DNA of 64,000 nt from Oryzomonas sagensis (lineage in GTDB: Bacteria > Desulfobacterota > Desulfuromonadia > Geobacterales > Pseudopelobacteraceae): positions 219,642 to 283,641 of the forward strand of contig NZ_VZRA01000002.1 of NCBI RefSeq assembly GCF_008802355.1, read 5' to 3'. Position numbers and translations under genes: made by a program. The notes beneath the pieces were generated by a model, which was given only the letters and a program-made list of their open reading frames with translations, was not told where the DNA came from and did not search any database. Positions 1 through 64,000 of the stretch are shown here, piece by piece; position 1 is the first letter of the stretch, and every line of letters begins with the position of its first letter.

Positions 1-28
1 GCGGCCCGCCCCTGTCTGTTTCCGGGAA

Positions 29-1234
29 CTACCGTGCCTCGACCTTGAAGATCCTTTTGGCGGTGGCCACCCGCTCCTGCAACTCCGGCCCCTCCAGCTC
101 GGCGACCACCTGGGCCAGGATGTCCGGGATCGGGATCTGCTGGGGGCACTTGTCCAGGCAGGCGCCGCAGGCGATGCACTGGGAGGCGAACCCCGGCTTG
201 TCGTTGAGCAGGTCGCCGCTCATGCGGATGGAATACATGAACTTCGCCTCCTCCGTATTGCCGAACAGGTGCATCTTGTTGTAGACATCGAAACAGCCCG
301 GGATATTTACGCCCACGGGGCAGGGCATGCAGTAGCCGCAGCCGGTGCAGCCGACCTTCATCAGCTCCTGGTACTTCCTGCCGGCCCGGTCCACCAGGGC
401 CAGTTCCTCGCCGGTCAGGGCGCCGCTCAGGGCCGAATCGGCGATGGCCAGGTTCTCCTCGATATGGCGCTCCTCGTTCATGCCCGAGAGCAGCAGTGTG
501 ACCTCCGGGTGGTTCCATACCCAGCGCAGGGCCCATTCCACCGGCGGGCGGCGCACCTTCGCCTCGTTCCAGATCGCGGCCACGGCGGGCGGCGGCGTCG
601 GGAGCCCCAGATTCCCTCCCCGCAGCGGTTCCATGACGATCACCCCCAGCCCCTTGGCGGCGGCGTAGCGCAGCCCCGCGGCGCCGGCCTGGTACTCCTG
701 ATCCAGGAAGTTGTACTGGATCTGGCAGAATACCCAGGGGTAGGCATCCACGATCCGCGTGAAGTCAGGCCCCAGGCCGTGGAAGGAAAAACCGGCGTTG
801 CCGATCCGCCCGTCGGCCGTGGCCCGGTCGAGAAAATCCGCGACGCCCAGGCTTGCCATGGTATCCCACTGGGGGCCGTCCAGGCTATGGACCAGGTAGT
901 AATCGATGCGGTCGATGCCCAGTTTCTCCAATTGGGCGGCCAGGTAGCGGTCCATGTCGGCGCGGCTCTTGATCATCCACGAGGGGAGCTTGGTCGCGAC
1001 CTTGACCCGCTCCCGGTAGCCGTCCTTCAGGGCCTTTCCCAGCAGGATTTCGCTCTCGCCGCCGTGGTACGGCCACGCCGTGTCGACGTAATTCACCCCG
1101 TTGTCGATGGCCTGGCGGATCTGGGCGATGGCCCGCGGTTCATCGATCCTGCCGTCCTTGGCGGGCAGGCGCATGCACCCGAATCCCAGGACGGAGAGTT
1201 CATCCCCGTTCTTCGGCATTGTTCTGTATTGCAC
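29..1234 (-). CDS. Aldo/keto reductase with C-terminal 2x[4Fe-4S] domain
   Basis: 401 aa. Residues 1-280 form an NADPH-dependent aldo/keto reductase barrel: LGFGCMRLP near the start, the DTAWPYHGGESE segment with the family Asp and Tyr, and VATKLP with the family Lys. The C-terminal ~100 residues carry two ferredoxin-type clusters (CTGCGYCMPC and CIACGACLDKC). This fused architecture is common in anaerobes; the substrate cannot be told. A strong ribosome site (AAGGAGG) precedes the ATG, and a palindrome lies just upstream. It stands alone on the minus strand. Confidence 0.93.
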   Translation of the reverse strand: MQYRTMPKNGDELSVLGFGCMRLPAKDGRIDEPRAIAQIRQAIDNGVNYVDTAWPYHGGESEILLGKALKDGYRERVKVATKLPSWMIKSRADMDRYLAAQLEKLGIDRIDYYLVHSLDGPQWDTMASLGVADFLDRATADGRIGNAGFSFHGLGPDFTRIVDAYPWVFCQIQYNFLDQEYQAGAAGLRYAAAKGLGVIVMEPLRGGNLGLPTPPPAVAAIWNEAKVRRPPVEWALRWVWNHPEVTLLLSGMNEERHIEENLAIADSALSGALTGEELALVDRAGRKYQELMKVGCTGCGYCMPCPVGVNIPGCFDVYNKMHLFGNTEEAKFMYSIRMSGDLLNDKPGFASQCIACGACLDKCPQQIPIPDILAQVVAELEGPELQERVATAKRIFKVEAR

Positions 1235-1266
1235 GGTAGACCTCCTTTGCGCTAAAGACCCCTTAA

Positions 1267-1286
1267 AGTATAAATGACTTTATACT
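1267..1286. promoter_or_regulatory. Palindromic operator upstream of the aldo/keto reductase
   Basis: AGTATAAA-TGAC-TTTATACT is a perfect 8-bp inverted repeat with a 4-nt spacer. It ends 33 nt upstream of the reductase start, where a promoter is expected. It is AT-rich in a GC-rich setting, as is usual for a repressor or activator site. The binding protein is unknown. Confidence 0.5.
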
Positions 1287-1614
1287 AGGTGCAATGGGCC
1301 GCAATCTCAATACCCGTTCCTGTCGATTGCTTGCCTATTCCTCGCGAATGCGGCACGGCCGGGCCGGTCAGGGGGGATACTATCGAAAAAGCCGACTAAT
1401 CCGGCAGGGTGGGCGCCGCCTGCCGTTTTGATTTTGCGATTTCCCGCGCCTGTGGTACAGAGTATCGGCGGCCACGGAGCCGCAGGCGCGCGGGGAACAC
1501 CGGCCGTGGCCGTGGCCCTCCGCCGGGGGGCTGCTGCTCCGCGCGCTTCGGGGGATGCCGGTGCCGTACCGGTGCGGCGTGGCTTGGCGGTGCGATTACC
1601 AATGCGGGGTGACC

Positions 1615-2115
1615 ATGATGAGACGGCAGGATCGGGAGATTACCGGGTTCGAAAACATTATCGACGTCATGAGGGGTTGTACCGTGTGCCACGTGGCGTT
1701 CTCCGACGACCCCTATCCCTACGTGGTCCCCATGACCTTTGGCCTGGCAGTGACGGAGACCAACGAGGTAAGCCTCTACTTCCACGGTGCCCAAGAGGGG
1801 CGGAAGCACGACCTGATCAAGCGGAACAACCGGGTCGGTTTCGTCATGGAAACGACCCACGGCATCGTCACCGGCCCCCGGGTGGGTGCGTGCGAATGCA
1901 CCATGGAATTCGAGTCGGTCATGGGCACCGGCACCATGGAGTATGTGGCGGAAGAGGAAAAGGTCGCCGCGCTCCAGACCATGCTCCGGCAGTACGATGT
2001 CCGCGAAGGTGAAAACTATCACTTCCACCACGAGGTGGTGCCCCGCATCCATGTCCTGCGCCTGCGGGTCGATGCCCTGTCGGCGAAGCGGCGTGCCGTG
2101 GCGACGCAGAAATAG
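1615..2115 (+). CDS. Pyridoxamine 5'-phosphate oxidase-like (NimA-type) flavoprotein
   Basis: 166 aa from the ATG at 1615; an upstream in-frame ATG at 1555 lacks a ribosome site and adds unrelated residues. The fold is the FMN-binding split barrel of the NimA-like family: an N-terminal MRRQDREI helix, YPYVVPMTFGL, YFHGAQEGRKHDLI, and a C-terminal IHVLRLRVD strand. Family members bind FMN or haem and some reduce 5-nitroimidazoles; the substrate here is unknown. Stand-alone gene. Confidence 0.85.
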   Translation: MMRRQDREITGFENIIDVMRGCTVCHVAFSDDPYPYVVPMTFGLAVTETNEVSLYFHGAQEGRKHDLIKRNNRVGFVMETTHGIVTGPRVGACECTMEFESVMGTGTMEYVAEEEKVAALQTMLRQYDVREGENYHFHHEVVPRIHVLRLRVDALSAKRRAVATQK

Positions 2116-2258
2116 GCGGCGGTGGGCTGGGACAGGCGCTGCCGTTTGGGTACATCCACGTTTTTCATTGCCCCTGCGCTGCGCCGGAGCCCGGACCCTG
2201 CCCCCTGAGCAACACACGGAAGTAGTCGATCTCGAAACGATTATCGAGGAGTTGAACG

Positions 2259-2945
2259 GTGATATTGACCGGAACCATTGTAAATGTTGCCGCCATCTGC
2301 GCCGGCGCGCTGGTCGGCCGTTACGCGGGGCGCATCATCCCCGCCAGGATACGGCAAACGGTCATGGTCGGCCTGGGGTTGAGCGTCGTGCTCATCGGGC
2401 TGCAACTGGCCCTGAAGAGCAAACAGCCGATGATCGTGATCGGTAGCCTGATACTGGGCGGCATCCTGGGCGAACTCATGGGGATAGAGGCGCGTCTGGA
2501 ATCGTTCGGCCTGTGGTTGCAGGGGCGTTGTCGCGGCGCCGGTGATATTGCCGAAGGCTTCGTTGCCGCCAGCCTCCTGTTTTGCGTCGGCGCCATGGCA
2601 ATCATGGGGGCGCTTCAGGACGCCTTCGGCGGCACGCCGACCATCCTCTACGCCAAGGCGGCCCTGGACGGGGTGGCCTCGATCGCCCTGGCCTCGACGC
2701 TGGGGATCGGGGTGCTGTTTTCGGCGCTGCCGGTCGCGCTCTATCAGGGGGGCATCACCCTGGCGGCCGATTCCGCAAAATCGCTGCTGACCGGCCCCGT
2801 GGTGTCGGAGATGAATGCGGTCGGCGGCCTGTTGATTGTCGCCATCGGCCTGGACCTGGTGGGGATCAAGCGCTTTCCGGTGGGCAACCTGCTGCCGGCG
2901 GTCTTTGTCGCGGTGGGGCTCGTGTGGCTGGTTGGGGGGGCGTGA
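2259..2945 (+). CDS. DUF554 family membrane protein
   Basis: 228 aa, GTG start with GAGGAG 7 nt upstream. The sequence matches the DUF554 (YdfK-like) family: opening ILTGTIVNVAAICAGALVG, a central GGILGELMGIE loop, the glycine-rich FVAASLLFCVGAMAIMGALQD helix, and about six to seven hydrophobic helices. The function is unknown; a transport-like inner-membrane role is usually assumed. It sits alone between the flavoprotein gene and a small Cys-containing gene. Confidence 0.88.
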   Translation: MILTGTIVNVAAICAGALVGRYAGRIIPARIRQTVMVGLGLSVVLIGLQLALKSKQPMIVIGSLILGGILGELMGIEARLESFGLWLQGRCRGAGDIAEGFVAASLLFCVGAMAIMGALQDAFGGTPTILYAKAALDGVASIALASTLGIGVLFSALPVALYQGGITLAADSAKSLLTGPVVSEMNAVGGLLIVAIGLDLVGIKRFPVGNLLPAVFVAVGLVWLVGGA

Positions 2946-2965
2946 GTGGGCGTGCCGGAGGGCTG

Positions 2966-3007
2966 GCCTGCAAATTTCAAAATTTGAGGATTGCCGACCT
3001 GACCCTC
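2966..3007. repeat. Dispersed palindromic repeat, imperfect copy
   Basis: The right arm (GATTGCCGACCTGACCCTC) and the core CAAATTTCAAAATTTGAGG match the palindrome at 4322-4368. The left arm has decayed. It lies just downstream of the DUF554 gene. Confidence 0.7.
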
Positions 3008-3159
3008 CCGCCCCCGCATCCTGCCCCATGGGCGGGGCCGAAAGCTACGTTTATTCCCCGCCCCGTGCTATACTGAAATCAGGGTTCCATGCGGTCAGCC
3101 GCGCCGGAAGCAGGGCTGCGAACCGGCCGCAGGGGGCACGCGGGAAGGGGGTGCACACC

Positions 3160-3366
3160 ATGACATCGAAGAGAACGAACCTGTCGGCAGCTCCCAAGGG
3201 GCGGTGCGACATCAAGATATGGAGCGGGGATTGCGAACGGAGCGGCCACCCGGCCGAGGGCGAAAAGTATCTGTGCGTGTCCTGCGGGACGATCGTGGGC
3301 CTCAACCATGAGGTGACCCACGACATTTTCCCCTATGTCAGCGGCGATTACGACAAGCTGATTTGA
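3160..3366 (+). CDS. Small Cys/His protein, hypothetical
   Basis: 68 aa, ATG preceded by GGGAAGGGGG. It has a basic N-terminus, then CDIKIW, DCERSGHPAEG, YLCVSCGTIVG and a C-terminal HEVTHDIFPYV. The four cysteines (one CxxC pair) and the histidines suggest a metal site. No signal peptide or membrane segment. No family is recognised; codon use agrees with a real gene. Confidence 0.65.
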   Translation: MTSKRTNLSAAPKGRCDIKIWSGDCERSGHPAEGEKYLCVSCGTIVGLNHEVTHDIFPYVSGDYDKLI

Positions 3367-3473
3367 GCGATACGGATATTTCGGCGGCAGGGAATGGGAG
3401 GGGCACCGGCTGAGCGCTTTGGTTGGTGTCCCTCGATTAATGCGGGGCTCTGGGAAATTTGCGGATCGTGCCT

Positions 3474-3830
3474 TTACGACCCCTCCGTACCCGGCTTGAT
3501 GTAGTCGAAGACCTCTTTCGACCACGCTGCGGACCATGCTCCCAGCGGCACGATGATGTCGCGCAGTTCCTTGCCCCGCCGGGTCAGCGCGTAGCCGTCA
3601 AGGGTCTTTTCCACCAGGTCCGCCTCGCGCAGGTCCTTGATGCGGCTATTGAGGATGGAGGGTGAGATGTCGCCGCACCGCTCCTGCAATGTGCGAAACG
3701 TGCAGGGGCCTTGTTCCAGGTTCCACAGAACGCCGAGCGCCCAGCGGCGGCCCAGAAGGTCGAACAGGGCGTTGATCGGCGTACCGGAGAGAGAACCGCG
3801 TACCTTTTTCCCGGGGCTTGGAATGGACAT
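3474..3830 (-). CDS. HxlR-family winged-helix regulator
   Basis: 118 aa. It shows the HxlR signature: LLGRRWALGVLWNLEQGPCTFRTLQ, then the recognition region ISPSILNSRIKDLREADLVEK and the wing YALTRRGKELRDIIVPLGAWS. HxlR proteins bind DNA as dimers and often sense redox or aldehyde stress. The first gene of the pair on this strand is the tautomerase, 84 nt upstream, so the two are probably co-transcribed and this protein may bind the palindromes at 4141-4169. GGAG lies about 13 nt before the ATG; an in-frame stop just upstream rules out a longer start. Confidence 0.9.
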   Translation of the reverse strand: MSIPSPGKKVRGSLSGTPINALFDLLGRRWALGVLWNLEQGPCTFRTLQERCGDISPSILNSRIKDLREADLVEKTLDGYALTRRGKELRDIIVPLGAWSAAWSKEVFDYIKPGTEGS

Positions 3831-3914
3831 GGGGCGCGCTTATCTCCTTTGGGGTGGGGATGAACGGGCGTCGATCCGGCTGCCGCGGACAACCGGATCG
3901 ATGCCCGGAGCGGT

Positions 3915-4115
3915 TTAACGGGCCCGGGCCGCCTTGATTTCGGCGAGCGTCAGGCCGCCGATCCCGATGTTGGCGCTGTCGAGCTCGTTAATCAGGATGG
4001 TGAACTTTTCAGCGGGGATATTTGTGACCTCTGCGGCGGTCTTTGTCAAGTTTTTGATGAGGGCCTTTTTTTGTTCCGTAGCGATGCTGTGCAGATCAAC
4101 GGTGATAACCGGCAT
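3915..4115 (-). CDS. 4-oxalocrotonate tautomerase family enzyme
   Basis: 66 aa, the usual size for this family. The mature N-terminus would be the catalytic Pro (MPVITVDLH). The helix ATEQKKALIKNLTKTAAEV and the segment FTILINELDSANIGIGG are typical. Such enzymes interconvert enol and keto forms of 2-oxo acids; the substrate is unknown. AAGGAG precedes the ATG. It lies upstream of, and is probably co-transcribed with, the HxlR gene. Confidence 0.9.
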   Translation of the reverse strand: MPVITVDLHSIATEQKKALIKNLTKTAAEVTNIPAEKFTILINELDSANIGIGGLTLAEIKAARAR

Positions 4116-4140
4116 GACAATCTCCTTGCTATTTATTTTG

Positions 4141-4169
4141 TAGCGCGCTACGTATTTAATAGCATGCTA
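4141..4169. promoter_or_regulatory. Pair of 10-bp palindromes, probable HxlR operator
   Basis: TAGCGCGCTA (4141-4150) and TAGCATGCTA (4160-4169) are perfect palindromes differing only in the two central bases. Their centres are 19 bp apart, about two helical turns. They start 25 nt upstream of the tautomerase ATG, over the expected promoter. The link to the downstream HxlR protein is inferred. Confidence 0.6.
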
Positions 4170-4321
4170 CTAAAAGAGAAGCAATGTTTTTCTGTTGCGG
4201 GGCCGCGGTGCGGTTTTGTCGTTGCGCCTGGTGTGGGGAAATGGGGATGCGGCCTCTGATGTGATGTCGCTAGGGGGGCGGTGACGAGGCCAGGGGGGCT
4301 GCCCGGATTGCGGCATCTGGT

Positions 4322-4368
4322 GGGTCAGGTCTACAAACTTCAAAATTTGAAGATTGTAGACCTGACCC
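4322..4368. repeat. Dispersed palindromic repeat, near-perfect 47-bp copy
   Basis: The arms GGGTCAGGTCTACAA and TTGTAGACCTGACCC flank the core ACTTCAAAATTTGAAGA, giving a near-perfect palindrome. Related copies lie at 2966, 4380, 4484, 24619 and 30663. The layout resembles REP-type elements. Confidence 0.85.
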
Positions 4369-4379
4369 TATCGGCCTGC

Positions 4380-4420
4380 TCCAAATTTCAAAAATTTGAG
4401 GATTGTAGACCTGACCCTCC
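4380..4420. repeat. Dispersed palindromic repeat, half copy
   Basis: Core AAATTTCAAAAATTTGAGG plus right arm ATTGTAGACCTGACCCTC. It follows the full copy at 4322-4368 directly, and the left arm is missing. Confidence 0.75.
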
Positions 4421-4483
4421 CGGCCTGTTTAAAACTAAAAAAGGGGCATGCTGGAGGGACCGATGACATGCTGGAGGGGTAGG

Positions 4484-4524
4484 GTTATAAATTTCAAATT
4501 TTGAAGATTGAGACCCGGCCCTTC
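4484..4524. repeat. Dispersed palindromic repeat, degenerate third copy
   Basis: ATAAATTTCAAATTTTGAAGATTGAGACC matches the same core with a diverged right arm. It makes a cluster of three with the copies at 4322 and 4380, next to the AT-rich gene at 4536. Confidence 0.6.
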
Positions 4525-4535
4525 CGACTTGCTCA

Positions 4536-5540
4536 TTACTTCAGAAGGTGAAGATACTTTTTAAAAACCCAACCGCATCTTGGGACTCCGTCTCGATAAT
4601 CAAAATATTCGATATATATCCACTTTCCACCTTGTTTCAGTAAGGTCACTCTCTGGTTAGGGTAAAGCGCTCCAAAACGTTGAGATTTTGAATTAGGCTT
4701 AACTCTAAGGTTTACGATCCTATCCACGACATAGTGTTTGTTGTTATCAACCTGGGGATGTAATTCTGAAATTGCTTGAAGTACCTCTGCCTTGTCAGTA
4801 GATAATCTGTTCATGATATTCTCTTCGGTCATATTTCCTGAGTGGAGACAATAAAGAAATGTTAGAATGGTCAGGACATAGCCAATCATTGCTTCAAAAG
4901 AAATTAATTTTTTCGGAAGTTTTTTACACTCATTTAACAGTAACTCTGCAAGAGCATTGATTTCTTCGGTAATGATAGATTCAGGATCGGCGGTGGTAGA
5001 ATCTAATCCATAATGTAAGGTCTCAAGCCTATTCATCATTTCAGTAGCAATACGTTCAGGAAATGCATGGTCAGCAAAATCAAGATACTTTTGTGCATCG
5101 AATATTTTTTGATACTCGGACGAAATTCTGTGAATGCTCTGTATCGACATGAATAGAGGAGTAATGGGAAAAGAAAACTTTTGAGATTGAAACTGTTTGA
5201 AAATATTTGTGACAGGTGATTCTAACGCCTTACGTATTTCTGAAGTTTGGAACAGATTGGTTGCAAGAGTTTGAAATGGTAAGTCAAACACCTTTCTCCA
5301 TTGTTCGTACTGACGCTGTAATTCTTGCTGATGCTTTAAGAATGGTGGCTCTACAATATTTTTCAACCAATCGTATTGATTTCGCTGAAATTCTTTCAGG
5401 TGTTTCAGTGCAGGTGGTTCAACTACATTTTTAAAAAAATCTTGCTGCGTTTGAAACTCTTTCAGGTATTTAAGAGATGGAGGCTCAAACTCAAATCCGA
5501 GATCCTTCATTCCAACAATGCCCAAACTGTTACTACTCAC
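4536..5540 (-). CDS. AT-rich membrane protein with N-terminal repeats and C-terminal SH3 domain
   Basis: 334 aa from a GTG at 5540, chosen because AAGGAGG lies 6 nt upstream; the longer frame to 5690 has no ribosome site. Residues 12-80 hold three ~22-residue repeats built on EPP(S/A/F)LK(Y/H)xxEFQ. A hydrophobic segment (ISFEAMIGYVLTILTFLYCLHSG) lies near residue 215. The last 65 residues match a bacterial SH3 domain (VNLRVKPNSKS, YPNQRVTLLKQGGKWIYIEY, GWVFKKYL). Base composition is far more AT-rich than the neighbours, pointing to transfer. Function unknown; an accessory or defence role is possible but unsupported. Confidence 0.75.
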   Translation of the reverse strand: MSSNSLGIVGMKDLGFEFEPPSLKYLKEFQTQQDFFKNVVEPPALKHLKEFQRNQYDWLKNIVEPPFLKHQQELQRQYEQWRKVFDLPFQTLATNLFQTSEIRKALESPVTNIFKQFQSQKFSFPITPLFMSIQSIHRISSEYQKIFDAQKYLDFADHAFPERIATEMMNRLETLHYGLDSTTADPESIITEEINALAELLLNECKKLPKKLISFEAMIGYVLTILTFLYCLHSGNMTEENIMNRLSTDKAEVLQAISELHPQVDNNKHYVVDRIVNLRVKPNSKSQRFGALYPNQRVTLLKQGGKWIYIEYFDYRDGVPRCGWVFKKYLHLLK

Positions 5541-5998
5541 ACTAAACCTCCTTCTTTGACTCGAGGAAAAACTAGCGGCAACACATAGGGTCGCGTCTCC
5601 ATTATTCATATTTCTGGAAGATGAAAAAACGCTACTGCTATTTTGCCCTCCAATTAAAACCCACAAGCACCCTTCTACCTCTCGCATCAATAATTTTCAA
5701 TCGCAAAATCAATATGTTAAAATAATTAACACTCTGGAAAAGTGTTAAAAAAATTACCACTTTCGAGCCTTTCCCTCCTACCTCCCCGAAATCAAACGAA
5801 AAAAAGGCCCCCGAATCGTCTCCGGGAGCCCCTTCTTTGTATCATTTTGTCGCATAGCGTCCGGCCACCCCGCACCGGCCCCGTTCACTTACCCGAACAG
5901 TTTATCCCCGCGCTGGTGGCCAAAGGCCGGACTTAAACAGGGGCGTGCCCCTGTTCAAATCCCATGTCCTTATGTCAGCGTAGACCTGTTGTGCCCCA
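5541..5998. other. Intergenic region with hairpins, no gene
   Basis: The left part (to about 5790) is AT-rich upstream DNA of the SH3-domain gene. A terminator for the minus strand sits at 5799-5830. Around 5935-5958 a strong hairpin AACAGGGG-CGTG-CCCCTGTT lies just downstream of the methyltransferase. No coding frame is convincing. Confidence 0.6.
5799..5830 (-). terminator. Rho-independent terminator downstream of the methyltransferase
   Basis: On the minus strand GGCTCCCG pairs with CGGGGGCC around a loop and is followed by seven T. A close relative of this hairpin lies at 8354-8384. Confidence 0.65.
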
Positions 5999-6745
5999 TC
6001 ACCGCGCCATGAGCGCGAACACACCCCAGCCCAGGTATTCACGGGCGTAGGCGGCGTAGCGTTGGGGTGCCGAGGTCAGTTCGGCTCGAACATCTTTCGC
6101 AAAGTCATCGTGGGGATTCGCTTCGAACCAGCGGCGCATCGTGAGCCACTTGGCTGCCTCGTACCTGTCCCAACTGTCTTGGTCCGCCAGAACCATTTCC
6201 ACGATGTCGTAGCCCTGGGTGCCGAAAGAGGCGAGAAGTTCCGGAAGCACGAGGAAGTCCGAGATGGAACGGGCGCGGCATCCCGTGGCGACCTCTTCTG
6301 TCGGCGGCAATTGCCGCCAGTACGGCTCGCCGATGAGGATGATCCCACCCGCGCGGAGGCTCTTGGCCAAAAGCTCGATGGTGCCGCTGACTCCGCCGCC
6401 GATCCAGGTGGCGCCGACACAGGCCGCCACGCCGGCCTTTTCGTCGGTGACGTAGCCGGCAGCGTCTCCGTGGATGAACTGGACCCGATCGGCGACGCCC
6501 AGTTCTTGCGCGCGGAGTTTCGCCTGTTCGGTGAATAGCGGGCTCATGTCGATACCGGTGCCGCTGATTCCGTAGTCGCGTGCCCAGGTACAGAGCATCT
6601 CGCCCGAACCGCTGCCGAGGTCGAGCACACGGGTCCCCGGTGCCAGACGCAACGCCGCGCCGAGAGTGGCGAGCTTTTCCGGTGTGAAGGGGTTATGGAT
6701 GTGATGAGCGCTTTCGGAAATGGTGAATATCCGTGGAATGTCCAC
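5999..6745 (-). CDS. SAM-dependent class I methyltransferase
   Basis: 248 aa, GTG start with AAAGGAG 9 nt upstream. Motif I is VLDLGSGSGEML near residue 40, followed by GTGIDMSPLF and VQFIHGDAAGY, which form the Rossmann SAM pocket. The C-terminal half has several Trp and Tyr residues, as in small-molecule methyltransferases. The substrate is unknown. The gene lies 54 nt from the EamA transporter on the same strand. Confidence 0.88.
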   Translation of the reverse strand: MDIPRIFTISESAHHIHNPFTPEKLATLGAALRLAPGTRVLDLGSGSGEMLCTWARDYGISGTGIDMSPLFTEQAKLRAQELGVADRVQFIHGDAAGYVTDEKAGVAACVGATWIGGGVSGTIELLAKSLRAGGIILIGEPYWRQLPPTEEVATGCRARSISDFLVLPELLASFGTQGYDIVEMVLADQDSWDRYEAAKWLTMRRWFEANPHDDFAKDVRAELTSAPQRYAAYAREYLGWGVFALMAR

Positions 6746-6799
6746 TGTTGAAACTCCTTTGTCCGCATGGCAGTGCGCCCCGGTTCCGCCGCTCCGCCG

Positions 6800-7702
6800 T
6801 CAGTCCTTCCCGCCGTCGAATATCTGCTTCAACCACCCATAGCCGCTTACCAGCACGATCCCCGCGATAACCAGCACCGCCCCGATCACGAAGCTCGCCT
6901 CCAGCGGTTCGTGCAACAACCACACCCCGAACCCGATGCCGAAGAACGGCGTCATGAACGAGAACACCCCCAGCCGGGAGGCCAGATACTTGCGCAGCAG
7001 CCAGAGCCAGGTGAGGTAGCTGGCAAAGGAGACCACCACCGCCTGGAACAGGATGCTCCCCCAGGCCAGGGGGGTGGGGGTGAACGCGGTCTCGCCCAGG
7101 CACACGGCCGCCGCCAGCAAGAGGACAAAGGCGGTGATCAATTGATACAGCAGGGCTTGGGTGGCGGATGTGCGGGCGAGGCTTGAACAGCGCAGCACCA
7201 CCGTGGTGGCGCCCCAGGAAACCCCGGCCATGAGCCCCAGGAAATCCCCCCACAGGATGGCGGCCGGCGCCCCGGCAGCCGGCTGCTGGCTGCGCCCGAA
7301 GAACGCGATGACGATGCCCATGAAGGCCAGCAGGATGCCGAACCACTGGAAGCGTTGCAGCCGTTCCGCGGGCAGACGCCAATGGAGCCCCAGGGCGGCG
7401 AAGGCGGGAGCGGTGTAGAGGAAGACCGCCATGTGGGAGGCGCTGGTATAGCGCAACCCCTGGCCCACGAACAGGAACTCCAGGGAGAACAGCACCCCCA
7501 CGACCAGGCCGGGACGCCACGTGCCGTCCCCTAGGGAAATGCGCTCCCCCCGCAGGAACATCAACAGCCCCACCAGCGCCGCCGAGATCCCGGAGCGGAG
7601 CGCCAACTGCAGGAGCGGGGCAATATCCGGCGCGGCGGCCTTCAGTGCGACCTGCTGCAGCCCCCAGATAATGCACAGGAGCAGCATCAGCCCCATTGCC
7701 AA
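6800..7702 (-). CDS. EamA/DMT-family transporter
   Basis: 300 aa with about ten hydrophobic helices in two EamA repeats. Family features are IIWGLQQVALKAAAPDIAPLLQLALRSG in repeat 1 and LARTSATQALLYQLITAFVLLL leading into repeat 2. Such proteins export metabolites or amino acids across the inner membrane; the substrate is unknown. The start is TTG at 7702 or ATG at 7696; neither has a strong ribosome site. Confidence 0.88.
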   Translation of the reverse strand: MAMGLMLLLCIIWGLQQVALKAAAPDIAPLLQLALRSGISAALVGLLMFLRGERISLGDGTWRPGLVVGVLFSLEFLFVGQGLRYTSASHMAVFLYTAPAFAALGLHWRLPAERLQRFQWFGILLAFMGIVIAFFGRSQQPAAGAPAAILWGDFLGLMAGVSWGATTVVLRCSSLARTSATQALLYQLITAFVLLLAAAVCLGETAFTPTPLAWGSILFQAVVVSFASYLTWLWLLRKYLASRLGVFSFMTPFFGIGFGVWLLHEPLEASFVIGAVLVIAGIVLVSGYGWLKQIFDGGKD

Positions 7703-7859
7703 ACCGTCTATCGCTTTATGTGTGTCTATGACCCGCTCCTTCGTCTGCTTTAGTGGAACTATTCAAAATAGCAGAAGCGGGGGAGCAGTCAATAAAATAG
7801 CGCGTTCGCCGCCGTCCGGGGAACTCGCGAACAACGCCTTTTCCTGCGCGCCAGCCCAA

Positions 7860-8171
7860 TCAGTGCAGCGGTTTTTCTTCCTCTTCCTCGCCGCTGAGGG
7901 CGAGGGATTTCACGGCGCTTGCCGCCGACTTGCCCTGAAGGATGTTCTCAACCTCGCCGTAGGGCATGATCCGTATGCCGTGCAGGCTGATGTTGGCGCA
8001 TATCGGGTGGCTTTCAATGAATGCGCGGGCTTCGTGGTACGGTAACCTTACCGGCGTGAGGCCACTGTATTCGGCAACGTTCTGGAACCGGTATCCCTTC
8101 CCCTCGCGGCACAGGATGTGATACTTCCCGGCGGCAAAAAAACAGATGCCATAGCTATCTTCCGTTGCCAT
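7860..8171 (-). CDS. Hypothetical 103-aa protein
   Basis: The start ATG at 8171 follows AGGAGCG; an upstream in-frame start at 8204 lacks a site. The protein has YGICFFAAGKYHILCREGKGYRFQ near the N-terminus, a central SLHGIRIMPYGEVENIL, and an acidic tail (GEEEEEKPLH). It has no signal peptide or helix anchor and is probably cytoplasmic. No family recognised. Confidence 0.65.
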   Translation of the reverse strand: MATEDSYGICFFAAGKYHILCREGKGYRFQNVAEYSGLTPVRLPYHEARAFIESHPICANISLHGIRIMPYGEVENILQGKSAASAVKSLALSGEEEEEKPLH

Positions 8172-8353
8172 AGTTACGCTCCTGCTCTTCCCCTGCGGGA
8201 TCATCGGGCAATACGCTTGATTGGAAGGGTAGCAATGCCGGGGGATTTGTCAAGCCGGTGGTCCGTGAAAGAGGGGAACAACATGGGGGGGGCAGGTCTG
8301 CCTTCGTCATGGCATGGAACATGGAGAGGCTGCCCCATGTCTTTTCCGCTCAG

Positions 8354-8384
8354 AAAAAGGGCCCCGGACCGTCTCCGGGAGCCC
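8354..8384 (-). terminator. Rho-independent terminator of the PAP2 gene
   Basis: On the minus strand GGGCTCCCGGA pairs with TCCGGGGCCC and is followed by five T. It begins 5 nt after the PAP2 stop codon. Confidence 0.85.
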
Positions 8385-8388
8385 CGCC

Positions 8389-9081
8389 TCATCGCTTCAT
8401 AAGCGACGGGCCGCGGTAGGCGCGCTCCACCGCGCGGCGGGTGCCCGCCTCGACCACGAGCCCCACATACGCCCCAACGATCACATCGCTCAGAAAGTGG
8501 TAGTTGGTTGCGATCAGGGCCAGGGCCAACAGCAGCAGCAGCGCCAGGCACGCCGGGCGCCAGCGCGGGTGAAAACGCCACAGGACCGCACAAAGGGCGA
8601 CGAAGACCACCATGTGCCCGGACGGGAAGCCGGAAAACCGCGCATCGCCGTTGAACCAGTGAAACCCGTACTCCTGGGGCGCGAGCAGCCATTCCCGGGT
8701 GTTGATCCTGCCGAAGGCGAATTTCAGGAGCGATTTTGCCAGAAAGGCAGCCGGGGCGGCGACGGCGAGGGTCTCGTACATGATCGCGGGCGCATCGATG
8801 CCGTGGCGGGCCACCCGGTAGCGGAACAGGGCGTAGGAGCCTGCGGCAACGCAGACCACCAGGATGAGCAGGGCGTCGGGGATGGAGGAGGTAAAGTGGA
8901 GCCACTCCCTGCTGGCGTAAAGGTAGCGCGTGACGAGCCGGGCAACGGGGATGTCCAGGTGGCCGATGCTGTAGGAGGCCGCCAGGGCAAGGGGGACCAG
9001 TGCGGCCAGGAGGGCGGTTTCGTACCCCCGGCGCTGGCTGGCGGATGATGCGGTGTCGTGCGGCGCAGGCTGAACTGGAAT
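8389..9081 (-). CDS. PAP2-family membrane phosphatase
   Basis: 230 aa if it starts at the ATT at 9081. The PAP2 motifs are visible: KFAFGRINTRE, SGFPSGHMVVF and TNYHFLSDVIVGAYVG, with the catalytic His residues. About six hydrophobic helices are present. Enzymes of this family dephosphorylate lipid pyrophosphates such as undecaprenyl-PP or PA. The frame stays open to a TAA at 9093 and has no ATG, GTG or TTG upstream of the GTG at 8859, which would delete the first helices. AAGGAG sits 5 nt before the ATT, so a rare ATT start is proposed. Confidence 0.8.
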   Translation of the reverse strand: MPVQPAPHDTASSASQRRGYETALLAALVPLALAASYSIGHLDIPVARLVTRYLYASREWLHFTSSIPDALLILVVCVAAGSYALFRYRVARHGIDAPAIMYETLAVAAPAAFLAKSLLKFAFGRINTREWLLAPQEYGFHWFNGDARFSGFPSGHMVVFVALCAVLWRFHPRWRPACLALLLLLALALIATNYHFLSDVIVGAYVGLVVEAGTRRAVERAYRGPSLMKR

Positions 9082-9381
9082 AAGCGCTCCTTAGTCGTCG
9101 GTTGTGTCGGGATGCGGCAGTGGCGGTCTGGTGCCCCTGCGGATACGTACTATACGATTATTTTGCCGTTTTGCAAAGGCGGGCGAGGTCGGTGCCGTTG
9201 ACAGCGGCCTTTTCATGGGGAACACGCTGCTGTCGCATAACATGCTGAAATTTTTTAGCGTTATGGCTGATTACCTGCTACAGCTAGAGGTTAGTTCTGC
9301 CGATGATTATACTGCGGACGATAGCAGGCGGGGCCGGCGGCAGGGGGCCGGGCACCGGGAACCATGAAAAAAGGAGCGTCA

Positions 9382-10590
9382 ATGGCTTTAGAGTATTCGC
9401 CCATAGTGCTTGATTCCATCAACCACGATAATTTTCCCAAGGTCGAGCTGTTCGTCAGGCTCGACGGGAAATATACCCTCTACAAACCGGAGAAGACCAA
9501 GCTCACCATCCACAATATCGAGCGATTGCGGGAAAACGGTACGGAGTTCGTGTATATCGACAGCAAGGATTCGGAAGAGGTACAGGAGCATGTGGAAAAG
9601 CGGCTCGACGATTCCCGCGCCGCCTCGCTCCTGTCCCAGTATTCCAAGAACCTGATCTGCAGCCAGATGATCATCAAGGCTGTCGACGATGTCTTCAAAA
9701 AGCCCAACCAGCCCGCCATGTTCGAAAAATGCCGCGCCATCCTCCGCAAGGTCGGGTTCAGGTTCGAGGACCGGGATGAGCTGATCGCGCTCTTTGGCAA
9801 GCTGGAAGACAACTTCGACAAATACCTCATCAACCATTCGACCCAGACCACGATCCTGGCGCTGTTCATGGGCGAGAGGCTGTTCAACGCCGGGAGGGAC
9901 GATCTCGTCAGCGTCGGCACCGGAGCCATGGTGCACGATATCGGGATGCTGTCCATTTCGAGCGATATCACCGAAAAGATGGACGTGCTCTCGGAGAACG
10001 AATATTACCGGGTCAAGCTCCATCCCAAATACGGCATCGACCTGCTCAACAGCGCCGGGGTCACGGACCGGATCGTCCATGACATTACCCTGGGCCATCA
10101 CGAGCGCTATGACGGCAGCGGCTACCCCAGGGGGCTGGATGGTTTCGAGATCCCGCGCTATGCCATGCTGGTGTCCATCTGCGATATCTACTGCGCCCTG
10201 ACCATGAACCGCCCCTACAAGTCCGCGTCCACCCCGGCGGAGGCCCTGCGGACCATGAAGAGCGAACGGAAACTCTTCGACCCGGATACCCTGGCGGGGT
10301 TCCTGGGGATCATGGAAGACACGGCACTCCCGGAAACGGTGGAAGTGGCGAAGGAAGCGCCGGCGGCGGCCCGGTCCATCGACATGGCCGAGATCCGGGA
10401 GTTGAAAAAGCAGATGCGGAGCCCCAATGCCGACCGCAACAAGCTGGTCAAGATGCACTCCATTATAACGGACAACATCAACAGCACCTATGGCGAAGAG
10501 AGGGCCGCCTTGACGGAGTTGCGGACGGAGTTGAAGAACCTGCTCAAATCGTTGTTCTCGGACGTGTCGGGGGATACGACTTCGTGGTAA
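9382..10590 (+). CDS. HD-GYP domain protein, probable c-di-GMP phosphodiesterase
   Basis: 402 aa from ATG 9382, preceded by AAAAGGAG; the ATG at 9364 overlaps that site. The N-terminal ~80 residues form a small beta domain (FVRLDGKYTLYKPEKTKL) seen before other HD-GYP modules. The HD dyad is H185-D186 (HDIGMLSI) and the GYP motif is G247-Y248-P249 within HHERYDGSGYP. These features predict hydrolysis of cyclic di-GMP or cGAMP. It is a lone gene, and two GEMM riboswitches that could sense such ligands lie in the same window. Confidence 0.92.
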   Translation: MALEYSPIVLDSINHDNFPKVELFVRLDGKYTLYKPEKTKLTIHNIERLRENGTEFVYIDSKDSEEVQEHVEKRLDDSRAASLLSQYSKNLICSQMIIKAVDDVFKKPNQPAMFEKCRAILRKVGFRFEDRDELIALFGKLEDNFDKYLINHSTQTTILALFMGERLFNAGRDDLVSVGTGAMVHDIGMLSISSDITEKMDVLSENEYYRVKLHPKYGIDLLNSAGVTDRIVHDITLGHHERYDGSGYPRGLDGFEIPRYAMLVSICDIYCALTMNRPYKSASTPAEALRTMKSERKLFDPDTLAGFLGIMEDTALPETVEVAKEAPAAARSIDMAEIRELKKQMRSPNADRNKLVKMHSIITDNINSTYGEERAALTELRTELKNLLKSLFSDVSGDTTSW

Positions 10591-10902
10591 GCCACTCGCA
10601 AATGTCGAGCCTTGGCGACAGGAGCCGGGCCGTTGCTGGCGTGTACGGCGGTACGGTCGCTGCCGTCAGAGATGTCATCGCCATAATTCCCGCCTGATTC
10701 GTACGCTCTCATGTCTCTCATAATAGCGTAAAAATTAATGAGGGAGTTTACAATTTTTGATTCAAGTGCTATAAAAATAAAGACTTTTGCCGGTAGATGC
10801 GAATAGAGCCGCTCATGGGTGACAGGATTGGTTGCCTGGTATGCGGTCTGTTGCCCCAGCCGGGAGCCTGGAGACCTCACCCACTAAACCCCGGGGGCAG
10901 CA
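10591..10902. other. Intergenic region with nested inverted repeats
   Basis: No convincing gene. An AT-rich stretch (10715-10790) may hold a promoter. Just before the next gene, GGGTGA (10817) and GGTCT (10845) pair with the adjacent AGACC-TCACCC (10872-10882). This could fold as a bulged stem in the leader. Confidence 0.4.
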
Positions 10903-12714
10903 TTGCGCTTGAAATTCCTACTCAGTGCAGCACTTTTCATAATGACCGCAGCGGTCTATTGCCGTACGGCGAGCTACCCGCTCTCCGGTCTCGACATTGG
11001 GGATTACATCACACAGAACGACCATGTTCTTTCGGGCCTTACCCCCGCCTCGATCAAGTGGGCCTTCACCACTGCTCACACCAGCAACTGGCACCCCCTT
11101 ACCTGGCTTTCCCATATGGCCGACTGCCAGTTCTTCGGGTTGAACCCCATGGGTCCCCACCTCGTGAATGTGACGCTTCATGGGGTAAATACCGTCCTGT
11201 TATTCATTCTCCTCTGCACCATGACAGGGGCTTTATGGCAAAGCCTGTGCGTAGCCGCGCTTTTCGCGCTCCACCCTCTCCATGTGGAGTCCGTTGCCTG
11301 GGTAGCGGAACGCAAGGATGTGCTGAGCACCCTCTTCTGGATGCTCTCCCTTTTGTTCTATGGTGCCTATGTAAAACAAGCCAAGCGCACCTTCTATGTT
11401 CTCACCCTCATCTCATTCGTTCTCGGGTTGATGGCCAAGCAGATGCTGGTCACGCTGCCGCTTGTGCTGTTGCTGCTCGACTTCTGGCCATTGGGCCGTT
11501 TCAGGAAATCTCTGCCACCAGCGCAACATTCCGTGTGGCTTCTCTTGGGGGAGAAAGTACCGTTCTTACTGTTATCGGTCGGCGCTTCAGTCGTGACTCT
11601 CTTCACACAGGGGGAGGGGGGGGCTCTTGCTTCCGGGACAACCCTTAGATTTTCCATGCGTGCCGCCAACGCCGCGTTATCGTACGTGTCCTATATCCGT
11701 AAAACGCTCTGGCCTGCCGACCTGGCGGCCTATTATTCCCTGACTGGCGTATCATATCCGAGAGCGGCCCTGGCACTCCTCGTAATTGCAGTCATCTCAT
11801 TGCTGGTATGCAAGGGGATGCGCCGTTACCCCTATCTGGCCATGGGATGGCTCTGGTATGGCGTCACGCTCGTGCCGGTAATAGGCCTGGTCCAAGTCGG
11901 CGGTCAGTCGATGGCCGACCGTTACACCTACATACCGATCATCGGCCTTTTTATTATGATTGTCTGGGGTGGGGCTGAAATCGGCGCACGACTGCCGCGA
12001 TTCCGCACGGCATTAATCGCGGTGTGTGTATCCCTGGTTCTTGGTTGTGCGGTTCTGACCTGGAACCAGGTCCGGTACTGGCACGATGATATTACCCTTT
12101 TAACCCATGCCCTTGCCGTTACCGACAACAATTACATGGCGCACATATTTCTCGGCAACGCCTTGCTGGAGCAGGGGGAGGCGGATCAGGCCATTGCCCA
12201 GTATCACGAGGCTCTGAAGACCTTCCCGAATTATGAGTTGACCATCTATTCGCTGGGCACTGCCTATGACCAGCAGGGAAGGACCGAGCAGGCTATCAGC
12301 CAGTACCGATTGGCGTTGAAGATCAAGCCTGACTACGGGGAGGCACGGCATCGCCTGGGGATCGACCTTGACAATCAGGGGAAGACAGCGGAAGCGGTAC
12401 AACAGCTTGTGGAAGCGGTACGGCTGGTCCCAGACTTCGTGGAGGGTCATTACGACCTTGGTATCGCCTTGGACCATCTGGGGAGGTCAGACCAGGCCAT
12501 TGCCGAGTACTATGAGGCCCTGAGGTTGCGGCCGGACTTTGCGGCGTGTCACAACAATCTTGCGGTGGCCTTGCTCCAGCAAAAGAAATATGGCGAGGCT
12601 CTTCGGCATTTCTCTGAGGCGCTACGGCTGGCGCCTGATCTTGAAAGTGCCCGCACAGGCATGCGATTGGCGTCGCAAGGGCTGGGCGGAACGCCTGATG
12701 CGGCACCAAATTGA
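10903..12714 (+). CDS. TMTC-like GT-C membrane protein with C-terminal TPRs
   Basis: 603 aa, TTG start after CGGGGGCAG. Residues 1-400 have about eleven hydrophobic helices and the TMTC-type blocks NWHPLTWLSHMADCQFFGLNP, LFALHPLHVESVAWVAERKD and QSMADRYTYIPIIGLF. Residues 405-600 hold about six TPRs (AHIFLGNALLEQGEADQAIAQYHEAL and so on). Eukaryotic TMTC proteins are O-mannosyltransferases that use dolichyl-P-mannose. An acceptor and donor are unknown here, but the adjacent Dpm1-like GT2 and GT39-like genes fit a polyprenyl-phosphate-sugar pathway. Confidence 0.82.
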   Translation: MRLKFLLSAALFIMTAAVYCRTASYPLSGLDIGDYITQNDHVLSGLTPASIKWAFTTAHTSNWHPLTWLSHMADCQFFGLNPMGPHLVNVTLHGVNTVLLFILLCTMTGALWQSLCVAALFALHPLHVESVAWVAERKDVLSTLFWMLSLLFYGAYVKQAKRTFYVLTLISFVLGLMAKQMLVTLPLVLLLLDFWPLGRFRKSLPPAQHSVWLLLGEKVPFLLLSVGASVVTLFTQGEGGALASGTTLRFSMRAANAALSYVSYIRKTLWPADLAAYYSLTGVSYPRAALALLVIAVISLLVCKGMRRYPYLAMGWLWYGVTLVPVIGLVQVGGQSMADRYTYIPIIGLFIMIVWGGAEIGARLPRFRTALIAVCVSLVLGCAVLTWNQVRYWHDDITLLTHALAVTDNNYMAHIFLGNALLEQGEADQAIAQYHEALKTFPNYELTIYSLGTAYDQQGRTEQAISQYRLALKIKPDYGEARHRLGIDLDNQGKTAEAVQQLVEAVRLVPDFVEGHYDLGIALDHLGRSDQAIAEYYEALRLRPDFAACHNNLAVALLQQKKYGEALRHFSEALRLAPDLESARTGMRLASQGLGGTPDAAPN

Positions 12715-12762
12715 TGTGCCGGCAGTTTCGGTTGCCATGTACTGAAATTCAATTGTCATGAG

Positions 12763-13521
12763 GTGCGCGTGCTGAATCGAAAGAGGGTCATTGTCGTTCT
12801 CCCTGCGTACAACGCAGCGAAGACGCTGGAAATGACGTATCGGGAAATACCTTTTGAATTCGTGGATGACGTAGTGCTCGTGGACGATGCCAGCAATGAC
12901 GATACCGCTGGGGTTGCCAAGAAGCTCGGCATCCATACCGTTGTCCATACAAACAACACGGGATATGGGGGAAACCAGAAAACATGTTATCGCACCGCGC
13001 TGCAACTCGGGGCAGACATCGTGATCATGCTCCACCCCGACTACCAGTACACCCCGAAACTGATTGCAGCCATGGCCGCAATGATCGCCTACGGTGAATT
13101 CGATGCCGTTTTGGGGTCGCGGATTCTCGGGGTTGGTGCGCTGAAGGGTGGGATGCCATTATATAAGTACATCGCTAACCGATGTCTTACGCTGATTGAA
13201 AATATCCTCCTGGGACACAAGCTCTCCGAGTACCATACCGGCTATCGCGCTTTCTCGCGCCAGGTTCTGGAAACGCTTCCATTGGGCAGAAACTCCGATG
13301 ACTTCGTTTTCGACAACCAAATGCTTGCCCAGGTAATCTGGTTGGGGTTTCGCATTGGTGAGCTATCCTGCCCCACCAAGTACTTTCCCGAAGCATCGTC
13401 AATAAACTTCCGTCGCAGCATGGTGTACGGCATGGGCGTCATGAGGACGGCCATCGATTTCAGGCTGCGCAAATTGGGTGTGGGCGGAAAGAGGGCGTTA
13501 CTTTTTCCTCCTGCGATCTGA
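12763..13521 (+). CDS. Family 2 glycosyltransferase (polyprenyl-P-sugar synthase type)
   Basis: 252 aa, GTG start at 12763 (or 12769). The GT-A motifs are [20 protein letters not shown], the nucleotide-binding [11 protein letters not shown], and the metal-binding [16 protein letters not shown], with [16 protein letters not shown] and [12 protein letters not shown] downstream. This resembles Dpm1-like enzymes that charge a polyprenyl phosphate with a sugar. No C-terminal membrane helices are present. It lies 48 nt after the TMTC-like gene and faces the GT39-like gene. Confidence 0.88.
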
Positions 13522-13554
13522 GCCGGCTCGACAGGTATCCCGGCAACGGTTATC

Positions 13555-15177
13555 TCATACTCCGCCTTTTCTTTTATAGACGGCCACATAATTCCCGGAA
13601 ACCGGTTGATAGTGCCTTAATTCCTCAGTATCCCACAGATATCTGGTCGAATTGGGGCCAATTATATCTATTGTTCCCACCGTATCATAGAGACTATCGA
13701 TGTAGCGCCCTCCCCAATTGAAGATCGTCTTGCGGGAAGATTCCCGCGCCAACCATGAAAAGTCAACGTTGACAAAAACGATAAACGTTGGCCGTGCCGC
13801 TTCTATTTCACGAATCATTTGCAACTGCATGCGCTCTGCATATGGCTGATCTTCCATCAGCCCGTACATATAAATGTGGCCGGTTGCCGAAAGCCTGTCC
13901 GCATAAAATATTATTTCCGGCTCGGAACCAAGGACCGCAATTGTATCATCCGGTTTTGTGTGTTTTTTTATGTAATCGGCTATTTGGAGTGACTCTGGAA
14001 AGGGGTTTACTCCATAAGTTGCACGACTCATTTCAAGTGGGGTTAAGATAAAAAAGTTATCTTTTTCTTGGTAGAGACTATAGGTAACAGCCGCTAACAG
14101 AATGAGAGCCTGGATAACGTGTGGAAACCGCACTGACGTGATGGAAGGGAACACGAGCTCGGCAGAACTTAACCCCGCACCTGTCATGATTGCCACTGCG
14201 GGCAGAAACAGAACAAAGTAATGCCCTCGGAAAAACAAACCCGGACAGACCGCAAGGAACGAAAACAAGAGAAAACCACATACGAAAGGCCTGTCAATAC
14301 AGCGGCTCTTTTGGGTGAAGAGCGCGATGCTCCCGAACCCGGCAAGAAGCCATAACGGTAGTTGTGGCTTTGCTATATCGCTGAAAGTATCTTTGAAATT
14401 ATACCATCCGGACTCAAGTGACATGCCTGAAGTATATTCACGAGTGTACTGTACGGTCCAGAACCAGAAATTGGCAAAACTCCCCGTATTGACCATCCAC
14501 AGGACAACCAGCGCATAGGGAATGACCATTCCGAGCAGGAAGAGGATACTTCCCGTCACGCCGTTTTTTTTATCAGAGCCGGGACTTTTCCAGGCACGTA
14601 ACAATAGATACTGAACGGCGAAAATAGACAGCACTATGGCATGCTGTTTCATGGTGATGGCAACGCCAAAGCAGAGTCCGCTGAGAAACAGAAGTATAAC
14701 TTTCCTTTTGTCGATGGAACGGAGCAGTAGCAGGAAGCCTGTTAAGGAAAACAGCACAACAAAATGCGTTGCATGGGCAAAAACACCGAACACGGAACTG
14801 GTTAGCGTCAATACAGCATAACTGGCGCACGAGATCAGAGCAGTGGTGCGATCAAAGAGCCGTTTTGTGAGCAGGTAGACCAAATAGCTGCATATTCCAT
14901 TAACAATCATTAAGCCGGCATGGATTCCAGCGGGGGTCTGGCCGAACATGAACATGAAGCAGGCATATGCCAGGCTGACTCCCGGGAGCTTCATGGTGTA
15001 GGCATGGGTAAAAGGGGGAATGCCTTTTAGCAGGAGTTGCCCCATGTAGGCATATTCCCCTTCATCCCGCTCAAGCGGAACGGTCAGGAGCCGGATGCGA
15101 ACATAAACGACAACGGCCAAAATCAAGGCTGGCAAGCAGTATGGTAGATACTGGGAGAGACGTTCTGTTCTTCTCAT
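13555..15177 (-). CDS. GT39-like GT-C glycosyltransferase (PMT/ArnT type)
   Basis: 540 aa with 10-12 hydrophobic helices. The first periplasmic loop carries LERDEGEYAYMGQLLLKGIPP, whose acidic RDE site is the catalytic signature of PMT/ArnT-like enzymes. The C-terminal ~150 residues form a soluble domain (DDTIAVLGSEPEIIFYADR). The sugar would come from a polyprenyl phosphate. It is convergent with the GT2 gene, 33 nt apart. Confidence 0.87.
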   Translation of the reverse strand: MRRTERLSQYLPYCLPALILAVVVYVRIRLLTVPLERDEGEYAYMGQLLLKGIPPFTHAYTMKLPGVSLAYACFMFMFGQTPAGIHAGLMIVNGICSYLVYLLTKRLFDRTTALISCASYAVLTLTSSVFGVFAHATHFVVLFSLTGFLLLLRSIDKRKVILLFLSGLCFGVAITMKQHAIVLSIFAVQYLLLRAWKSPGSDKKNGVTGSILFLLGMVIPYALVVLWMVNTGSFANFWFWTVQYTREYTSGMSLESGWYNFKDTFSDIAKPQLPLWLLAGFGSIALFTQKSRCIDRPFVCGFLLFSFLAVCPGLFFRGHYFVLFLPAVAIMTGAGLSSAELVFPSITSVRFPHVIQALILLAAVTYSLYQEKDNFFILTPLEMSRATYGVNPFPESLQIADYIKKHTKPDDTIAVLGSEPEIIFYADRLSATGHIYMYGLMEDQPYAERMQLQMIREIEAARPTFIVFVNVDFSWLARESSRKTIFNWGGRYIDSLYDTVGTIDIIGPNSTRYLWDTEELRHYQPVSGNYVAVYKRKGGV

Positions 15178-15348
15178 CGTTGGGTTCCGGAACGGGTATA
15201 TGAAATCAGGTTTGCCTTCAGCAAAAAAGCCGGAAGTCCGGTCTCAACTGTCTCAATCCCAATGTGAGACCCGCTCCCTGCTTATTCTCCCGGGCAGGAT
15301 AGCAGAAGCAATGGGTCTGTCAAATGAATATACTGCCATGATCTTGTT

Positions 15349-15510
15349 TCAGGCCCGTTGGAATCCTGCCGCACGGACTCCAAGGAGTGCAAGGTCCTCA
15401 CCCAACTCCCTCACATACCGGGCTTCCCGGGAATCCTTTGCCCAAATCTCGAAATCACGCACCCGCAGGAATTGGTAGGAAAGCAGTTCGCGGTGGCAGG
15501 ATGATGGTGG
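15349..15510 (-). pseudogene. Protein-coding fragment, unidentified
   Basis: This frame encodes a plausible C-terminus with balanced composition (ELLSYQFLRVRDFEIWAKDS, REARYVRELGEDLALLGVRA) and ends in TGA. A stop precedes it and there is no good start, so it looks like the remnant of a larger gene. The parent family is not recognised. Confidence 0.3.
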
Positions 15511-15535
15511 TCATGGGGGGGCAAGGGGGGCGGTT

Positions 15536-15605
15536 TTATGGGACTTATAGGGACAATGGGACTTATCGGTCTTATGAATTTCATGGGTCTCACGAGTCCC
15601 ATCGG
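15536..15605. repeat. ATGGGAC(TTAT) short tandem-like repeats
   Basis: Variants of TATGGGACTTAT recur five to six times in 70 bp, the last ones inverted (GAGTCCCATCGGTCC). A similar cluster in inverse orientation is at 44768-44803. Confidence 0.6.
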
Positions 15606-15775
15606 TCCTCGTCCTACGAAATTCCCTTCTCATCAAGGCCATAACCGTTCCTCCCCCAGATGCGACTTTTTGTGTCGCCCTCCGGTGCTAGGCTGAAACC
15701 ATGGAAAATGAAAAGAATGCTCCTGTACCAAAAACTATTGGATTCAGGTGGTTACCATGCAGGAGAGAATCGAAC

Positions 15776-16099
15776 TCATTCGCCGGATGCTTTCAATTTC
15801 ATCATGTACTGAATCACTTCGCGCAATTGATCTTTGGAAAGACTCTCGGTCGCAGCCAGCAGGACCTTCTCCTCGTAGCTCAACGGACGCTGATACTCCT
15901 CCCGGGTCCCGAAAAGAATAGTCTTTTCGTCCACGCCGAGGGCGTCGCACAGCAGGGGGAGAATCTTCTTCCCCGGCCGGCGCTGCCCGCGCTCCAGGGC
16001 CGAAATGTAGGGCTCCTTCACCTGGATGATCTCGGCCAGCTGTTTCTGCGTGTAGCCTGCATCTTCCCGGAATCTTTTGATGTTTTCTCCGACACTCAT
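15776..16099 (-). CDS. XRE-family repressor, copy 1
   Basis: 107 aa from the ATG at 16099, preceded by AGGGGGT. The HTH_3 domain fills residues 1-70 (MSVGENIKRFREDAGYTQKQLAEIIQVKEPYISALERGQRRPGKK is contiguous in the protein; key turn TQKQLAEII). The C-terminal helix LSKDQLREVIQYMMKLK may dimerise. It is a close paralogue of the next gene, and both promoters are similar. Probably a phage-type or metabolic repressor. Confidence 0.88.
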   Translation of the reverse strand: MSVGENIKRFREDAGYTQKQLAEIIQVKEPYISALERGQRRPGKKILPLLCDALGVDEKTILFGTREEYQRPLSYEEKVLLAATESLSKDQLREVIQYMMKLKASGE

Positions 16100-16128
16100 A
16101 CCGGTTACCCCCTGTTGAATTGATTCTA

Positions 16129-16156
16129 AGCCTAATTTAATCCGGGGGCTTGTCAA
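16129..16156 (-). promoter_or_regulatory. Sigma-70 promoter of XRE copy 1
   Basis: On the minus strand TTGACA (16151-16156) and TAGGCT (16129-16134) are 16 nt apart. The block TTAAAT before the -10 and ATGATTTTT upstream of the -35 recur in the promoter of copy 2, so these may include a shared operator. Confidence 0.55.
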
Positions 16157-16258
16157 CCCAAAAATCATTATGCATTTTATTTCACGATTTATGAATCAAA
16201 AAGATGATGCAGCTGCGGCCATTCGGCGGAAGGCGCCGGTGCGCCGGTCTTCCGGGAC

Positions 16259-16603
16259 TCATACGCCTTTGGGGGCAGCGAGATACAGCGGTTCGCCGGA
16301 TGCCTTCAGTTTCATGGCAAACTCGATCACGATGAGCAGAAGACGGGTGGAGAAACCCTGGACCGCGGCCAGCAGGACCTTTTCCTCGCGCCGCAGCGGT
16401 CGTTCCCGGGGGCCGAAGAGAATCGTCTGCTCATCTACGCCGAGGGCGTCGCACAGCAGGGGGAGGAGTTTCTTCCCCGGCCGGCGCTGCCCCCGTTCCA
16501 GGGCCGACAGGTAGGACGGCTTCACCCCCATGACCCCTGCCAATTGCTTTTGGGTGTAGCCGGCTTCCTCACGGATTTTTTTGATGTTTTCCCCAACGCT
16601 CAT
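16259..16603 (-). CDS. XRE-family repressor, copy 2
   Basis: 114 aa from ATG 16603; GGAGG lies 9 nt upstream. The N-terminal HTH (YTQKQLAGVMGVKPSYLSALE) is nearly the same as in copy 1, with the identical LLPLLCDALGVDE segment. The C-terminal helix differs (FSTRLLLIVIEFAMKLK). It faces away from the ribbon-helix-helix gene, like a phage repressor facing early genes. Confidence 0.88.
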   Translation of the reverse strand: MSVGENIKKIREEAGYTQKQLAGVMGVKPSYLSALERGQRRPGKKLLPLLCDALGVDEQTILFGPRERPLRREEKVLLAAVQGFSTRLLLIVIEFAMKLKASGEPLYLAAPKGV

Positions 16604-16633
16604 GATGAGCACCTCCCCAGTGAATTATAGTCA

Positions 16634-16661
16634 AGCATAATTTAACACCTGCAATTGTCAA
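16634..16661 (-). promoter_or_regulatory. Sigma-70 promoter of XRE copy 2
   Basis: On the minus strand TTGACA (16656-16661) and TATGCT (16634-16639) are 16 nt apart, as in copy 1. The AT-rich DNA between 16660 and 16735 should also hold the divergent promoter for the gene at 16741. Confidence 0.6.
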
Positions 16662-16740
16662 TATAAAAATCATAATGTTTATTTTTTGCTTGACTACTAA
16701 ATCAATTAGATTTAGTTTTTAATCAAAAAGGAGGTGCTAA

Positions 16741-16935
16741 ATGCACGAAACGGATCAAACGGACCATGCCGCGGCCATGTCGGTCCGCCTCCCTCAGACC
16801 AAGAAGCGGGCGCTGCACGATCTCTCCCGGCGCACCGGCATCTCCGTGGGGAGCATCGTCAGGAGCCTGATCTACTCCCGGCTGGCAGAGGAGGAGGGGG
16901 AGGGGAAAATCCTGAATCCGCCACAGAGACACTGA
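16741..16935 (+). CDS. Ribbon-helix-helix (CopG-like) small protein
   Basis: 64 aa, preceded by AAAGGAGGTG. Residues 12-50 fit a ribbon-helix-helix fold: beta strand AMSVRLP, helix TKKRALHDLSRRTG, turn ISVGS, helix IVRSLIYSRLAEEE. Such proteins are small DNA-binding regulators. The last six residues (NPPQRH) and the stop are encoded by the repeat element that starts at 16918, so the native C-terminus was probably replaced. Confidence 0.75.
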   Translation: MHETDQTDHAAAMSVRLPQTKKRALHDLSRRTGISVGSIVRSLIYSRLAEEEGEGKILNPPQRH

Positions 16936-17055
16936 GACACAGAGGTACACAGGGAAAGGCTGAAAACTGTTTCGGGTAACCCCACCGTCGGGAATCGCTT
17001 TTCCTTGCCGGGCCTTACTCCCGGTTTTCTCTGTGTCTCCGTGTCTCTGCGGCGG
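16918..17055 (-). repeat. ~140-bp inverted-repeat element, copy 1
   Basis: Termini CCGCCACAGAGACAC and GTGTCTCTGCGGCGG are inverted repeats of about 30 bp. Read on the minus strand, the interior aligns with copies 2 and 3 (for example AAGGC...AAAAGC...CCTTTC-CTGTGTACC). It looks like a non-autonomous, MITE-like element. Confidence 0.75.
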
Positions 17056-17087
17056 ACGGTACTCATTTTGACGTTACGGGGGGAATC

Positions 17088-17987
17088 ATGGACGGATCGA
17101 GCAGGGCGGAGTGGTTGCAGGCGCGCAGGAGCGGCATCGGCGGTTCGGACGCGGCGGCGGTGCTGGGGGTGTCGCGCTACGCCACCCCCTATCAGGTCTA
17201 CCTGGATAAGCGGGGCGAGCTGCCGGAGCCGCCCGAGAGCCCGGCCATGTTCTGGGGGCGCGCCCTGGAGCCGGCGATCCGCCAGCGCTACGCCGACGCC
17301 ACCGGCCGCACGGTGCGGGTCCCCGGCCGGATAGTGCGCCACCGGGAGCGCCCCTACCTGCTGGCCACCCTGGACGGCGTCACCGACGACGGCCGGGTGC
17401 TGGAGATCAAGACCGCCCGCAGCGCCGAGGGGTGGGGCGAGCCGGGGAGCGACGAGATCCCCGAGGCCTACCTGTGCCAGGTGCAGCACTACCTCATGGT
17501 CACCGGGCTGGAACTGGCCGATGTGGCGGTGCTCATCGGCGGCCAGGATTTCCGGCTCTACGAGGTCCGGGCGGACCGGGAGCTCCAGGAATTGATGGCC
17601 GGCCGGGAGGCCGAATTCTGGGGCAGGGTGGAGCGGGGCGAGCCTCCCGACGCCGCTTCCATGGCCGACCTGGCCCTCAGGTTCCGCCATCCGGTGGCCG
17701 CCACGGTCCCGGCCACCCCCGGGGCCGTGGCGGCGGTGGCCGGGATGAAGGCGCTCAAGGCCGAGCAGAAGCTGCTCGAGGCGGAGGAGGAGCGGTTAAA
17801 GATCGTCATCCAGGCCTGCATGGGCGAGATGGAGGGGCTCACCATCGACGGCCGCCTGGCGGCCACCTGGAAGGCGGCCAAACCCCCGAGCCGCTTCGAC
17901 CACGACGCCTTCCGGGCGGCCCACCCGGAGCTGTACCGGCAGTACCTGAAAACCGGTGAGGCGGCGCGGCGCTTCTTGCTGAAATAA
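17088..17987 (+). CDS. YqaJ/lambda-exonuclease family viral recombinase
   Basis: 299 aa, ATG after GGGGGGAA. The PD-(D/E)XK exonuclease signature is clear: GIGGSDAAAVLGVSRYATPYQVYLDK, then LATLDGV with the metal Asp, LEIKTA with the E-x-K pair, and CQVQHYLMVTG. Residues 220-299 form a helical tail. Phage proteins of this family resect 5' ends and work with a single-strand annealing protein; the next gene may be that partner. Confidence 0.92.
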   Translation: MDGSSRAEWLQARRSGIGGSDAAAVLGVSRYATPYQVYLDKRGELPEPPESPAMFWGRALEPAIRQRYADATGRTVRVPGRIVRHRERPYLLATLDGVTDDGRVLEIKTARSAEGWGEPGSDEIPEAYLCQVQHYLMVTGLELADVAVLIGGQDFRLYEVRADRELQELMAGREAEFWGRVERGEPPDAASMADLALRFRHPVAATVPATPGAVAAVAGMKALKAEQKLLEAEEERLKIVIQACMGEMEGLTIDGRLAATWKAAKPPSRFDHDAFRAAHPELYRQYLKTGEAARRFLLK

Positions 17988-18008
17988 GGATGAGGAGAAA
18001 AGTCAACG

Positions 18009-18148
18009 TCCGCCACAGAGACGCAGAGACACAGAGAAAAACCAGGAACAAGGCAGGTAAAAAGCAACGGTTTTTGATGATGGTTTTAACCAAAAAAGAT
18101 TTTGCCTTTCTCTGTGTACCTCTGTGTCTCCGTGTCTCTGTGGCAGAT
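18009..18148 (+). repeat. ~140-bp inverted-repeat element, copy 2
   Basis: Termini TCCGCCACAGAGACGCAGAG and CTCCGTGTCTCTGTGGCAGA. It lies between the YqaJ gene and its presumed partner. The interior is closely similar to copy 3, including TTTGCCTTTCTCTGTGTACC. Confidence 0.85.
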
Positions 18149-18192
18149 TTTTATTTTTACTTTGCATCGCACTATACAAGGAGACCATACCT

Positions 18193-19056
18193 ATGACGAC
18201 CATTGCACCAACCACCCTGGACAACCTGTTCGCCACCCCCATCACTCCCCGCGCCCCGGGCGCCGCCCCCCTGGGGGACGCCGAGGGGGCCATCCTCCTG
18301 GCCCGGCGCTTTCCCCGTGACCAGCGGGAGGCCTTCGGGCGGATCATCGCCGCCTGCCGCAGGGCGGGGCTGGCCCGGGCCGGGCTCTACACCTACAGCC
18401 GGGGCGGCTCCGACATCAGCGGCCCCTCCATCCGCCTGGCCGAGGCTATCGCCCAGAACTGGGGCAACATCCAGTTCGGCATCCAGGAGCTGGAGCAGCA
18501 GGGGGGCGAATCCACGGTCAAGGCCTATGCCTGGGACGTGGAGAGCAACACGCGCCAGGAGAAGGTCTTCCGGGTGCCCCACCGGCGTGTGGGCCGCCAG
18601 GGGGCCCGGCGGGCGGAGGACGGCCGGGACATCTACGAGGCGGTGGCCAACCAGGGGGCGCGCCGCCTGCGGGCCTGCATCCTGGGGGTCGTGCCGGGGG
18701 ACGTGGTGGAGGCGGCGGTGGAGCAGTGCGAGGAGACCCTGGCCGCCGCTGCCGACGTATCCCCCGCGGCCTTGGCCCGGCTGGCGGAGTCCTTCGCCGC
18801 CTGCGGGGTGACCAGGGAACAGGTGGAGGCCCGTATCGGCTGTCCCCTGGAGGCCGCCACCCCGGCCCAGGCGGTGCAGTTGGGCAAGATTCGCACCAGC
18901 CTGCACGACGGCATGAGCAAGCCGGGCGACTGGTTCGGGCCCGTGGGTGAGCGGGCCGCAGCAGCGGCCCCGCCCAGGAAGGGGGCCGCCGGGCTGAAGG
19001 AGCGGCTGCGCACCGGGGCGGCCCGGAACCAGGCGTTTGCCGCCAAGGAGGGGTGA
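18193..19056 (+). CDS. Phage protein, candidate single-strand annealing protein
   Basis: 287 aa from ATG 18193, 7 nt after AAGGAGA. The conserved core (residues 30-190) has FGRIIAACRRAGLARAGLYTYSRGGS, ISGPSIRLAEAIAQNWGNI, VKAYAWDVESNTRQEKVF, and ANQGARRLRACILGVVPGDVV. I have seen this core as an unnamed phage protein but cannot assign a family. Its place directly after a YqaJ exonuclease suggests a recombination partner. No signal or membrane segment. Confidence 0.6.
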   Translation: MTTIAPTTLDNLFATPITPRAPGAAPLGDAEGAILLARRFPRDQREAFGRIIAACRRAGLARAGLYTYSRGGSDISGPSIRLAEAIAQNWGNIQFGIQELEQQGGESTVKAYAWDVESNTRQEKVFRVPHRRVGRQGARRAEDGRDIYEAVANQGARRLRACILGVVPGDVVEAAVEQCEETLAAAADVSPAALARLAESFAACGVTREQVEARIGCPLEAATPAQAVQLGKIRTSLHDGMSKPGDWFGPVGERAAAAAPPRKGAAGLKERLRTGAARNQAFAAKEG

Positions 19057-19057
19057 C

Positions 19058-19237
19058 ATGGAATGTCCCAAGTGCCATTCCCGCCACATCCGTAGGGTGG
19101 CGGTGATCACCACCCCCTCGTCCCTGGAGCGGTACGACGACGACCAGGCCTGGGTGGAGGGTGATAGCTGCCTCATGTGCGGTTACTGGGCCGACGTGGG
19201 GCCGGAGCCCGCCGCCACGAGCGATCTGGACGGCTGA
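19058..19237 (+). CDS. Small zinc-ribbon protein
   Basis: 59 aa; the ribosome site AAGGAGGGG overlaps the stop of the previous gene. Two CxxC knuckles (CPKC near residue 3 and CLMC near residue 38) with HSRHIRR between suggest a zinc ribbon. Phage modules often carry such proteins; the function is unknown. Confidence 0.75.
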   Translation: MECPKCHSRHIRRVAVITTPSSLERYDDDQAWVEGDSCLMCGYWADVGPEPAATSDLDG

Positions 19238-19328
19238 TCGTTGCCACGGAGCCGTAGGGACACGGAAGATCAACCACCCCCTGCCCCTTTAGGCCCCATA
19301 GGTTCCAGAAGCTTTCAAGGAGGTACCG

Positions 19329-19754
19329 ATGTTGACCAACAAGCAGACCCTATTCGTGAACGAATACCTGGTGGACCTGAACGCCACCCAGGCGGCCATC
19401 CGGGCCGGCTACAGCGCCCGCACCGCCCATGTTGCCGGCTACAATCTGCTGCACAAGCCGGAGGCGGCCGAGGCGGTGCGGAAGGGGTTGCAGGAGCGGG
19501 CCGAGAAGCTGAACCTGAGCGGCGAGGATGTGCTCCGCTCCATCGTGGATATCCGGGGCAAGGCCGTGACCGGCGGCAATCTCACCCAGGCGCTCAAGGC
19601 CAACGAACTGCTGGGCAAACACCTGAAGCTCTTCACCGACCGGGTGGAGCACGCAGGTCCCGACGGCGGCCCCCTGGAGTTCTCCGACCTGGAACTGTCC
19701 AACCGGCTCCTGACCCTCATCGCCATCCTGGAGGAACGCGCCGATGCCGCGTGA
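19329..19754 (+). CDS. Phage terminase small subunit
   Basis: 141 aa with CAAGGAGGT upstream. The Terminase_2 pattern is present: LTNKQTLFVNEYLVDLNATQAAIRAGYSARTAH (helix-turn-helix for DNA recognition) followed by SEDVLR-type oligomerisation helices. It recognises the packaging site for the large subunit. It overlaps the next gene by 11 nt. Confidence 0.93.
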   Translation: MLTNKQTLFVNEYLVDLNATQAAIRAGYSARTAHVAGYNLLHKPEAAEAVRKGLQERAEKLNLSGEDVLRSIVDIRGKAVTGGNLTQALKANELLGKHLKLFTDRVEHAGPDGGPLEFSDLELSNRLLTLIAILEERADAA

Positions 19755-21261
19755 TGCGCTGGAAAAACTGAAGAGTCTCTTGGGCTACGCCACGGCCGAG
19801 GAACGGGCCGAACTGGCGGCCATCGCCCGGCGGCTCACCCCGGCCTGGGTGCCGCTGTTCCAGGGGCCGCAGCAGGCGGCCTACGACTCGGCGGCCGACG
19901 TGCTCTTCTACGGCGGCGCGGCCGGGGGCGGCAAGACCGATCTGGTCATCGGCGCGGCCCTGACCCGGCACCGGCGCTCCATCATCTTCCGCCGGGTCGG
20001 CACCGAGTTGCAGGCCATCTGCGACCGCATGGCCGAGATCCTGGGGACCGGGGAGGGGTTCAACGCCCAGAGGAACCTGTGGCGTCTCCCCGGCCGCCAG
20101 GTGGAGTTCGGGGCGGTGCCGGTGCTGGGGGACGAGAAGAAGTACCAGGGGCGCCCCCACGACCTGAAGGTCTTCGACGAGATCACCTCCTTCACCGAGG
20201 CCCAGTTCCGCTTCCTCATCACCTGGCTGCGCACCACGGACACGGCGCAGCGCTGCCGGGTGATCTGCACCGGCAACCCGCCCGTGGACAGCCAGGGGGA
20301 GTGGGTCATGCGCTACTGGGCCCCCTGGCTGGACAAGGACCACCCCAACCCGGCCCAGCCAGGCGAGTTGCGCTGGTTCGCCGTGCTGGACGGCAAGGAC
20401 GCCGAGGTGGAGAGCGGCGAGCCGTTCCTTCACCTGGGGAGGCGGATCAGGCCCCAATCCCGCACCTTCATCCCCTCGCGGGTCCAGGACAACCCGTTCC
20501 TCATGGAGACCGGCTACGAGGCCACCCTCCAGGCGCTGCCCGAACCGCTCCGCTCCCGGATGCTGGAAGGGGACTTCAGCGCCGGCCAGGAGGAAAACCC
20601 CTTCCAGGTAATCCCCAGCGCCTGGGTGGTTGCGGCCCAGGGGCGCTGGAGCGAGCAGGGCAGGCAAGGCCCCATGGATGGGGTGGGGCAGGACGTGGCC
20701 CGGGGCGGCAGGGCCGAGACGGTCATCGCCCGCCGCCACGGGGCGTGGTACGACCAGCTCCTCTGCTACCCCGGCAGCGCCACCCCGGACGGCCCCAGCG
20801 CCGCGGCCCTGGCCATGGCGGCGGCGCGGGACGGGGCCCCGATCCACGTGGACGTCATCGGCTGCGGCACCAGCCCCTACGACCACCTGAACCAGGCCGG
20901 GGTGCACGTGGTGCCCATCAACGGCGCCGGGGCCAGCCACGGCACGGACAAGAGCGGCAAGCTCCGTTTCCACAACCTGCGGGCCGAATTGTGGTGGAAG
21001 ATGCGCGAGGCGCTGGACCCGAAGGCCGTGCCGCCGGTAGCCCTGCCGCCGGGCCAGGCGGTCCGCGCCGACCTGTGCGCCCCCACCTGGTCGCTCCGTT
21101 CGGGCAGGATCCTCATCGAATCCAAGGAGGACCTCATGGCCCGCATCGGCCGTTCCCCGGACCGTGGCGACGCCCTGGTGTACGCCTCGGTGGAGACCCC
21201 CAAGCGCGCGGCGTTCGGCCACCGGGCCGGGCATGTGGTGGAATACGATCCGTGGAAATAA
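19744..21261 (+). CDS. Phage terminase large subunit
   Basis: 505 aa. The ATPase has Walker A GGAAGGGKT near residue 62, the adenine-binding FRRVGTELQ and Walker B LKVFDEITSF. The C-terminal RNase H-like nuclease starts at VGQDVARGGRAETVIARRHG (its first Asp) and contains DALVYASVE near the end. It would drive DNA packaging. No portal, protease or capsid gene follows, so the phage module is truncated. Confidence 0.93.
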   Translation: MPRDALEKLKSLLGYATAEERAELAAIARRLTPAWVPLFQGPQQAAYDSAADVLFYGGAAGGGKTDLVIGAALTRHRRSIIFRRVGTELQAICDRMAEILGTGEGFNAQRNLWRLPGRQVEFGAVPVLGDEKKYQGRPHDLKVFDEITSFTEAQFRFLITWLRTTDTAQRCRVICTGNPPVDSQGEWVMRYWAPWLDKDHPNPAQPGELRWFAVLDGKDAEVESGEPFLHLGRRIRPQSRTFIPSRVQDNPFLMETGYEATLQALPEPLRSRMLEGDFSAGQEENPFQVIPSAWVVAAQGRWSEQGRQGPMDGVGQDVARGGRAETVIARRHGAWYDQLLCYPGSATPDGPSAAALAMAAARDGAPIHVDVIGCGTSPYDHLNQAGVHVVPINGAGASHGTDKSGKLRFHNLRAELWWKMREALDPKAVPPVALPPGQAVRADLCAPTWSLRSGRILIESKEDLMARIGRSPDRGDALVYASVETPKRAAFGHRAGHVVEYDPWK

Positions 21262-21272
21262 CCAAAAGCAAA

Positions 21273-21489
21273 ATCCGCCACAGAGACACGGAGACACAGA
21301 GAAAATCTTTGAGAACGTCAAAATCTGTTACGGAGATACAGAAAAAACTCAGAATCCGCCACAGAGACACAGAGGAAACCTGAAGCAAGGCAAGCAAAAA
21401 GAACAACGATTCTTGGTGATGGCTTTACCCATAAAGTTTTTTGCCTTTCTCTGTGTACCTCTGTGTCTCCGTGTCTCTGTGGCGGATTT
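21273..21489 (+). repeat. Inverted-repeat element, copy 3 with an extra left end
   Basis: The complete unit is 21353-21489 (CCGCCACAGAGACACAGAGG to GTGTCTCTGTGGCGG), with an interior nearly the same as copy 2. A second left terminus lies at 21273-21303, as if one element inserted into or recombined with another. Confidence 0.8.
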
Positions 21490-21512
21490 TGACTTTGAAT
21501 GGAGGTTGAGCG

Positions 21513-21734
21513 ATGAATATCGACGAGAGCATGGAGACGTGGCGCAGGCGGCGCTGGGTGAGCGCCCAGGAGTTGGCCCAGGCCATGGAGGTCACCCCGC
21601 GCACGGTGCGCAACTGGTGGTACTCGCGCAAGACCCCGCTCAAGGCGTGGATGGCCTACGGGGATACGCGGTTTATCCGCTTTACCTCGGCCTCGGCCAT
21701 CGCGTTCGTGCAGGAGGGGTTTGCGGAGCCGTAG
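21513..21734 (+). CDS. Small helix-turn-helix (excisionase-like) protein
   Basis: 73 aa, AATGGAGG upstream. The segment WVSAQELAQAMEVTPRTVRNWWYSRK is a MerR/excisionase-type HTH; the tail has FIRFTSASAIAFV. It is the last phage-type gene before the restriction cassette. Excisionase, regulator or a small packaging factor are all possible. Confidence 0.65.
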   Translation: MNIDESMETWRRRRWVSAQELAQAMEVTPRTVRNWWYSRKTPLKAWMAYGDTRFIRFTSASAIAFVQEGFAEP

Positions 21735-22064
21735 AGGGGGGATAAATTACTGGGGCCATGGCCATGCGATTTCCTGATTTGCCCGCTAAATCGAAAGTAA
21801 TGGAAACGCCGTAAGTCGTCAGAAGGGCTATTTATCTCGTGCCCATCTTTTCAACTGCCGGTGTGGTAGTTCCTTCATCAATATTCTGGTCTCTAGCTGG
21901 GAAAATATGCTATATGAAGAGTATGGATATCAAAGCCATTCCGTTGCCGGAATGGGGAGATGCAAGCTAATAATTGGTTCGGCACCTTTGCATTAAGGCG
22001 GTTGACTTATTCGCGTTATACTGATGAGTCGGACACCTTGAAAGAAAATCTTTATTTTTTTATT
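21735..22064. other. Intergenic junction between the phage remnant and the RM cassette
   Basis: No gene found. Composition shifts from GC-rich to AT-rich here, and the promoter of vsr-dcm should lie in the right half (for example the AT-rich stretch 21895-21925). An integration or recombination boundary is likely in this stretch. Confidence 0.5.
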
Positions 22065-22475
22065 ATGGACAGGTTAACCCCCGAAAGACGAAGTTGGTTG
22101 ATGAGCCGAGTTAAGGCGAAAAACACATCTCCCGAGATGGTCGTTCGCCGTCTGGTTTATGGCATGGGGTACCGTTACAGGATTCATGTCGAAGGTTTGC
22201 CCGGAAAGCCCGACTTGGTGTTTGCCGGCAGCCGCAAGGCTATTTACGTAAACGGTTGTTTTTGGCATGGGCATGAGGGTTGCCGCTATGCTGGGTTGCC
22301 CAAGAGTCGTGTGGCTTTTTGGGCGGCTAAGATTGCACGTAACCGGGCCCGGGATCGCGAAAACGTCTCAGCGATGGAAGCCGACGGCTGGCGTGTTCTG
22401 ACCATCTGGCAATGCGAATTGAAAAACAGAGAGAAAATATCGGAATTATTACATGACTTCCTCAAGCAAGAATAA
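22065..22475 (+). CDS. vsr: Very short patch repair endonuclease
   Basis: 136 aa. Family motifs are MSRVKAKNTSPEMVVRRLVYGMGYRYRIH, LPGKPDLVF (catalytic Asp), VNGCFWHGHEGC (zinc-binding Cys/His) and DGWRVLTIWQCEL. Vsr nicks at T:G mismatches that arise when 5-methylcytosine deaminates. It overlaps dcm by 23 nt, which fits the role of repairing sites made by that methylase. Confidence 0.93.
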   Translation: MDRLTPERRSWLMSRVKAKNTSPEMVVRRLVYGMGYRYRIHVEGLPGKPDLVFAGSRKAIYVNGCFWHGHEGCRYAGLPKSRVAFWAAKIARNRARDRENVSAMEADGWRVLTIWQCELKNREKISELLHDFLKQE

Positions 22476-23739
22476 TAATCGCCCTATCGGGATCGACCTT
22501 TTCGCGGGAGCCGGCGGTTTATCGTTGGGTTTCGAGCAGGCTGGATTCGACATCGTCGCTGCTGTGGAAATAGACCCTGTCCACTGCGCGACGCACGAAT
22601 ACAATTTTCCTTATACCAAGACAATTTGTGCAAGCATTGTCGAATTGAGCGGTGCCGATATTCGGCGTAAAGCGAATTTGGGTAATACCGATATCGATGT
22701 GGTTTTCGGTGGCGCACCTTGCCAAGGTTTTTCTATGATAGGCAAACGCGCTTTCGATGACCAGAGAAACCAATTGGTGTTTCACTATGTCCGCATCGTG
22801 CGCGAACTAAGCCCCAAATACTGCGTCTTCGAAAACGTAAAAGGCCTCACTCTCGGCAAGCATACCGAATTTCTTGCAGAACTAATCGAAGCATTGCAAA
22901 ACGCGGGTTACGACGTACTCTCGCCGTATCGCGTGCTGAATGCGGCCGATTACGGAGTGCCGCAAGACCGTCGGCGACTTTTCTTGGTTGCAGCACGCCA
23001 AGGGCTTGAATTGCCGCAGTATCCGAAAAGCTTAAAGACTCGCACGAAGGTGTGGGAAGCAATTGGAGACTTACCGGATGCCGACCGTTTCGACGAGTTG
23101 ACCGCAACGGATGAAGTATCTGCGATGTGGGAAACTAAGGAACTTTTTGCACGTCGGCTTCGTCGGCTCGAAAACGACCCAAGCGATTACGGCTACCAGC
23201 GGGTATTCGACCGCGATATGCTCACATCGAGCCTACGCACTTTACATACGCCATTGTCGCAAAGTCGCTTCCTTGCGACGAAGCATGGCAAAACCGAACC
23301 GGTGAGCCGTTTTCACAAACTCGATCCAAATGGCGTGTGCAACACGCTGCGTGCCGGTACCGATAGCGCTCGGGGAGCATTCACATCGCCACGTCCGATA
23401 CATCCGTTTTTGCCTCGTGTTATCACCGTTCGTGAAGCCGCTCGTCTACATTCTTACCCGGACTGGTTCCGTTTCCACATAACGAAGTGGCATGGGTTTC
23501 GCCAGATCGGCAATAGTGTTCCACCACTGCTGGCGCGCGCCGTCGCCGCGGAAGTCATGAAGGCACTTGGTTCGAAACCCTCGAAGCCGAAAGCCGAACT
23601 TCGCCTCGGTGCTCCCGAACTGCTGACATTCGACATGGGAACCGCTGCTCGATATTTCGATGTGCCACGCGACGTCATCGCGCAACGGACTCGTAAGCCG
23701 ACACCTCCACAAAAAACGAGGAAGGAAGCGTATGCCTAA
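22453..23739 (+). CDS. dcm: DNA (cytosine-5) methyltransferase
   Basis: 428 aa with the full C5 set: motif I DLFAGAGGLSLGFEQAG, motif IV GGAPCQGFS with catalytic C90, motif VI FENVKG, motif VIII DYGVPQDRRRLFLV, and motifs IX-X (RQIGNSVPPLLARAVAAEV). The target-recognition region is residues 190-290; the site cannot be read from sequence. It is sandwiched between vsr and a probable endonuclease and overlaps both. Base composition is less GC-rich than the phage genes. Confidence 0.95.
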   Translation: MTSSSKNNNRPIGIDLFAGAGGLSLGFEQAGFDIVAAVEIDPVHCATHEYNFPYTKTICASIVELSGADIRRKANLGNTDIDVVFGGAPCQGFSMIGKRAFDDQRNQLVFHYVRIVRELSPKYCVFENVKGLTLGKHTEFLAELIEALQNAGYDVLSPYRVLNAADYGVPQDRRRLFLVAARQGLELPQYPKSLKTRTKVWEAIGDLPDADRFDELTATDEVSAMWETKELFARRLRRLENDPSDYGYQRVFDRDMLTSSLRTLHTPLSQSRFLATKHGKTEPVSRFHKLDPNGVCNTLRAGTDSARGAFTSPRPIHPFLPRVITVREAARLHSYPDWFRFHITKWHGFRQIGNSVPPLLARAVAAEVMKALGSKPSKPKAELRLGAPELLTFDMGTAARYFDVPRDVIAQRTRKPTPPQKTRKEAYA

Positions 23740-24553
23740 GGAAAAAAAGGAGCGGCACCAAAACCGATATCAGGCAATCATTACACAAGTATTCGACAGT
23801 CATTACGGCAACGGCATTACCGAATTCGAGTTTACCCGTGACGAGTTCATGGCGATTGCCGAAAATCTCGGAATCGTGTTGCCGAAAAACGTTGGCGATG
23901 TAATTTATTCCTTCCGCTACCGCAACGATCTACCACAGTCCATCACCAACACGGCGGCAGACGGCCTTGAATGGGTCATCGAGGGTGCGGGCCGCGCCCG
24001 CTATCGTTTCAAGCAGGTGCGATTGAATCGCATTGTGCCGCGAGAGGAATTGCTGACAATCAAGGTTCCCGACGCGACACCCGAGATTATCGCTGCGTAC
24101 GCATTAAGCGATGAACAGGCATTGCTGGCGAGGGTACGCTATAACCGTCTTGTCGATATGTTTCTTGGCGTTACCGCGTTTTCGTTGCAAAATCACTTGC
24201 GAACTACCGTAAGGGGCGTCGGACAAATCGAGATCGACGAAATCTACGTCGGCATTGATCGGCACGGGCGGCAGTTCGTCGTGCCGGTACAGGCAAAAGG
24301 CGGCAGCGATAAACACGGCTCGGTGCAAACACAGCAGGATATATCGTGTTGTTCGGAGAAATTTCCCGACCTGATTTGCCGGGCTGTGTCCGCACAGTTT
24401 ATGAGCGATGATCGCATCGCAATGTTCGAACTTACCGTTCAAGCTGGCGAAATAAAAGTAGTCGATGAAAAACATTATCAGCTTGTTCCCGCATCTTCCA
24501 TATCGCCGGACGACCTTAGGCAATATGCCTCTCGAGGGGCAAACGCGCAGTGA
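23732..24553 (+). CDS. Probable type II restriction endonuclease
   Basis: 273 aa from ATG 23732, overlapping the dcm stop by 8 nt. An N-terminal ~110-residue region (YQAIITQVFDSHYGNGITEFEFTRDE) may be a winged-helix DNA reader. Residues 165-190 read IEIDEIYVG ... FVVPVQAKGG, fitting a PD-(D/E)XK nuclease with D169 and Q187-A-K189. The endonuclease role is inferred from this motif and from the operon with dcm and vsr. Confidence 0.72.
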   Translation: MPKEKKERHQNRYQAIITQVFDSHYGNGITEFEFTRDEFMAIAENLGIVLPKNVGDVIYSFRYRNDLPQSITNTAADGLEWVIEGAGRARYRFKQVRLNRIVPREELLTIKVPDATPEIIAAYALSDEQALLARVRYNRLVDMFLGVTAFSLQNHLRTTVRGVGQIEIDEIYVGIDRHGRQFVVPVQAKGGSDKHGSVQTQQDISCCSEKFPDLICRAVSAQFMSDDRIAMFELTVQAGEIKVVDEKHYQLVPASSISPDDLRQYASRGANAQ

Positions 24554-24618
24554 TAATTGTCCCGTGAAATTCCAGGAAACCTATAGGGGCAGGCGGGAGA
24601 AAACAGGATAGCGGAGTT

Positions 24619-24661
24619 GTCAGACCCACACTTTTTACAAAGTGAAATGTGTGGGGTTGAC
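24619..24661. repeat. Dispersed palindromic repeat, distant copy
   Basis: GTCAGACCCACACTTT ... AAATGTGTGGGGTTGAC has the same plan as the copies near 4.3 kb (TGAC/GTCA ends, AT core), with different arms. It lies between the restriction cassette and the DUF4124 gene and might also act as a hairpin terminator. Confidence 0.55.
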
Positions 24662-24713
24662 ACTCTGGCATTACGTACCTCTAACACACTAACCACTACT
24701 CAGAGGCTTCCCA

Positions 24714-25370
24714 TTGAAAAAGCCTATCATCACATTCCTCGCCATATTCCTGCTGCTCCCGTCATTTGATAATCCCGCTGCATACGCAGAAGTATATAAA
24801 TGGGAAGATGCCAATGGCATGCACTTCACAGACAACCCTTCCTCCGTTCCTGACAAATACCGTGAAAAAGTATACGCGGAAACACGGGAACAAATTAAGA
24901 GCACAACTCCACCTGTCAGAGAAGGTATAAATCAACAAAACAATCCAGTTGCCGGCCAGGCAAACCAGGAGGCATTTTACCAAGCCGCTTTGGAACAACA
25001 GCGGCGTGCTGCGGAAGCAATGCACCAGCAGCAAGATCGGGCGTTAGCCGCCAGTACCAGGAACCTCGAAAAAGCATCCAGATCGTTGGCCGGGTTCATG
25101 GCCATATGGTTGCTTATAGGTTTGTTCCTATTTATTGCGTGGGTATCGACACTGGTGGATATTGTTAAAAGTGAGTTTGAGTCGCCATCGAATAAAACCG
25201 TTTGGCTGTTGCTGGTGATTCTTCTGCCCTTGCTTGGGATGATTATTTATTATTGTTTTGGCCTGGGGCAGAAAAGTGATTCAAGTGGCTTTAAAGATCG
25301 GCAACAAGAAGCGTTGCGCGCGCGGTTGAGACCGAGAGATCCAAAAGATAGGGATTTTATTATCAGATAA
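24714..25370 (+). CDS. DUF4124 domain protein with PLDc_N-like membrane segment
   Basis: 218 aa, TTG start with AGAGG upstream. A signal peptide (residues 1-25) precedes the DUF4124 motif AEVYKWEDANGMHFTDNPSSVPDKY. A Gln-rich coiled segment follows. Residues 130-185 hold two hydrophobic helices (MAIWLLIGLFLFIAWVSTL and VWLLLVILLPLLGMIIYY) of the PLDc_N type. Envelope protein of unknown role. AT-richer than most neighbours. Confidence 0.78.
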   Translation: MKKPIITFLAIFLLLPSFDNPAAYAEVYKWEDANGMHFTDNPSSVPDKYREKVYAETREQIKSTTPPVREGINQQNNPVAGQANQEAFYQAALEQQRRAAEAMHQQQDRALAASTRNLEKASRSLAGFMAIWLLIGLFLFIAWVSTLVDIVKSEFESPSNKTVWLLLVILLPLLGMIIYYCFGLGQKSDSSGFKDRQQEALRARLRPRDPKDRDFIIR

Positions 25371-25448
25371 TCATCCTATAAGCACAGGGTGGAATAAGGC
25401 AACAGGCACCAAATGGGTCGCCGAGGGATCACTAACCGGCTTATCCTC

Positions 25449-25994
25449 TTATGATTTACTAATCGGCGCCAGCTCTCCCGCCGGGTCCCCGGAGCGTTCA
25501 AGTGCGGCCGAGCGCCACATGCGCAGGACGGTCGAGGTATTGACGATGGCGATGACCGTCTCCAGGAGGGTGCCGCCGATGGAACCGCTGAGGATGTTGT
25601 TCGCCAGCCAGCAGAAGGTGCTGGAGAGGATCACGAGCCGCATGGGTATGCCCTTCATGGTGAATATGGCATACGTGGAGACGCACGAACCGATCACGGG
25701 AAGCCAGCCGAAGAGGCTTTTCGTCAGCATCAGGCCGATACCGACATTGGCGACGATGACGACGACCGCCACCAGGGACGAGCGGGTCTTTAACGCCAGG
25801 AAGGAACGGAGGCTCGTGAGCAAGGCGCTCGCCGCGGCGGTCGGATTGCCGAGCAAAGAGAAATGCACGGTGTAGGCGATGCTTTCGAGGCCGACGAAAA
25901 ACTTGAGGGGCCGGTCCTCTTTCTGAAGAAAAGCGATAAACCCCAGAACGAATGCGATATATCCCACGCACTGGGACAGAGAAAAAAATTCCAC
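25449..25994 (-). CDS. YgjV-family inner-membrane protein
   Basis: 181 aa from GTG 25994, with AGGAG 7 nt upstream; a TTG farther upstream lacks a site. Five or six hydrophobic helices with SQCVGYIAFVLGFIAFLQK, the YTVHFSLLGNPTAAASALL block and ILSSTFCWLANNILSGSIGG, all typical of the YgjV family. Function unknown. A long hairpin lies in its upstream region. Confidence 0.85.
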   Translation of the reverse strand: MEFFSLSQCVGYIAFVLGFIAFLQKEDRPLKFFVGLESIAYTVHFSLLGNPTAAASALLTSLRSFLALKTRSSLVAVVVIVANVGIGLMLTKSLFGWLPVIGSCVSTYAIFTMKGIPMRLVILSSTFCWLANNILSGSIGGTLLETVIAIVNTSTVLRMWRSAALERSGDPAGELAPISKS

Positions 25995-26022
25995 CAACCT
26001 ACTCCTGTAAGCCAATAAGTAT

Positions 26023-26064
26023 GGGCCGGCTTTCAACCCGTTGACGGTTCAGCCGGCCCTTTTT
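26023..26064 (+). terminator. Long hairpin with T-tract upstream of the YgjV gene
   Basis: GGGCCGGCT pairs with AGCCGGCCC, with a second inner stem AACC/GGTT, followed by five T on the plus strand. It can stop plus-strand transcripts. On the minus strand it lies in the leader of the YgjV gene, about 30 nt before the start codon. Confidence 0.65.
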
Positions 26065-26325
26065 CATAATGGTACTTATACGTATTGTTTGCAATGGCAT
26101 TTTCATCATGCAGACAATGGGGATCGCCGGTCACCAACGTGGGGGGCACTAGGGCGACAGCAGGAACCAGCGAAGTCGCCGGGGGGCACTACATGGCCTT
26201 CCGGGGGCGGAGGGCGGCGGGGATGGCGTCGCGAGAGACGGGGAGTCCCTGGGCGGCTGCCCCGTGGTTCGCGGTCGAACCGTGGGGATGCACCCCTCTC
26301 CGTAGGAGCGGAGGCTGTGCGGTCG
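26065..26325. other. Non-coding stretch with an imperfect palindrome
   Basis: Open frames here have skewed Gly/Arg/Trp composition and no ribosome sites. CCCCGTGGTTCG and CGAACCGTGGGG (26260-26287) form an imperfect hairpin just downstream of the 47-aa gene and may act as its 3' end. GGGGGGCACTA occurs twice between 26140 and 26192. Confidence 0.4.
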
Positions 26326-26469
26326 CTAGAATTTGGCCTTGGTAAAGAGTTGGATGACGTTGAGCGGGCAGTTCTTGTCGGCCTGCGTTTCGCAGTGCAG
26401 ATAGTACAGCCCTATCATCACGGCAAGCAGTGCTACAACCACATAAACAGAAATCCGGGATGGTTGCAT
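26326..26469 (-). CDS. 47-residue single-pass membrane peptide
   Basis: The ATG at 26469 follows GGAGGGACGCC, a good ribosome site. The peptide begins MQPSRISVYVVVALLAVMIG, one membrane helix (residues 6-24), followed by HCETQADKNCPLNVIQLFTKAKF with two cysteines. The helix-plus-short-tail plan and the ribosome site support a real gene. No family recognised. Confidence 0.65.
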   Translation of the reverse strand: MQPSRISVYVVVALLAVMIGLYYLHCETQADKNCPLNVIQLFTKAKF

Positions 26470-26775
26470 GGCGTCCCTCCACAAAATCCTCTTCGCGAAC
26501 GGTGCTCAGTTCCGGGCAAACTGATCCGCCCGCCCGCTCCGTTGTGCGGTCCCCTTTCGGTCTACCCGCCGACCGTGGCTTTATCGGCCATTTACCCCTG
26601 CTTCATAATTTGCGTACCAATTATATCACAAGCGGCGCGGTTTGGGTGCAATTTTAGGTGGTGACGTGGCGGTTGTACGGGGGAGGCGGCGTGTTCAGGC
26701 CTCTCGGTTGTTGCGTTCTTGTCCTGAAGTGCTATCTTGAAGTCTGTCGCCGGATTTTTCTTTGAGGAGAACAGC
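26470..26775. other. Intergenic region, divergent promoters
   Basis: No gene seen. It separates the minus-strand 47-aa gene from the plus-strand gene at 26776 and should hold both promoters. Confidence 0.4.
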
Positions 26776-27549
26776 ATGCACGTGGTTGCCATTTGTCATT
26801 GGCGGGAAGGGGCTGACGAGTTGGTACAGGCGCTCGCCGCTGCTCTCGGCATAACGGCCTATGAAGCCCGGCCCCGGATGCTGGGCGGCGGACCTGCCGT
26901 CGTGGCCAGTTTCGCCGATCCGCAGCGGGCCTTTGCCCTGGCCGGGAAGCTGGAGCGGAGCGGGTTCGCCACGCTGGTCTTCGACGCCACGGAGGTGCGC
27001 GGCAGGGGAGGGCGGTTCGTGGTGCGCCGCTTCGAGTTCAGAAAGTGGGCGCTGCGCATCGAGTCGGGCGACGGGCAGCAGGCGGAGATCCTCTACGACG
27101 ATGTCGATCTGCTCCTGCCGTGTACGAGCGTTGTCGGGTTCACCGAGACCAAGACCGTGACCGAGCGCAAGCTCAGCCTCGGCAAGACCCTCCTTGCCGG
27201 GGGGGTGCCGATGACCACGAAGGTCGAGCGCCAGGAGGTGGTGTCGACCGAGGAGCGCAGCAAATCCCTCCATCTCTATGCCGGCACGCGGTCGCCGGCC
27301 GTCTTCAGCCAGAGCGGCATGACCTTCGATGGCCTCGGCGACGCCATGAAGATGTCGCGGGAGTTGAACTTTGCCCACCTGACCAGTGAGCTGCGCCGGT
27401 TATGCCCCAAAGCCGCGTATGACGACCGGCTGCTTACCCCGGCCGGCCAGGCTCGCTTGCTCGGCCCCGGCCTGAATGCGGAAACCAACCTCAACCTGGC
27501 GGTGGAGATCCTGGCGCGCAGTCTGCGGGAGCGGGGATGCGTGGGGTAG
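26776..27549 (+). CDS. Hypothetical 257-aa protein
   Basis: ATG 26776 with GAGGAG upstream. The first half resembles an alpha/beta domain (VVAICHWREGADELVQALAAALG, VVASFADPQRAFALAGKLE). The second half has FTETKTVTERKLSLGKTLLAGG, MTTKVERQEVVSTEERSKSLHLY and a helical C-terminus. No signal peptide, membrane helix or known motif. Unassigned. Confidence 0.7.
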   Translation: MHVVAICHWREGADELVQALAAALGITAYEARPRMLGGGPAVVASFADPQRAFALAGKLERSGFATLVFDATEVRGRGGRFVVRRFEFRKWALRIESGDGQQAEILYDDVDLLLPCTSVVGFTETKTVTERKLSLGKTLLAGGVPMTTKVERQEVVSTEERSKSLHLYAGTRSPAVFSQSGMTFDGLGDAMKMSRELNFAHLTSELRRLCPKAAYDDRLLTPAGQARLLGPGLNAETNLNLAVEILARSLRERGCVG

Positions 27550-27636
27550 GGGATCGGCCATGCGGGCTGATTGCCGTGACCTGCCGATGCGATACCTTCC
27601 CGCCGCCCCCAGCGCGGCCATGGCGGCCCTCCGCTC

Positions 27637-29157
27637 CTAGCGGCACGCCTTCAGCGCGATCCGCGTGTCGTCGATGTGCTTCTGGAGCCCTTTGGCGCTC
27701 TCCAGCACGTTGCCGTTGATGTCGTTCGCCTTGGCGAGCCGGTAGAAACTCGCGGCCCATTCGCTGCCGTTGTAAAGCTGCTTCAGGGAGATTTCCGTCA
27801 GGCCGATGATCGGAAGCTGGTTTTTAACCCACTTGCCGAAGATCCGGTTGGCCGCCGCGATCTTGCTGATGTCCAGCAGCGTGTTCAGTTCGGGGCTCTC
27901 CGTCTGGAAGTACTTCCCCACCTTCGGGTCCGCCAGAATCTCCCGCACCTCCCCGTTGGAGGCGTTGAGCTGCGCCAGGAGCGCCGACATGCCGTCCTTG
28001 ACGAAGGTCTGCCAGTCGTTTACCTGGCTTGCCACTTCCGCCGCCTTCCCCGCCGACGAGAGGAGTTGCAGCCGGCGAATCTTCGCCTCCAGCGCCAGAA
28101 TGTCCACACCTTCCGCCGCCATCCGGGAGGCGTTCCGGGTGTAGATCTCCTGCAAACGCTCCGCCGCTTTGCCCCTGTTGGCCAGGGTCTCCAACAAGCC
28201 GCCCGTGAAATACTCGATGCCGTCCTTCGCCGCGTTCACCAGCGCGCCCCGGTTCGTGGCCTCCCAATCGGCCACCTGATTCTGGGCCAGAAGGATCGTC
28301 TTGTGGAATTTGGTACGCTGCTCCAGGAAGGAGTCCAGCTTCCGGGAGAGGGCGACGCAGTCGGGAGGCTCGATGATGGGCTCTCCCTCACCCTTCGCCT
28401 TCTTCTCCTTCCGGGGAACCGTTTTCGTACCGTCCTCCTTCAGGTTTCCGGCGGTGTACGTGACGGCGTTGCGCAGATCCACCACCCGCGGGTCGTTCTC
28501 CGGATCGACCAGGAGCCGCAGGTCGGCCTCCGGCATGGTCTCGCCGAAGAAGGGGGTGCCCCGGCCGACGGCCACGGCGCTCACCGGCTGCGCGTCCCCC
28601 GCCGCGGTGTCGAACGGCTGCCGGGCAGCGGCGGCCATGGCCTCCGCCCCCCCGTCCAGCGTCTTGAAGTCAAGGCTGGTGCCGGCGTCCTTGAACCCCA
28701 GGGCGGAGGCACCCTCCAGCCCCTTGTACGTCCCGAGCATCCGGTCCCGTTCCGCCTGGAACTCCGCCTCCTCCGCCCGCCGCCGCTCTTCCGCCTGGCG
28801 GGCCGCCTGGACGGAGGCATCGTGCTGCTCCTGGAGCGAGCGGAGCGCCGGGAAGTTTCCCTTCCGGGGAGCGCCCATGTTGGCGATGAGCCCCTGGAAG
28901 ATGCCGCCGACGATCATGGATTTCATCTGCGCCTCCTGCGAGGCAGAGGGGGGGCGGAGCGGCTTCGCGGCGGGTTTGCCGCCGCAGTCCAGTTTGCCGT
29001 CGGAACAGGTGCACTTGTACCCCTGGTAGGCCAGGGCGTGCACCGACGCTTCGCAGTCCATCTTGAAAGGGCTGACCTCGGGGATGCCGTAGCCCGATGC
29101 GGAGCCGGCGGCCAGGGCCAGGGCCGCCGCCGCGCAGGCCGCCGCGCGGCGCATCAT
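27637..29157 (-). CDS. Secreted protein of unknown function
   Basis: 506 aa with a signal peptide (MRRAAACAAAALALAAGSASG). After it comes a Cys-containing segment (CEASVHALAYQGYKCTCSDGKLDCGG), a charged coiled coil (residues 115-150), and a mostly helical C-terminal half. Its ATG overlaps the stop of the upstream PDZ lipoprotein gene (ATGA), so they form an operon and probably act together in the envelope. No family recognised. Confidence 0.7.
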   Translation of the reverse strand: MMRRAAACAAAALALAAGSASGYGIPEVSPFKMDCEASVHALAYQGYKCTCSDGKLDCGGKPAAKPLRPPSASQEAQMKSMIVGGIFQGLIANMGAPRKGNFPALRSLQEQHDASVQAARQAEERRRAEEAEFQAERDRMLGTYKGLEGASALGFKDAGTSLDFKTLDGGAEAMAAAARQPFDTAAGDAQPVSAVAVGRGTPFFGETMPEADLRLLVDPENDPRVVDLRNAVTYTAGNLKEDGTKTVPRKEKKAKGEGEPIIEPPDCVALSRKLDSFLEQRTKFHKTILLAQNQVADWEATNRGALVNAAKDGIEYFTGGLLETLANRGKAAERLQEIYTRNASRMAAEGVDILALEAKIRRLQLLSSAGKAAEVASQVNDWQTFVKDGMSALLAQLNASNGEVREILADPKVGKYFQTESPELNTLLDISKIAAANRIFGKWVKNQLPIIGLTEISLKQLYNGSEWAASFYRLAKANDINGNVLESAKGLQKHIDDTRIALKACR

Positions 29158-30368
29158 ACGTTCGGTATCCGCTGGATGGTGAGGGTGATGGGGGCCTTCA
29201 CGTCCTTCCGCAGGATGTCGAGGCGGACCGGAGTGCCCGGCTGGCCGTAGAGCCGCATCATCGCTTCGCCGGCGTTGAGGCTCTTCACCGGTACCCCGTC
29301 GATGGCCAGGATTTCATCCTCGTCCCTCAGCCCCGCCTCGTAGGCCTCGGTTTCGTTGTCGAGACGCACGACAAGGTGCCCCTGCCAGTCCTGCTGGATG
29401 GAAGAAAGGCCGCCGGGCCACCAGGAGATCAGACCATAGTAGGCGACGTCAGGACCGAGACCGGCCGGCCCCAGCGGTCCATAGAGAACCTCTTCGGCCC
29501 CTCTTTTGCCGGTGACCGCCACTCCCGAGCAATAGTCGTCCCCCAGGAGCGCCAGTTGGGTCGACGCGCTGAAGGTGGTGACCTCGTAGCGCAGGGTGAT
29601 CTTCTTTTCCCGTTCGTTTATTTCACCGGCAACCTCGGCGGTATCCGGCGGGATCGGGCACTTGTCGGCGGTAACGGGGCCGCGGCTCCAGGTTCCGGCG
29701 AGCCGGCTGCCCCGCGCCGTCAGATGGTGCTCGGCATGGGCGCGGATAAGATTCGGAACGGTCCCGACCAGGGTATAGGTGGAGTTCACCTCCTGCTCGC
29801 TCACCCGCCGCTGGTCGGTTTTGAGGACGATGCCGTTGCCCTCCATGGACAAGCCGTACCAGGCGCCGGTGGCGGCGACCCAGGAGCCTGCCCGTCCTTT
29901 TTCCCGAGCGGTCTGTTCCTGGCGGAACTCGAGCTTCACGATCTCGTCGCGCACCTTCTGGGCGTCTTCCGCCCCCGGCGCGATCGCGAGATACTGCCGG
30001 TAGCTGGCGATCGCATCGTCATACCGCCCCAACTGGGTCTGCACCTTGCCGAGGTTGAACCAGGCACTGCCGAGCCGGGGGGCGATGTCGGCGGCAGCCA
30101 GGAATTCCTCCTCGGCCACGGCCAACTCTTCGGGCGACTTCGCCATCTCGATGGCGGCCATCCCTCGCAGCATGTGCTTCCGGGCGTCCTCGGGCGTTCC
30201 CGTACTTTTGACCCGCGGCGGCGCGGCGGGTTTCGCCGCGGCAACAGCGGCGGCTTTTGCGCGTTCCGCCTTGCGCTCCGCAAGCGTCTTCTTCGGGGGG
30301 GCCGTGGCGCATCCCGCCACGACAAGGGTCAGCACCAGTGCCAGTACCGCCGGCCATCCTGTCCGCAT
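29154..30368 (-). CDS. Lipoprotein with TPR and PDZ domains
   Basis: 404 aa, GAGGAGG upstream. The lipobox is VVAGC near residue 19. Residues 95-160 hold TPR units (SAWFNLGKVQTQLGRYDDAIASYRQYLAIAPGAEDAQ). The middle ~170 residues form a beta-rich domain of unknown type. The C-terminal PDZ (LVVRLDNETEAYEAGLRDEDEILAIDGVPV) would bind peptides. It is the first gene of a two-gene operon with the secreted 506-aa protein. Confidence 0.82.
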   Translation of the reverse strand: MRTGWPAVLALVLTLVVAGCATAPPKKTLAERKAERAKAAAVAAAKPAAPPRVKSTGTPEDARKHMLRGMAAIEMAKSPEELAVAEEEFLAAADIAPRLGSAWFNLGKVQTQLGRYDDAIASYRQYLAIAPGAEDAQKVRDEIVKLEFRQEQTAREKGRAGSWVAATGAWYGLSMEGNGIVLKTDQRRVSEQEVNSTYTLVGTVPNLIRAHAEHHLTARGSRLAGTWSRGPVTADKCPIPPDTAEVAGEINEREKKITLRYEVTTFSASTQLALLGDDYCSGVAVTGKRGAEEVLYGPLGPAGLGPDVAYYGLISWWPGGLSSIQQDWQGHLVVRLDNETEAYEAGLRDEDEILAIDGVPVKSLNAGEAMMRLYGQPGTPVRLDILRKDVKAPITLTIQRIPNV

Positions 30369-30747
30369 AACGATCCTCCTCTAACCAAAGTGTCTATGGG
30401 CGCACCGATTTGCGGCGCCGCGCTTCCCCGGGCCGGACATCTCCCGAGACGCCGCATCGATGCCTGCACATAGTAAACGACCATGTCGCGTGCTGATTGT
30501 TTGGAGATCGGCGGGCCCGCTAAGCGTACCAAAGGCACTATCGGGAGTATCGAAGAGGAACAGGTTTCCACGCTGCCTTTACGGGCAGGCCGCCACGCAG
30601 ACTTTACCCCTAAATCGGACCGTATACAAGTCTCTCCTCTTCCACAAAGGGGGACTCGCAAGGGTCAGATCGCCAATTTTCGATTTTGAAGTTTGGCGAC
30701 CTGACCATCGAGAACTTCGCGCGTGCCGCTTGGGGCCAGGTGAAGCT
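30369..30747. other. Intergenic region with a palindromic repeat
   Basis: No gene seen. It holds a dispersed palindrome (30663-30706) and separates the PDZ operon from the BI-1 family gene. Confidence 0.45.
30663..30706. repeat. Dispersed palindromic repeat
   Basis: GGTCAGATCGCCAA ... TTTGGCGACCTGACC around the AT-rich core TTTTCGATTTTGAAG. Same family as the repeats at 2966 and 4322-4524. Confidence 0.8.
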
Positions 30748-31431
30748 CTAGTCTCTCCGGTCGCCGAAAAGCTGGAGCATCATGAGGAAGATGTTGATGA
30801 AATCGAGGTACAGGGCGAGCGCTCCGGCTACCGCCGCGCCGCCCCTGACTCCCTTGAGCTTCTGGGTATCGTAGGCGGTAAGGCCGATGAAAACGATCAG
30901 GCCGATGCCGCTGACCATGAACTGGAGCATGGTGGAGTGGAGGAAGATGTTCACCACGGAGGCGATGACGACGCCGATCAGCCCCATGAAGCAGAACGAC
31001 CCCAGGGAGGTCAGGTCACGCTTGGTGACGAATCCGTACACGCTCATGGCGCCGAAGGTGCCGGCGGTGCTCAGGAAGGCGGAAGCGATGGACTGGCCGG
31101 TGTAGACCAGGAAGATCCCCGAGAGCGTCACCCCGTTGAGCGCCGAATAGAGCAGGAAGAGGGGGGCCGCCGTGGCGGTGCCCATGCGGACGGCAAAACC
31201 GGCGATGGCAAAGACCAGTCCGAACTCGGCAATGATCAGCCCGAAAAAGACCATCCTGTTGGTGTAGAGGGCGTTGAACAACGCCGGGGAACTGACGACC
31301 GCCATGGATACGAGGGCCGTGAGGCAGAGGCCGGCGGCCATCCAGCCGTAGACCGCGCCCATGGTGGTGCTCTGTGCCGTGGCTACGGGACGGGGAAATG
31401 ACGTGCTGCGTGGTGATGATGGGAAAGGCAT
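30748..31431 (-). CDS. Bax inhibitor-1/YccA family membrane protein
   Basis: 227 aa, AAAAAGGAG upstream. Seven hydrophobic helices. Family features are MGAVYGWMAAGLCLTALVSM, SALNGVTLSGIFLVYTGQSIASAFLSTAG, and the C-terminal IGLTAYDTQKLKG with the Asp pair region of BI-1 proteins, then FINIFLMMLQLFG. Such proteins are pH- or Ca2+-related leak channels or YccA-like FtsH partners. Confidence 0.93.
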   Translation of the reverse strand: MPFPSSPRSTSFPRPVATAQSTTMGAVYGWMAAGLCLTALVSMAVVSSPALFNALYTNRMVFFGLIIAEFGLVFAIAGFAVRMGTATAAPLFLLYSALNGVTLSGIFLVYTGQSIASAFLSTAGTFGAMSVYGFVTKRDLTSLGSFCFMGLIGVVIASVVNIFLHSTMLQFMVSGIGLIVFIGLTAYDTQKLKGVRGGAAVAGALALYLDFINIFLMMLQLFGDRRD

Positions 31432-31725
31432 ATCGTGCGCTCCTTTTTGTCTGTAGATTGCTTCTTTCTACAATGTAATCACGAGCGCGCAAAAAATCAA
31501 CCGTATGCATGTCAGGCGTCGGGAAGGCAAAGGGCCCGTTTAAATTGTGCAGAATGCAGGACTGCCCCCAGGGGGCCCAATGAACGGGGCGCTCTAGTTG
31601 ACAGCTCGGCATTGTCCGGTACAATTGACTTGCTTGGCGACAATTCACTTCAGCACGGAGCTTGCCGAGTGGAAGACCAGACAAGAACTGGCGCTGTAAC
31701 ACCACTCCAAAAAAGGAGGAACCCG
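31432..31725. other. Divergent intergenic region before ompA-like gene
   Basis: No gene. It holds the promoter at 31598-31625. A short inverted segment (AGCTCGGCA ... TTGCCGAG, near 31604 and 31662) may form a leader hairpin. Confidence 0.45.
31598..31625 (+). promoter_or_regulatory. Sigma-70 promoter of the OmpA-family gene
   Basis: TTGACA (31598-31603) and TACAAT (31620-31625) are 16 nt apart, about 100 nt upstream of the start codon. Confidence 0.6.
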
Positions 31726-33189
31726 ATGAAAAAGATAACAACCCTGGTAACAATGGCATTCGCCTGCATGGCATTTGCAAGCGGCGCTCTTGCCGGAGAG
31801 CGGCAAGGGGCCTTTTCCGTTTCACCATTTGTCGGCGGCTACACCTTTGATGGTGTTCAGCACGTGGAAACTTCCCCTGTTTACGGGTTGCGCCTAGGCT
31901 ACGACCTGACAAAAAACTGGGGCGTGGAAGCGGTGGGCGATTTTCTGGCGACCGACGGTACCCGGAGTGAACGGAGCATCAACGCCTTGTCCTACCGCTT
32001 GGACATCCTCTATAACTTCATGCCGGACGGCCCCCTGGTGCCGTATGTTGCCGTGGGCGGCGGCGGCATCACCTATGGCCACGGTAAAGACGGCCTTAAA
32101 ATCAGCGACAGAACCACCGACGCAACCGCCAATGCAGGCTTGGGACTCAAGTACTTCGTGACCGACTCGATTGCCTTGCGGGGCGATGCCCGTCAGTTGT
32201 TTGTCCTGGAGGACCCTAAGAGTCCCAAGTTTAACTGGGAATATACCGCAGGGTTCACCTTCCTCTTCGGCGGCCAAACAGCTCCTGCCCCTGTTGCCGC
32301 TGTGCCGGCCGCAGAACCTGCTCCAGCCCCTCCCGCTCCTTCCAACCAGCTGACGGTTGCTCCGAGTTCCATTACCAAGGGGCAGTCCGCGACCTTGACG
32401 TGGAGTTCGGCGAACGCCACCAACTGCGAAATACAGCCGGAAATCGGCGCGGTTCAGCCGCAGGGGTCCATGACGGTCACACCCGCCGACACGACCTCCT
32501 ATACCCTTACGTGCGATGGCGCCGGTGGTTCGGCAAAAAGCGCCGCGAACCTTTCGGTAACCCCGCCGGAACCTCCGGCCCCGTCCGGCAATCTGACGGT
32601 TGCCCCCGGTTCCATTACCAAAGGGGAGTCCGCGACGTTGACGTGGAGTTCGACGAATGCCACCAACTGCGAGATACAACCGGAAATCGGCGCGGTTCAG
32701 CCACAGGGGACCATGGCGGTCACCCCTGCCGAAAATGCCACGTATACCCTTACGTGCAGTGGTGCCGGCGGTACGGCAAAGAGCGCAGCGAACCTTGCGG
32801 TAGTTGTTCCGGCACCGCCGGCGCCTGCTCCCAAGTTGTGCAGCCCCACGGTCATCAATATCCATTTCGATACAAACAAGTCTGCGATCAAACCCCAGTA
32901 CCACGATGAACTGAAAAAGCTCGGTGATTTCCTGACCGAATTCCCTCAGGCTACCGGAGCCATCGAAGGACACACCGACAATGTCGGCAACAAGACGGCC
33001 AACATGAAGCTCTCCCAGCGACGTGCCGAAAGCGTTCGTACCTACCTCATCGAAAAGTTCGGGATCGCTCCCGAACGGATCAAGGCTGTTGGTTACGGTC
33101 CGACGAAACCCGTTGCCAGCAACAAGACCAAGGCGGGGAAAGAGCAGAACCGCCGGATCGAATCCAACTTCACCTGCAACGCCAAGTAG
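31726..33189 (+). CDS. OmpA-family outer-membrane protein with two Ig-like repeats
   Basis: 487 aa from ATG 31726 with AAAAGGAGG. After a signal peptide (1-23) comes an OmpA-like beta barrel (24-185: AFSVSPFVGGYTFDG to WEYTAGFTFLFGG). A Pro/Ala linker leads to two ~80-residue repeats (from 205 and 286), each with LTVAP(S/G)SITKG, ATLTWSS(A/T)NATNCEI and YTLTC. The last ~110 residues are the OmpA peptidoglycan-binding domain (INIHFDTNKSAIK, IEGHTDNVGN, SQRRAESVR, NRRIE). It links the outer membrane to the wall; the repeats act as a spacer or adhesin. Confidence 0.9.
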   Translation: MKKITTLVTMAFACMAFASGALAGERQGAFSVSPFVGGYTFDGVQHVETSPVYGLRLGYDLTKNWGVEAVGDFLATDGTRSERSINALSYRLDILYNFMPDGPLVPYVAVGGGGITYGHGKDGLKISDRTTDATANAGLGLKYFVTDSIALRGDARQLFVLEDPKSPKFNWEYTAGFTFLFGGQTAPAPVAAVPAAEPAPAPPAPSNQLTVAPSSITKGQSATLTWSSANATNCEIQPEIGAVQPQGSMTVTPADTTSYTLTCDGAGGSAKSAANLSVTPPEPPAPSGNLTVAPGSITKGESATLTWSSTNATNCEIQPEIGAVQPQGTMAVTPAENATYTLTCSGAGGTAKSAANLAVVVPAPPAPAPKLCSPTVINIHFDTNKSAIKPQYHDELKKLGDFLTEFPQATGAIEGHTDNVGNKTANMKLSQRRAESVRTYLIEKFGIAPERIKAVGYGPTKPVASNKTKAGKEQNRRIESNFTCNAK

Positions 33190-33216
33190 CATCCAAACCC
33201 TGCAGTCGACACACCG

Positions 33217-33248
33217 GCGCCCTCCCGGGACTCTTTCCGGGAGGGCGC
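33217..33248 (+). terminator. Terminator of the OmpA-family gene
   Basis: A perfect 12-bp stem GCGCCCTCCCGG/CCGGGAGGGCGC with an 8-nt loop, 27 nt after the stop. There is only a short T-tract, so it is strong but not classical. Confidence 0.75.
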
Positions 33249-33494
33249 TTGCGTGATACCCCCCGCAGCTCCTCCGTGATTATGATCTCGCCCGTCATCC
33301 ACGGAAAATGCAGGGACATGTCCCCGTATTTTTCAAAATCATGCTCAACGCGGCCGTGAAGTCTTTTTTGGGGTGCGAGCCTTGTGGGCACGAGAGACTC
33401 TGATATAGTAACTGCTAATGTAGCTGTTTTTAGTAGTTGTGCCCCTGTCCACGCAGTTTGGTGTGTGCCGCATTACCGCGTCAAGGAGTGGATT
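33249..33494. other. Intergenic region before mscS-like gene
   Basis: No gene. A short palindrome GGGACATGTCCC lies near 33314. AT-rich DNA at 33400-33440 may hold the promoter. Confidence 0.4.
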
Positions 33495-34310
33495 ATGCAA
33501 AACATCGATCAGTATCAGCAGCTTGCGGTAACCTATATCACCGAGATGGGAACCAAAGTGGTCGCCGTCATCCTGTTTTGGGTCGTGGGACGCTGGCTGA
33601 TCGGATTTGTCGGGAAGATGATGCAGCGGGTGTTGGAAAAGCAGAAGGTTGATCCGACCCTGATGCGTTATCTCGGCAATTTCGTCGCCGTTACGCTGAA
33701 CATCGTTTTGGTCGTGGCCATCCTCGGTTATTGCGGATTCCAGACCACCACGTTCGCCGCCCTGGTGGCAGGCATCGGCATCGCCATCGGTGCAGCCTGG
33801 GGAGGGCTTCTGTCGAACCTGGCCGCAGGCATCTTCATCGTGGTGCTGCATCCCTTCAAGGTGGGCGATTTTATAACGGCCGCCGGGGTGACCGGCACCA
33901 TCACGGAGATCGGGTTGTTTGTCACCACGGTCAACACGCCGGATAACGTCAAGACGATGATCGGCAACGGCAAGATTTTCGGCGACAACATCCAGAACTA
34001 CACGGCAAATGCGTACCGGAGGGTAGAACTGAAATGCCAGCTTGCGGGAAGTGCCGATCATGTCGCGGCGATGCTGCTTTTACGCGAGAAGCTGGCAGCG
34101 GTGCCCAACGTGTTGTCAACACCGGCGGTTGAGGTGGAGATTCTGGAGTTCACCCTGGTCGGTCCGGTGCTTGCGGTTCGGCCCTTCTGCCATAACGACC
34201 ACTACTGGCAGGTCTACTTCGACGGCAACCGCACCATCCGCGAATCGCTCGCCGCCGCCGGCTTCCCGGCGCCGATGCAGACGCAGCTGGTCATGGTGCA
34301 AAACCAGTGA
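33495..34310 (+). CDS. MscS-family mechanosensitive channel
   Basis: 271 aa from ATG 33495 with AAGGAG. Short MscS architecture: helices TM1-TM2 (VVAVILFWVVGRWLIGFVG), the pore helix TM3 with Gly/Ala pattern (FAALVAGIGIAIGAAWGGLLSNLAAGIFI), the beta domain (PFKVGDFITAAGVTGTITEIGLFVTTVNT, PNxx-type IGNGKIFGDNIQN) and an alpha/beta C-terminus. It relieves osmotic pressure at the inner membrane. Confidence 0.94.
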   Translation: MQNIDQYQQLAVTYITEMGTKVVAVILFWVVGRWLIGFVGKMMQRVLEKQKVDPTLMRYLGNFVAVTLNIVLVVAILGYCGFQTTTFAALVAGIGIAIGAAWGGLLSNLAAGIFIVVLHPFKVGDFITAAGVTGTITEIGLFVTTVNTPDNVKTMIGNGKIFGDNIQNYTANAYRRVELKCQLAGSADHVAAMLLLREKLAAVPNVLSTPAVEVEILEFTLVGPVLAVRPFCHNDHYWQVYFDGNRTIRESLAAAGFPAPMQTQLVMVQNQ

Positions 34311-34447
34311 CACGGTTACTGCCGTGAAATGAAATCAGGCCGGGGCCATCGTGGACATGCGTAAAGAGTTCAGGGAGAAAGTAACCCGAACGTGATTCCC
34401 CCGGCAAAAAACATACGGAGTCAAATCTGCATCCTACAGGGAATTCC

Positions 34448-34495
34448 GGGGACAGGCGCCAGGTACGCCGGGTGCTCGATAAGCTGCCTGTCCCC
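34448..34495. repeat. Inverted repeat GGGGACAGGC/GCCTGTCCCC (REP-like)
   Basis: Perfect 10-bp arms (34448-34457 and 34486-34495) flank a 28-nt centre with some internal pairing. It lies downstream of mscS and could serve as its 3' hairpin. Confidence 0.65.
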
Positions 34496-34611
34496 TGTTC
34501 CGCCCCGCATACCGCACCCCCGCGGGTCCGTAAAATGCCCCAATAGTGATCCATGTCACACCGCCACAACCTCCATCCGTGTATCGTAAATAAAAACCGA
34601 AGCGCAAAAAA

Positions 34612-34724
34612 GATAGACGATAATGCTAAACCATCCGCGAGGATGGGACAGAAAATCCATGGGTCTCACCGAGACAGCCGGATTGCCGAAATATCTCAGA
34701 ATATTTCCGCGATCCGGTTTTTTT
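34612..34724 (+). promoter_or_regulatory. GEMM-I cyclic-dinucleotide riboswitch with terminator
   Basis: Conserved GEMM-I parts occur in order: GCTAAACC, the P2 stem CCATCC-GCGA-GGATGG (34631-34646, GNRA tetraloop), GGACAGAAAATCC, the P3 stem GTCTC/GAGAC, and AGCCGGATTGCCG. GATA (34612) and TATC (34692) can close P1. CCGGAT...GAAATAT, part of the aptamer, also pairs with ATATTTC...ATCCGG to form a terminator followed by seven T (34718-34724). The two folds exclude each other, so ligand binding should switch the downstream lipoprotein gene ON. Family ligands are c-di-GMP or 3',3'-cGAMP; which applies here is not clear by eye. Confidence 0.88.
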
Positions 34725-34751
34725 GCGTCAAAACAGAACATAGGAGGTCGC

Positions 34752-35162
34752 ATGAGCATGATGAAGCCTTTATCCGCTTTATTCCTGTCCTTACTGGTTA
34801 GTATTTCCCTGGCCGGGTGCGGCGGGGGCGGCGGATCGACGGCGTCGTCGGGCAGTTCTTTGCCGAGCAGCGCCACTGGCGGCTCAACCGGAGGAACCAC
34901 TTCGACCGGAGGAACCGCCTCAACGGGAGTCGTCAAGCTATCCTGGGACCCGCCGCAAGGCGTTGCCGCAGGAATCAACCTGCATTACGGGACGTCATCC
35001 GGAAGCTATACGAGCACCATTAATGCCGGGATGGTGTCAAGCTATGCCGTCAGCGGGCTTGCTCCGGGAACGTACTACTTTGTCGTTACGGCGTACGACT
35101 CGGCCGGGAACGAGAGCGTGTATTCCAATGAAGTGCAGGCCGTCATCCCGGCGAGCTCATAA
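34752..35162 (+). CDS. Riboswitch-controlled lipoprotein with fibronectin type III-like domain
   Basis: 136 aa from ATG 34752, preceded by AGGAGG. The lipobox is SLAGC (residue 22 region), followed by a Gly/Ser/Thr-rich linker with STGGT repeats, then an ~80-residue FnIII-like domain (VKLSWDPPQG, INLHYGTSSGSYTSTINAG, YAVSGLAPGTYYFVVTAYDSAGNESVYSNEVQ). Surface or periplasmic attachment is likely. Such small FnIII proteins accompany extracellular structures. Its leader is a GEMM-I riboswitch. Confidence 0.88.
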   Translation: MSMMKPLSALFLSLLVSISLAGCGGGGGSTASSGSSLPSSATGGSTGGTTSTGGTASTGVVKLSWDPPQGVAAGINLHYGTSSGSYTSTINAGMVSSYAVSGLAPGTYYFVVTAYDSAGNESVYSNEVQAVIPASS

Positions 35163-35174
35163 AGAGCAAATTGA

Positions 35175-35212
35175 GGGACGCCGCGCCAGGGTGTGTAGCG
35201 AGGCGCCGTCCC
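35175..35212. terminator. Hairpin between convergent genes
   Basis: GGGACG-CCGCGCC and GGCGCC-GTCCC can pair with one bulge around a 14-nt loop. It lies between the lipoprotein gene and bioA. No long T-tract, so the role as bidirectional terminator is tentative. Confidence 0.4.
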
Positions 35213-35218
35213 GGGGGA

Positions 35219-36541
35219 TCAGCGCCCGGCAAGCCCCGCAACGACCTTGCCGATCCCGGCGCACAGTGCCCGCAGCTCCCCCGGGGTGATGATGAACGGC
35301 GGCATGGTATAGACCAGCTTGCCGAACGGCCGCAGCCAGACCCCCTCGGCTACGAGGCACTGCTGAATCCGCCCCACGTCCACCGGCTCCCGCATCTCCA
35401 CCACGCCGATCGCCCCCAGGACCCGCACGTCGGCCACCCCATCCGCCTGTTGCAGCGGCAGGAGCCTCTCTTTCAGGGTCGCTTCGATGCGCGCGACGTT
35501 TCCCTGCCAGTCGCCCTTCAGCAAAAGCCGGGTGCTGGCCAGGGCCGTGGCGCAGGCCAGGGGATTGGCCATGAAGGTGGGGCCGTGCATGAACACGCCG
35601 GGCGCGCCATTGGAGATGGTGTACGCCACCTCTTGGGTGCAGAGGGTGGCGGCGAACGAGAGGCAGCCGCCCGTCAGGGCCTTGCCCACGCACATGATGT
35701 CCGGCGAGATGGCGGCGTGTTCGCAGGCAAAGAGCCTGCCGCTCCGGCCGAAGCCGGTGGCGATCTCGTCGGCGATGAGCAGGATGCCGTAGTCGGTGCA
35801 GAGCCGGCGCACCTGGCGCAGGTATTCCGGGTGGTAGAAGCGCATGCCGCCGGCGCCCTGGACGATCGGTTCGAGGATGAACGCGGCGATATGTTCGTGG
35901 TGTTGGCGCAGGAACGCCTCGACCTCGCCGGTCTCCGCCGGGTCGTAGGCGGCGTAAAAGCCGGAGCGGGGCGCGGGCAGAAAGTACTGCCTGGCCAGGT
36001 TCTTGTTGAAGATGGCGTGCATCCCGGTGTCCGGGTCGGATACGGACATGGCGTGCCAGGTGTCGCCGTGATACCCGTGGCGCACGGTGACGAACGCGTG
36101 CTTGGCGCCGCACGAACGGGAGTGCCAGTATTGCAGCGCCATTTTCATGGCCACTTCCACCGCCACCGAGCCGGAATCGCTGAAGAACACGTGCTCGAGG
36201 CCGTCCGGCACGATCCCGATCAGCAGTTGCGCCAGTTCCACGGCCGGCTGGTGGGTCAGGCCGCCGAACATGACGTGGGACATGCGCCCGATCTGGGCCG
36301 TCATGGCGGCATTGAGCGCCGGGTGGTTGTAGCCGTGGATGGCCGACCACCAACTGGACATGCCGTCGATCAGGCGCTGCCCGTCCATCAGCTCGATGTA
36401 CACCCCGTCGGCCCTGGCCACGGGATAGCATGTCAGCGCCTTGGTGGCCGAGGTGTAGGGGTGCCAGACGTGCGCCCTGTCGAATTCGAGAAGCTCCTCT
36501 TCGGTCATTTTTCCAAAATTATCGGAATCATCCATCTGCAT
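35219..36541 (-). CDS. bioA: Adenosylmethionine-8-amino-7-oxononanoate aminotransferase
   Basis: 440 aa. It makes 7,8-diaminononanoate from KAPA and S-adenosylmethionine in biotin synthesis. Class-III PLP aminotransferase features: [15 protein letters not shown] near the N-terminus, [47 protein letters not shown], and the PLP lysine K287 in VGKALTGG. No other bio genes are in the window. A second ATG (36535) has the better-spaced AAGG and may be the true start. Confidence 0.95.
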
Positions 36542-36800
36542 GCCTTCATGTCGTCGTTATTCGGGAGCCGGGGCCGCGTTTCCCGTGACGCCGCGTAGCC
36601 CGGGCCCCTCCGGAGCCCCACCCTTTCGCGGTGCGTCTGCATTATACGGCAGAGATCCGCATCTGTCATGGAGGAAACGTCCCTGCCCCGTAACGCCGCT
36701 GGCGATGCGGGTTCGTGAGTTTGATAACAAAAAAATAAATTTTGTCTTGTTGAACCCCCCCCCTCCGGTGGTATAGTTATCCGAGTAATTAGTTTTTTCA
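36542..36800. other. Intergenic region upstream of bioA and the second riboswitch
   Basis: No gene seen. The AT-rich segment 36720-36800 should hold the divergent promoters, including the one for the riboswitch transcript. Confidence 0.4.
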
Positions 36801-36931
36801 TATGTTCGTTCTGCCTCGACAGGGCTCACCCCTTCGCGAGAGGGGGACGGAAAGCCACGGATCTCCCGGATGACGGGAAGAGGGCCGAGCTGCCGAAGGA
36901 TACGTCATCTTCGCGGGGCCCGGCATTTTTT
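36801..36931 (+). promoter_or_regulatory. Second GEMM-I-like riboswitch with terminator
   Basis: ACAGGGCTCACC, a 7-bp P2 stem CCCCTTC-GCGA-GAGGGGG (36829-36846) with GNRA loop, GGACGGAAAGCC, a P3 arm (ATCTCCCGG...) and GGGCCGAGCTGCCG follow the GEMM-I order. TATGTTCG (36801) and CGAAGGATA (36894) can form P1. GCCG...GAAG then pairs with CTTC...CGGC ahead of six T (36926-36931). The 5' strand ACAGGGC matches the well-studied V. cholerae c-di-GMP aptamer, unlike the first copy. It should control the small gene at 37044. Confidence 0.8.
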
Positions 36932-37043
36932 ACGCGCACAGACGGCGTCCGGCCGCTTTGAGGGCTTTCCGGCCAGGTAGTGAAACCATGCAATGGGGCA
37001 GGTGGAAAGGCCGGTTGACCGGCAGAGGAGAAGCGAGGAAGCT

Positions 37044-37289
37044 ATGTCTATACCGATTCAGAATTTCAGCGGAAGCGAACCCAATGTGGCAGAATGCAGG
37101 ACCGAGTATCTCGTCGATGAATTTTCCCGGTGTCTCGCCCACAACACCGCCTGCCGGTACGCCGTTCCGGCAGGCACCACCAGCAGCTACTGCATCCATC
37201 CCAACCACACCGCCTTTCAGGACATGCCGGCGTTCGGAGGCCGGCAGGATCATGGGGCGGCGGGACACAACCACTCCATGGCCCACTAG
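37044..37289 (+). CDS. Small Cys/His protein under riboswitch control
   Basis: 81 aa from ATG 37044 with GAGGAA upstream. It contains VAECRTEYLVDEFSRCLAHN, TACRYAVP, SSYCIHPNHTAFQ and a His-rich tail (DHGAAGHNHSMAH). The four Cys and many His suggest a metal site. No signal peptide. Function unknown; its riboswitch leader ties it to cyclic-dinucleotide signalling. Confidence 0.72.
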   Translation: MSIPIQNFSGSEPNVAECRTEYLVDEFSRCLAHNTACRYAVPAGTTSSYCIHPNHTAFQDMPAFGGRQDHGAAGHNHSMAH

Positions 37290-37394
37290 CGTTCCGTGCG
37301 GGGCACTGACGCCTTGCAACGTGGAATGTTTCGGGCTGCCCCCCTCCCTTGACGGGAGGGGAGCGGACGTTGCTTGGGGCGGCACGGCGGCCGG

Positions 37395-37802
37395 TCAGCC
37401 GTGGGGCAGTTCCCGGGCAAAGCGCCCGTAGTCGGCATCGGTCTTGAGGATGTGATTGGTGAGCCAGCTATGGAGGAACTGCAGCACCTCCAGGGAGAGG
37501 TGGGCCTCCCCCCGGCGGAACTCCTCCCGGATCTCGGCCAGCCGGTCGCAGAACCGCTGGTGTTCCTGCCGGTGGTGCGGCAGGGCGGGGTACTGGTGGG
37601 CTTCCATCCACTGCTCCTCGGCGGCGAAGTGGTAGGTCGCATAGTCGGACAGCTCGTCGAGAACCGCTTCGATTTCATCCCGCTCCGCCTTGTACATAAA
37701 GCCGTCGAACGCCAGGTTGATCAGGTCCACCAGGTGCTTGTGATGCTCGTCGAACTCATGGATGCCGAGTTCGAAGTTCTGGTCCCAGTGCATAAAGGTC
37801 AT
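37395..37802 (-). CDS. Bacteriohemerythrin
   Basis: 135 aa from ATG 37802 with GGGGAG upstream. All di-iron ligands are visible: HEFDEHHKHL, HFAAEEQWM, HHRQEHQRF and HSWLTNHILKTD. It binds O2 and may act in oxygen storage or sensing in an anaerobe. It stands alone, downstream of and convergent with the riboswitch gene. Confidence 0.94.
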   Translation of the reverse strand: MTFMHWDQNFELGIHEFDEHHKHLVDLINLAFDGFMYKAERDEIEAVLDELSDYATYHFAAEEQWMEAHQYPALPHHRQEHQRFCDRLAEIREEFRRGEAHLSLEVLQFLHSWLTNHILKTDADYGRFARELPHG

Positions 37803-38051
37803 GGTGTCGCTCCCCGTCATGCTCGCTTCGTCCGTACCAAGCAAGTATTCCAAAAAAATATCGGGATGGCAAGGCCTGTCGCCGTTTCCCGCTCCGGGGC
37901 GGCCCCGCTGCGCTTCCCCGGTTTTTCCCCCTGTTTACACTATTGTGTTGACGATTCCGAAATTTCCCCTATAATTATTTAATTATTCTAATTTAAAATC
38001 AACAGTTTATCTGACTAGAAGACATTTTCCCGCGGAGGTGGTCGCATCAAC

Positions 38052-40685
38052 ATGCCCGACGTCACCCCCACGACATCCGGTACGACTGCGCCGGGCCGTG
38101 CCTCTTTCTACCGGCTCGTGGCCGGCGTCCTGCTCACCAACCTGTTTGTGATCGGGCTGGTCTGCTTTTCCCTGTACCAAAGCCGCCGGCAGTACGAATC
38201 CCGCGCCGCCATCCAGACCCAGGACCTGGCCCAAGCCCTCAGCCTGACCGTTGCCGGTCTTGTCGACAAGACCGGCATCGCCCTCCTGTCGGTGCAGCGG
38301 GAGCGGGAGCGGCAACTCAGGGACGGCCGCGCCGCCGGCCAGGACCTGAACCACTATATCCTTGCCCAGCGGCTCCTCATACCCGAGTTGGACGGCCTGC
38401 GGATCGCGGACGCCCGGGGTGCGTTCATCTATGGCGACTCCTCCCTCCCGGGCTCCGACACCCTGGTGAACGACCGGGAGTATTTCCGCCGGGCCCGGAA
38501 CGACCCCCGGGCCGGTTTGATCATCTCCGAGCCGCTGTTCGCGCGTTCCGCCGCCAAGTGGGTGATCAACATCGTCCGGCGCATCGACAACCCGGACGGC
38601 AGTTTCGCCGGCGTGGTCGTCGGCGCCATCTCCCTGGATTACCTGATGCGGCTCTTTTCCACGTTCGATATGGGCCGCCAGGGGGTCATCACCCTGCGGG
38701 ACGGGGCGTTGAACGTCATCATCCGCTACCCGGAGCCGCGCAGCATCGGCAGCGCCGTGGTCTCCCGGGAACTGCGGGAGCTGGTGCGGACCGGGCACGT
38801 CGTCGGCATCTACCGGAACAAGGGGAGCATCGACCCGGTGGAGCGCTCTTTTTCCTTTCACAAGGTCTTCGATTATCCACTGTATATGACGGCCGGCCTC
38901 GCAACCGCCGACTACCTGCTCCCCTGGCGGCGCGAAGCCTGGGGGATGACGCTCCTGGTGGCCGTCTTTGCGGCGGGATCGCTCCTGACGGCACGGTTGA
39001 TCCAGCGCAACCGCAGGCGCGAGGGGGAGGCCAAGGCCGAACTGCTCCGGCACCGGGAGCAGATGGAGGAGACGGTGCGGGAGCGGACCGCCCAGTTGGA
39101 AGCGGGCAACGCCCAGCTGGCCGGGGAGATCGTCCTGCGGAAGCAGGCCGAGGCAAATTTGAAGAAGGCCGCGATCATCATGGACCGCATGGCCGACGCC
39201 GTGGCGTGGGTCGCCCCGGACGGCCGCTACCTGTACGTCAACGACGCCGCCTGCCGGATGTACGGCTACAGCCGCGAAGAGATGCTCTCCCTGTCGGTGC
39301 CCGATATCGGTCTGATGGGGTTCGACCGCGAGGCGTGGCGGCGTTTCATGGAAGAGCTGCAGCGCTGCGAATGCCTCCATATGGAGGCCGAGGCCACGGC
39401 CCGGGACGGCCGCCTGTTTTCGGTCGAGATTACGGCCAATTACCTGGAGATAGACGGCCAGGTGTATAACTGCTCCATCCTGCGGGACATCTCGGAGCGG
39501 CGGGCGGGTGAGGCGGAGCGGCAGGCGCTGATGATCCAGTTGAGCCAGTCCCAGAAGATCGAGTCCATCGGCCGCCTGGCCGCGGGGATCGCCCACGACT
39601 TCAACAACCTGCTGACGCCGATCCTGGGCTATGCCGAATTGCTGAAGAACCGCTTGCCGGCCGACAGCCGGGACTTCGAGCAGGTCGACCGGATCATGCA
39701 GGCGGCCGGCAAGGCCAAGGCCCTCACCCAGCAGCTCCTGAGCTTCGGGCGCAAGCAGATCCTGGAGATGAAGACCGTCGATCTGAACAACGTGGTGACG
39801 TCGTTCTACGAGATCCTGCGCCGGACCATCCGGGAGAACATCGCCATCCGGCTGCGCCTCTCGGAGATCGTCTACGCCGTCCGCGCCGACCGCAACCAGG
39901 TGGAACAGATCCTCATGAACCTGGCGATCAACGCCCAGGACGCCATCTTCGACCGGGGCGTCATCACCATCGAGACGGCGCCGGTGACCCTGGACGACGA
40001 ATACGTCCGCCGGCACGAGGGGCTTGCACCGGGGAGGTACCTGATGCTGGGGGTCAGCGACACCGGCGCCGGCATGCCTCGTGAGACCCTCTCCCATGTC
40101 TTCGAGCCGTTCTTCACCACCAAGGATGTGGGCAAGGGGTCGGGTCTGGGGCTGGCCACGGTCTACGGCCTGGTCGAACAGCACAACGGGTATATCCAGG
40201 TGTCGAGCGAGGAGGGGGAGGGCACGTCCTTCAAGATCTACCTGCCGATCGCCACAGGCGCGGTGCCCGAGGAAACGGCGGCCGCGGAGGAGCTCTCGGA
40301 GGTCGACGTGACCGGCAGCACTATCCTGTTGGTGGAGGACAACGACATGGTGCGCACCCTGGTCGGCGATATCCTGGAAGGGTGCGGCTGCCGGCTGATC
40401 GTTGCCGAGGGACCTCGCCAGGCCCTGGAACTGAGCGCGGGGAAAAACGTGGACCTGCTGCTCACCGATGTGGTCATGCCCGACATGAACGGCCCGGAAT
40501 TGTGTGAAAAGATGCGGTCGAGCCACCCGGGCCTTGCGACGCTCTACATGTCGGGATACACCAACGACGCCATCGTCCACCACAGCGTGCTGGACGATGG
40601 CGTCAACTTCATCCAGAAACCGTTTACCGCCGGGGATCTCATGAAAAAGATCGACGCCATCCTGAACGGCCCGGCCGGGCATTAA
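38052..40685 (+). CDS. Hybrid sensor histidine kinase, paralogue A
   Basis: 877 aa. TM1 (20-43), a periplasmic dCACHE-type sensor (45-295), TM2 (300-320), a coiled coil, a PAS domain (370-485), HisKA with H515 ([20 protein letters not shown]), HATPase_c (N box [11 protein letters not shown]1 DTGAGM, G2 [13 protein letters not shown]) and a receiver with D806 ([12 protein letters not shown]). No output domain, so phosphotransfer to another regulator is expected. GGAGG lies 13 nt before the ATG. It forms a tandem pair with paralogue B. Confidence 0.94.
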
Positions 40686-40823
40686 CCGCCGCGCGCATCC
40701 CGCCCACTATTATGTTGACGGTTTTCTATTATAGTTTATAATTAATTGAAAATATTTTAATGATATCGAGCGGATCGGTCGCATCGGCAGGTGGCCGGCG
40801 CCGAGCGGAGGCTGTTCCCCACA

Positions 40824-43502
40824 ATGCCTGAAGCCCCCCCCCCGACATTCAACCGGGTCATATCCACCCGGGTCTTTCTCCCCTGGCTCGCGGCGAGCTG
40901 CCTGCTCCTCAACCTGTTCGTCGCCGGGCTGGCAGGCTATTCCCTCTACCGGAGCCACCGGCAGTACGAGAGCCGCGCCGTCATCCGGACCCAGAACCTG
41001 TCCCAGTCCCTCAACCTGACCATTGCCGGCATTATGGACAAGGCCGGCCTCACCGTCTTTGCGGTGAAAAAGGAGGCCGAGCGGCAGATCAGAAGCGGCG
41101 GCATCGACCGCCCGGCTCTGCGCTCCTACCTCCGCGCCCATAACGAGCGTATCTCCGAGATCCAGGACCTGAGGGTAGCCAACGCCCGGGGCGAGATCGT
41201 CTTTAGCGATCAGGCGCCCCTCGAAAGGCCGGTCAAGATCTCCGATCGCGACTACTTCGTCAGCGCCAGCCGGAATCCCTGGATCGGCCTGATCGTCACC
41301 AAGCCGCTTATGAGCCGGATCACCAACCGGTGGACCGTCAACATCGTCCGGCGCATGGACAACCCGGACGGCAGCTTCGCCGGCATCGCCTACGCCGCCG
41401 TCTCCCTGGATTATTTTGTCCGGCTGTGCGGCTCCTTCGACCTGGGAGCGCACGGCCTCATCGCCCTGCGGGACGCAGACCTGGCCGTCATGGTGCGCTA
41501 TCCCGAACAGGCGGGGGGGGAGGGCAGCACCGGCAGTACCATGGTGCCGCGGGAGTTGCGGGAGCTGGTCCGGGGGGGGCACACCTCCGGCACCTACCGG
41601 ACCCGGGAGGGCCTGGACCCGGTGGAGCGCATCTTCTCCTTCCGCAAGATCGCAAACTACCCCCTCTACGTAACGGCGGGCCTGGCCGTCGACGACTACC
41701 TGGCCCCCTGGCGCACGGAAGCCGCGCTCATGTCGGCCCTGGTGGCCCTCTTTGCCGCCGGATCGCTCGTGACCGCCCGGCTGCTCTACCGTAACCGCGG
41801 GCGCGAGGAGCGGGGGGAGGCCGAACTGCTCCGGCACCGGGAGCAGTTGGAGGAGATGGTCCGGGATCGGACCTCCCTGCTGGAGGCGCGAAACGCCCAA
41901 CTGGGCGAAGAGATCGTCCTGCGCAAGCGGATCGAAGCGGATTTGCAGCGGTCGGCCAGCGTCATGGACCGGATGCCGGATGCCGTCTCCTGGGTCGCCC
42001 CGGACGGCAGGATTCTCTACGTCAACGACGCCGCCTGCCGCCTGAGCGGCTACGAACGCCGGGAGTTGCTTGCCCTGCGGGCGTGGGACCTTTACCGCAA
42101 CGCTACGGCCGAATCATGGCTCCCCCATTGGGAAGAGCTGCGCCGGGAGGGGCACCTGCATTTCGAGACCGCGGCCCAAACCCGGGACGGCCGCCTGGTG
42201 CCGGTGGACGTGTCGGCCAATTATCTGGAAATAGACGGCCAGGAGTACGACTGCGCCATCCTGCGGGACATCTCGGAGCGCCGGGCGGGGGAGGCGGAGC
42301 GGCAGGCGCTGATGGTCCAGTTGAGCCAGTCCCAGAAGATCGAGTCCATCGGCCGTCTGGCCGGGGGGATCGCCCACGACTTCAACAACCTGCTGACGCC
42401 GATCCTGGGCTATGCCGAATTGCTGCAGAACCGCCTGCCGGCCGACAGCCGGGATTTCGAGCGGGTCGACCGGATCATGCAGGCGGCCGACAAGGCCAGG
42501 GTCCTCACCCAGCAGCTCCTGAGCTTCAGCCGCAAACAGTTTTTCGAAATGCGGCCGGTGGACCTGAACAACGTGGTGACGTCGTTCTACGAGATCCTGC
42601 GCCGGACCATCCGGGAGAACATCGCCATCCGGCTGCGCCTCTCGGAGATCGTCTACGCCGTCCGCGCCGACCGCAACCAGGTGGAACAGATCCTCATGAA
42701 CCTGGCGATCAACGCCCAGGACGCCATCCTCGACCGGGGCGTCATCACCATCGAGACGGCGCCGGTGACCCTGGACGACGAATACGTCCGCCAGCACGAG
42801 GGGCTCGCGCCGGGCAGATACCTGATGCTGGGGGTCAGCGACACCGGCGCGGGCATGGCCCGGGAAACCATTGCCCACATCTTCGAGCCGTTCTTCACCA
42901 CCAAGGATGTGGGCAAGGGGTCGGGCCTGGGGCTGGCCACGGTCTACGGCCTGGTCAAACAGCACGGCGGGCATATCGTGGTGTTCAGCGAGGAGGGGGA
43001 GGGGACGACCTTCAAGATCTTCTTCCCCCTGGATGAGGACGCCGTGCCGGTGGAAACCGCAAGCGCCGCGGAGATCTCGGAGGTCAACGTGGCCGGCAGC
43101 ACCATCCTGCTGGTGGAGGACAACGATATGGTGCGCAACCTGGTCCGGGACCTGCTGGACAGTTGCAACTGCCGGCTGATCGTTGCCGAGGGACCTCGCC
43201 AGGCCCTCGCCCTGAGCGCCGGCCGGAAGGTGGACCTGCTGCTCACCGACGTGGTCATGCCCGACATGAACGGGCCGGAGTTGCAGGAAAAGATGCAGAA
43301 AACCCATCCGGGGCTCGCGACCCTCTACATGTCGGGATACACCGACACCGCCATCCTCCGCAACGGCGCGCCGGACCGGGGGATCAACTTCATTCAGAAA
43401 CCGTTCACCACGAGAGAGCTCCTGAAAAAGATCGACTCGATCCTGAACGGGGCCCCGGAGCCGTCGCCCGGCGCGCCGGCGGGGAGGGGGGACATGCGCT
43501 AA
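40824..43502 (+). CDS. Hybrid sensor histidine kinase, paralogue B
   Basis: 892 aa from ATG 40824, matched to paralogue A; an upstream GTG at 40791 is possible. Same domain order: TM, dCACHE, TM, PAS, HisKA (H518), HATPase_c, receiver (D809). The DNA of the kinase core is almost the same as in A, while the sensor and PAS parts diverge. Its stop overlaps the start of the EAL-HDOD gene (TAATG), so the two are translationally coupled. Confidence 0.94.
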   Translation: MPEAPPPTFNRVISTRVFLPWLAASCLLLNLFVAGLAGYSLYRSHRQYESRAVIRTQNLSQSLNLTIAGIMDKAGLTVFAVKKEAERQIRSGGIDRPALRSYLRAHNERISEIQDLRVANARGEIVFSDQAPLERPVKISDRDYFVSASRNPWIGLIVTKPLMSRITNRWTVNIVRRMDNPDGSFAGIAYAAVSLDYFVRLCGSFDLGAHGLIALRDADLAVMVRYPEQAGGEGSTGSTMVPRELRELVRGGHTSGTYRTREGLDPVERIFSFRKIANYPLYVTAGLAVDDYLAPWRTEAALMSALVALFAAGSLVTARLLYRNRGREERGEAELLRHREQLEEMVRDRTSLLEARNAQLGEEIVLRKRIEADLQRSASVMDRMPDAVSWVAPDGRILYVNDAACRLSGYERRELLALRAWDLYRNATAESWLPHWEELRREGHLHFETAAQTRDGRLVPVDVSANYLEIDGQEYDCAILRDISERRAGEAERQALMVQLSQSQKIESIGRLAGGIAHDFNNLLTPILGYAELLQNRLPADSRDFERVDRIMQAADKARVLTQQLLSFSRKQFFEMRPVDLNNVVTSFYEILRRTIRENIAIRLRLSEIVYAVRADRNQVEQILMNLAINAQDAILDRGVITIETAPVTLDDEYVRQHEGLAPGRYLMLGVSDTGAGMARETIAHIFEPFFTTKDVGKGSGLGLATVYGLVKQHGGHIVVFSEEGEGTTFKIFFPLDEDAVPVETASAAEISEVNVAGSTILLVEDNDMVRNLVRDLLDSCNCRLIVAEGPRQALALSAGRKVDLLLTDVVMPDMNGPELQEKMQKTHPGLATLYMSGYTDTAILRNGAPDRGINFIQKPFTTRELLKKIDSILNGAPEPSPGAPAGRGDMR

Positions 43503-44725
43503 TGGGGCAGCACTTCATCGGCAGGCAGGCCATCGTCAGCAAGGCGGAGGAGATCGTCGCCTACGAGCTGTTATTCAGGTCATCGGAAGCGCCGGACCAT
43601 GCCGATGTCCAGGATGACGTCAGCGCCACCTCCAACACCATCATGAATACGATCTCCTGCTTCGGCACACAGGCCGCCATGGGGAGGCATCGCGGGTTCG
43701 TCAACGTGGATGCGGACCTGCTCATGAGCGATACCCTGGAAATCCTCCCGCCGGAACGGTTCGGCATAGAACTGCTGGAAACCGTCGCCATCACCCCCGA
43801 CGTGATCGGGCGCTGCCGCGAACTGAGGGCGAAGGGGTACCTGCTGGCCCTGGACGACCACACGTACGATCCCCGCTGCCGGGAGTTGTACGACGGCGTG
43901 GTCAACGTCGTAAAGATCGACATCACCGGGGTGGACAGCGCCGGGATGGCGCTGCTGGTCGAGCAGTTCAGGCCGTACCCGGTCAAGCTTCTGGCGGAGA
44001 AGGTCGATAGCCGGGAGCGCTATCTGGAATGCAACCGCTTAGGCTTCGACCTGTTCCAGGGGTATACGTTCTCCCAGCCGGCCGTCATGAAGAAGCGGCG
44101 CTGGGACGACTCGTCCGACGTTATCTTCAAGCTGATGCAGCAGCTCACCGACGAGGCGGAACTTGAGGATATGGAGCAAACGATCAAGCAGAGCCCGCCG
44201 CTCGTCTACAAACTGCTGGTCCTGGTCAACTCCATCTCCCTGGGGCTGCGGGCCAAGGTCGTCTCCATTCGCCACGCCGTCATGATGATCGGGCTGCGCC
44301 AGCTCAAGCGCTGGGTGCAACTGGCGATCTTCGCCACGGACGGGGAGTCGTGCCTGGACGACCCGGCCGTCGACCTGGCCGCGGTGCGGGCGGTCTTCAT
44401 GGAGGAGTTGGTCAAGCTGACCCCCCTGGTGCGCAGGAACCGTCATGCCGCCGATGAAGGCTATATGATCGGCATCCTGTCGATCCTCACCGCCGTCTTC
44501 GACCTCACCATGGAGGAGATCGTGGCGAATCTTCACCTCTCCGACGAGGTCCTGGATGCCTTGCTGAACAGGGAGGGGGACTTCGGCGTGCTGCTGAGTC
44601 TGGTGGAGCAGATCGAAAACCTGGAATTCGAGCGCGCCGCCGAACGTCTGGAAGTGTTGGGGATACCGCTCATGGCGGTCCTGAACTGTCAGAAAACGGC
44701 CTATAGCTGGCGTTTCGGGGTGTGA
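43502..44725 (+). CDS. EAL-HDOD (YuxH-like) signalling protein
   Basis: 407 aa, overlapping the kinase stop by 1 nt. The N-terminal EAL-like domain begins with FIGRQAIVSKAEEIVAYELLFRS; the EAL triplet reads ELL and most metal ligands are absent, so no phosphodiesterase activity is expected. The C-terminal HDOD domain (195-400) has LVYKLLVLVNSISLGLRAKVVSIRHAVMMIGLRQLKRWVQL. Such proteins act as signal transducers. Coupling to the kinase suggests a shared pathway. Confidence 0.92.
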   Translation: MGQHFIGRQAIVSKAEEIVAYELLFRSSEAPDHADVQDDVSATSNTIMNTISCFGTQAAMGRHRGFVNVDADLLMSDTLEILPPERFGIELLETVAITPDVIGRCRELRAKGYLLALDDHTYDPRCRELYDGVVNVVKIDITGVDSAGMALLVEQFRPYPVKLLAEKVDSRERYLECNRLGFDLFQGYTFSQPAVMKKRRWDDSSDVIFKLMQQLTDEAELEDMEQTIKQSPPLVYKLLVLVNSISLGLRAKVVSIRHAVMMIGLRQLKRWVQLAIFATDGESCLDDPAVDLAAVRAVFMEELVKLTPLVRRNRHAADEGYMIGILSILTAVFDLTMEEIVANLHLSDEVLDALLNREGDFGVLLSLVEQIENLEFERAAERLEVLGIPLMAVLNCQKTAYSWRFGV

Positions 44726-44767
44726 AGACAAGAGGGGTAACGGGAGCCGGGACTTATGATAGTTTTA

Positions 44768-44803
44768 GGACCTCTCCGTCCCATTGGTCCCATATGTCCC
44801 ATA
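44768..44803. repeat. GGTCCCATA short repeats
   Basis: GTCCCATTGGTCCCATATGTCCCATA is the inverse of the ATGGGAC-type units at 15536-15605. It lies in the leader of the lone receiver gene. Confidence 0.55.
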
Positions 44804-44840
44804 CCCCCCTTTCCCATAAAAGTTCCACAGGAGGACCATC

Positions 44841-45230
44841 ATGCCCGAAAAAACCATCCTGATCGTCGACGATGAGGAGATGATCCGCGACGTTTCGGCC
44901 GCCATGCTCGAGGAGCTCGGTTTTGCGACCATTGCCGCCGCCAACGGCCCAGAGGCGATCCGTATCTTCCGGGACAAGGGGGATGTGATCGCCGGGGTGC
45001 TCCTGGACATGAGCATGCCGATCATGGACGGCATCGCGGTCTTCAGGGAACTGCGCCGCATCCGGCCGGACGTCAGGGTCATCCTCGCCAGCGGTTATAG
45101 CGAACGGGAGGTCGCGGAATCCTTCGGGGCGGTGGGGGTGGACGGTTTCGTCCAAAAGCCGTTCAACCTGGAGAGCCTCGCCGCTGCCGTGCGGCGCGTC
45201 GTGGCCCCCGGCGACGTCACGAACGCGTAA
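44841..45230 (+). CDS. Stand-alone response regulator receiver
   Basis: 129 aa, AGGAGG upstream. CheY-like: acidic pocket IVDDEE near residue 10, phospho-acceptor D56 (LLDMSMPIMDG), Ser/Thr LASGYS and K-containing FVQKPFNLESL. No output domain. It lies 15 nt ahead of hybrid kinase C and probably works with it. Confidence 0.95.
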   Translation: MPEKTILIVDDEEMIRDVSAAMLEELGFATIAAANGPEAIRIFRDKGDVIAGVLLDMSMPIMDGIAVFRELRRIRPDVRVILASGYSEREVAESFGAVGVDGFVQKPFNLESLAAAVRRVVAPGDVTNA

Positions 45231-45245
45231 CCACGGAGGATTCCC

Positions 45246-47900
45246 ATGTCCCCTGCGCCGCCGTCCGTCAAAACCGTACTCTTCTTCATCATCGGGATCG
45301 TTGCGCTCCCCTGTGTCGGCATTATCATCCATACCGGGCTGCACCACCGGGACGAGGTCATCGGCAGCGCCGGAGCGGAGACCCGGAGGGTGGTGGGGCG
45401 CATCGTCTCGGAACAGCAGAACCTCACGGCGGCGACCGAGCAGTTGATGGCCACCCTGGGCCGGCTCCCCGAGGTCGCGGACGAGGATGCGGCCCGGACC
45501 GGGGCGATCCTGAAGAGCCTGGTCGAGCTCAATCCCCAGTACGCCAACCTCCTGATCGCCGATCATCTGGGCAACGTCTGGTGCTCGGGCATTCCGGCCA
45601 AACTCCCCCTCGCCATCGCCGACCGCCGCCATTTCAGAAACGCCCTGGCCAGCGGGCGCCTCTCCTCCAGCGAGTACCTCATCGGCCGCACCACCAACAG
45701 GCCCGCCATCAGCTACGCCTATCCCTACCGGGGGCGGGACGGCGCCATCGCCGGGGTCATCGTCGCCACCCTCAACCTGGATTTCTACCAGAATATCGTG
45801 GAGCAGTTCAAACTCCCCCCCCAAGCCGGACTCCTGCTCGTGGATCACCGGGGCGTCATCATCTACGCCAGCAGGGAGGCCAGGCCACAGGTCGGCACCC
45901 CGCTGCGGGCGGACCTGTTCCGGCAGATGGTCCGGGGGCCGGAGGAGGCGACCGGCAGTATCGACAGCATGGCGGGGGACCGGCGCATCGCCAGCTACCG
46001 CAAGCTGCGCCTCAAGGGGGAGGCGGAGCCCTACCTGTACGCCCGGGTGACCATACCCTATGCCGCGGCCCTGGCCGCGGCCGACACCCAGTTCCTCGTG
46101 GACGTGGCCCTGCTGTCGGCCTTTCTGCTCCTGGCGGCCGGGGCTGCCTACCTGGTGGGCACCCGCCTCATCATTCGGCGGATCTCGGTGCTGACGGACG
46201 CCTCGCAACGCCTGGCCGAGGGGGAGCGGAAGATCCGGGTGGCGGAACTGGTGCGGGGGGGCGAACTGGGAGCCCTGGGGCAGACCTTCGACCACATGGC
46301 CGAGCAGCTTGAACGGCGCGAGAGCGCCCTGCGGGAGAGCGAGGGGCAGATGCGGGTGCTCTTCGAGTCGTCCCAGGCCGGCATCGTGCTGCTGGACGCT
46401 GCCTGTACGATCATGGTGGCCAACGGGCGCCTGGCCGAGATGCTCGGCCGCACCCCGGAGGAGCTGACCGGCTCCCCGTATATCGACCACCTCCCGCCGG
46501 ACCAGCGTTCCACCTGCCGGGAAAACCTGTGCAGGATCATCGACCGGGAAATCGATACCATAAGCACCGAACGGCGCTACCTGCGGAAGGACGGCAGCGT
46601 CTTCTGGGGGTATTTCACCGGCCGCCGCTACGAGGACGATCACGGGGGGCTCATCGGCGTCGTAGGGCACATCAGCGATATCAGCGAGATCAAGCATGCC
46701 GAGGAGGAGCGCCGCAAGATCGAACAGCAGATGCTGCACGCCCAGAAGCTGGAAGGCCTGGGGGTCCTGGCCGGGGGCATCGCCCACGACTTCAACAACA
46801 TCCTCATGGCCATCATCGGCAATGCGGACCTGGCGCTGATGCGCATCAACAGGGAATCCCCCTGCGTGGAGAACCTGCACAAGATCGAGGAGGCCGCCGC
46901 CCGGGCCGCGGACCTGGCCAAGCAGATGCTGGCCTACTCGGGCAAGGGGAAATTCCTCGTCGAGAGCATCGACCTGAACCGCATCCTGGAAGACATGGTC
47001 CAGATGCTGGAGGTCTCCATCTCCAAGAAGGCATTGCTGCGGCTCAACCTCTGCCCGGAACTCGCGGCGGTGGAGGCCGACGCCACCCAACTGCGCCAGG
47101 TCGTCATGAATCTGGTGATCAACGCCTCGGAGGCCATCGGCGACAGGGACGGCGTGATCGCCATCACCACCGGCTGCATGGAGTGCGACGAGGCGTATCT
47201 GAAGGACGCCTGGCTGAACGAGAGCATCGGCCCGGGGCCTTACGTCTGGCTTGAGATCGCCGATACCGGCTGCGGCATGGACCGGGAGACCATGGCGAAG
47301 ATCTTCGATCCCTTCTTCACCACCAAGTTCACCGGGCGGGGCCTGGGCATGGCCGCGGTGCTCGGCATCATCCGCGGCCATCGGGGGACCATCAAGGTCT
47401 ACAGCGAGCCGGGGCGCGGCACGACCTTCAAGGTGCTGCTGCCCGTCGCCCCCCTGCCTGCGGAACTGCCCGCCCCGGAGCCCCTTGTCTGCGAGTGGCA
47501 CGGGAGCGGCACGGTCCTTCTGGCGGACGACGAGAAGAGCGTGCGGAGCATCGGCAGGGAGATGCTGAAGGCGCTGGGGTACACTCCCGTCACCGCCGCG
47601 GATGGCCGGGAGGCGGTGGAGCTGTGCCGGAGCACCCCCGGCATCGTCTTCGCCATCCTGGACCTGACCATGCCGAACATGGACGGGGAACAGTGCTTCC
47701 GGGAACTCAGGCGGCTTGACCCCGGGATCAGGGTCATCATGTCCAGCGGCTACAATAAACAGGATGTCGCCCCCCGGTTCGCGGGCAAGGGGCTGGACGG
47801 GTTCATCCAGAAGCCCTACACCATCGCCGCCCTCAGGGAGGCCGTATCCCGCCTGGGGCTGGCCAATCCGGGGGATTGTGCGCCGTCTGGGCACCGGTGA
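45246..47900 (+). CDS. Hybrid sensor histidine kinase C
   Basis: 884 aa, GGAGGA upstream. TM1 (10-30), a CACHE-type sensor (35-275: LVELNPQYANLLIADHLGNVWCSG, ADRRHFRNALASG), TM2 (280-300), HAMP, PAS (365-480: FESSQAGIVLLDAACTIMVANGRLAEML), HisKA with H514, HATPase_c (NLVINASEAI, DTGCGM, GRGLGMAAVLG) and a receiver with D806 (ILDLTMPNMDG). Likely operon with the receiver gene just upstream. Confidence 0.94.
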   Translation: MSPAPPSVKTVLFFIIGIVALPCVGIIIHTGLHHRDEVIGSAGAETRRVVGRIVSEQQNLTAATEQLMATLGRLPEVADEDAARTGAILKSLVELNPQYANLLIADHLGNVWCSGIPAKLPLAIADRRHFRNALASGRLSSSEYLIGRTTNRPAISYAYPYRGRDGAIAGVIVATLNLDFYQNIVEQFKLPPQAGLLLVDHRGVIIYASREARPQVGTPLRADLFRQMVRGPEEATGSIDSMAGDRRIASYRKLRLKGEAEPYLYARVTIPYAAALAAADTQFLVDVALLSAFLLLAAGAAYLVGTRLIIRRISVLTDASQRLAEGERKIRVAELVRGGELGALGQTFDHMAEQLERRESALRESEGQMRVLFESSQAGIVLLDAACTIMVANGRLAEMLGRTPEELTGSPYIDHLPPDQRSTCRENLCRIIDREIDTISTERRYLRKDGSVFWGYFTGRRYEDDHGGLIGVVGHISDISEIKHAEEERRKIEQQMLHAQKLEGLGVLAGGIAHDFNNILMAIIGNADLALMRINRESPCVENLHKIEEAAARAADLAKQMLAYSGKGKFLVESIDLNRILEDMVQMLEVSISKKALLRLNLCPELAAVEADATQLRQVVMNLVINASEAIGDRDGVIAITTGCMECDEAYLKDAWLNESIGPGPYVWLEIADTGCGMDRETMAKIFDPFFTTKFTGRGLGMAAVLGIIRGHRGTIKVYSEPGRGTTFKVLLPVAPLPAELPAPEPLVCEWHGSGTVLLADDEKSVRSIGREMLKALGYTPVTAADGREAVELCRSTPGIVFAILDLTMPNMDGEQCFRELRRLDPGIRVIMSSGYNKQDVAPRFAGKGLDGFIQKPYTIAALREAVSRLGLANPGDCAPSGHR

Positions 47901-47955
47901 TGTCGGAGGGCGGATCTCCAAAACCGCCACGCAGGCATGGAAGGAGCAACAAGGG

Positions 47956-48816
47956 ATGAAGAGAGTCATCGCGGGTATCATGCTGGTCCTGTTCGCCTGC
48001 ACCGGGGCGGGGGCCGAATCGTCGGTGTGGAAGGCCCGGAAGGGCGGGAGCGTCCTCTATCTGGGGGGGACCTGCCATGTGCTGCGGGAGCAGGATTTCC
48101 CCCTGCCGGCCGAGTTCGACCGGGCATACCTGGCTGCCCAGGTCGTGGTCTTCGAGACCGATTTGGGCAAGCTCCAGGCCCCGGCGACCCAGCAGCGGTT
48201 TCTGGCCAAGGCCATGTACGGCGACGGCAGCACCGTGGACAAGCATCTGTCGCCCAAGGCCTACGCCGCGCTCAGCGCCTTTTCCGAGGCCAACGGCATC
48301 CCGCTTTCGACCTTCGGCCGGTTCAAGCCGTCCATGATCGTGACGACCCTGACGCTCATGGAGTTGTTGAAAATGGGGGTAACCCAGCAGGGGGTGGACA
48401 ACGTCTACTATGCGCGGGCCATCGCGGACAAGAAGGCCGTGGACGGGCTGGAGACGGCCGACCAGCAGATCGACTACGTGGTCTCCATGGCGGACGGCAA
48501 CGAGGATGACTTTGTGGACTATTCCATCGCGGATATGAAGAATATCCGGGAGCAGTTCGGGCTCCTCGTGGGGGCGTGGCGCACGGGGGATGCGGGGACG
48601 CTGGACGAGTTGATGTCGGGGGAATTCAAGGCCCGCCAGCCCCAGCTCTACAAGCGGCTGATCGTGGAGCGCAACAAAAACTGGCTGCCGGTGATCGAGG
48701 GCTACCAAAAGCTGCGCCAGACCCGGTTCGTCCTGGTGGGGGTGGCGCATCTGGTGGGGCCGGACGGCATCATCGAGGCCCTGCGGCAGAAGGGGTACAC
48801 GGTGGAGAAGTTGTAG
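47956..48816 (+). CDS. TraB/GumN family protein
   Basis: 286 aa from ATG 47956. Signal peptide (1-22), then the family motif LYLGGTCHVLREQDFPLPAEFDRAY with its Gly and His, the VVFETDLG segment, KKAVDGLETADQQI and the C-terminal FVLVGVAHLVGPDGIIEALRQKGY. TraB/GumN proteins have a metal-dependent hydrolase-like fold; the role is unclear. 56 nt downstream of kinase C. Confidence 0.9.
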   Translation: MKRVIAGIMLVLFACTGAGAESSVWKARKGGSVLYLGGTCHVLREQDFPLPAEFDRAYLAAQVVVFETDLGKLQAPATQQRFLAKAMYGDGSTVDKHLSPKAYAALSAFSEANGIPLSTFGRFKPSMIVTTLTLMELLKMGVTQQGVDNVYYARAIADKKAVDGLETADQQIDYVVSMADGNEDDFVDYSIADMKNIREQFGLLVGAWRTGDAGTLDELMSGEFKARQPQLYKRLIVERNKNWLPVIEGYQKLRQTRFVLVGVAHLVGPDGIIEALRQKGYTVEKL

Positions 48817-48862
48817 TTGATGGTTGTGAACCTGAAAAACAATCATCTCAAGGAGGAAAACC

Positions 48863-49195
48863 ATGAAAAAGATCGTTGCCCTGTTCGCCGTTGCCGTCTC
48901 CCTCTCCGCGACGCAGGCGTTTGCCGATAACTTCCGCTGCCCCAACGGCGCTATCGTCTCCACCGGAGACAGCATCTCCCTCGTCTCGACAAAATGCGAC
49001 CCTCCTGCCGGCGCGTACAAGCGCGAGGAGCCGGTGACCGCCGAATTCGACAGAGGGAACGGCCGGACCGGGGCCAACACCGTCTACATCGAGGTGCAGG
49101 AGTGGACCTACACCCAGGGCTCCACCCTGCTGCACACGCTGATCTTCCGCAACGGCATCCTCGCGGAGGTGCGCACCGGCGGCTTTGTGCAGTGA
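48863..49195 (+). CDS. DUF2845 domain secreted protein
   Basis: 110 aa, AAGGAGG upstream. Signal peptide (1-22) followed by the DUF2845 pattern FRCPNGAIVSTGDSISLVSTKCDPPAGAYKRE with two cysteines and a C-terminal WTYTQGSTLLHTLIFRNGILAEVRTGGF. Unknown periplasmic role. Probably co-transcribed with the TraB gene. Confidence 0.88.
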   Translation: MKKIVALFAVAVSLSATQAFADNFRCPNGAIVSTGDSISLVSTKCDPPAGAYKREEPVTAEFDRGNGRTGANTVYIEVQEWTYTQGSTLLHTLIFRNGILAEVRTGGFVQ

Positions 49196-49310
49196 TGTGG
49201 ATGACAAGGTGGGCGGGTGTTTTTTGCCCCGCTCGCCCGCTACCCGTCCCGACAAACGATGCGGCACTGTCTCCGGCGGCAAGAGAGAGCGAATAACAGC
49301 GTGGAAGACA

Positions 49311-49382
49311 TTGACAGGTTTTAGCTAAATGGATACTATACTATACATTAAGCTGTCAAAGACTACTATAGTATCCATTTAG
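49311..49382 (+). promoter_or_regulatory. HipBA promoter and operator
   Basis: TTGACA (49311-49316) and TACTAT (49334-49339) are 17 nt apart. A perfect 16-bp inverted repeat, CTAAATGGATACTATA (49325-49340) and TATAGTATCCATTTAG (49367-49382), overlaps the -10 box and ends 8 nt before the hipB start. HipB dimers binding both arms would block transcription. The halves contain GGATA/TATCC, as in known HipB sites. Confidence 0.82.
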
Positions 49383-49390
49383 GTGCCACC

Positions 49391-49732
49391 ATGCCCTCCC
49401 TGCATAATAGAACCTATCTCCCTGCCACTCGAGAGGCGGCGGAACTCCTGGGCAAGCTTATCAGGCTGGAACGGCGCGAACGCAAAATGTCCGAGGAGGA
49501 TCTGGCGGGACGCGCGGGTATCGCCAGACGCACCCTGCAAAGGATCGAACATGGTGACCCGCAGTGCGCCATCGGCCTGTTTTTCGAATTGGCGGTCCTC
49601 GTCGGGGTAAGGCTTTTCGATAGCGACGATCACACCACGCTCGCAGAGCGCCTGGACCGGGTTACCGACAAACTCGCGGTTTTGCCCCGGCGGGTACGTT
49701 CTTCCGCCCTGAAGGTTGACGATGATTTCTGA
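49391..49732 (+). CDS. hipB: HipB-like antitoxin (XRE family)
   Basis: 113 aa. XRE HTH: LIRLERRERKMSEEDLAGRAGIARRTLQRIEHGD, followed by a short C-terminal tail. It overlaps hipA by 11 nt. It should neutralise HipA and repress the operon through the inverted repeat just upstream. Confidence 0.9.
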   Translation: MPSLHNRTYLPATREAAELLGKLIRLERRERKMSEEDLAGRAGIARRTLQRIEHGDPQCAIGLFFELAVLVGVRLFDSDDHTTLAERLDRVTDKLAVLPRRVRSSALKVDDDF

Positions 49733-51038
49733 GCTCAAGGAACTGTACGTATGGGTTTGGCTGCCGGAGGAGACGGAACCGGTGGTGGCGGGCAAGTTGA
49801 GCGCCCAGGGGAAAACATACGTCTTCAATTATGGTCGGAGCTACCTGCAACGGGAAAACGCCATTCCTCTCTATGATGGGGAATTGCCGCTGCGCCGGGG
49901 CCTGCTTCCGCTTCCCGACGGCCTCGCCATGCCGGGATGCCTGCGCGACGCAGCCCCGGATGCGTGGGGCCGCCGGGTTATCTTGAACAAGCGGTTTGGC
50001 AACGAGGCTGCCGCCATGGACCCGGACTCCCTTGATGAGTTGCATTATCTTCTGGAATCGGGGTCCGACCGGATCGGGGCTTTGGATTTTCAGCGTTCCG
50101 CCACCGCATATGAGCCGAGATCAGCCACCGGGGCGCCCCTCGATGAGTTGATGGCGGCGGCGGAGTTGATTGAGAAGGGGATTCCTTTGACGCCTGAGCT
50201 CGCTCAGGCGCTACAGCACGGTACGTCTATCGGCGGCGCGCGGCCAAAGGTTCTTGTGGAGAGCGATTCCCGTAAATACATCGCCAAATTTTCCACGTCC
50301 ACCGACCTGTACTCAATCGTAAAGTCCGAGTACCTTGCCATGCGGTTGGCGAAACTGGCGGGACTTGATGTTGCCCCTGTCTCGCTTCGGAACGTAGCGG
50401 GAAAGGACGTGCTGATGGTAGAGCGCTTCGATCGTGTTTCCACCCCCGGCGGCTGGCGACGAAGGGGTATTGTTTCGGCGCTGACCATGTTGCGGTTGGA
50501 TGAGTTGATGGCGAGATATGCCAGTTATGAGGATTTTGCACATCTGGTGCGGGAAAAATTTATCGATGCCCCCAGTACGCTTCGGGAACTATTTTCCCGC
50601 ATCGTCTTTAATATTCTGATCGGCAACACCGACGACCATGCCCGTAACCATGCCGCTTTTTGGGATGGCCGTATGCTGCGGCTGACCCCCGCGTACGATA
50701 TCTGTCCGCAACCGAGACATGGACGGACCGCCTCACAGGCCATGCTGATCGCGGGGAACGATAATTCCAGCCGGCTCGTCACATGTTTGAAGGCCGCCCC
50801 GCACTTCCTGCTCCACCGGGAAGAGGCGGTCGGGATTATTGTGGGGCAGATACGGTGCATCGAAGAGCATTGGCCGGAAGTGTGCGACGACGCGGCTCTG
50901 GCCGAGGTGGATCGCAACCTGTTATGGCGGAACCAGGCGCTTAACCCGTTTGCCTTCGAGGGGGTGGAGGGCGGCCCCTTGGAGAGGCTGGTGGAAAGGT
51001 ACGGCCAGGGCTCTCATTACAACAGGTCCGGGGCGTGA
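49722..51038 (+). CDS. hipA: HipA-family Ser/Thr kinase toxin
   Basis: 438 aa from ATG 49722. The N-terminal HipA domain (YVWVWLPEETEPVVAGKL, FNYGRSYL) is followed by the kinase: STSIGGARPK as the nucleotide loop, YIAKFS with the Lys, FNILIGNTDDHARNHAAFW with catalytic D304/D305, and LTPAYDICP as the metal Asp. Known HipA toxins phosphorylate GltX and induce persistence. All catalytic residues look intact. Confidence 0.93.
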   Translation: MISELKELYVWVWLPEETEPVVAGKLSAQGKTYVFNYGRSYLQRENAIPLYDGELPLRRGLLPLPDGLAMPGCLRDAAPDAWGRRVILNKRFGNEAAAMDPDSLDELHYLLESGSDRIGALDFQRSATAYEPRSATGAPLDELMAAAELIEKGIPLTPELAQALQHGTSIGGARPKVLVESDSRKYIAKFSTSTDLYSIVKSEYLAMRLAKLAGLDVAPVSLRNVAGKDVLMVERFDRVSTPGGWRRRGIVSALTMLRLDELMARYASYEDFAHLVREKFIDAPSTLRELFSRIVFNILIGNTDDHARNHAAFWDGRMLRLTPAYDICPQPRHGRTASQAMLIAGNDNSSRLVTCLKAAPHFLLHREEAVGIIVGQIRCIEEHWPEVCDDAALAEVDRNLLWRNQALNPFAFEGVEGGPLERLVERYGQGSHYNRSGA

Positions 51039-51138
51039 TCCCCTACATGATTCAATGTTTTGATTTTGTTATCTTTGCGGCTCTATGGCACATGTTTTTC
51101 CCGGCTGAACGCATCACGAAAGGGACCCGTCGTTTCGT

Positions 51139-52416
51139 ATGAAGGACTTTAACCTGTTTTCTCCGCGCCGCGACCGTACCGCGGCCATGCCGTTCATCAT
51201 GCTGACCGTGGTGATCGACGTGGCGTCCATCGGCCTGATCATCCCCGTGCTGCCGCCCCTGGTCGGCAGCTTCACCGGCTCCCAGGCGGATCAGGCCTTC
51301 TGGTTCGGCGTGGTGGTGTTCGCCTTCGGGCTCGCCAACTTCTTCGGCTCGCCGGTCCTGGGGGCGCTGTCCGACGCCTACGGCCGCCGCCCCGTGCTGC
51401 TGCTCGGCTTCTGCGGGCTGGGGCTCACCTTTTTCGCCACCGGGCTCTCCACGGCCCTGTGGATGCTCATCGCGGTACGGCTGGTGGGGGGCGCCATGCA
51501 GGCCAATGCGGCCGTGTGCAACGCCTATGTGGCCGACATCACCCCCCCGGAAGAGCGCGCCCGGCGCTTCGGCCTGCTGGGCGCCATGTTCGGCGCCGGC
51601 TTCATCATCGGCCCGGTCATGGGGGGGCTTTTGGGGGCGATCAGCCTGCAGCTGCCGTTTTTCGTGGCCGGGGCTCTGGCCATGGTCAACTGGCTCTACG
51701 GCTACTTCGTGCTCCCCGAATCGCTCCCCCTGGAGCGCCGCCGTCCGTTCCACTGGAAACAGGCCAACCCCCTGACCTCGCTGCGCCGCCTGACCCGACT
51801 GAACGGCGTGGGGCGGCTGGTGGCCGTGGTCGCCCTGAGCGGGCTGGCCCAATTCGTCATGTTCACCGGGTGGGTCTTGTACACCACCTTCAAGTTCGGC
51901 TGGGGCCCGCGGGAGAACGGCTGGTCCCTGGCGGCGGTAGGCCTCATGTCGCTGATCGTGCAGGGGTTTCTGCTCGGCCGCCTGCTGAAGCGCTTTCCCC
52001 CCCGCCGCCTGGCGGTGGCCGGGCTGTTCTCCTCGTCCGTGGCCTTCCTGCTGTGGGGCATGGCCACCCAGGGGTGGATGATGTACGCGGTGATCTTCCT
52101 GAACATACTCGGCTTTACGATTACGGCGGCGCTCCAGAGCATCATCTCCGGCGCCGCCGGCCCCCGGGACCAGGGGGAGATCATGGGGGCGGCCAACTCC
52201 GTGAACAGCCTGGCGTCCGTATTCGCGCCCCTGTGCGGCGCGCCGCTTCTGGCCATGGTGTCTCACCTGCCCCGGGGCGACTGGCGCATCGGCGCGCCCT
52301 TCTACTTCTGCGCCGCGCTCCAGGCCGCATCCCTGACCCTGGCGTTTCTTCACTTCCGCAGCGAGCGGGAACGGGGCGTTGCGGGGGCTGTGAAGGGTGG
52401 TCGTCAGGATGGATGA
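51139..52416 (+). CDS. MFS transporter, TetA-like
   Basis: 425 aa, twelve predicted helices. TetA/DHA1 features: PFIMLTVVIDVASIGLIIPVLPPLVGSF, motif A GALSDAYGRRPVLLLG, RLVGGAMQANAAVCNAYVADITPPEERARRFG and GAGFIIGPVMGGLLG. It exports drugs or metabolites by proton antiport; the substrate is unknown. It overlaps the next gene by 8 nt. Confidence 0.92.
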   Translation: MKDFNLFSPRRDRTAAMPFIMLTVVIDVASIGLIIPVLPPLVGSFTGSQADQAFWFGVVVFAFGLANFFGSPVLGALSDAYGRRPVLLLGFCGLGLTFFATGLSTALWMLIAVRLVGGAMQANAAVCNAYVADITPPEERARRFGLLGAMFGAGFIIGPVMGGLLGAISLQLPFFVAGALAMVNWLYGYFVLPESLPLERRRPFHWKQANPLTSLRRLTRLNGVGRLVAVVALSGLAQFVMFTGWVLYTTFKFGWGPRENGWSLAAVGLMSLIVQGFLLGRLLKRFPPRRLAVAGLFSSSVAFLLWGMATQGWMMYAVIFLNILGFTITAALQSIISGAAGPRDQGEIMGAANSVNSLASVFAPLCGAPLLAMVSHLPRGDWRIGAPFYFCAALQAASLTLAFLHFRSERERGVAGAVKGGRQDG

Positions 52417-53440
52417 TGCGATGCGGAGGGAAAGAGGAACCGGGGACGAGGCGGGCAGCGTGGCAACCATCGACCGGCGGCGGACCATGAGGGAAGCCGT
52501 CGTACGCTATGGGCGGCGTCTTCTGACGCCCGGAGCCCGCACCGATCCCGATGCCGTGCTCCGCCTCATCGCCTGGATCGCCGGCATCTCCATCGCCGCC
52601 GTCCTGGCGCTTTCGGCGGTTACGGTCTACGAGATCACCGCGGGAGAGGCGACGCGGGACGCCAGGGAGGCGGCCGCCCGGGTCAGCCGGGCCATGTTCG
52701 AGGAACAGCGGGACCGGCTGGCACCCAGGGGGAGCGACGGCCGGTACCGCATCCAGCCGAATCAGGCCGACCTGCCGGTCATTGACCGCTATTTCCGCAC
52801 CTATCTTAGTAACTTCGACATCCTCAAGGTCAAGGTCTATACCCCCGCCGGAAAGATCGTCTACAGCACCGACAGGAAGATCATCGGCCATACGGACGCC
52901 GATAACAGGCGTCTGGCCAGGGCCTTGACGGGGGCGGTCGATTCCCACACGGAGAAGAAGGACCGGATGCTCGACCTGCGGGACGAGACGAAATTCAACA
53001 TCGCCGTGGTGGAAACCTACATCCCCATCAGGGCGGGGAACGAGGTCATCGGCGTCTTCGAGCTCTACACGGACGTTACCCCCTACAGCCGTGCGATCGT
53101 CCATATCGTTACGCTGACCGTGGCCTGCCTGGCGGGTATCCTGCTGTCCGTGCTTGTCTGCGCCTGTCTGGTGATCAGAAGGGGAACCGGGATACTCAAG
53201 GATACGCAGCAGGAGCTTGCCCATAAGGTGCTGCTGCTGGAAGAGGCCCTGGCGAACGTGAAGCATCTCGAGGGCATCATCCCGATCTGCATGTATTGCA
53301 AGAAGATCCGGGACGACAAGGCGAGCTGGCAGCAGTTGGAACAGTACATATCGAACCACTCCGAGGCCCGCTTCAGCCACGGCATCTGTCCCGAATGTTA
53401 TGAAAAGCAGTTGCAGGAAATCAAGGACGGGTTGGGGTGA
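52409..53440 (+). CDS. Membrane sensor with C-terminal Cys-rich module
   Basis: 343 aa from ATG 52409. TM1 (~55-78), a periplasmic CACHE-like sensor (80-230: FDILKVKVYTPAGKIVYSTDRKIIGH, VVETYIPIRAGNEVIGVFELYTDVT), TM2 (~235-260), a short coiled coil, then a module with HLEGIIPICMYCKKIRDD ... HGICPECYEK. That module is known at the C-terminus of some receiver and PAS proteins in this phylum; the four Cys suggest metal binding. There is no kinase, cyclase or EAL domain. Confidence 0.85.
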   Translation: MDDAMRRERGTGDEAGSVATIDRRRTMREAVVRYGRRLLTPGARTDPDAVLRLIAWIAGISIAAVLALSAVTVYEITAGEATRDAREAAARVSRAMFEEQRDRLAPRGSDGRYRIQPNQADLPVIDRYFRTYLSNFDILKVKVYTPAGKIVYSTDRKIIGHTDADNRRLARALTGAVDSHTEKKDRMLDLRDETKFNIAVVETYIPIRAGNEVIGVFELYTDVTPYSRAIVHIVTLTVACLAGILLSVLVCACLVIRRGTGILKDTQQELAHKVLLLEEALANVKHLEGIIPICMYCKKIRDDKASWQQLEQYISNHSEARFSHGICPECYEKQLQEIKDGLG

Positions 53441-53524
53441 ATGATTCGAGGGGCTGTTGCCTTTCCCTTTGCTCCCATGGGGGTATAATCACATGCAACC
53501 GCAGGACGATGCAGAACCGCAAGA

Positions 53525-54052
53525 TTGGTGAAGAGTGTGAATCCGCGACGTATCAGACCAGAACTGCCCGGTGCCGTTAAACGCACCATCATGTATGCCC
53601 TCTTCTTTACCGCGCCGTTTTTCTTGTTTGCCTACCTGGTGGGGGGCGACACCCTGCAGCGGAGCATCAGGAACTATCGCCTGGTGCATTCCGGGCTGAA
53701 ATCCAGCGGGGTCATTGTCGAGTACCGGGAGCAGCAATGGAGCCTCTTGGGCCGCAAAGGCGACAAGGAGGTGCGCCCGGTCGTCACGTTCGGGACCCAC
53801 GACGGCAGGACGGTTACCTTCGAATCCCTGTACCGTCCCCATTACCGCGGGTTTTCCATCGGCCAGACCGTGCCGGTCCTCTACGACCGGGATAATCCGC
53901 GCGATGCTGAAATCGACAAGCCGGAGCGGCTCTGGGGCGGGATGGTGTTCCCCTATGCGGTGAGCGGCGTTTTGCTCCTGATCGGCTGCTGGCCGCTCGT
54001 CGCCCTCCGCAAGAACAGCCGCGGGCGGCGCACGCGGGGCGGTAGGGGGTGA
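53525..54052 (+). CDS. DUF3592 membrane protein
   Basis: 175 aa from TTG 53525 (GTG 53528 or 53537 also possible). Two membrane helices (YALFFTAPFFLFAYLVG near residue 30 and VFPYAVSGVLLLIGCWPLV near 150) flank the DUF3592 beta domain (SSGVIVEYREQQW, VRPVVTFGTHDGRTVTFES, IGQTVPVLYDRDNPRDAEID). Unknown function. It ends 52 nt before pssA. Confidence 0.83.
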   Translation: MVKSVNPRRIRPELPGAVKRTIMYALFFTAPFFLFAYLVGGDTLQRSIRNYRLVHSGLKSSGVIVEYREQQWSLLGRKGDKEVRPVVTFGTHDGRTVTFESLYRPHYRGFSIGQTVPVLYDRDNPRDAEIDKPERLWGGMVFPYAVSGVLLLIGCWPLVALRKNSRGRRTRGGRG

Positions 54053-54104
54053 TCTGATGCCGAACGTGTGTGCCCAACGGGAAAAAGGACAGGAGCAATG
54101 CGCC

Positions 54105-54731
54105 ATGACGACGAAAAAACAGCATAAACCTTTTGCCATGATCCGGGAGTTCCAGCTTGCCGACTGGTTTACCCTGGCAAACGCGGTCTGCGGCACCGGG
54201 GCGCTGTTTTCCATGCTGACGTACCTGCAAACGGGCGAGATCAGCCATGTGTCCTTTGCCTGCGGGATGGTGCTCGCCGCCCTGGTCTTCGATGTCCTGG
54301 ACGGGCGGGTCGCCCGGTGGCGGCAGAAGAGTTCCGGCATGGGGCGCGAACTGGATTCCCTGGCGGATGTGATCTCCTTCGGCGTCGCCCCGGCCGTGAT
54401 CGGCTACGGCTGCGGCATGCAGGGGCTCTACGACCGCATCGTCCTCACCGGTTTCGTCGCCTGCGGCGTCTCCCGCCTGGCGCGTTACAACGTTACGGCC
54501 GGGGAACTGTCCGACGCCGACGGCAAGGTGAAGTATTTCGAGGGAACCCCGATCCCCACGTCGCTCTTGCTGGTGCTGGTGCTCTTTCTGGCGGCCACCC
54601 GGGGGGCCGTGCACGAGTATCTCTGGTTCGGGCAGGTGGCGTTCGCCGGTTTCACGCTGCACCCGCTGGTGCTGATCTTCGCCGTCTCCGGCTCGCTGAT
54701 GGTGAGCCGCATCCGGTTTCCCAAGCTCTGA
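54105..54731 (+). CDS. pssA: CDP-diacylglycerol-serine O-phosphatidyltransferase
   Basis: 208 aa from ATG 54105 (a longer start at 54057 is possible). The CDP-alcohol phosphotransferase motif is complete: FDVLDGRVARWRQKSSGMGRELDSLAD with all Asp residues. It opens with FQLADWFTLANAVCGTGALFSM and has six to seven membrane helices; FGVAPAV follows the motif as in PssA. It makes phosphatidylserine, precursor of phosphatidylethanolamine. No psd gene is in the window. Confidence 0.92.
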   Translation: MTTKKQHKPFAMIREFQLADWFTLANAVCGTGALFSMLTYLQTGEISHVSFACGMVLAALVFDVLDGRVARWRQKSSGMGRELDSLADVISFGVAPAVIGYGCGMQGLYDRIVLTGFVACGVSRLARYNVTAGELSDADGKVKYFEGTPIPTSLLLVLVLFLAATRGAVHEYLWFGQVAFAGFTLHPLVLIFAVSGSLMVSRIRFPKL

Positions 54732-54917
54732 GAGATGCCGGGCCGGTTCCCCTTCCTCCTGCGCAACCCCCCGGTTTAACGGATTTTTTCCACTAAGTTG
54801 TTCTACATCGCCACAACGGTATGGTATGATAAGACAATGCCTTGGAGTACGAAAGGGGGCAGCCTGTTTCCCGCCCGGTTTTTCCGGGGGAGACCAGATC
54901 AGCGACAAGGAGACCTT

Positions 54918-55511
54918 ATGAGAAAATTGTTAGCGGCAGCAGCGGCGGTGGCCCTGCTCCAGGCGGCTCCGGCGGCTTGGGCGGGCATCTCTTTCAACAT
55001 CAACGTGGGCGGCCCGCCGGTCGTCATCGCGCAGCCCCCCGACTTCCTCTATCCGGCCGAACTGGGCTTCGGCGTGGCTGTCGGCGTGCCCTACGACATG
55101 TTCTATCTCTCCGGCATCTACTTCATCAACCGGGGGGGCGGTTGGTATCGCACCTCGTACTACGGCGGCGACTGGGTGCGGGTGCGCTATCGGGAACTCC
55201 CTCCTGAACTGCGCCGTTACAAGATGGGGAGGATCCACGAATTCCGCGACCGGGAATACCGCGTCTATTCGAGGGATCGGGATCACTATCAGGGGCGATA
55301 CTACCGTCCCGACCGGGACGGGCGCCGCGACATGGGACAGCCGGGACGCGAGCAGCGCCGCGACATGAAAGAGGAACGCCGCGACATGAAAGAGGAACGC
55401 CGCGACCAGCGCCGGGATGTGAAAGAAGAACGTCGTGAGCAGCGTCGGGATGTGAAAGAAGAACGCCGCGAGCAGAAAGACGAACGTCGCGACGAGCGGG
55501 GCGGCCGGTAG
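54918..55511 (+). CDS. Secreted protein with charged tandem-repeat tail
   Basis: 197 aa from ATG 54918 with AAGGAG. Signal peptide (1-22), then a conserved domain (ISFNINVGGPPVVIAQPPDFLYPAELGFGVAVGVPYDMFY is in the protein; key parts WYRTSYYGGDWVRVRYRELPP) of the type seen in Geobacter-like secreted proteins. From residue ~140 it is almost only R, E, K, D and Q: RRDMKEE and RR(E/D)QRRDVKEE units. The tail is probably helical and may bind polyanions. Function unknown. Confidence 0.72.
   Translation: MRKLLAAAAAVALLQAAPAAWAGISFNINVGGPPVVIAQPPDFLYPAELGFGVAVGVPYDMFYLSGIYFINRGGGWYRTSYYGGDWVRVRYRELPPELRRYKMGRIHEFRDREYRVYSRDRDHYQGRYYRPDRDGRRDMGQPGREQRRDMKEERRDMKEERRDQRRDVKEERREQRRDVKEERREQKDERRDERGGR
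55362..55500 (+). repeat. In-frame tandem repeats encoding RRD(M/V)KEER
   Basis: GAAAGAGGAACGCCGCGAC-type and GTGAAAGAAGAACG-type units of 21 to 36 nt recur five to six times, all in the coding frame. The copies differ at a few positions, so copy number may vary between strains. Confidence 0.75.
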
Positions 55512-55628
55512 GCGCACCCATCCCCCAGCCGTTACGGATGCGAAGGGTCAGGCAGACAGGTCTGGCCCTTCGTCCGTTTTGGACGCCCACGGCCTGGAAT
55601 CGGGTCCGGCTGGCAGGAGGGTGAAGTT

Positions 55629-55853
55629 TCAGAGGTCTTTGGGGAAGCCGATCCGCGACTGGATGTAGGGCAGCCACTCCGCCGCCCTGCCGAGCTCGCC
55701 GGGGTTGCACCGGCTGCAACCGACGCAGGCCAGGGCATCGTTGTTCTTCTGGTACTTCACGCAGGCATCCGTGGTGATCCGGGCTGCCATCCTCCGGCAG
55801 TCGACCATGATGTGGGTCTGCATGAAGACATCGGATTCAAGAGATTCGGCCAT
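55629..55853 (-). CDS. Small Cys-rich protein, hypothetical
   Basis: 74 aa. It contains IMVDCRRMAARITTDACVKYQ and ALACVGCSRCNPGEL, five cysteines with a CxxCxxC group, suggesting an iron-sulfur or zinc site. No signal peptide. Likely cytoplasmic; no family assigned. It may start at an internal Met (MQTHIMVD). Confidence 0.65.
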   Translation of the reverse strand: MAESLESDVFMQTHIMVDCRRMAARITTDACVKYQKNNDALACVGCSRCNPGELGRAAEWLPYIQSRIGFPKDL

Positions 55854-55979
55854 ATCATCACCTCGATGACACTGCTCTCATGGCTCTTGGCACTCCAGTG
55901 ACCGTACCTATTCTATAGCATATGCCGATCCGTTTGCAAGGGCCGATGCGGGGCGGGGGGGGGACGGCCGAAACGTCCG

Positions 55980-58964
55980 TTATCCCATCGCCTTGCGGAT
56001 CATCTGGCTGAGTTTGAGCAGGTTGAACGGTTTCTGCAGGTAGTGGAGCGAGGCCTCCGGTATCCCCTTGGCGGAGATGACGTCGGCGGTGTAGCCCGAC
56101 ATGAAGAGCGCCGGGGTGCCGGGGCGCAGCTCCCGAATCCGGTCGCACATCTCCTTGCCGTTCATCCCCGGCATGATGATATCGGTCAGGACCAGGTCGA
56201 TGTCCCCCAGGTCGCGCCCCGCGCAGAGCTCGATGGCCTCCCCGGGTGATTTGGCTATGACGGCGCGGTAGCCCAGGGTGCCCAGCATCTTCGCCGCCAG
56301 GTCGCACAGCGCCTCCTCGTCCTCCACCAGCAGAACGGTGCCGCTGCCGGGGGCCACGCGGCGCTCGTCCTCCCGGGGTTCGGCGGCGGCCCCTTCCTGC
56401 GCCATGCGGGGGAAGAAGATGTTGAAGGTGGTGCCGAAGCCGACCTCGCTGGACACGGTGATGAACCCCTTGTTCCGGGACACGATGCCGAAGATGGTCG
56501 CCAGCCCGAGCCCGGTTCCCTTGCCGACCTCCTTGGTGGTGAAGAAGGGCTCGAAGATGTGCCCCAGGGTCTCCGCGTCCATGCCGCAGCCGGTGTCCCC
56601 CACCGACAGTCGCACGTAATCGCCGGCCCGGGCCGGGGCGATCCCCTGGCAGGCGGCCTCGTCCAGGGACGCGTTCCCGGTCTCGATGCTGAACAGGCCG
56701 CCGTCGGGCATGGCGTCCCGGGCATTGACCGCCAGGTTCATGATGATCTGGTCGATCTGCGTCGGGTCGAGCAGGGCCGGCCAGATATCCTCCGCCGGCC
56801 TGAATTCGAACCTGATGTCCTCGCCGATGAGCCGCCCCAGGCTCTTTCTGGCATCGGCGATGATGGCGTTGATGTTGACCGTGCGCGGCGAGATCACGTC
56901 GCTGCGGGAGAAGGCGAGGAGCTGGCGGACGATCTCGCAGGAATGGTTGGCCGCCTTCTGCATCTCCTCCAGGTAGTGGGTCTGGTCCTGGCTCAGGGAA
57001 TTGGGCTGCAACTTCAGCAGGTCGGCGTAGCCCATGATGATGGACAGCTTGTTGTTGATGTCGTGGGCGACCCCGCCGGCAAGCCTGCCCACCGCTTCCA
57101 TCTTCTGGGCCTGGTTGAATTTCGTCTGGAGCGCCTCCCGCTCCTGCTCCCCCTTCATCTGCCGGCAGATCTTCCAGGCGGAATCCAGCAGCACGCGCAG
57201 GTGCAGCACGTCCGCCTGGTCGTAATCCCCGGCCTTGTTGGCGACGCATACCACCGCCGCGATCTCCTGCCCGCCGAAGACCGGGACCGACAGGAGCCGC
57301 TCCAGGGGGATCTGCCCGGCCGGGCCCCCCTTTTTCAGCGGATCGGGGTGTTCATAGCTGTTCACGATGACCGGCTGCCGTTGGCGCAGCGCCTCGCCCC
57401 ACAGGCCGGCTTCCCCGAGCGCCGAGGGCACCCGCTGCCCCGTGGCGCCGCACGCCGCCGCGGCGTCCCGCGACCACGCCGTGTGGATGAGTTCGCGGCG
57501 GGCCTCGTCATAGACGAAGATGGCGCCGAACCTGCTGGCGGTGAGCCCCAGGGCCTCCTCCAGGGCGTAGTCGAGAAAGCCCTGGACGGAGTCGCAGCGG
57601 TACTGCAGAATCCTCACCAGGCTTTCCAGGCGCTGGAAATTGAGGCCCATCTGGAACTGCGCGTTACGAAGCTCCGTAATGTCGGTGATCACGATGATGA
57701 GGGCCAGCAGGCTGCCGTCGTCGCCCAGGTGCCGTTTGGCGTTCAGGAACCCCCAGAAGTCGCCCCCATCCCGCTTCAGGTAGTGGCGCTTTTCCGCGAT
57801 GGCGTCGATCTCGCCCCGTACCAGCTTGTCGAGCAACTCGTCGGAGACCGGGCGCTCATCCGGGTGCACATGGTCTTCGTACCGGGAGCCCGCCATCTCC
57901 TCGCCCTCGAAGCCGTAGAGCCGGCTTGCGCAGCGGTTGGCAAAGGTGATGACGCCGTTGGCGCCGACCATGACGATGCCGGCCTGGGCCGCATCGAAGA
58001 TGATGCGCAGCTTGTCTTCCGTCTGCCGGTGTTCGGCGATCTCCTCCTCCAGCTGGTATGCCTGCTCCTGCAGCGCCTCCTGGGCCGTCTGCCGCTCCCC
58101 GATTTCCTCTTCCAGTTGGAAGGCCTGCTCCTGCAAGGCCTCCTGAGCCACCTGCCGTTCGGCGATCTCCTCCTCCAGTTGGATGTTCTGGTCGTGGAGG
58201 CGCTCCTGGTTGCGGGCCAGCTCGTCCGCCATCTCGTCGAACGACCGGGCCAGGCGGCCGAGCTCGTCCGTACCCGGGGCCATGGCCCGGGCGCTCAGGT
58301 TGCCGTCCTTAATCTCCTTCACCACCCCCAAAAGCCGGTCGATGGGCCGGGTGATGAGGAGGTGCAGGAGAAACGACAGGAGCAGCGCAAAGACGAGCAG
58401 GGCGGCGCTCAGTTTGGCGGCGCTCTTGTACGCCTCGTGCCGGAGGTGATCGACCTGGCCGGAAAAATCGTAGCCCACGAACAGGATGCCGCTCTGCTGC
58501 GGCCTGATCTCCCCGGCCCGCATGCCCAGGGTCACGGGATAGTAGCCGTGGAGGTGATCGGTTGTCCCCGGGTAGAGCGTGCCATGGTGGAGGGATATGG
58601 CCTTGCCGGCACGCTCCCCGTCGTAATGGGGGATAGCGGCGGCGTCCCCGTTCACCCATTCCTGGCGGCTGGCGATGAGCACCCGGTGGTCGGCACCCAC
58701 CAGGGCCACGGCAGCCACCTGGGGGGAAAGGGCCGCATAGGAGAGCCGTTGCGCCGCCTGCCCCTGTTCGCCCCGCATCAGGCTGTCCGAGAGGAGGTCC
58801 TGGAGCTGGGTCATCTGGGTGTGGGCCGTTTCGGTCAGGGAGCCGATGATCGCCTGCTTTCCTTCCCGTATGCGGTCAAGGGTGAGAACGAGGATCAGCA
58901 GGAGGGTTACGGTGAAAACGATGCCGGGAATGAGGAGGCGCAGGCGGTAGCGGGGAAGGGTCAT
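55980..58964 (-). CDS. Hybrid sensor histidine kinase D (HAMP-PAS-GAF)
   Basis: 994 aa. TM1 (10-30), periplasmic sensor (30-190), TM2 (190-212), HAMP, then three ~21-residue helical repeats (QLEEEIAERQ-AQEALQEQA, residues 261-325), PAS (325-440), GAF (455-605: GLTASRFGAIFVYDEARRELIHTAWS), HisKA with H634 (GVAHDINNKLSIIMGY), HATPase_c (NLAVNARDAM, DTGCGM, GKGTGLGLATIFG) and a receiver with D928. It starts 1 nt after the stop of the solute-binding lipoprotein gene, so the two are translationally coupled. Confidence 0.94.
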   Translation of the reverse strand: MTLPRYRLRLLIPGIVFTVTLLLILVLTLDRIREGKQAIIGSLTETAHTQMTQLQDLLSDSLMRGEQGQAAQRLSYAALSPQVAAVALVGADHRVLIASRQEWVNGDAAAIPHYDGERAGKAISLHHGTLYPGTTDHLHGYYPVTLGMRAGEIRPQQSGILFVGYDFSGQVDHLRHEAYKSAAKLSAALLVFALLLSFLLHLLITRPIDRLLGVVKEIKDGNLSARAMAPGTDELGRLARSFDEMADELARNQERLHDQNIQLEEEIAERQVAQEALQEQAFQLEEEIGERQTAQEALQEQAYQLEEEIAEHRQTEDKLRIIFDAAQAGIVMVGANGVITFANRCASRLYGFEGEEMAGSRYEDHVHPDERPVSDELLDKLVRGEIDAIAEKRHYLKRDGGDFWGFLNAKRHLGDDGSLLALIIVITDITELRNAQFQMGLNFQRLESLVRILQYRCDSVQGFLDYALEEALGLTASRFGAIFVYDEARRELIHTAWSRDAAAACGATGQRVPSALGEAGLWGEALRQRQPVIVNSYEHPDPLKKGGPAGQIPLERLLSVPVFGGQEIAAVVCVANKAGDYDQADVLHLRVLLDSAWKICRQMKGEQEREALQTKFNQAQKMEAVGRLAGGVAHDINNKLSIIMGYADLLKLQPNSLSQDQTHYLEEMQKAANHSCEIVRQLLAFSRSDVISPRTVNINAIIADARKSLGRLIGEDIRFEFRPAEDIWPALLDPTQIDQIIMNLAVNARDAMPDGGLFSIETGNASLDEAACQGIAPARAGDYVRLSVGDTGCGMDAETLGHIFEPFFTTKEVGKGTGLGLATIFGIVSRNKGFITVSSEVGFGTTFNIFFPRMAQEGAAAEPREDERRVAPGSGTVLLVEDEEALCDLAAKMLGTLGYRAVIAKSPGEAIELCAGRDLGDIDLVLTDIIMPGMNGKEMCDRIRELRPGTPALFMSGYTADVISAKGIPEASLHYLQKPFNLLKLSQMIRKAMG

Positions 58965-58965
58965 G

Positions 58966-59919
58966 CTAGGGTCTCCTGACGACGAGCCGGGCGGGATCGA
59001 CCGGCCGGTCCAGCAGTTTTCCCCGCAGCATGACGTCGGCGAGCCGCTTGGCCGGCGGCAGCAGGGCGCCGGACAGGAGCCGTTGGTTCTCGTCCCTGTC
59101 GGGGATGGCGAGCCCGCCCAGGGACGCCTTGAACTGGCCCGCCGTCAGGCCTTCGCGTTTCCCCATGATGCTGGCGGCATCGGCGGGGTTGGCGCGCAGG
59201 TACGCCAGCGCCTTGAACCACCCCTCCTCCAGCGTCTTCACCTGGCCGGGCCGCGATTGCAGCATATCGGCGCGCACCACGACCACATCGATGACCTCGT
59301 TCGGAATCCGGCGGCTGTCGAAGATGCTGTGCGCCCCCAGGGCCAAGAGCCGCGTCCTGGCCGGCTCGAAGGTGACCACCGCGTCAATGTCGCCCGCGCT
59401 GTAGGCGTGTTCGTGCTCCTGCACCGGAACCGGCACGACGGTCACATCCCGGGGGGTGAGGCCGGCCTGGTCCAGGGCCCGGGTCAGGACATAGGCGCCG
59501 AGGGCCATGGATTCGACGCCGACCCGTTTTCCCTTCAGGTCGCGGACGGTCCCGATGGCGGGACGGGCCATGATGGCGTCGGCGCCGTGGGAGATATCCG
59601 CGATCAGCAGTATGCGCACGTCGATCCCGTCCTGCACCAGCAGGAGCGCCTCGTCCAGGGTCAGGGCGGCGACGTCCACGGCGTGGTTGCGGAACGCCTT
59701 CAGCACATCGGTCGCGGTGGTCATCTCGTGGAACCGCACCGCGGAGTCCGGGTAATAGCCCAGGGAACGGGCCAGGTAGAGCGGCTCGTAGCCGGGCCAG
59801 ACATTGGTTGCGACCTGCAGGGGGGCGGGGGCCTCCCGCCTGCACCCCGTCATGCCGAAAAGCCACGGCAGGCAGAGGCAGGCGCAAACCATGATTCGAA
59901 CAATCGATATGTGCCTCAT
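58966..59919 (-). CDS. ABC-type solute-binding lipoprotein (NMT1/TauA-like)
   Basis: 317 aa from ATG 59919. Lipobox LFGMTGC (residue 26 region). The SBP_bac/NMT1 fold shows NVWPGYEPLYLARSLGYYPDS, VDVAALTLDEALLLVQDG, LKGKRVGVESMALGAYVLTRAL and IDAVVTFEPARTRLL. No permease or ATPase gene is adjacent; instead it is coupled to hybrid kinase D. It may present a ligand to the kinase rather than serve transport. Confidence 0.9.
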   Translation of the reverse strand: MRHISIVRIMVCACLCLPWLFGMTGCRREAPAPLQVATNVWPGYEPLYLARSLGYYPDSAVRFHEMTTATDVLKAFRNHAVDVAALTLDEALLLVQDGIDVRILLIADISHGADAIMARPAIGTVRDLKGKRVGVESMALGAYVLTRALDQAGLTPRDVTVVPVPVQEHEHAYSAGDIDAVVTFEPARTRLLALGAHSIFDSRRIPNEVIDVVVVRADMLQSRPGQVKTLEEGWFKALAYLRANPADAASIMGKREGLTAGQFKASLGGLAIPDRDENQRLLSGALLPPAKRLADVMLRGKLLDRPVDPARLVVRRP

Positions 59920-59952
59920 GGGCAGCCTCGCAGCATTTTCCGCCCCTGCCAT

Positions 59953-60325
59953 ACACCGTGGCCAGGAGGGCGCGGAGGGGAGGGAGGTGAGATTTTTTTA
60001 AGGTCAGCCGAAATCGTATAAAGTATACAGCAAATCGGGAAATTGTGAAGTCTTTTCAAGCGCCTTTTACGGCCCGGCACCTCGCCCGGACTCCCCGCTC
60101 CGGGACGGTGCGGAGGGTGCAACGCGCTATTTTCCAACGTTTTTAATTGGTCTTTTTTGCACATTGCTCTTGAAATGGCGATTTGCGTAGGGTAGAAGTG
60201 ATAGCGCACCATGCCCGCACGCGGCCGCTCGCCCCGTGCCCCAGGTGCCGGACAGGGGGTGCGGCCCTTTCCCCTTTGGGGGGAGCCGGCATGCACCCGT
60301 ACTCAATCTTATCAAGGGACTCTCT
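59953..60325. other. Divergent intergenic region
   Basis: No gene found. It separates the minus-strand SBP-kinase operon from the plus-strand PilZ gene. AT-rich GTATAAAGTATAC near 60017 and AT-rich DNA near 60135 are promoter candidates. Confidence 0.4.
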
Positions 60326-61042
60326 ATGAAAGCCGATATCTATCATCTGGTGACCGTCAACGACGGCGCAGCGGACAATGCCGCCATCGTGCAGGTCTTT
60401 TCCGACATGGCGGCGAACAGGCTGAAACGCGACTTCTCGCTGCTGAATTATTACGACGAGGTGCCGGTGAGCTATGGCTCGACCATCGTCGGCGTGGAGG
60501 GCGACAGCGTGGAACTCAAGGTCCATGAACACCAGGCGTTGATCCTGAGACAGGACAACAGCGCGCTCATAAAATGCCCCCACTTTCACAACGATCTGGG
60601 GGTGCATTGTTATGCCTCCTATGTCAACGTCGCCAAGAAGACCGTTATCCTGCACAACTTCGCCTATGCGCAGATCCGGGCGGAACGGCGGGAGGCGGTC
60701 CGGGTCCGGGTCCGCGATCCGCTGCCGGTGAAATTCACCTGCGGCGACGTCGAGATTGAGGGGAACCTGGTGGATATCTCGGGCAGCGGCGTCTCGATCC
60801 ATGCCGATCCGGTCCCGGCGACGGATACCGACCAGGGGGGGGTGCTGCATCTCGCGCTCGCCGGGACCGCTCTGAAGATCCCGGGAACGTTCGTCAGGGC
60901 CACGGCTGACGGGAACGACGGCACTACCTGTATCTTTCAGATAAAGCCCGACCCCAGGGCCGACACGATCATCGGCCGCTTCATCTACCAGCGCCAGGTT
61001 GAAATCATCCAGCAACTCAAGGATGAAGTGGCGGTGGAATAA
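60326..61042 (+). CDS. PilZ domain protein
   Basis: 238 aa from ATG 60326. An N-terminal ~115-residue domain (LLNYYDEVPVSYGSTIVGVEGDSVELKVH, YvcR/YcgR-N-like) is followed by PilZ with the c-di-GMP signature RAERREAVRVRV (RxxxR) and VDISGSGVSI (D/NxSxxG). It should bind cyclic di-GMP and act on an unknown partner. The next gene begins 1 nt after its stop. Confidence 0.92.
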   Translation: MKADIYHLVTVNDGAADNAAIVQVFSDMAANRLKRDFSLLNYYDEVPVSYGSTIVGVEGDSVELKVHEHQALILRQDNSALIKCPHFHNDLGVHCYASYVNVAKKTVILHNFAYAQIRAERREAVRVRVRDPLPVKFTCGDVEIEGNLVDISGSGVSIHADPVPATDTDQGGVLHLALAGTALKIPGTFVRATADGNDGTTCIFQIKPDPRADTIIGRFIYQRQVEIIQQLKDEVAVE

Positions 61043-61043
61043 C

Positions 61044-61511
61044 ATGAAATTCAGACTCTGCGCCGTACTCATCATAGCCCTTTTCGTGGCGGGCGTCGGG
61101 TTCGCCCCGGCGGCCCCGGCGGCCGTTGAAAATTGGGCCTATACCTACCCCGATGCCGCCTTCGAACTCTGGTCGTGGTCCCGGGACAACCCCGCGGCCG
61201 CCCGAACGTTTTCCCGGTGGGATGCCGTCAATCACGAGCGTTCCAGGATGATCGTCACCTGGGCCCTCGCCCACCCCGGCAAGGGGATCGAGCTGTTCCT
61301 GGAAAGCCACCCCTCTTGGGCGGACGTGGAGCAGCTGGCGGGGCGGTACCGTCCCGCCGCCAGGACGCTTTTGGCGTGGTGCCGTCATTATCCCGGGGCG
61401 GCCAGGGCGTTGATGAAATCCTCCTCCAAAAACCGTGTCCGGGCGGCAACGCCGCCGGCCAGACCCGCAGCACCCCCGGAAGGGGCTTCCGAGGCAGGCC
61501 CGCAAGAATAA
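61044..61511 (+). CDS. Hypothetical secreted protein after pilZ
   Basis: 155 aa with a signal peptide (1-27). It has Trp-rich helical repeats with a roughly 25-residue period: YPDAAFELWSWSRDNPAAARTFSRW, HPGKGIELFLESHPSWADVEQLA, YRPAARTLLAWCRHYPGAARALM. The tail is Pro/Ala-rich. Directly coupled to the PilZ gene. No family known to me. Confidence 0.7.
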   Translation: MKFRLCAVLIIALFVAGVGFAPAAPAAVENWAYTYPDAAFELWSWSRDNPAAARTFSRWDAVNHERSRMIVTWALAHPGKGIELFLESHPSWADVEQLAGRYRPAARTLLAWCRHYPGAARALMKSSSKNRVRAATPPARPAAPPEGASEAGPQE

Positions 61512-61550
61512 AAAGGGGAGAATGCACAAAACTCCGGGAGGCATGGAAAA

Positions 61551-61572
61551 GGCCCCGGGTTTCTCCGGGGCC
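61551..61572 (+). terminator. Hairpin downstream of the PilZ operon
   Basis: GGCCCCGG and CCGGGGCC form a perfect 8-bp stem around GTTTCT, about 40 nt after the stop. The T-tract is weak. Confidence 0.6.
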
Positions 61573-61676
61573 TCCTGGTAGCGCCTGCCTCAGACTTTTG
61601 TGCCGTTGGCGGCTTGCAGCCCTTTTGGGTCCTGGCCGGCGTTTCGCGCGGTTTCTTCTACCCACAAAAAAATGAG

Positions 61677-61692
61677 TTGACTGGTCAGTCAA
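61677..61692. promoter_or_regulatory. TetR operator 1
   Basis: TTGACTGGTCAGTCAA is a near-perfect 16-bp palindrome, 42 nt upstream of the tetR start. Operator 2 at 62444-62459 differs by one base, so the regulator likely binds both. Confidence 0.8.
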
Positions 61693-61734
61693 ATGGGGCT
61701 ACGGTAAAACCATAGCTTGTTGAGGAGCTATACG

Positions 61735-62358
61735 ATGAAAACGACGCAAACGGATACCAAAACGAAATTGATCGATGCGGCCATGGAGCTCATCTGGAAA
61801 GGGAGCTACGGTTCGGTCAGCGTTGACGACATCTGCCGGGCCGCCGATGTGAAGAAGGGGAGTTTCTACCACTTCTTCCCCTCCAAGGTGGACCTGGCCA
61901 TCGCCGTCATGGAGGAGTCCTATACGCTCTTGCAGCCGGAGCTGGACAGCATCTTTTCACCGGGCACCGAGCCCCTGGCCCGTTTCGAGCGCCTGGCCGA
62001 CGCCATCTACGAATTCCAGGCTCAGACCGCCGCCAAATACCATCAGGTGTGCGGCTGTCCCTTCACGTCCCTGGGCTCGGAGATGGCCGGCCAGGAGGCC
62101 GGCATCCGCGCCAAGTTCGCCGATATCGCCCACCGGAGGGAACGGTATTACGTGAATGCCCTGCGGGACCTGGTGGCGCTGGGGCAGTTGCCGGAGACCA
62201 CCGATGTCCAGGTCAAGGCCCAGGAAATTTATGCCTATATCGTCGGCCAACTGGTGATCGCCCGCATTGAGAACGATCTGGAACTGCTGAAGCGGGATCT
62301 GAAACCGGGGCTGCTGAAGATACTGGGAGCGGGGAACAGGACCGAAAAAGCCGCCTGA
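61735..62358 (+). CDS. TetR/AcrR-family regulator
   Basis: 207 aa from ATG 61735, TGAGGAGC upstream. The HTH (KLIDAAMELIWKGSYGSVSVDDICRAADVKKGSFYHFFPSKVDLAIAVME in sequence; recognition helix VKKGSFYHFF) is typical. The ligand domain has the conserved CGCPFTSLGSEM segment of a TetR_C subfamily. It should repress itself and the RND pump through the two palindromes. Confidence 0.94.
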   Translation: MKTTQTDTKTKLIDAAMELIWKGSYGSVSVDDICRAADVKKGSFYHFFPSKVDLAIAVMEESYTLLQPELDSIFSPGTEPLARFERLADAIYEFQAQTAAKYHQVCGCPFTSLGSEMAGQEAGIRAKFADIAHRRERYYVNALRDLVALGQLPETTDVQVKAQEIYAYIVGQLVIARIENDLELLKRDLKPGLLKILGAGNRTEKAA

Positions 62359-62410
62359 GGCGGCCCGGTCGGCTCTTTTACAACTCTATACGCCGTTTCG
62401 TCGCATCCCT

Positions 62411-62433
62411 GCCGCTTTCCAGCGGCATTTTTT
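62411..62433 (+). terminator. Terminator of the tetR gene
   Basis: GCCGCT-TTCC-AGCGGC followed by A and six T, about 50 nt after the stop and just before operator 2. Confidence 0.85.
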
Positions 62434-62443
62434 GACGCCTCTG

Positions 62444-62459
62444 TTGACTGACCGGTCAA
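62444..62459. promoter_or_regulatory. TetR operator 2, upstream of the RND operon
   Basis: TTGACTGACCGGTCAA; its reverse complement matches operator 1 at 15 of 16 positions. It lies between the tetR terminator and the efflux genes, at the expected promoter. Confidence 0.8.
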
Positions 62460-62594
62460 CTAGTAGACAGGGGAAAGATCCCGACGGGTTACGGGAACGG
62501 GGAAGAAACCGCAGATGAAACGGCAGCACAATCATACCGATAGACACTCACGGGGTGACGCAACCGGCCGCCCCGGACAGCAAGGAGAAAAGCC

Positions 62595-63812
62595 ATGGAA
62601 CATCTGACGAACAAGATCAGGAAACGCGCCGTCCTCGTGGGGCTTGGCGCGATAATCGCCCTCGGCGGGGCCGGCGTGGCCGCCTACCACATGGCCGCGA
62701 ACGTGAACGCCCAGCCGACCGCCGCGGCCCCGCCGCCCCCCCAGGTGGGCGTGGTGACGGTCAAGCCGCAGAACGTGCGCATCTGGTCCGAATTTTCCGG
62801 GCGGATGCGGGCCGTGGATTTTGCCGAACTGCGCCCCGAGGTGAGCGGGCGCATCACCGGGGTCCGCTTCAAGGAGGGGCAGATCGTGAAGGCGGGCGAG
62901 GTGCTGTTCGTCATCGATCCGCGCCCCTATGAGGCGGCCGTGGCCAAGGCCAGCGCCAATCTGGCCACGGCCCGGACCAACGCCGGGTTCGCCAGGACCG
63001 AGCGGGAGCGGGCCGCCAACATGGTGCAGACCCAGGCCATCGCCCAGCGCCTCTACGACGAACGGGCCAACGCCGACCGGGTCGCCCGGGCCGCCGTCCA
63101 GGTGGCCGAGGCGGAGCTGAAGCAGGCCCGCATCGACCTGGACCACGCCTACGTCAAGGCCCCCATCGGGGGGCGGGTCAGCCGCGCCGAGATTACCCTG
63201 GGCAACCGGGTGCAGGCGGGGGCGGGCGCGCCGCTGTTGACCTCCATCGTGTCCAACGACGGGATCTACGCCGACTTCGAGGTGGATGAGCAGACCTACA
63301 TGAGCAGCATCCGGGCCCATGCCGACACCCCGGCCAAGGAGCGCCAGGTACGCGTCGAGGTGACGGTGCAGGGAGACGAAGCCCATCCCTATCAGGGCAC
63401 GATCCAGAGCTTCGACAACCGCATCGACCCCGCCTCGGGGACCATCCGGGCGCGGGCCCGCTTCGACAACAGAAACGGCGCCCTGGTGCCCGGCATGTTC
63501 GTGGCGGTCCGCTTGGCCAGCAGCAGCGAAAACGCCGTGCTGCTGGTGCCGGAACGGGCCATCGGCACCGACCAGAGCAAGCGGTTCGTCTACGTGGTGG
63601 GGGACAACGACAGGGTCGCCTATCGGGAGGTCAGGCTCGGCCAGCAGGCCAGGGGCGAGCGGATCGTGCTCGCCGGGGTGCGGCCGGGGGACCGGGTGAT
63701 CGTTGACGGGGTGCAGCACGTGCGGCCGGACAGCACGGTGCGCGTCCAGGAGGTCGCCCACCAGCAGGAGCCGGACCGGCTGGCGGCAACGAGCCGGCAA
63801 CCAACGGAATAA
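62595..63812 (+). CDS. RND efflux periplasmic adaptor (AcrA/MexA family)
   Basis: 405 aa, AAGGAG upstream. N-terminal anchor (20-42), then the hybrid motif VTVKPQNVRIWSEFSGRM, lipoyl half SGRITGVRFKEGQIVKAGEVLFVIDPRPYEAAV, a helical hairpin (100-160), the second lipoyl half LDHAYVKAPIGGRVSRAEITLGNRV, the beta barrel and the MPD (AIGTDQSKRFVYVV). It joins the inner-membrane pump to an outer-membrane channel. Probably under TetR control. Confidence 0.95.
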   Translation: MEHLTNKIRKRAVLVGLGAIIALGGAGVAAYHMAANVNAQPTAAAPPPPQVGVVTVKPQNVRIWSEFSGRMRAVDFAELRPEVSGRITGVRFKEGQIVKAGEVLFVIDPRPYEAAVAKASANLATARTNAGFARTERERAANMVQTQAIAQRLYDERANADRVARAAVQVAEAELKQARIDLDHAYVKAPIGGRVSRAEITLGNRVQAGAGAPLLTSIVSNDGIYADFEVDEQTYMSSIRAHADTPAKERQVRVEVTVQGDEAHPYQGTIQSFDNRIDPASGTIRARARFDNRNGALVPGMFVAVRLASSSENAVLLVPERAIGTDQSKRFVYVVGDNDRVAYREVRLGQQARGERIVLAGVRPGDRVIVDGVQHVRPDSTVRVQEVAHQQEPDRLAATSRQPTE

Positions 63813-63830
63813 ACCGGGAAAGAGCGCGCC

Positions 63831-64000
63831 ATGAACCTATCCAAATTCTTCATCGACCGGCCGATCTTCGCCGGCGTGATCTCGGTCGCCATCCTGTTGG
63901 CCGGCCTGATCTGCATGTTCCTGTTGCCGATCTCGGAATACCCCGAGGTCGTGCCCCCTTCGGTCATCGTCAAGGCCCAGTTTCCGGGGGCCAACCCCAA
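63831..64000 (+). CDS. RND efflux permease, 5' part
   Basis: The first 56 codons are present. MNLSKFFIDRPIFAGVISVAI and FLLPISEYPEVVPPSVIVKAQFPGANP are the standard start of AcrB/MexB-type HAE1 pumps. It begins 18 nt after the adaptor stop and is cut by the window end. Confidence 0.95.
   Translation, partial: MNLSKFFIDRPIFAGVISVAILLAGLICMFLLPISEYPEVVPPSVIVKAQFPGANP

Follow-up and report, generated by a model that had tools for sequence, protein, structure and literature searches.

The window, meaning the whole stretch of 64,000 nucleotides (64 kb) of Oryzomonas sagensis DNA that was analysed, was found to contain two Rfam matches at gathering scores, both of them c-di-GMP-I, at 34615–34690 (52.8 bits) and at 36814–36897 (46.2 bits). 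The second match covered the complete RF01051 model (1–87 of 87) on the forward strand, with an E-value of 7.4e-6 for a search space of the whole 64 kb, and was followed by a hairpin with a T-tract and an open reading frame (ORF) for an 81-aa protein (Table 1). An earlier note on this DNA had read the locus as a second GEMM-I-like riboswitch with an expression platform before an undescribed small Cys/His protein, and had named an Rfam search as a check. The search upheld the class, as the RF01051 score was above the cut-off of 35; a score below the cut-off was obtained for c-di-GMP-I-GGC (RF03167), the top match in a permissive scan of 36600–37100. The protein had no Pfam or NCBIfam match at E-values up to 1. 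The aptamer is indeed the second within the window, but the genome holds at least 20 of this kind. The sequence at 36814–36897 is a genuine GEMM-I aptamer, and the switch is ordinary in kind.

Table 1. Features of the leader and of the small gene, in positions of the window.
Feature	Position	Strand	Details or basis
Predicted sigma-70-type promoter, TTGAAC-16-TATAGT	36750..36777	+	9/12 matches
c-di-GMP-I (GEMM-I) aptamer	36814..36897	+	RF01051 46.2 bits (cut-off 35); RF03167 53.0 bits (cut-off 59)
P1, 5′ strand	36814..36818	+	pairs 36814-36899, 36815-36898, 36817-36895, 36818-36894
J1/2 ligand-pocket strand AGGGCUCAC	36821..36829	+	columns 8–16 of alignment A4
P2 hairpin, 7 bp, GCGA tetraloop	36829..36846	+	folding and pairing comparison of leaders
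P3 arm	36853..36891	+	RF01051 match and covariation
Intrinsic terminator hairpin; 5′ arm 36884–36899 holds P3 (part) and P1 3′ strands	36884..36924	+	
P1, 3′ strand, doubling as part of terminator 5′ arm	36894..36899	+	pairing comparison of leaders
U6 tract of terminator	36926..36931	+	sequence
Putative ribosome-binding site (GAGGA)	37035..37039	+	by eye
81-aa protein, unassigned Cys4 family (C18, C30, C37, C50; H52, H55)	37044..37289	+	

Among 76 genomes of the taxonomic family, the small gene was found in 25, counting that of the window (G000). Loci were scanned from 32 homologue-carrying genomes, although the profile search did not recover the homologue in one of them (G030); 16 of the 46 small-gene matches had no locus. 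A GEMM-I aptamer directly upstream of the gene was found in four of these 32 genomes, namely G000, G049 (apparently O. japonica Red96), G051 and G052, all from one genus and making up four of its five members that carry the gene. In the fifth, G050 (83% complete), no aptamer match was detected upstream, either by the locus scan or by reading of the upstream region, and in another genome of the genus, G053 (88% complete), the small gene was not found. At one locus (L035) an aptamer was located 1.4 kb upstream, with another ORF in between. In the window, as in G049 and G051, the small gene is flanked by genes for BioA and a bacteriohemerythrin, which were not found beside it in G052. Since G052 keeps the pair in another neighbourhood, the switch goes with the gene. 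Three GEMM-I aptamers on one strand were also seen within 4.5 kb of G052 (C1:2831367–2835771), preceding, as judged by eye, a chemoreceptor-like ORF, a CxxC protein and the small Cys4 protein.

The four orthologous leaders have the promoter hexamers, the aptamer, the terminator and the start codon in common: TTGAAC or TTGAAT with TATA-N-T was present in 4/4, and the start codon of the 81-aa ORF was conserved in 4/4. Two promoter-like sites were found on both strands of a 501-base region, against 0.3 expected in shuffles. A run of nine C (36755–36763) takes in the final base of the −35 hexamer and then occupies the promoter spacer; it has equal length in O. japonica and is absent in G051 and G052, and slippage in it could alter the promoter spacing. 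Within the aptamer, the P2 strands are 36829–36835 and 36840–36846, so that the 7-bp P2 with GCGA loop described previously was recovered; in the three orthologues P2 has 6 bp with A-G at the seventh position. Both GGACGGAAAGCC (36845–36856) and GAGCTGCCG (36887–36895) were located where they had been reported. All four P1 pairs were kept in all four leaders. In a free fold of 36800–36900, 36808–36813 paired with 36820–36825 in place of P1, and a fold of 36814–36898 gave three P1-like pairs only.

The adjacent hairpin, which had been suggested as the expression platform on account of its six T, was found to consist of 14 pairs (36884–36899 with 36908–36924) before the T6 tract. The window and two orthologues retain all 14; G052 retains 12 and has one two-sided change (36890-36918, CG to UA). 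This terminator was missed by a simple consensus terminator scan of the region, which found none. Its 5′ arm includes all four 3′ partners of P1 (36894, 36895, 36898 and 36899), and such sharing of strands between terminator and aptamer is a feature of transcriptional ON-switches. Because the terminator takes up the P1 3′ strand and part of that of P3, the aptamer and terminator states are mutually exclusive, and ligand binding should therefore spare the gene from termination. In the cGAMP ON-switch of pilM, terminator and aptamer are likewise mutually exclusive according to the available text of PMC9262584. The leader in the window has the ON-switch layout described for pilM, and the same direction of switching would be expected in the cell.

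We consider it rather probable that the leader is a transcriptional riboswitch of the GEMM-I class acting as an ON-switch before the 81-aa gene, with c-di-GMP as the most likely ligand. Transcription would start a few bases past the −10 hexamer, so that the aptamer would be made first. Bound ligand, most likely c-di-GMP, would stabilise P1 and P3 and thereby occupy their 3′ strands; the terminator would then not form and the 81-aa gene would be transcribed. With no ligand present, the terminator would fold and transcription would end at the U6 tract.

The ligand pocket of the window aptamer was unusual compared to that of its relatives. We take G36824 and G36822 to be the equivalents of G20 and A18 in the Vc2 aptamer of Vibrio cholerae, and columns 11, 38 and 123 of alignment A4 to be those of Vc2 G20, A47 and C92. 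This column mapping was aided by the available part of PMC9262584. Core columns were inspected in 83 other aptamers (86 distinct aptamers less the window's and two partial rows), and three unusual J1/2 bases were identified, at 36822, 36827 and 36829. Column 9 (36822) is G in the window (A in 69/83, G in 3/83), column 14 is C (A in 64/83, C in 6/83) and column 16 is C (A in 82/83). Besides, column 118 is A (G in 75/83). The window aptamer thus does not show the usual A at the Vc2 A18 equivalent or the A-rich J1/2, although the A at column 9 is typical rather than strictly defining. This adenine presumably corresponds to A12 of the cGAMP aptamer. In the simulated cGAMP aptamer, A12 makes two hydrogen bonds with 99.8% and 96.5% occupancy, as given in the part of PMC6274999 that was available.

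The same changes account for a likeness that did not stand. The earlier note had compared ACAGGGC in the 5′ strand with the V. cholerae c-di-GMP aptamer; in the covariance alignment, however, the Vc2 A18 position is occupied by G rather than A, and at the same place AUAAGGCC, CCAAGGCC and AUAAAGCC are found in the orthologues. Since the orthologues differ there, the resemblance is a by-product of changes private to the strain. Alignment of ACAGGGC in the Vc2 register was tried and rejected, as it left a G-G mismatch in P1b, and the covariance alignment was retained.

The orthologous aptamers scored 65.3 (G049), 64.3 (G051) and 59.4 bits (G052), which places the window aptamer 13–19 bits lower. 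With three conserved J1/2 adenines missing and a score reduced to this extent, ligand binding in the window strain is uncertain, and its weakening is a real possibility as judged from the sequence; the pocket would be either weakening or tolerant of J1/2 changes. A switch in decay, in which the aptamer no longer binds its ligand but terminator and gene remain and the gene is expressed by basal read-through, would agree with the 19-bit distance to the nearest orthologue and with the identity of the aptamer to that of the nearest species, 72/84 (86%), compared to 96–100% in 14 other syntenic aptamer pairs (5 of the genome's 20 aptamers were without a clear syntenic partner and left out). It would also agree with the crowding of changes in the 5′ part (9/32 sites against 3/52 in the remainder; Fisher p 0.008, for a split set after the data had been seen). 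However, 9/32 did not differ significantly from the synonymous divergence of the gene (6/52; p 0.078), pairing is still possible for P1, P1b, P2 and the terminator, the Vc2-20, -47 and -92 equivalents are intact, and 14 of the 83 other aptamers also have a base other than A at column 9. We therefore regard a disabled switch as unlikely, though deserving serious consideration. The two close species represent a natural experiment, as their aptamers differ at three pocket adenines and have promoter, terminator and gene in common, and the pair could reveal to what extent a GEMM-I pocket withstands J1/2 changes.

As for the ligand of the functional ON-switch that we favour, the window has G, A and C at the Vc2 G20, A47 and C92 equivalents. 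The A at Vc2-47 was shared by 83/83 other aptamers and the C at Vc2-92 by 79/83, and the Vc2-20 column showed G, not A, in the window and the three orthologous leaders. We take A at the Vc2-20 column to be the cGAMP-type base. Ligand contacts of A14 in the cGAMP aptamer, described in the available text of PMC6274999, are consistent with this, and the part of PMC9262584 at hand presents the G at position 20 as a selectivity factor rather than a hard filter. The G at the G20 equivalent makes c-di-GMP the likelier ligand of the window aptamer on sequence grounds, and so does the occurrence of G-type switches before chemotaxis-like genes elsewhere in the genome.

At least 20 RF01051 matches were detected in the genome when 150 of 278 first-look candidates were scored, all 20 being over the cut-off. 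With P2 as anchor, the Vc2 G20 equivalent was read as A in 15 of the 20 and as G in 5, the window aptamer being of the G-type. By eye, G-type aptamers were seen before CheW- and HDOD-like ORFs (L001), before CheY- and CheX-like ORFs (L004) and before a secreted protein (L002); others precede an Fn3 lipoprotein (L003; Pfam fn3) and the small Cys4 protein (L006). An A-type pair (L010 and L013) precedes a transpeptidase-like lipoprotein, and many A-type aptamers precede proteins with signal-peptide-like starts, again as judged by eye. The A-type aptamers presumably fit the cGAMP switches of Geobacter. In the available part of PMC6456294, cytochromes, genes for pili and lipoprotein transpeptidases are given as targets of such GEMM-Ib switches. 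The other aptamer of the window (34615–34690), before an Fn3 lipoprotein, showed a cGAMP-type scaffold (AUAAUGCUAAA) yet G at the Vc2-20 column, and is a candidate dual-specificity switch.

A cGAMP (GEMM-Ib) switch of the type that controls metal-reduction genes in Geobacter is accordingly the alternative to be weighed for the ligand. It would suit the predominance of A-type aptamers in this genome and the presence of a GacA-like Hypr GGDEF protein (L128, C3:469734–470201), with an N-terminal receiver and a serine in GHLVGS together with RYGGDEF. The best solved-structure match of this protein was 6d9m (231 bits against 152 for the next), which we take to be the Hypr structure of PMC6456294. 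As the diagnostic segment went unread in 7 of the 24 loci covered by the GGDEF motif scan, this one Hypr enzyme is a lower bound. The L128 gene adjoins a histidyl-tRNA-synthetase-like ORF. One Geobacter GEMM-I switch was moreover reported to respond to both ligands in the available text of PMC6456294. Against this, the Vc2-20 column is G in all four orthologous leaders, and we consider a cGAMP switch at this locus improbable.

Membership of the variant class c-di-GMP-I-GGC is far less probable still. Its model scored 68–71.8 bits on the orthologues, over the cut-off of 59, but stayed below this cut-off on the window aptamer, and its consensus has G where the window and 83/83 other aptamers have A. 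This signature G (Vc2 A47 equivalent), like the meaning of "GGC", was read from the model consensus, and membership was rejected because the signature column is A, not G. RF03167 matches at E ≤ 0.01 were present in 71 of the 76 genomes of the taxonomic family and exceeded the cut-off in 34. Judging from these sequences, the model evidently also picks up GEMM-I RNAs of the ordinary kind in the family. As it passes its cut-off on aptamers without the signature G, c-di-GMP-I-GGC annotations in this bacterial family need care.

A covariance model was built from 18 aptamers (15 of the genome's 20 and the three orthologues), and the alignment made with it contained 97 matches from 80 loci of the taxonomic family and 86 distinct aptamer rows, the loci having been picked for a high score or for belonging to the genus. 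Over 18 pairs, 92.0% of the cells in the 86 rows were paired, compared to a shuffled mean of 72.4%, and none of 500 shuffles was as high; two-sided changes were observed in 14 of the 18 pairs. All these figures lean towards the model, since the structure guided the alignment, the loci were picked as stated and rows from orthologues do not count as independent. Chance hairpins without a regulatory role, for which the absence of a full P1 from free folds of the leader might be quoted, can be dismissed in view of the covariance match with its E-value in the window, this covariation and the same element in four leaders.

The 81-aa ORF showed a pN/pS of 0.14 compared to its nearest orthologue (3/191 against 6/52 sites), which indicates purifying selection. 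The four cysteines were invariant in all 30 non-redundant ORFs of a set that included the window's own (phmmer E ≤ 0.1, after removal of duplicates and of ORFs with an open end), and histidines 2 and 5 residues past the last cysteine were found in 27/30 and 23/30, respectively. By a profile search in which the best 20 or fewer candidates per genome were scored, the family was detected in 59 or more of the 277 genomes that represent the class, and each of the 59 belongs to the order of the window. Two relatives carry tandem small Cys4 genes (L022, 2607–3288; L023, 1941–2793). The predicted structure, obtained from six sequences (the window's, that of L021 and two each from L022 and L023), had a mean pLDDT of 54.2 and a pTM of 0.28, too weak for a fold search. 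A solved-structure profile search returned four rows with E-values of 0.85–0.87, all of them aldolase, which were taken as chance. No paper joining Oryzomonas and a riboswitch was found in a search that had supplements and most subscription papers outside its scope, and the small Cys4 protein was not seen in the available parts of the literature on Geobacter, riboswitches, GEMM and chemotaxis, among the matches listed. The four cysteines and accessory histidines of the product probably coordinate a metal ion, zinc or iron.

Genes next to members of the family were surveyed as 50 ORFs from 25 loci, from which 10 were picked by eye as real-looking genes and eight (from six loci) were scanned. 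A Pfam match was obtained for 7 of these 8, in a selection biased towards recognisable genes and having no background rate. L042 is flanked by CheW and a chemoreceptor and L044 by a receiver-HD protein and CheB, both loci being distant members; L034 comes after a PilZ protein, L037 before a receiver, and L027 has a DUF4388 protein nearby. No Pfam match was obtained for the neighbour of L036, and the neighbours of L053 and L165 were receiver-like by eye. In the window itself, the locus is followed by a tandem pair of large genes (38052–43502), much alike and of sensor kinase-receiver-like type, and then by an HDOD/EAL-like ORF, as judged by eye. Control by a riboswitch makes the small protein a member of a regulon and not thereby an effector; that it is a new effector of cyclic-dinucleotide signalling, as the earlier note had proposed, is thus a hypothesis based on association, namely on the chemotaxis or second-messenger genes next to some distant family members and on the chemotaxis-like genes that follow other G-type switches. 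We infer metal binding and a signalling role for the Cys4 family, and the 81-aa product probably plays an accessory part in signalling or redox adaptation when cells live on surfaces or are motile. A more specific account, in which it is a new metal-binding chemotaxis or second-messenger accessory under a c-di-GMP switch of Oryzomonas whose pocket, in the window strain, is being retuned in affinity or ligand, is doubtful. What is new is the switch target, from an unassigned four-cysteine family, and the unusual pocket in the window strain. A protein family without domain assignment hereby joins a cyclic-dinucleotide riboswitch regulon, which provides a handle on its role.

Compared to c-di-GMP-I (RF01051; Vc2 of V. 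cholerae), the window aptamer showed the same P1/P2/P3 order, GNRA loop in P2, P1b pairs and G20/A47/C92 equivalents, but differed by G at the A18 equivalent, C at J1/2 columns 14 and 16 and a 7-bp P2. With c-di-GMP-I-GGC (RF03167) it has in common the high covariance score of its orthologues, whereas its own score is below the cut-off and the base in its signature column is A rather than G. The cGAMP switches of Geobacter (pilM/Gm0970 and Gs1761), as far as the available text of PMC9262584 describes them, are similar in fold, occur in related bacteria and have the ON-layout with an exclusive terminator; the window aptamer is distinguished from them by G in place of A at the Vc2-20 column.
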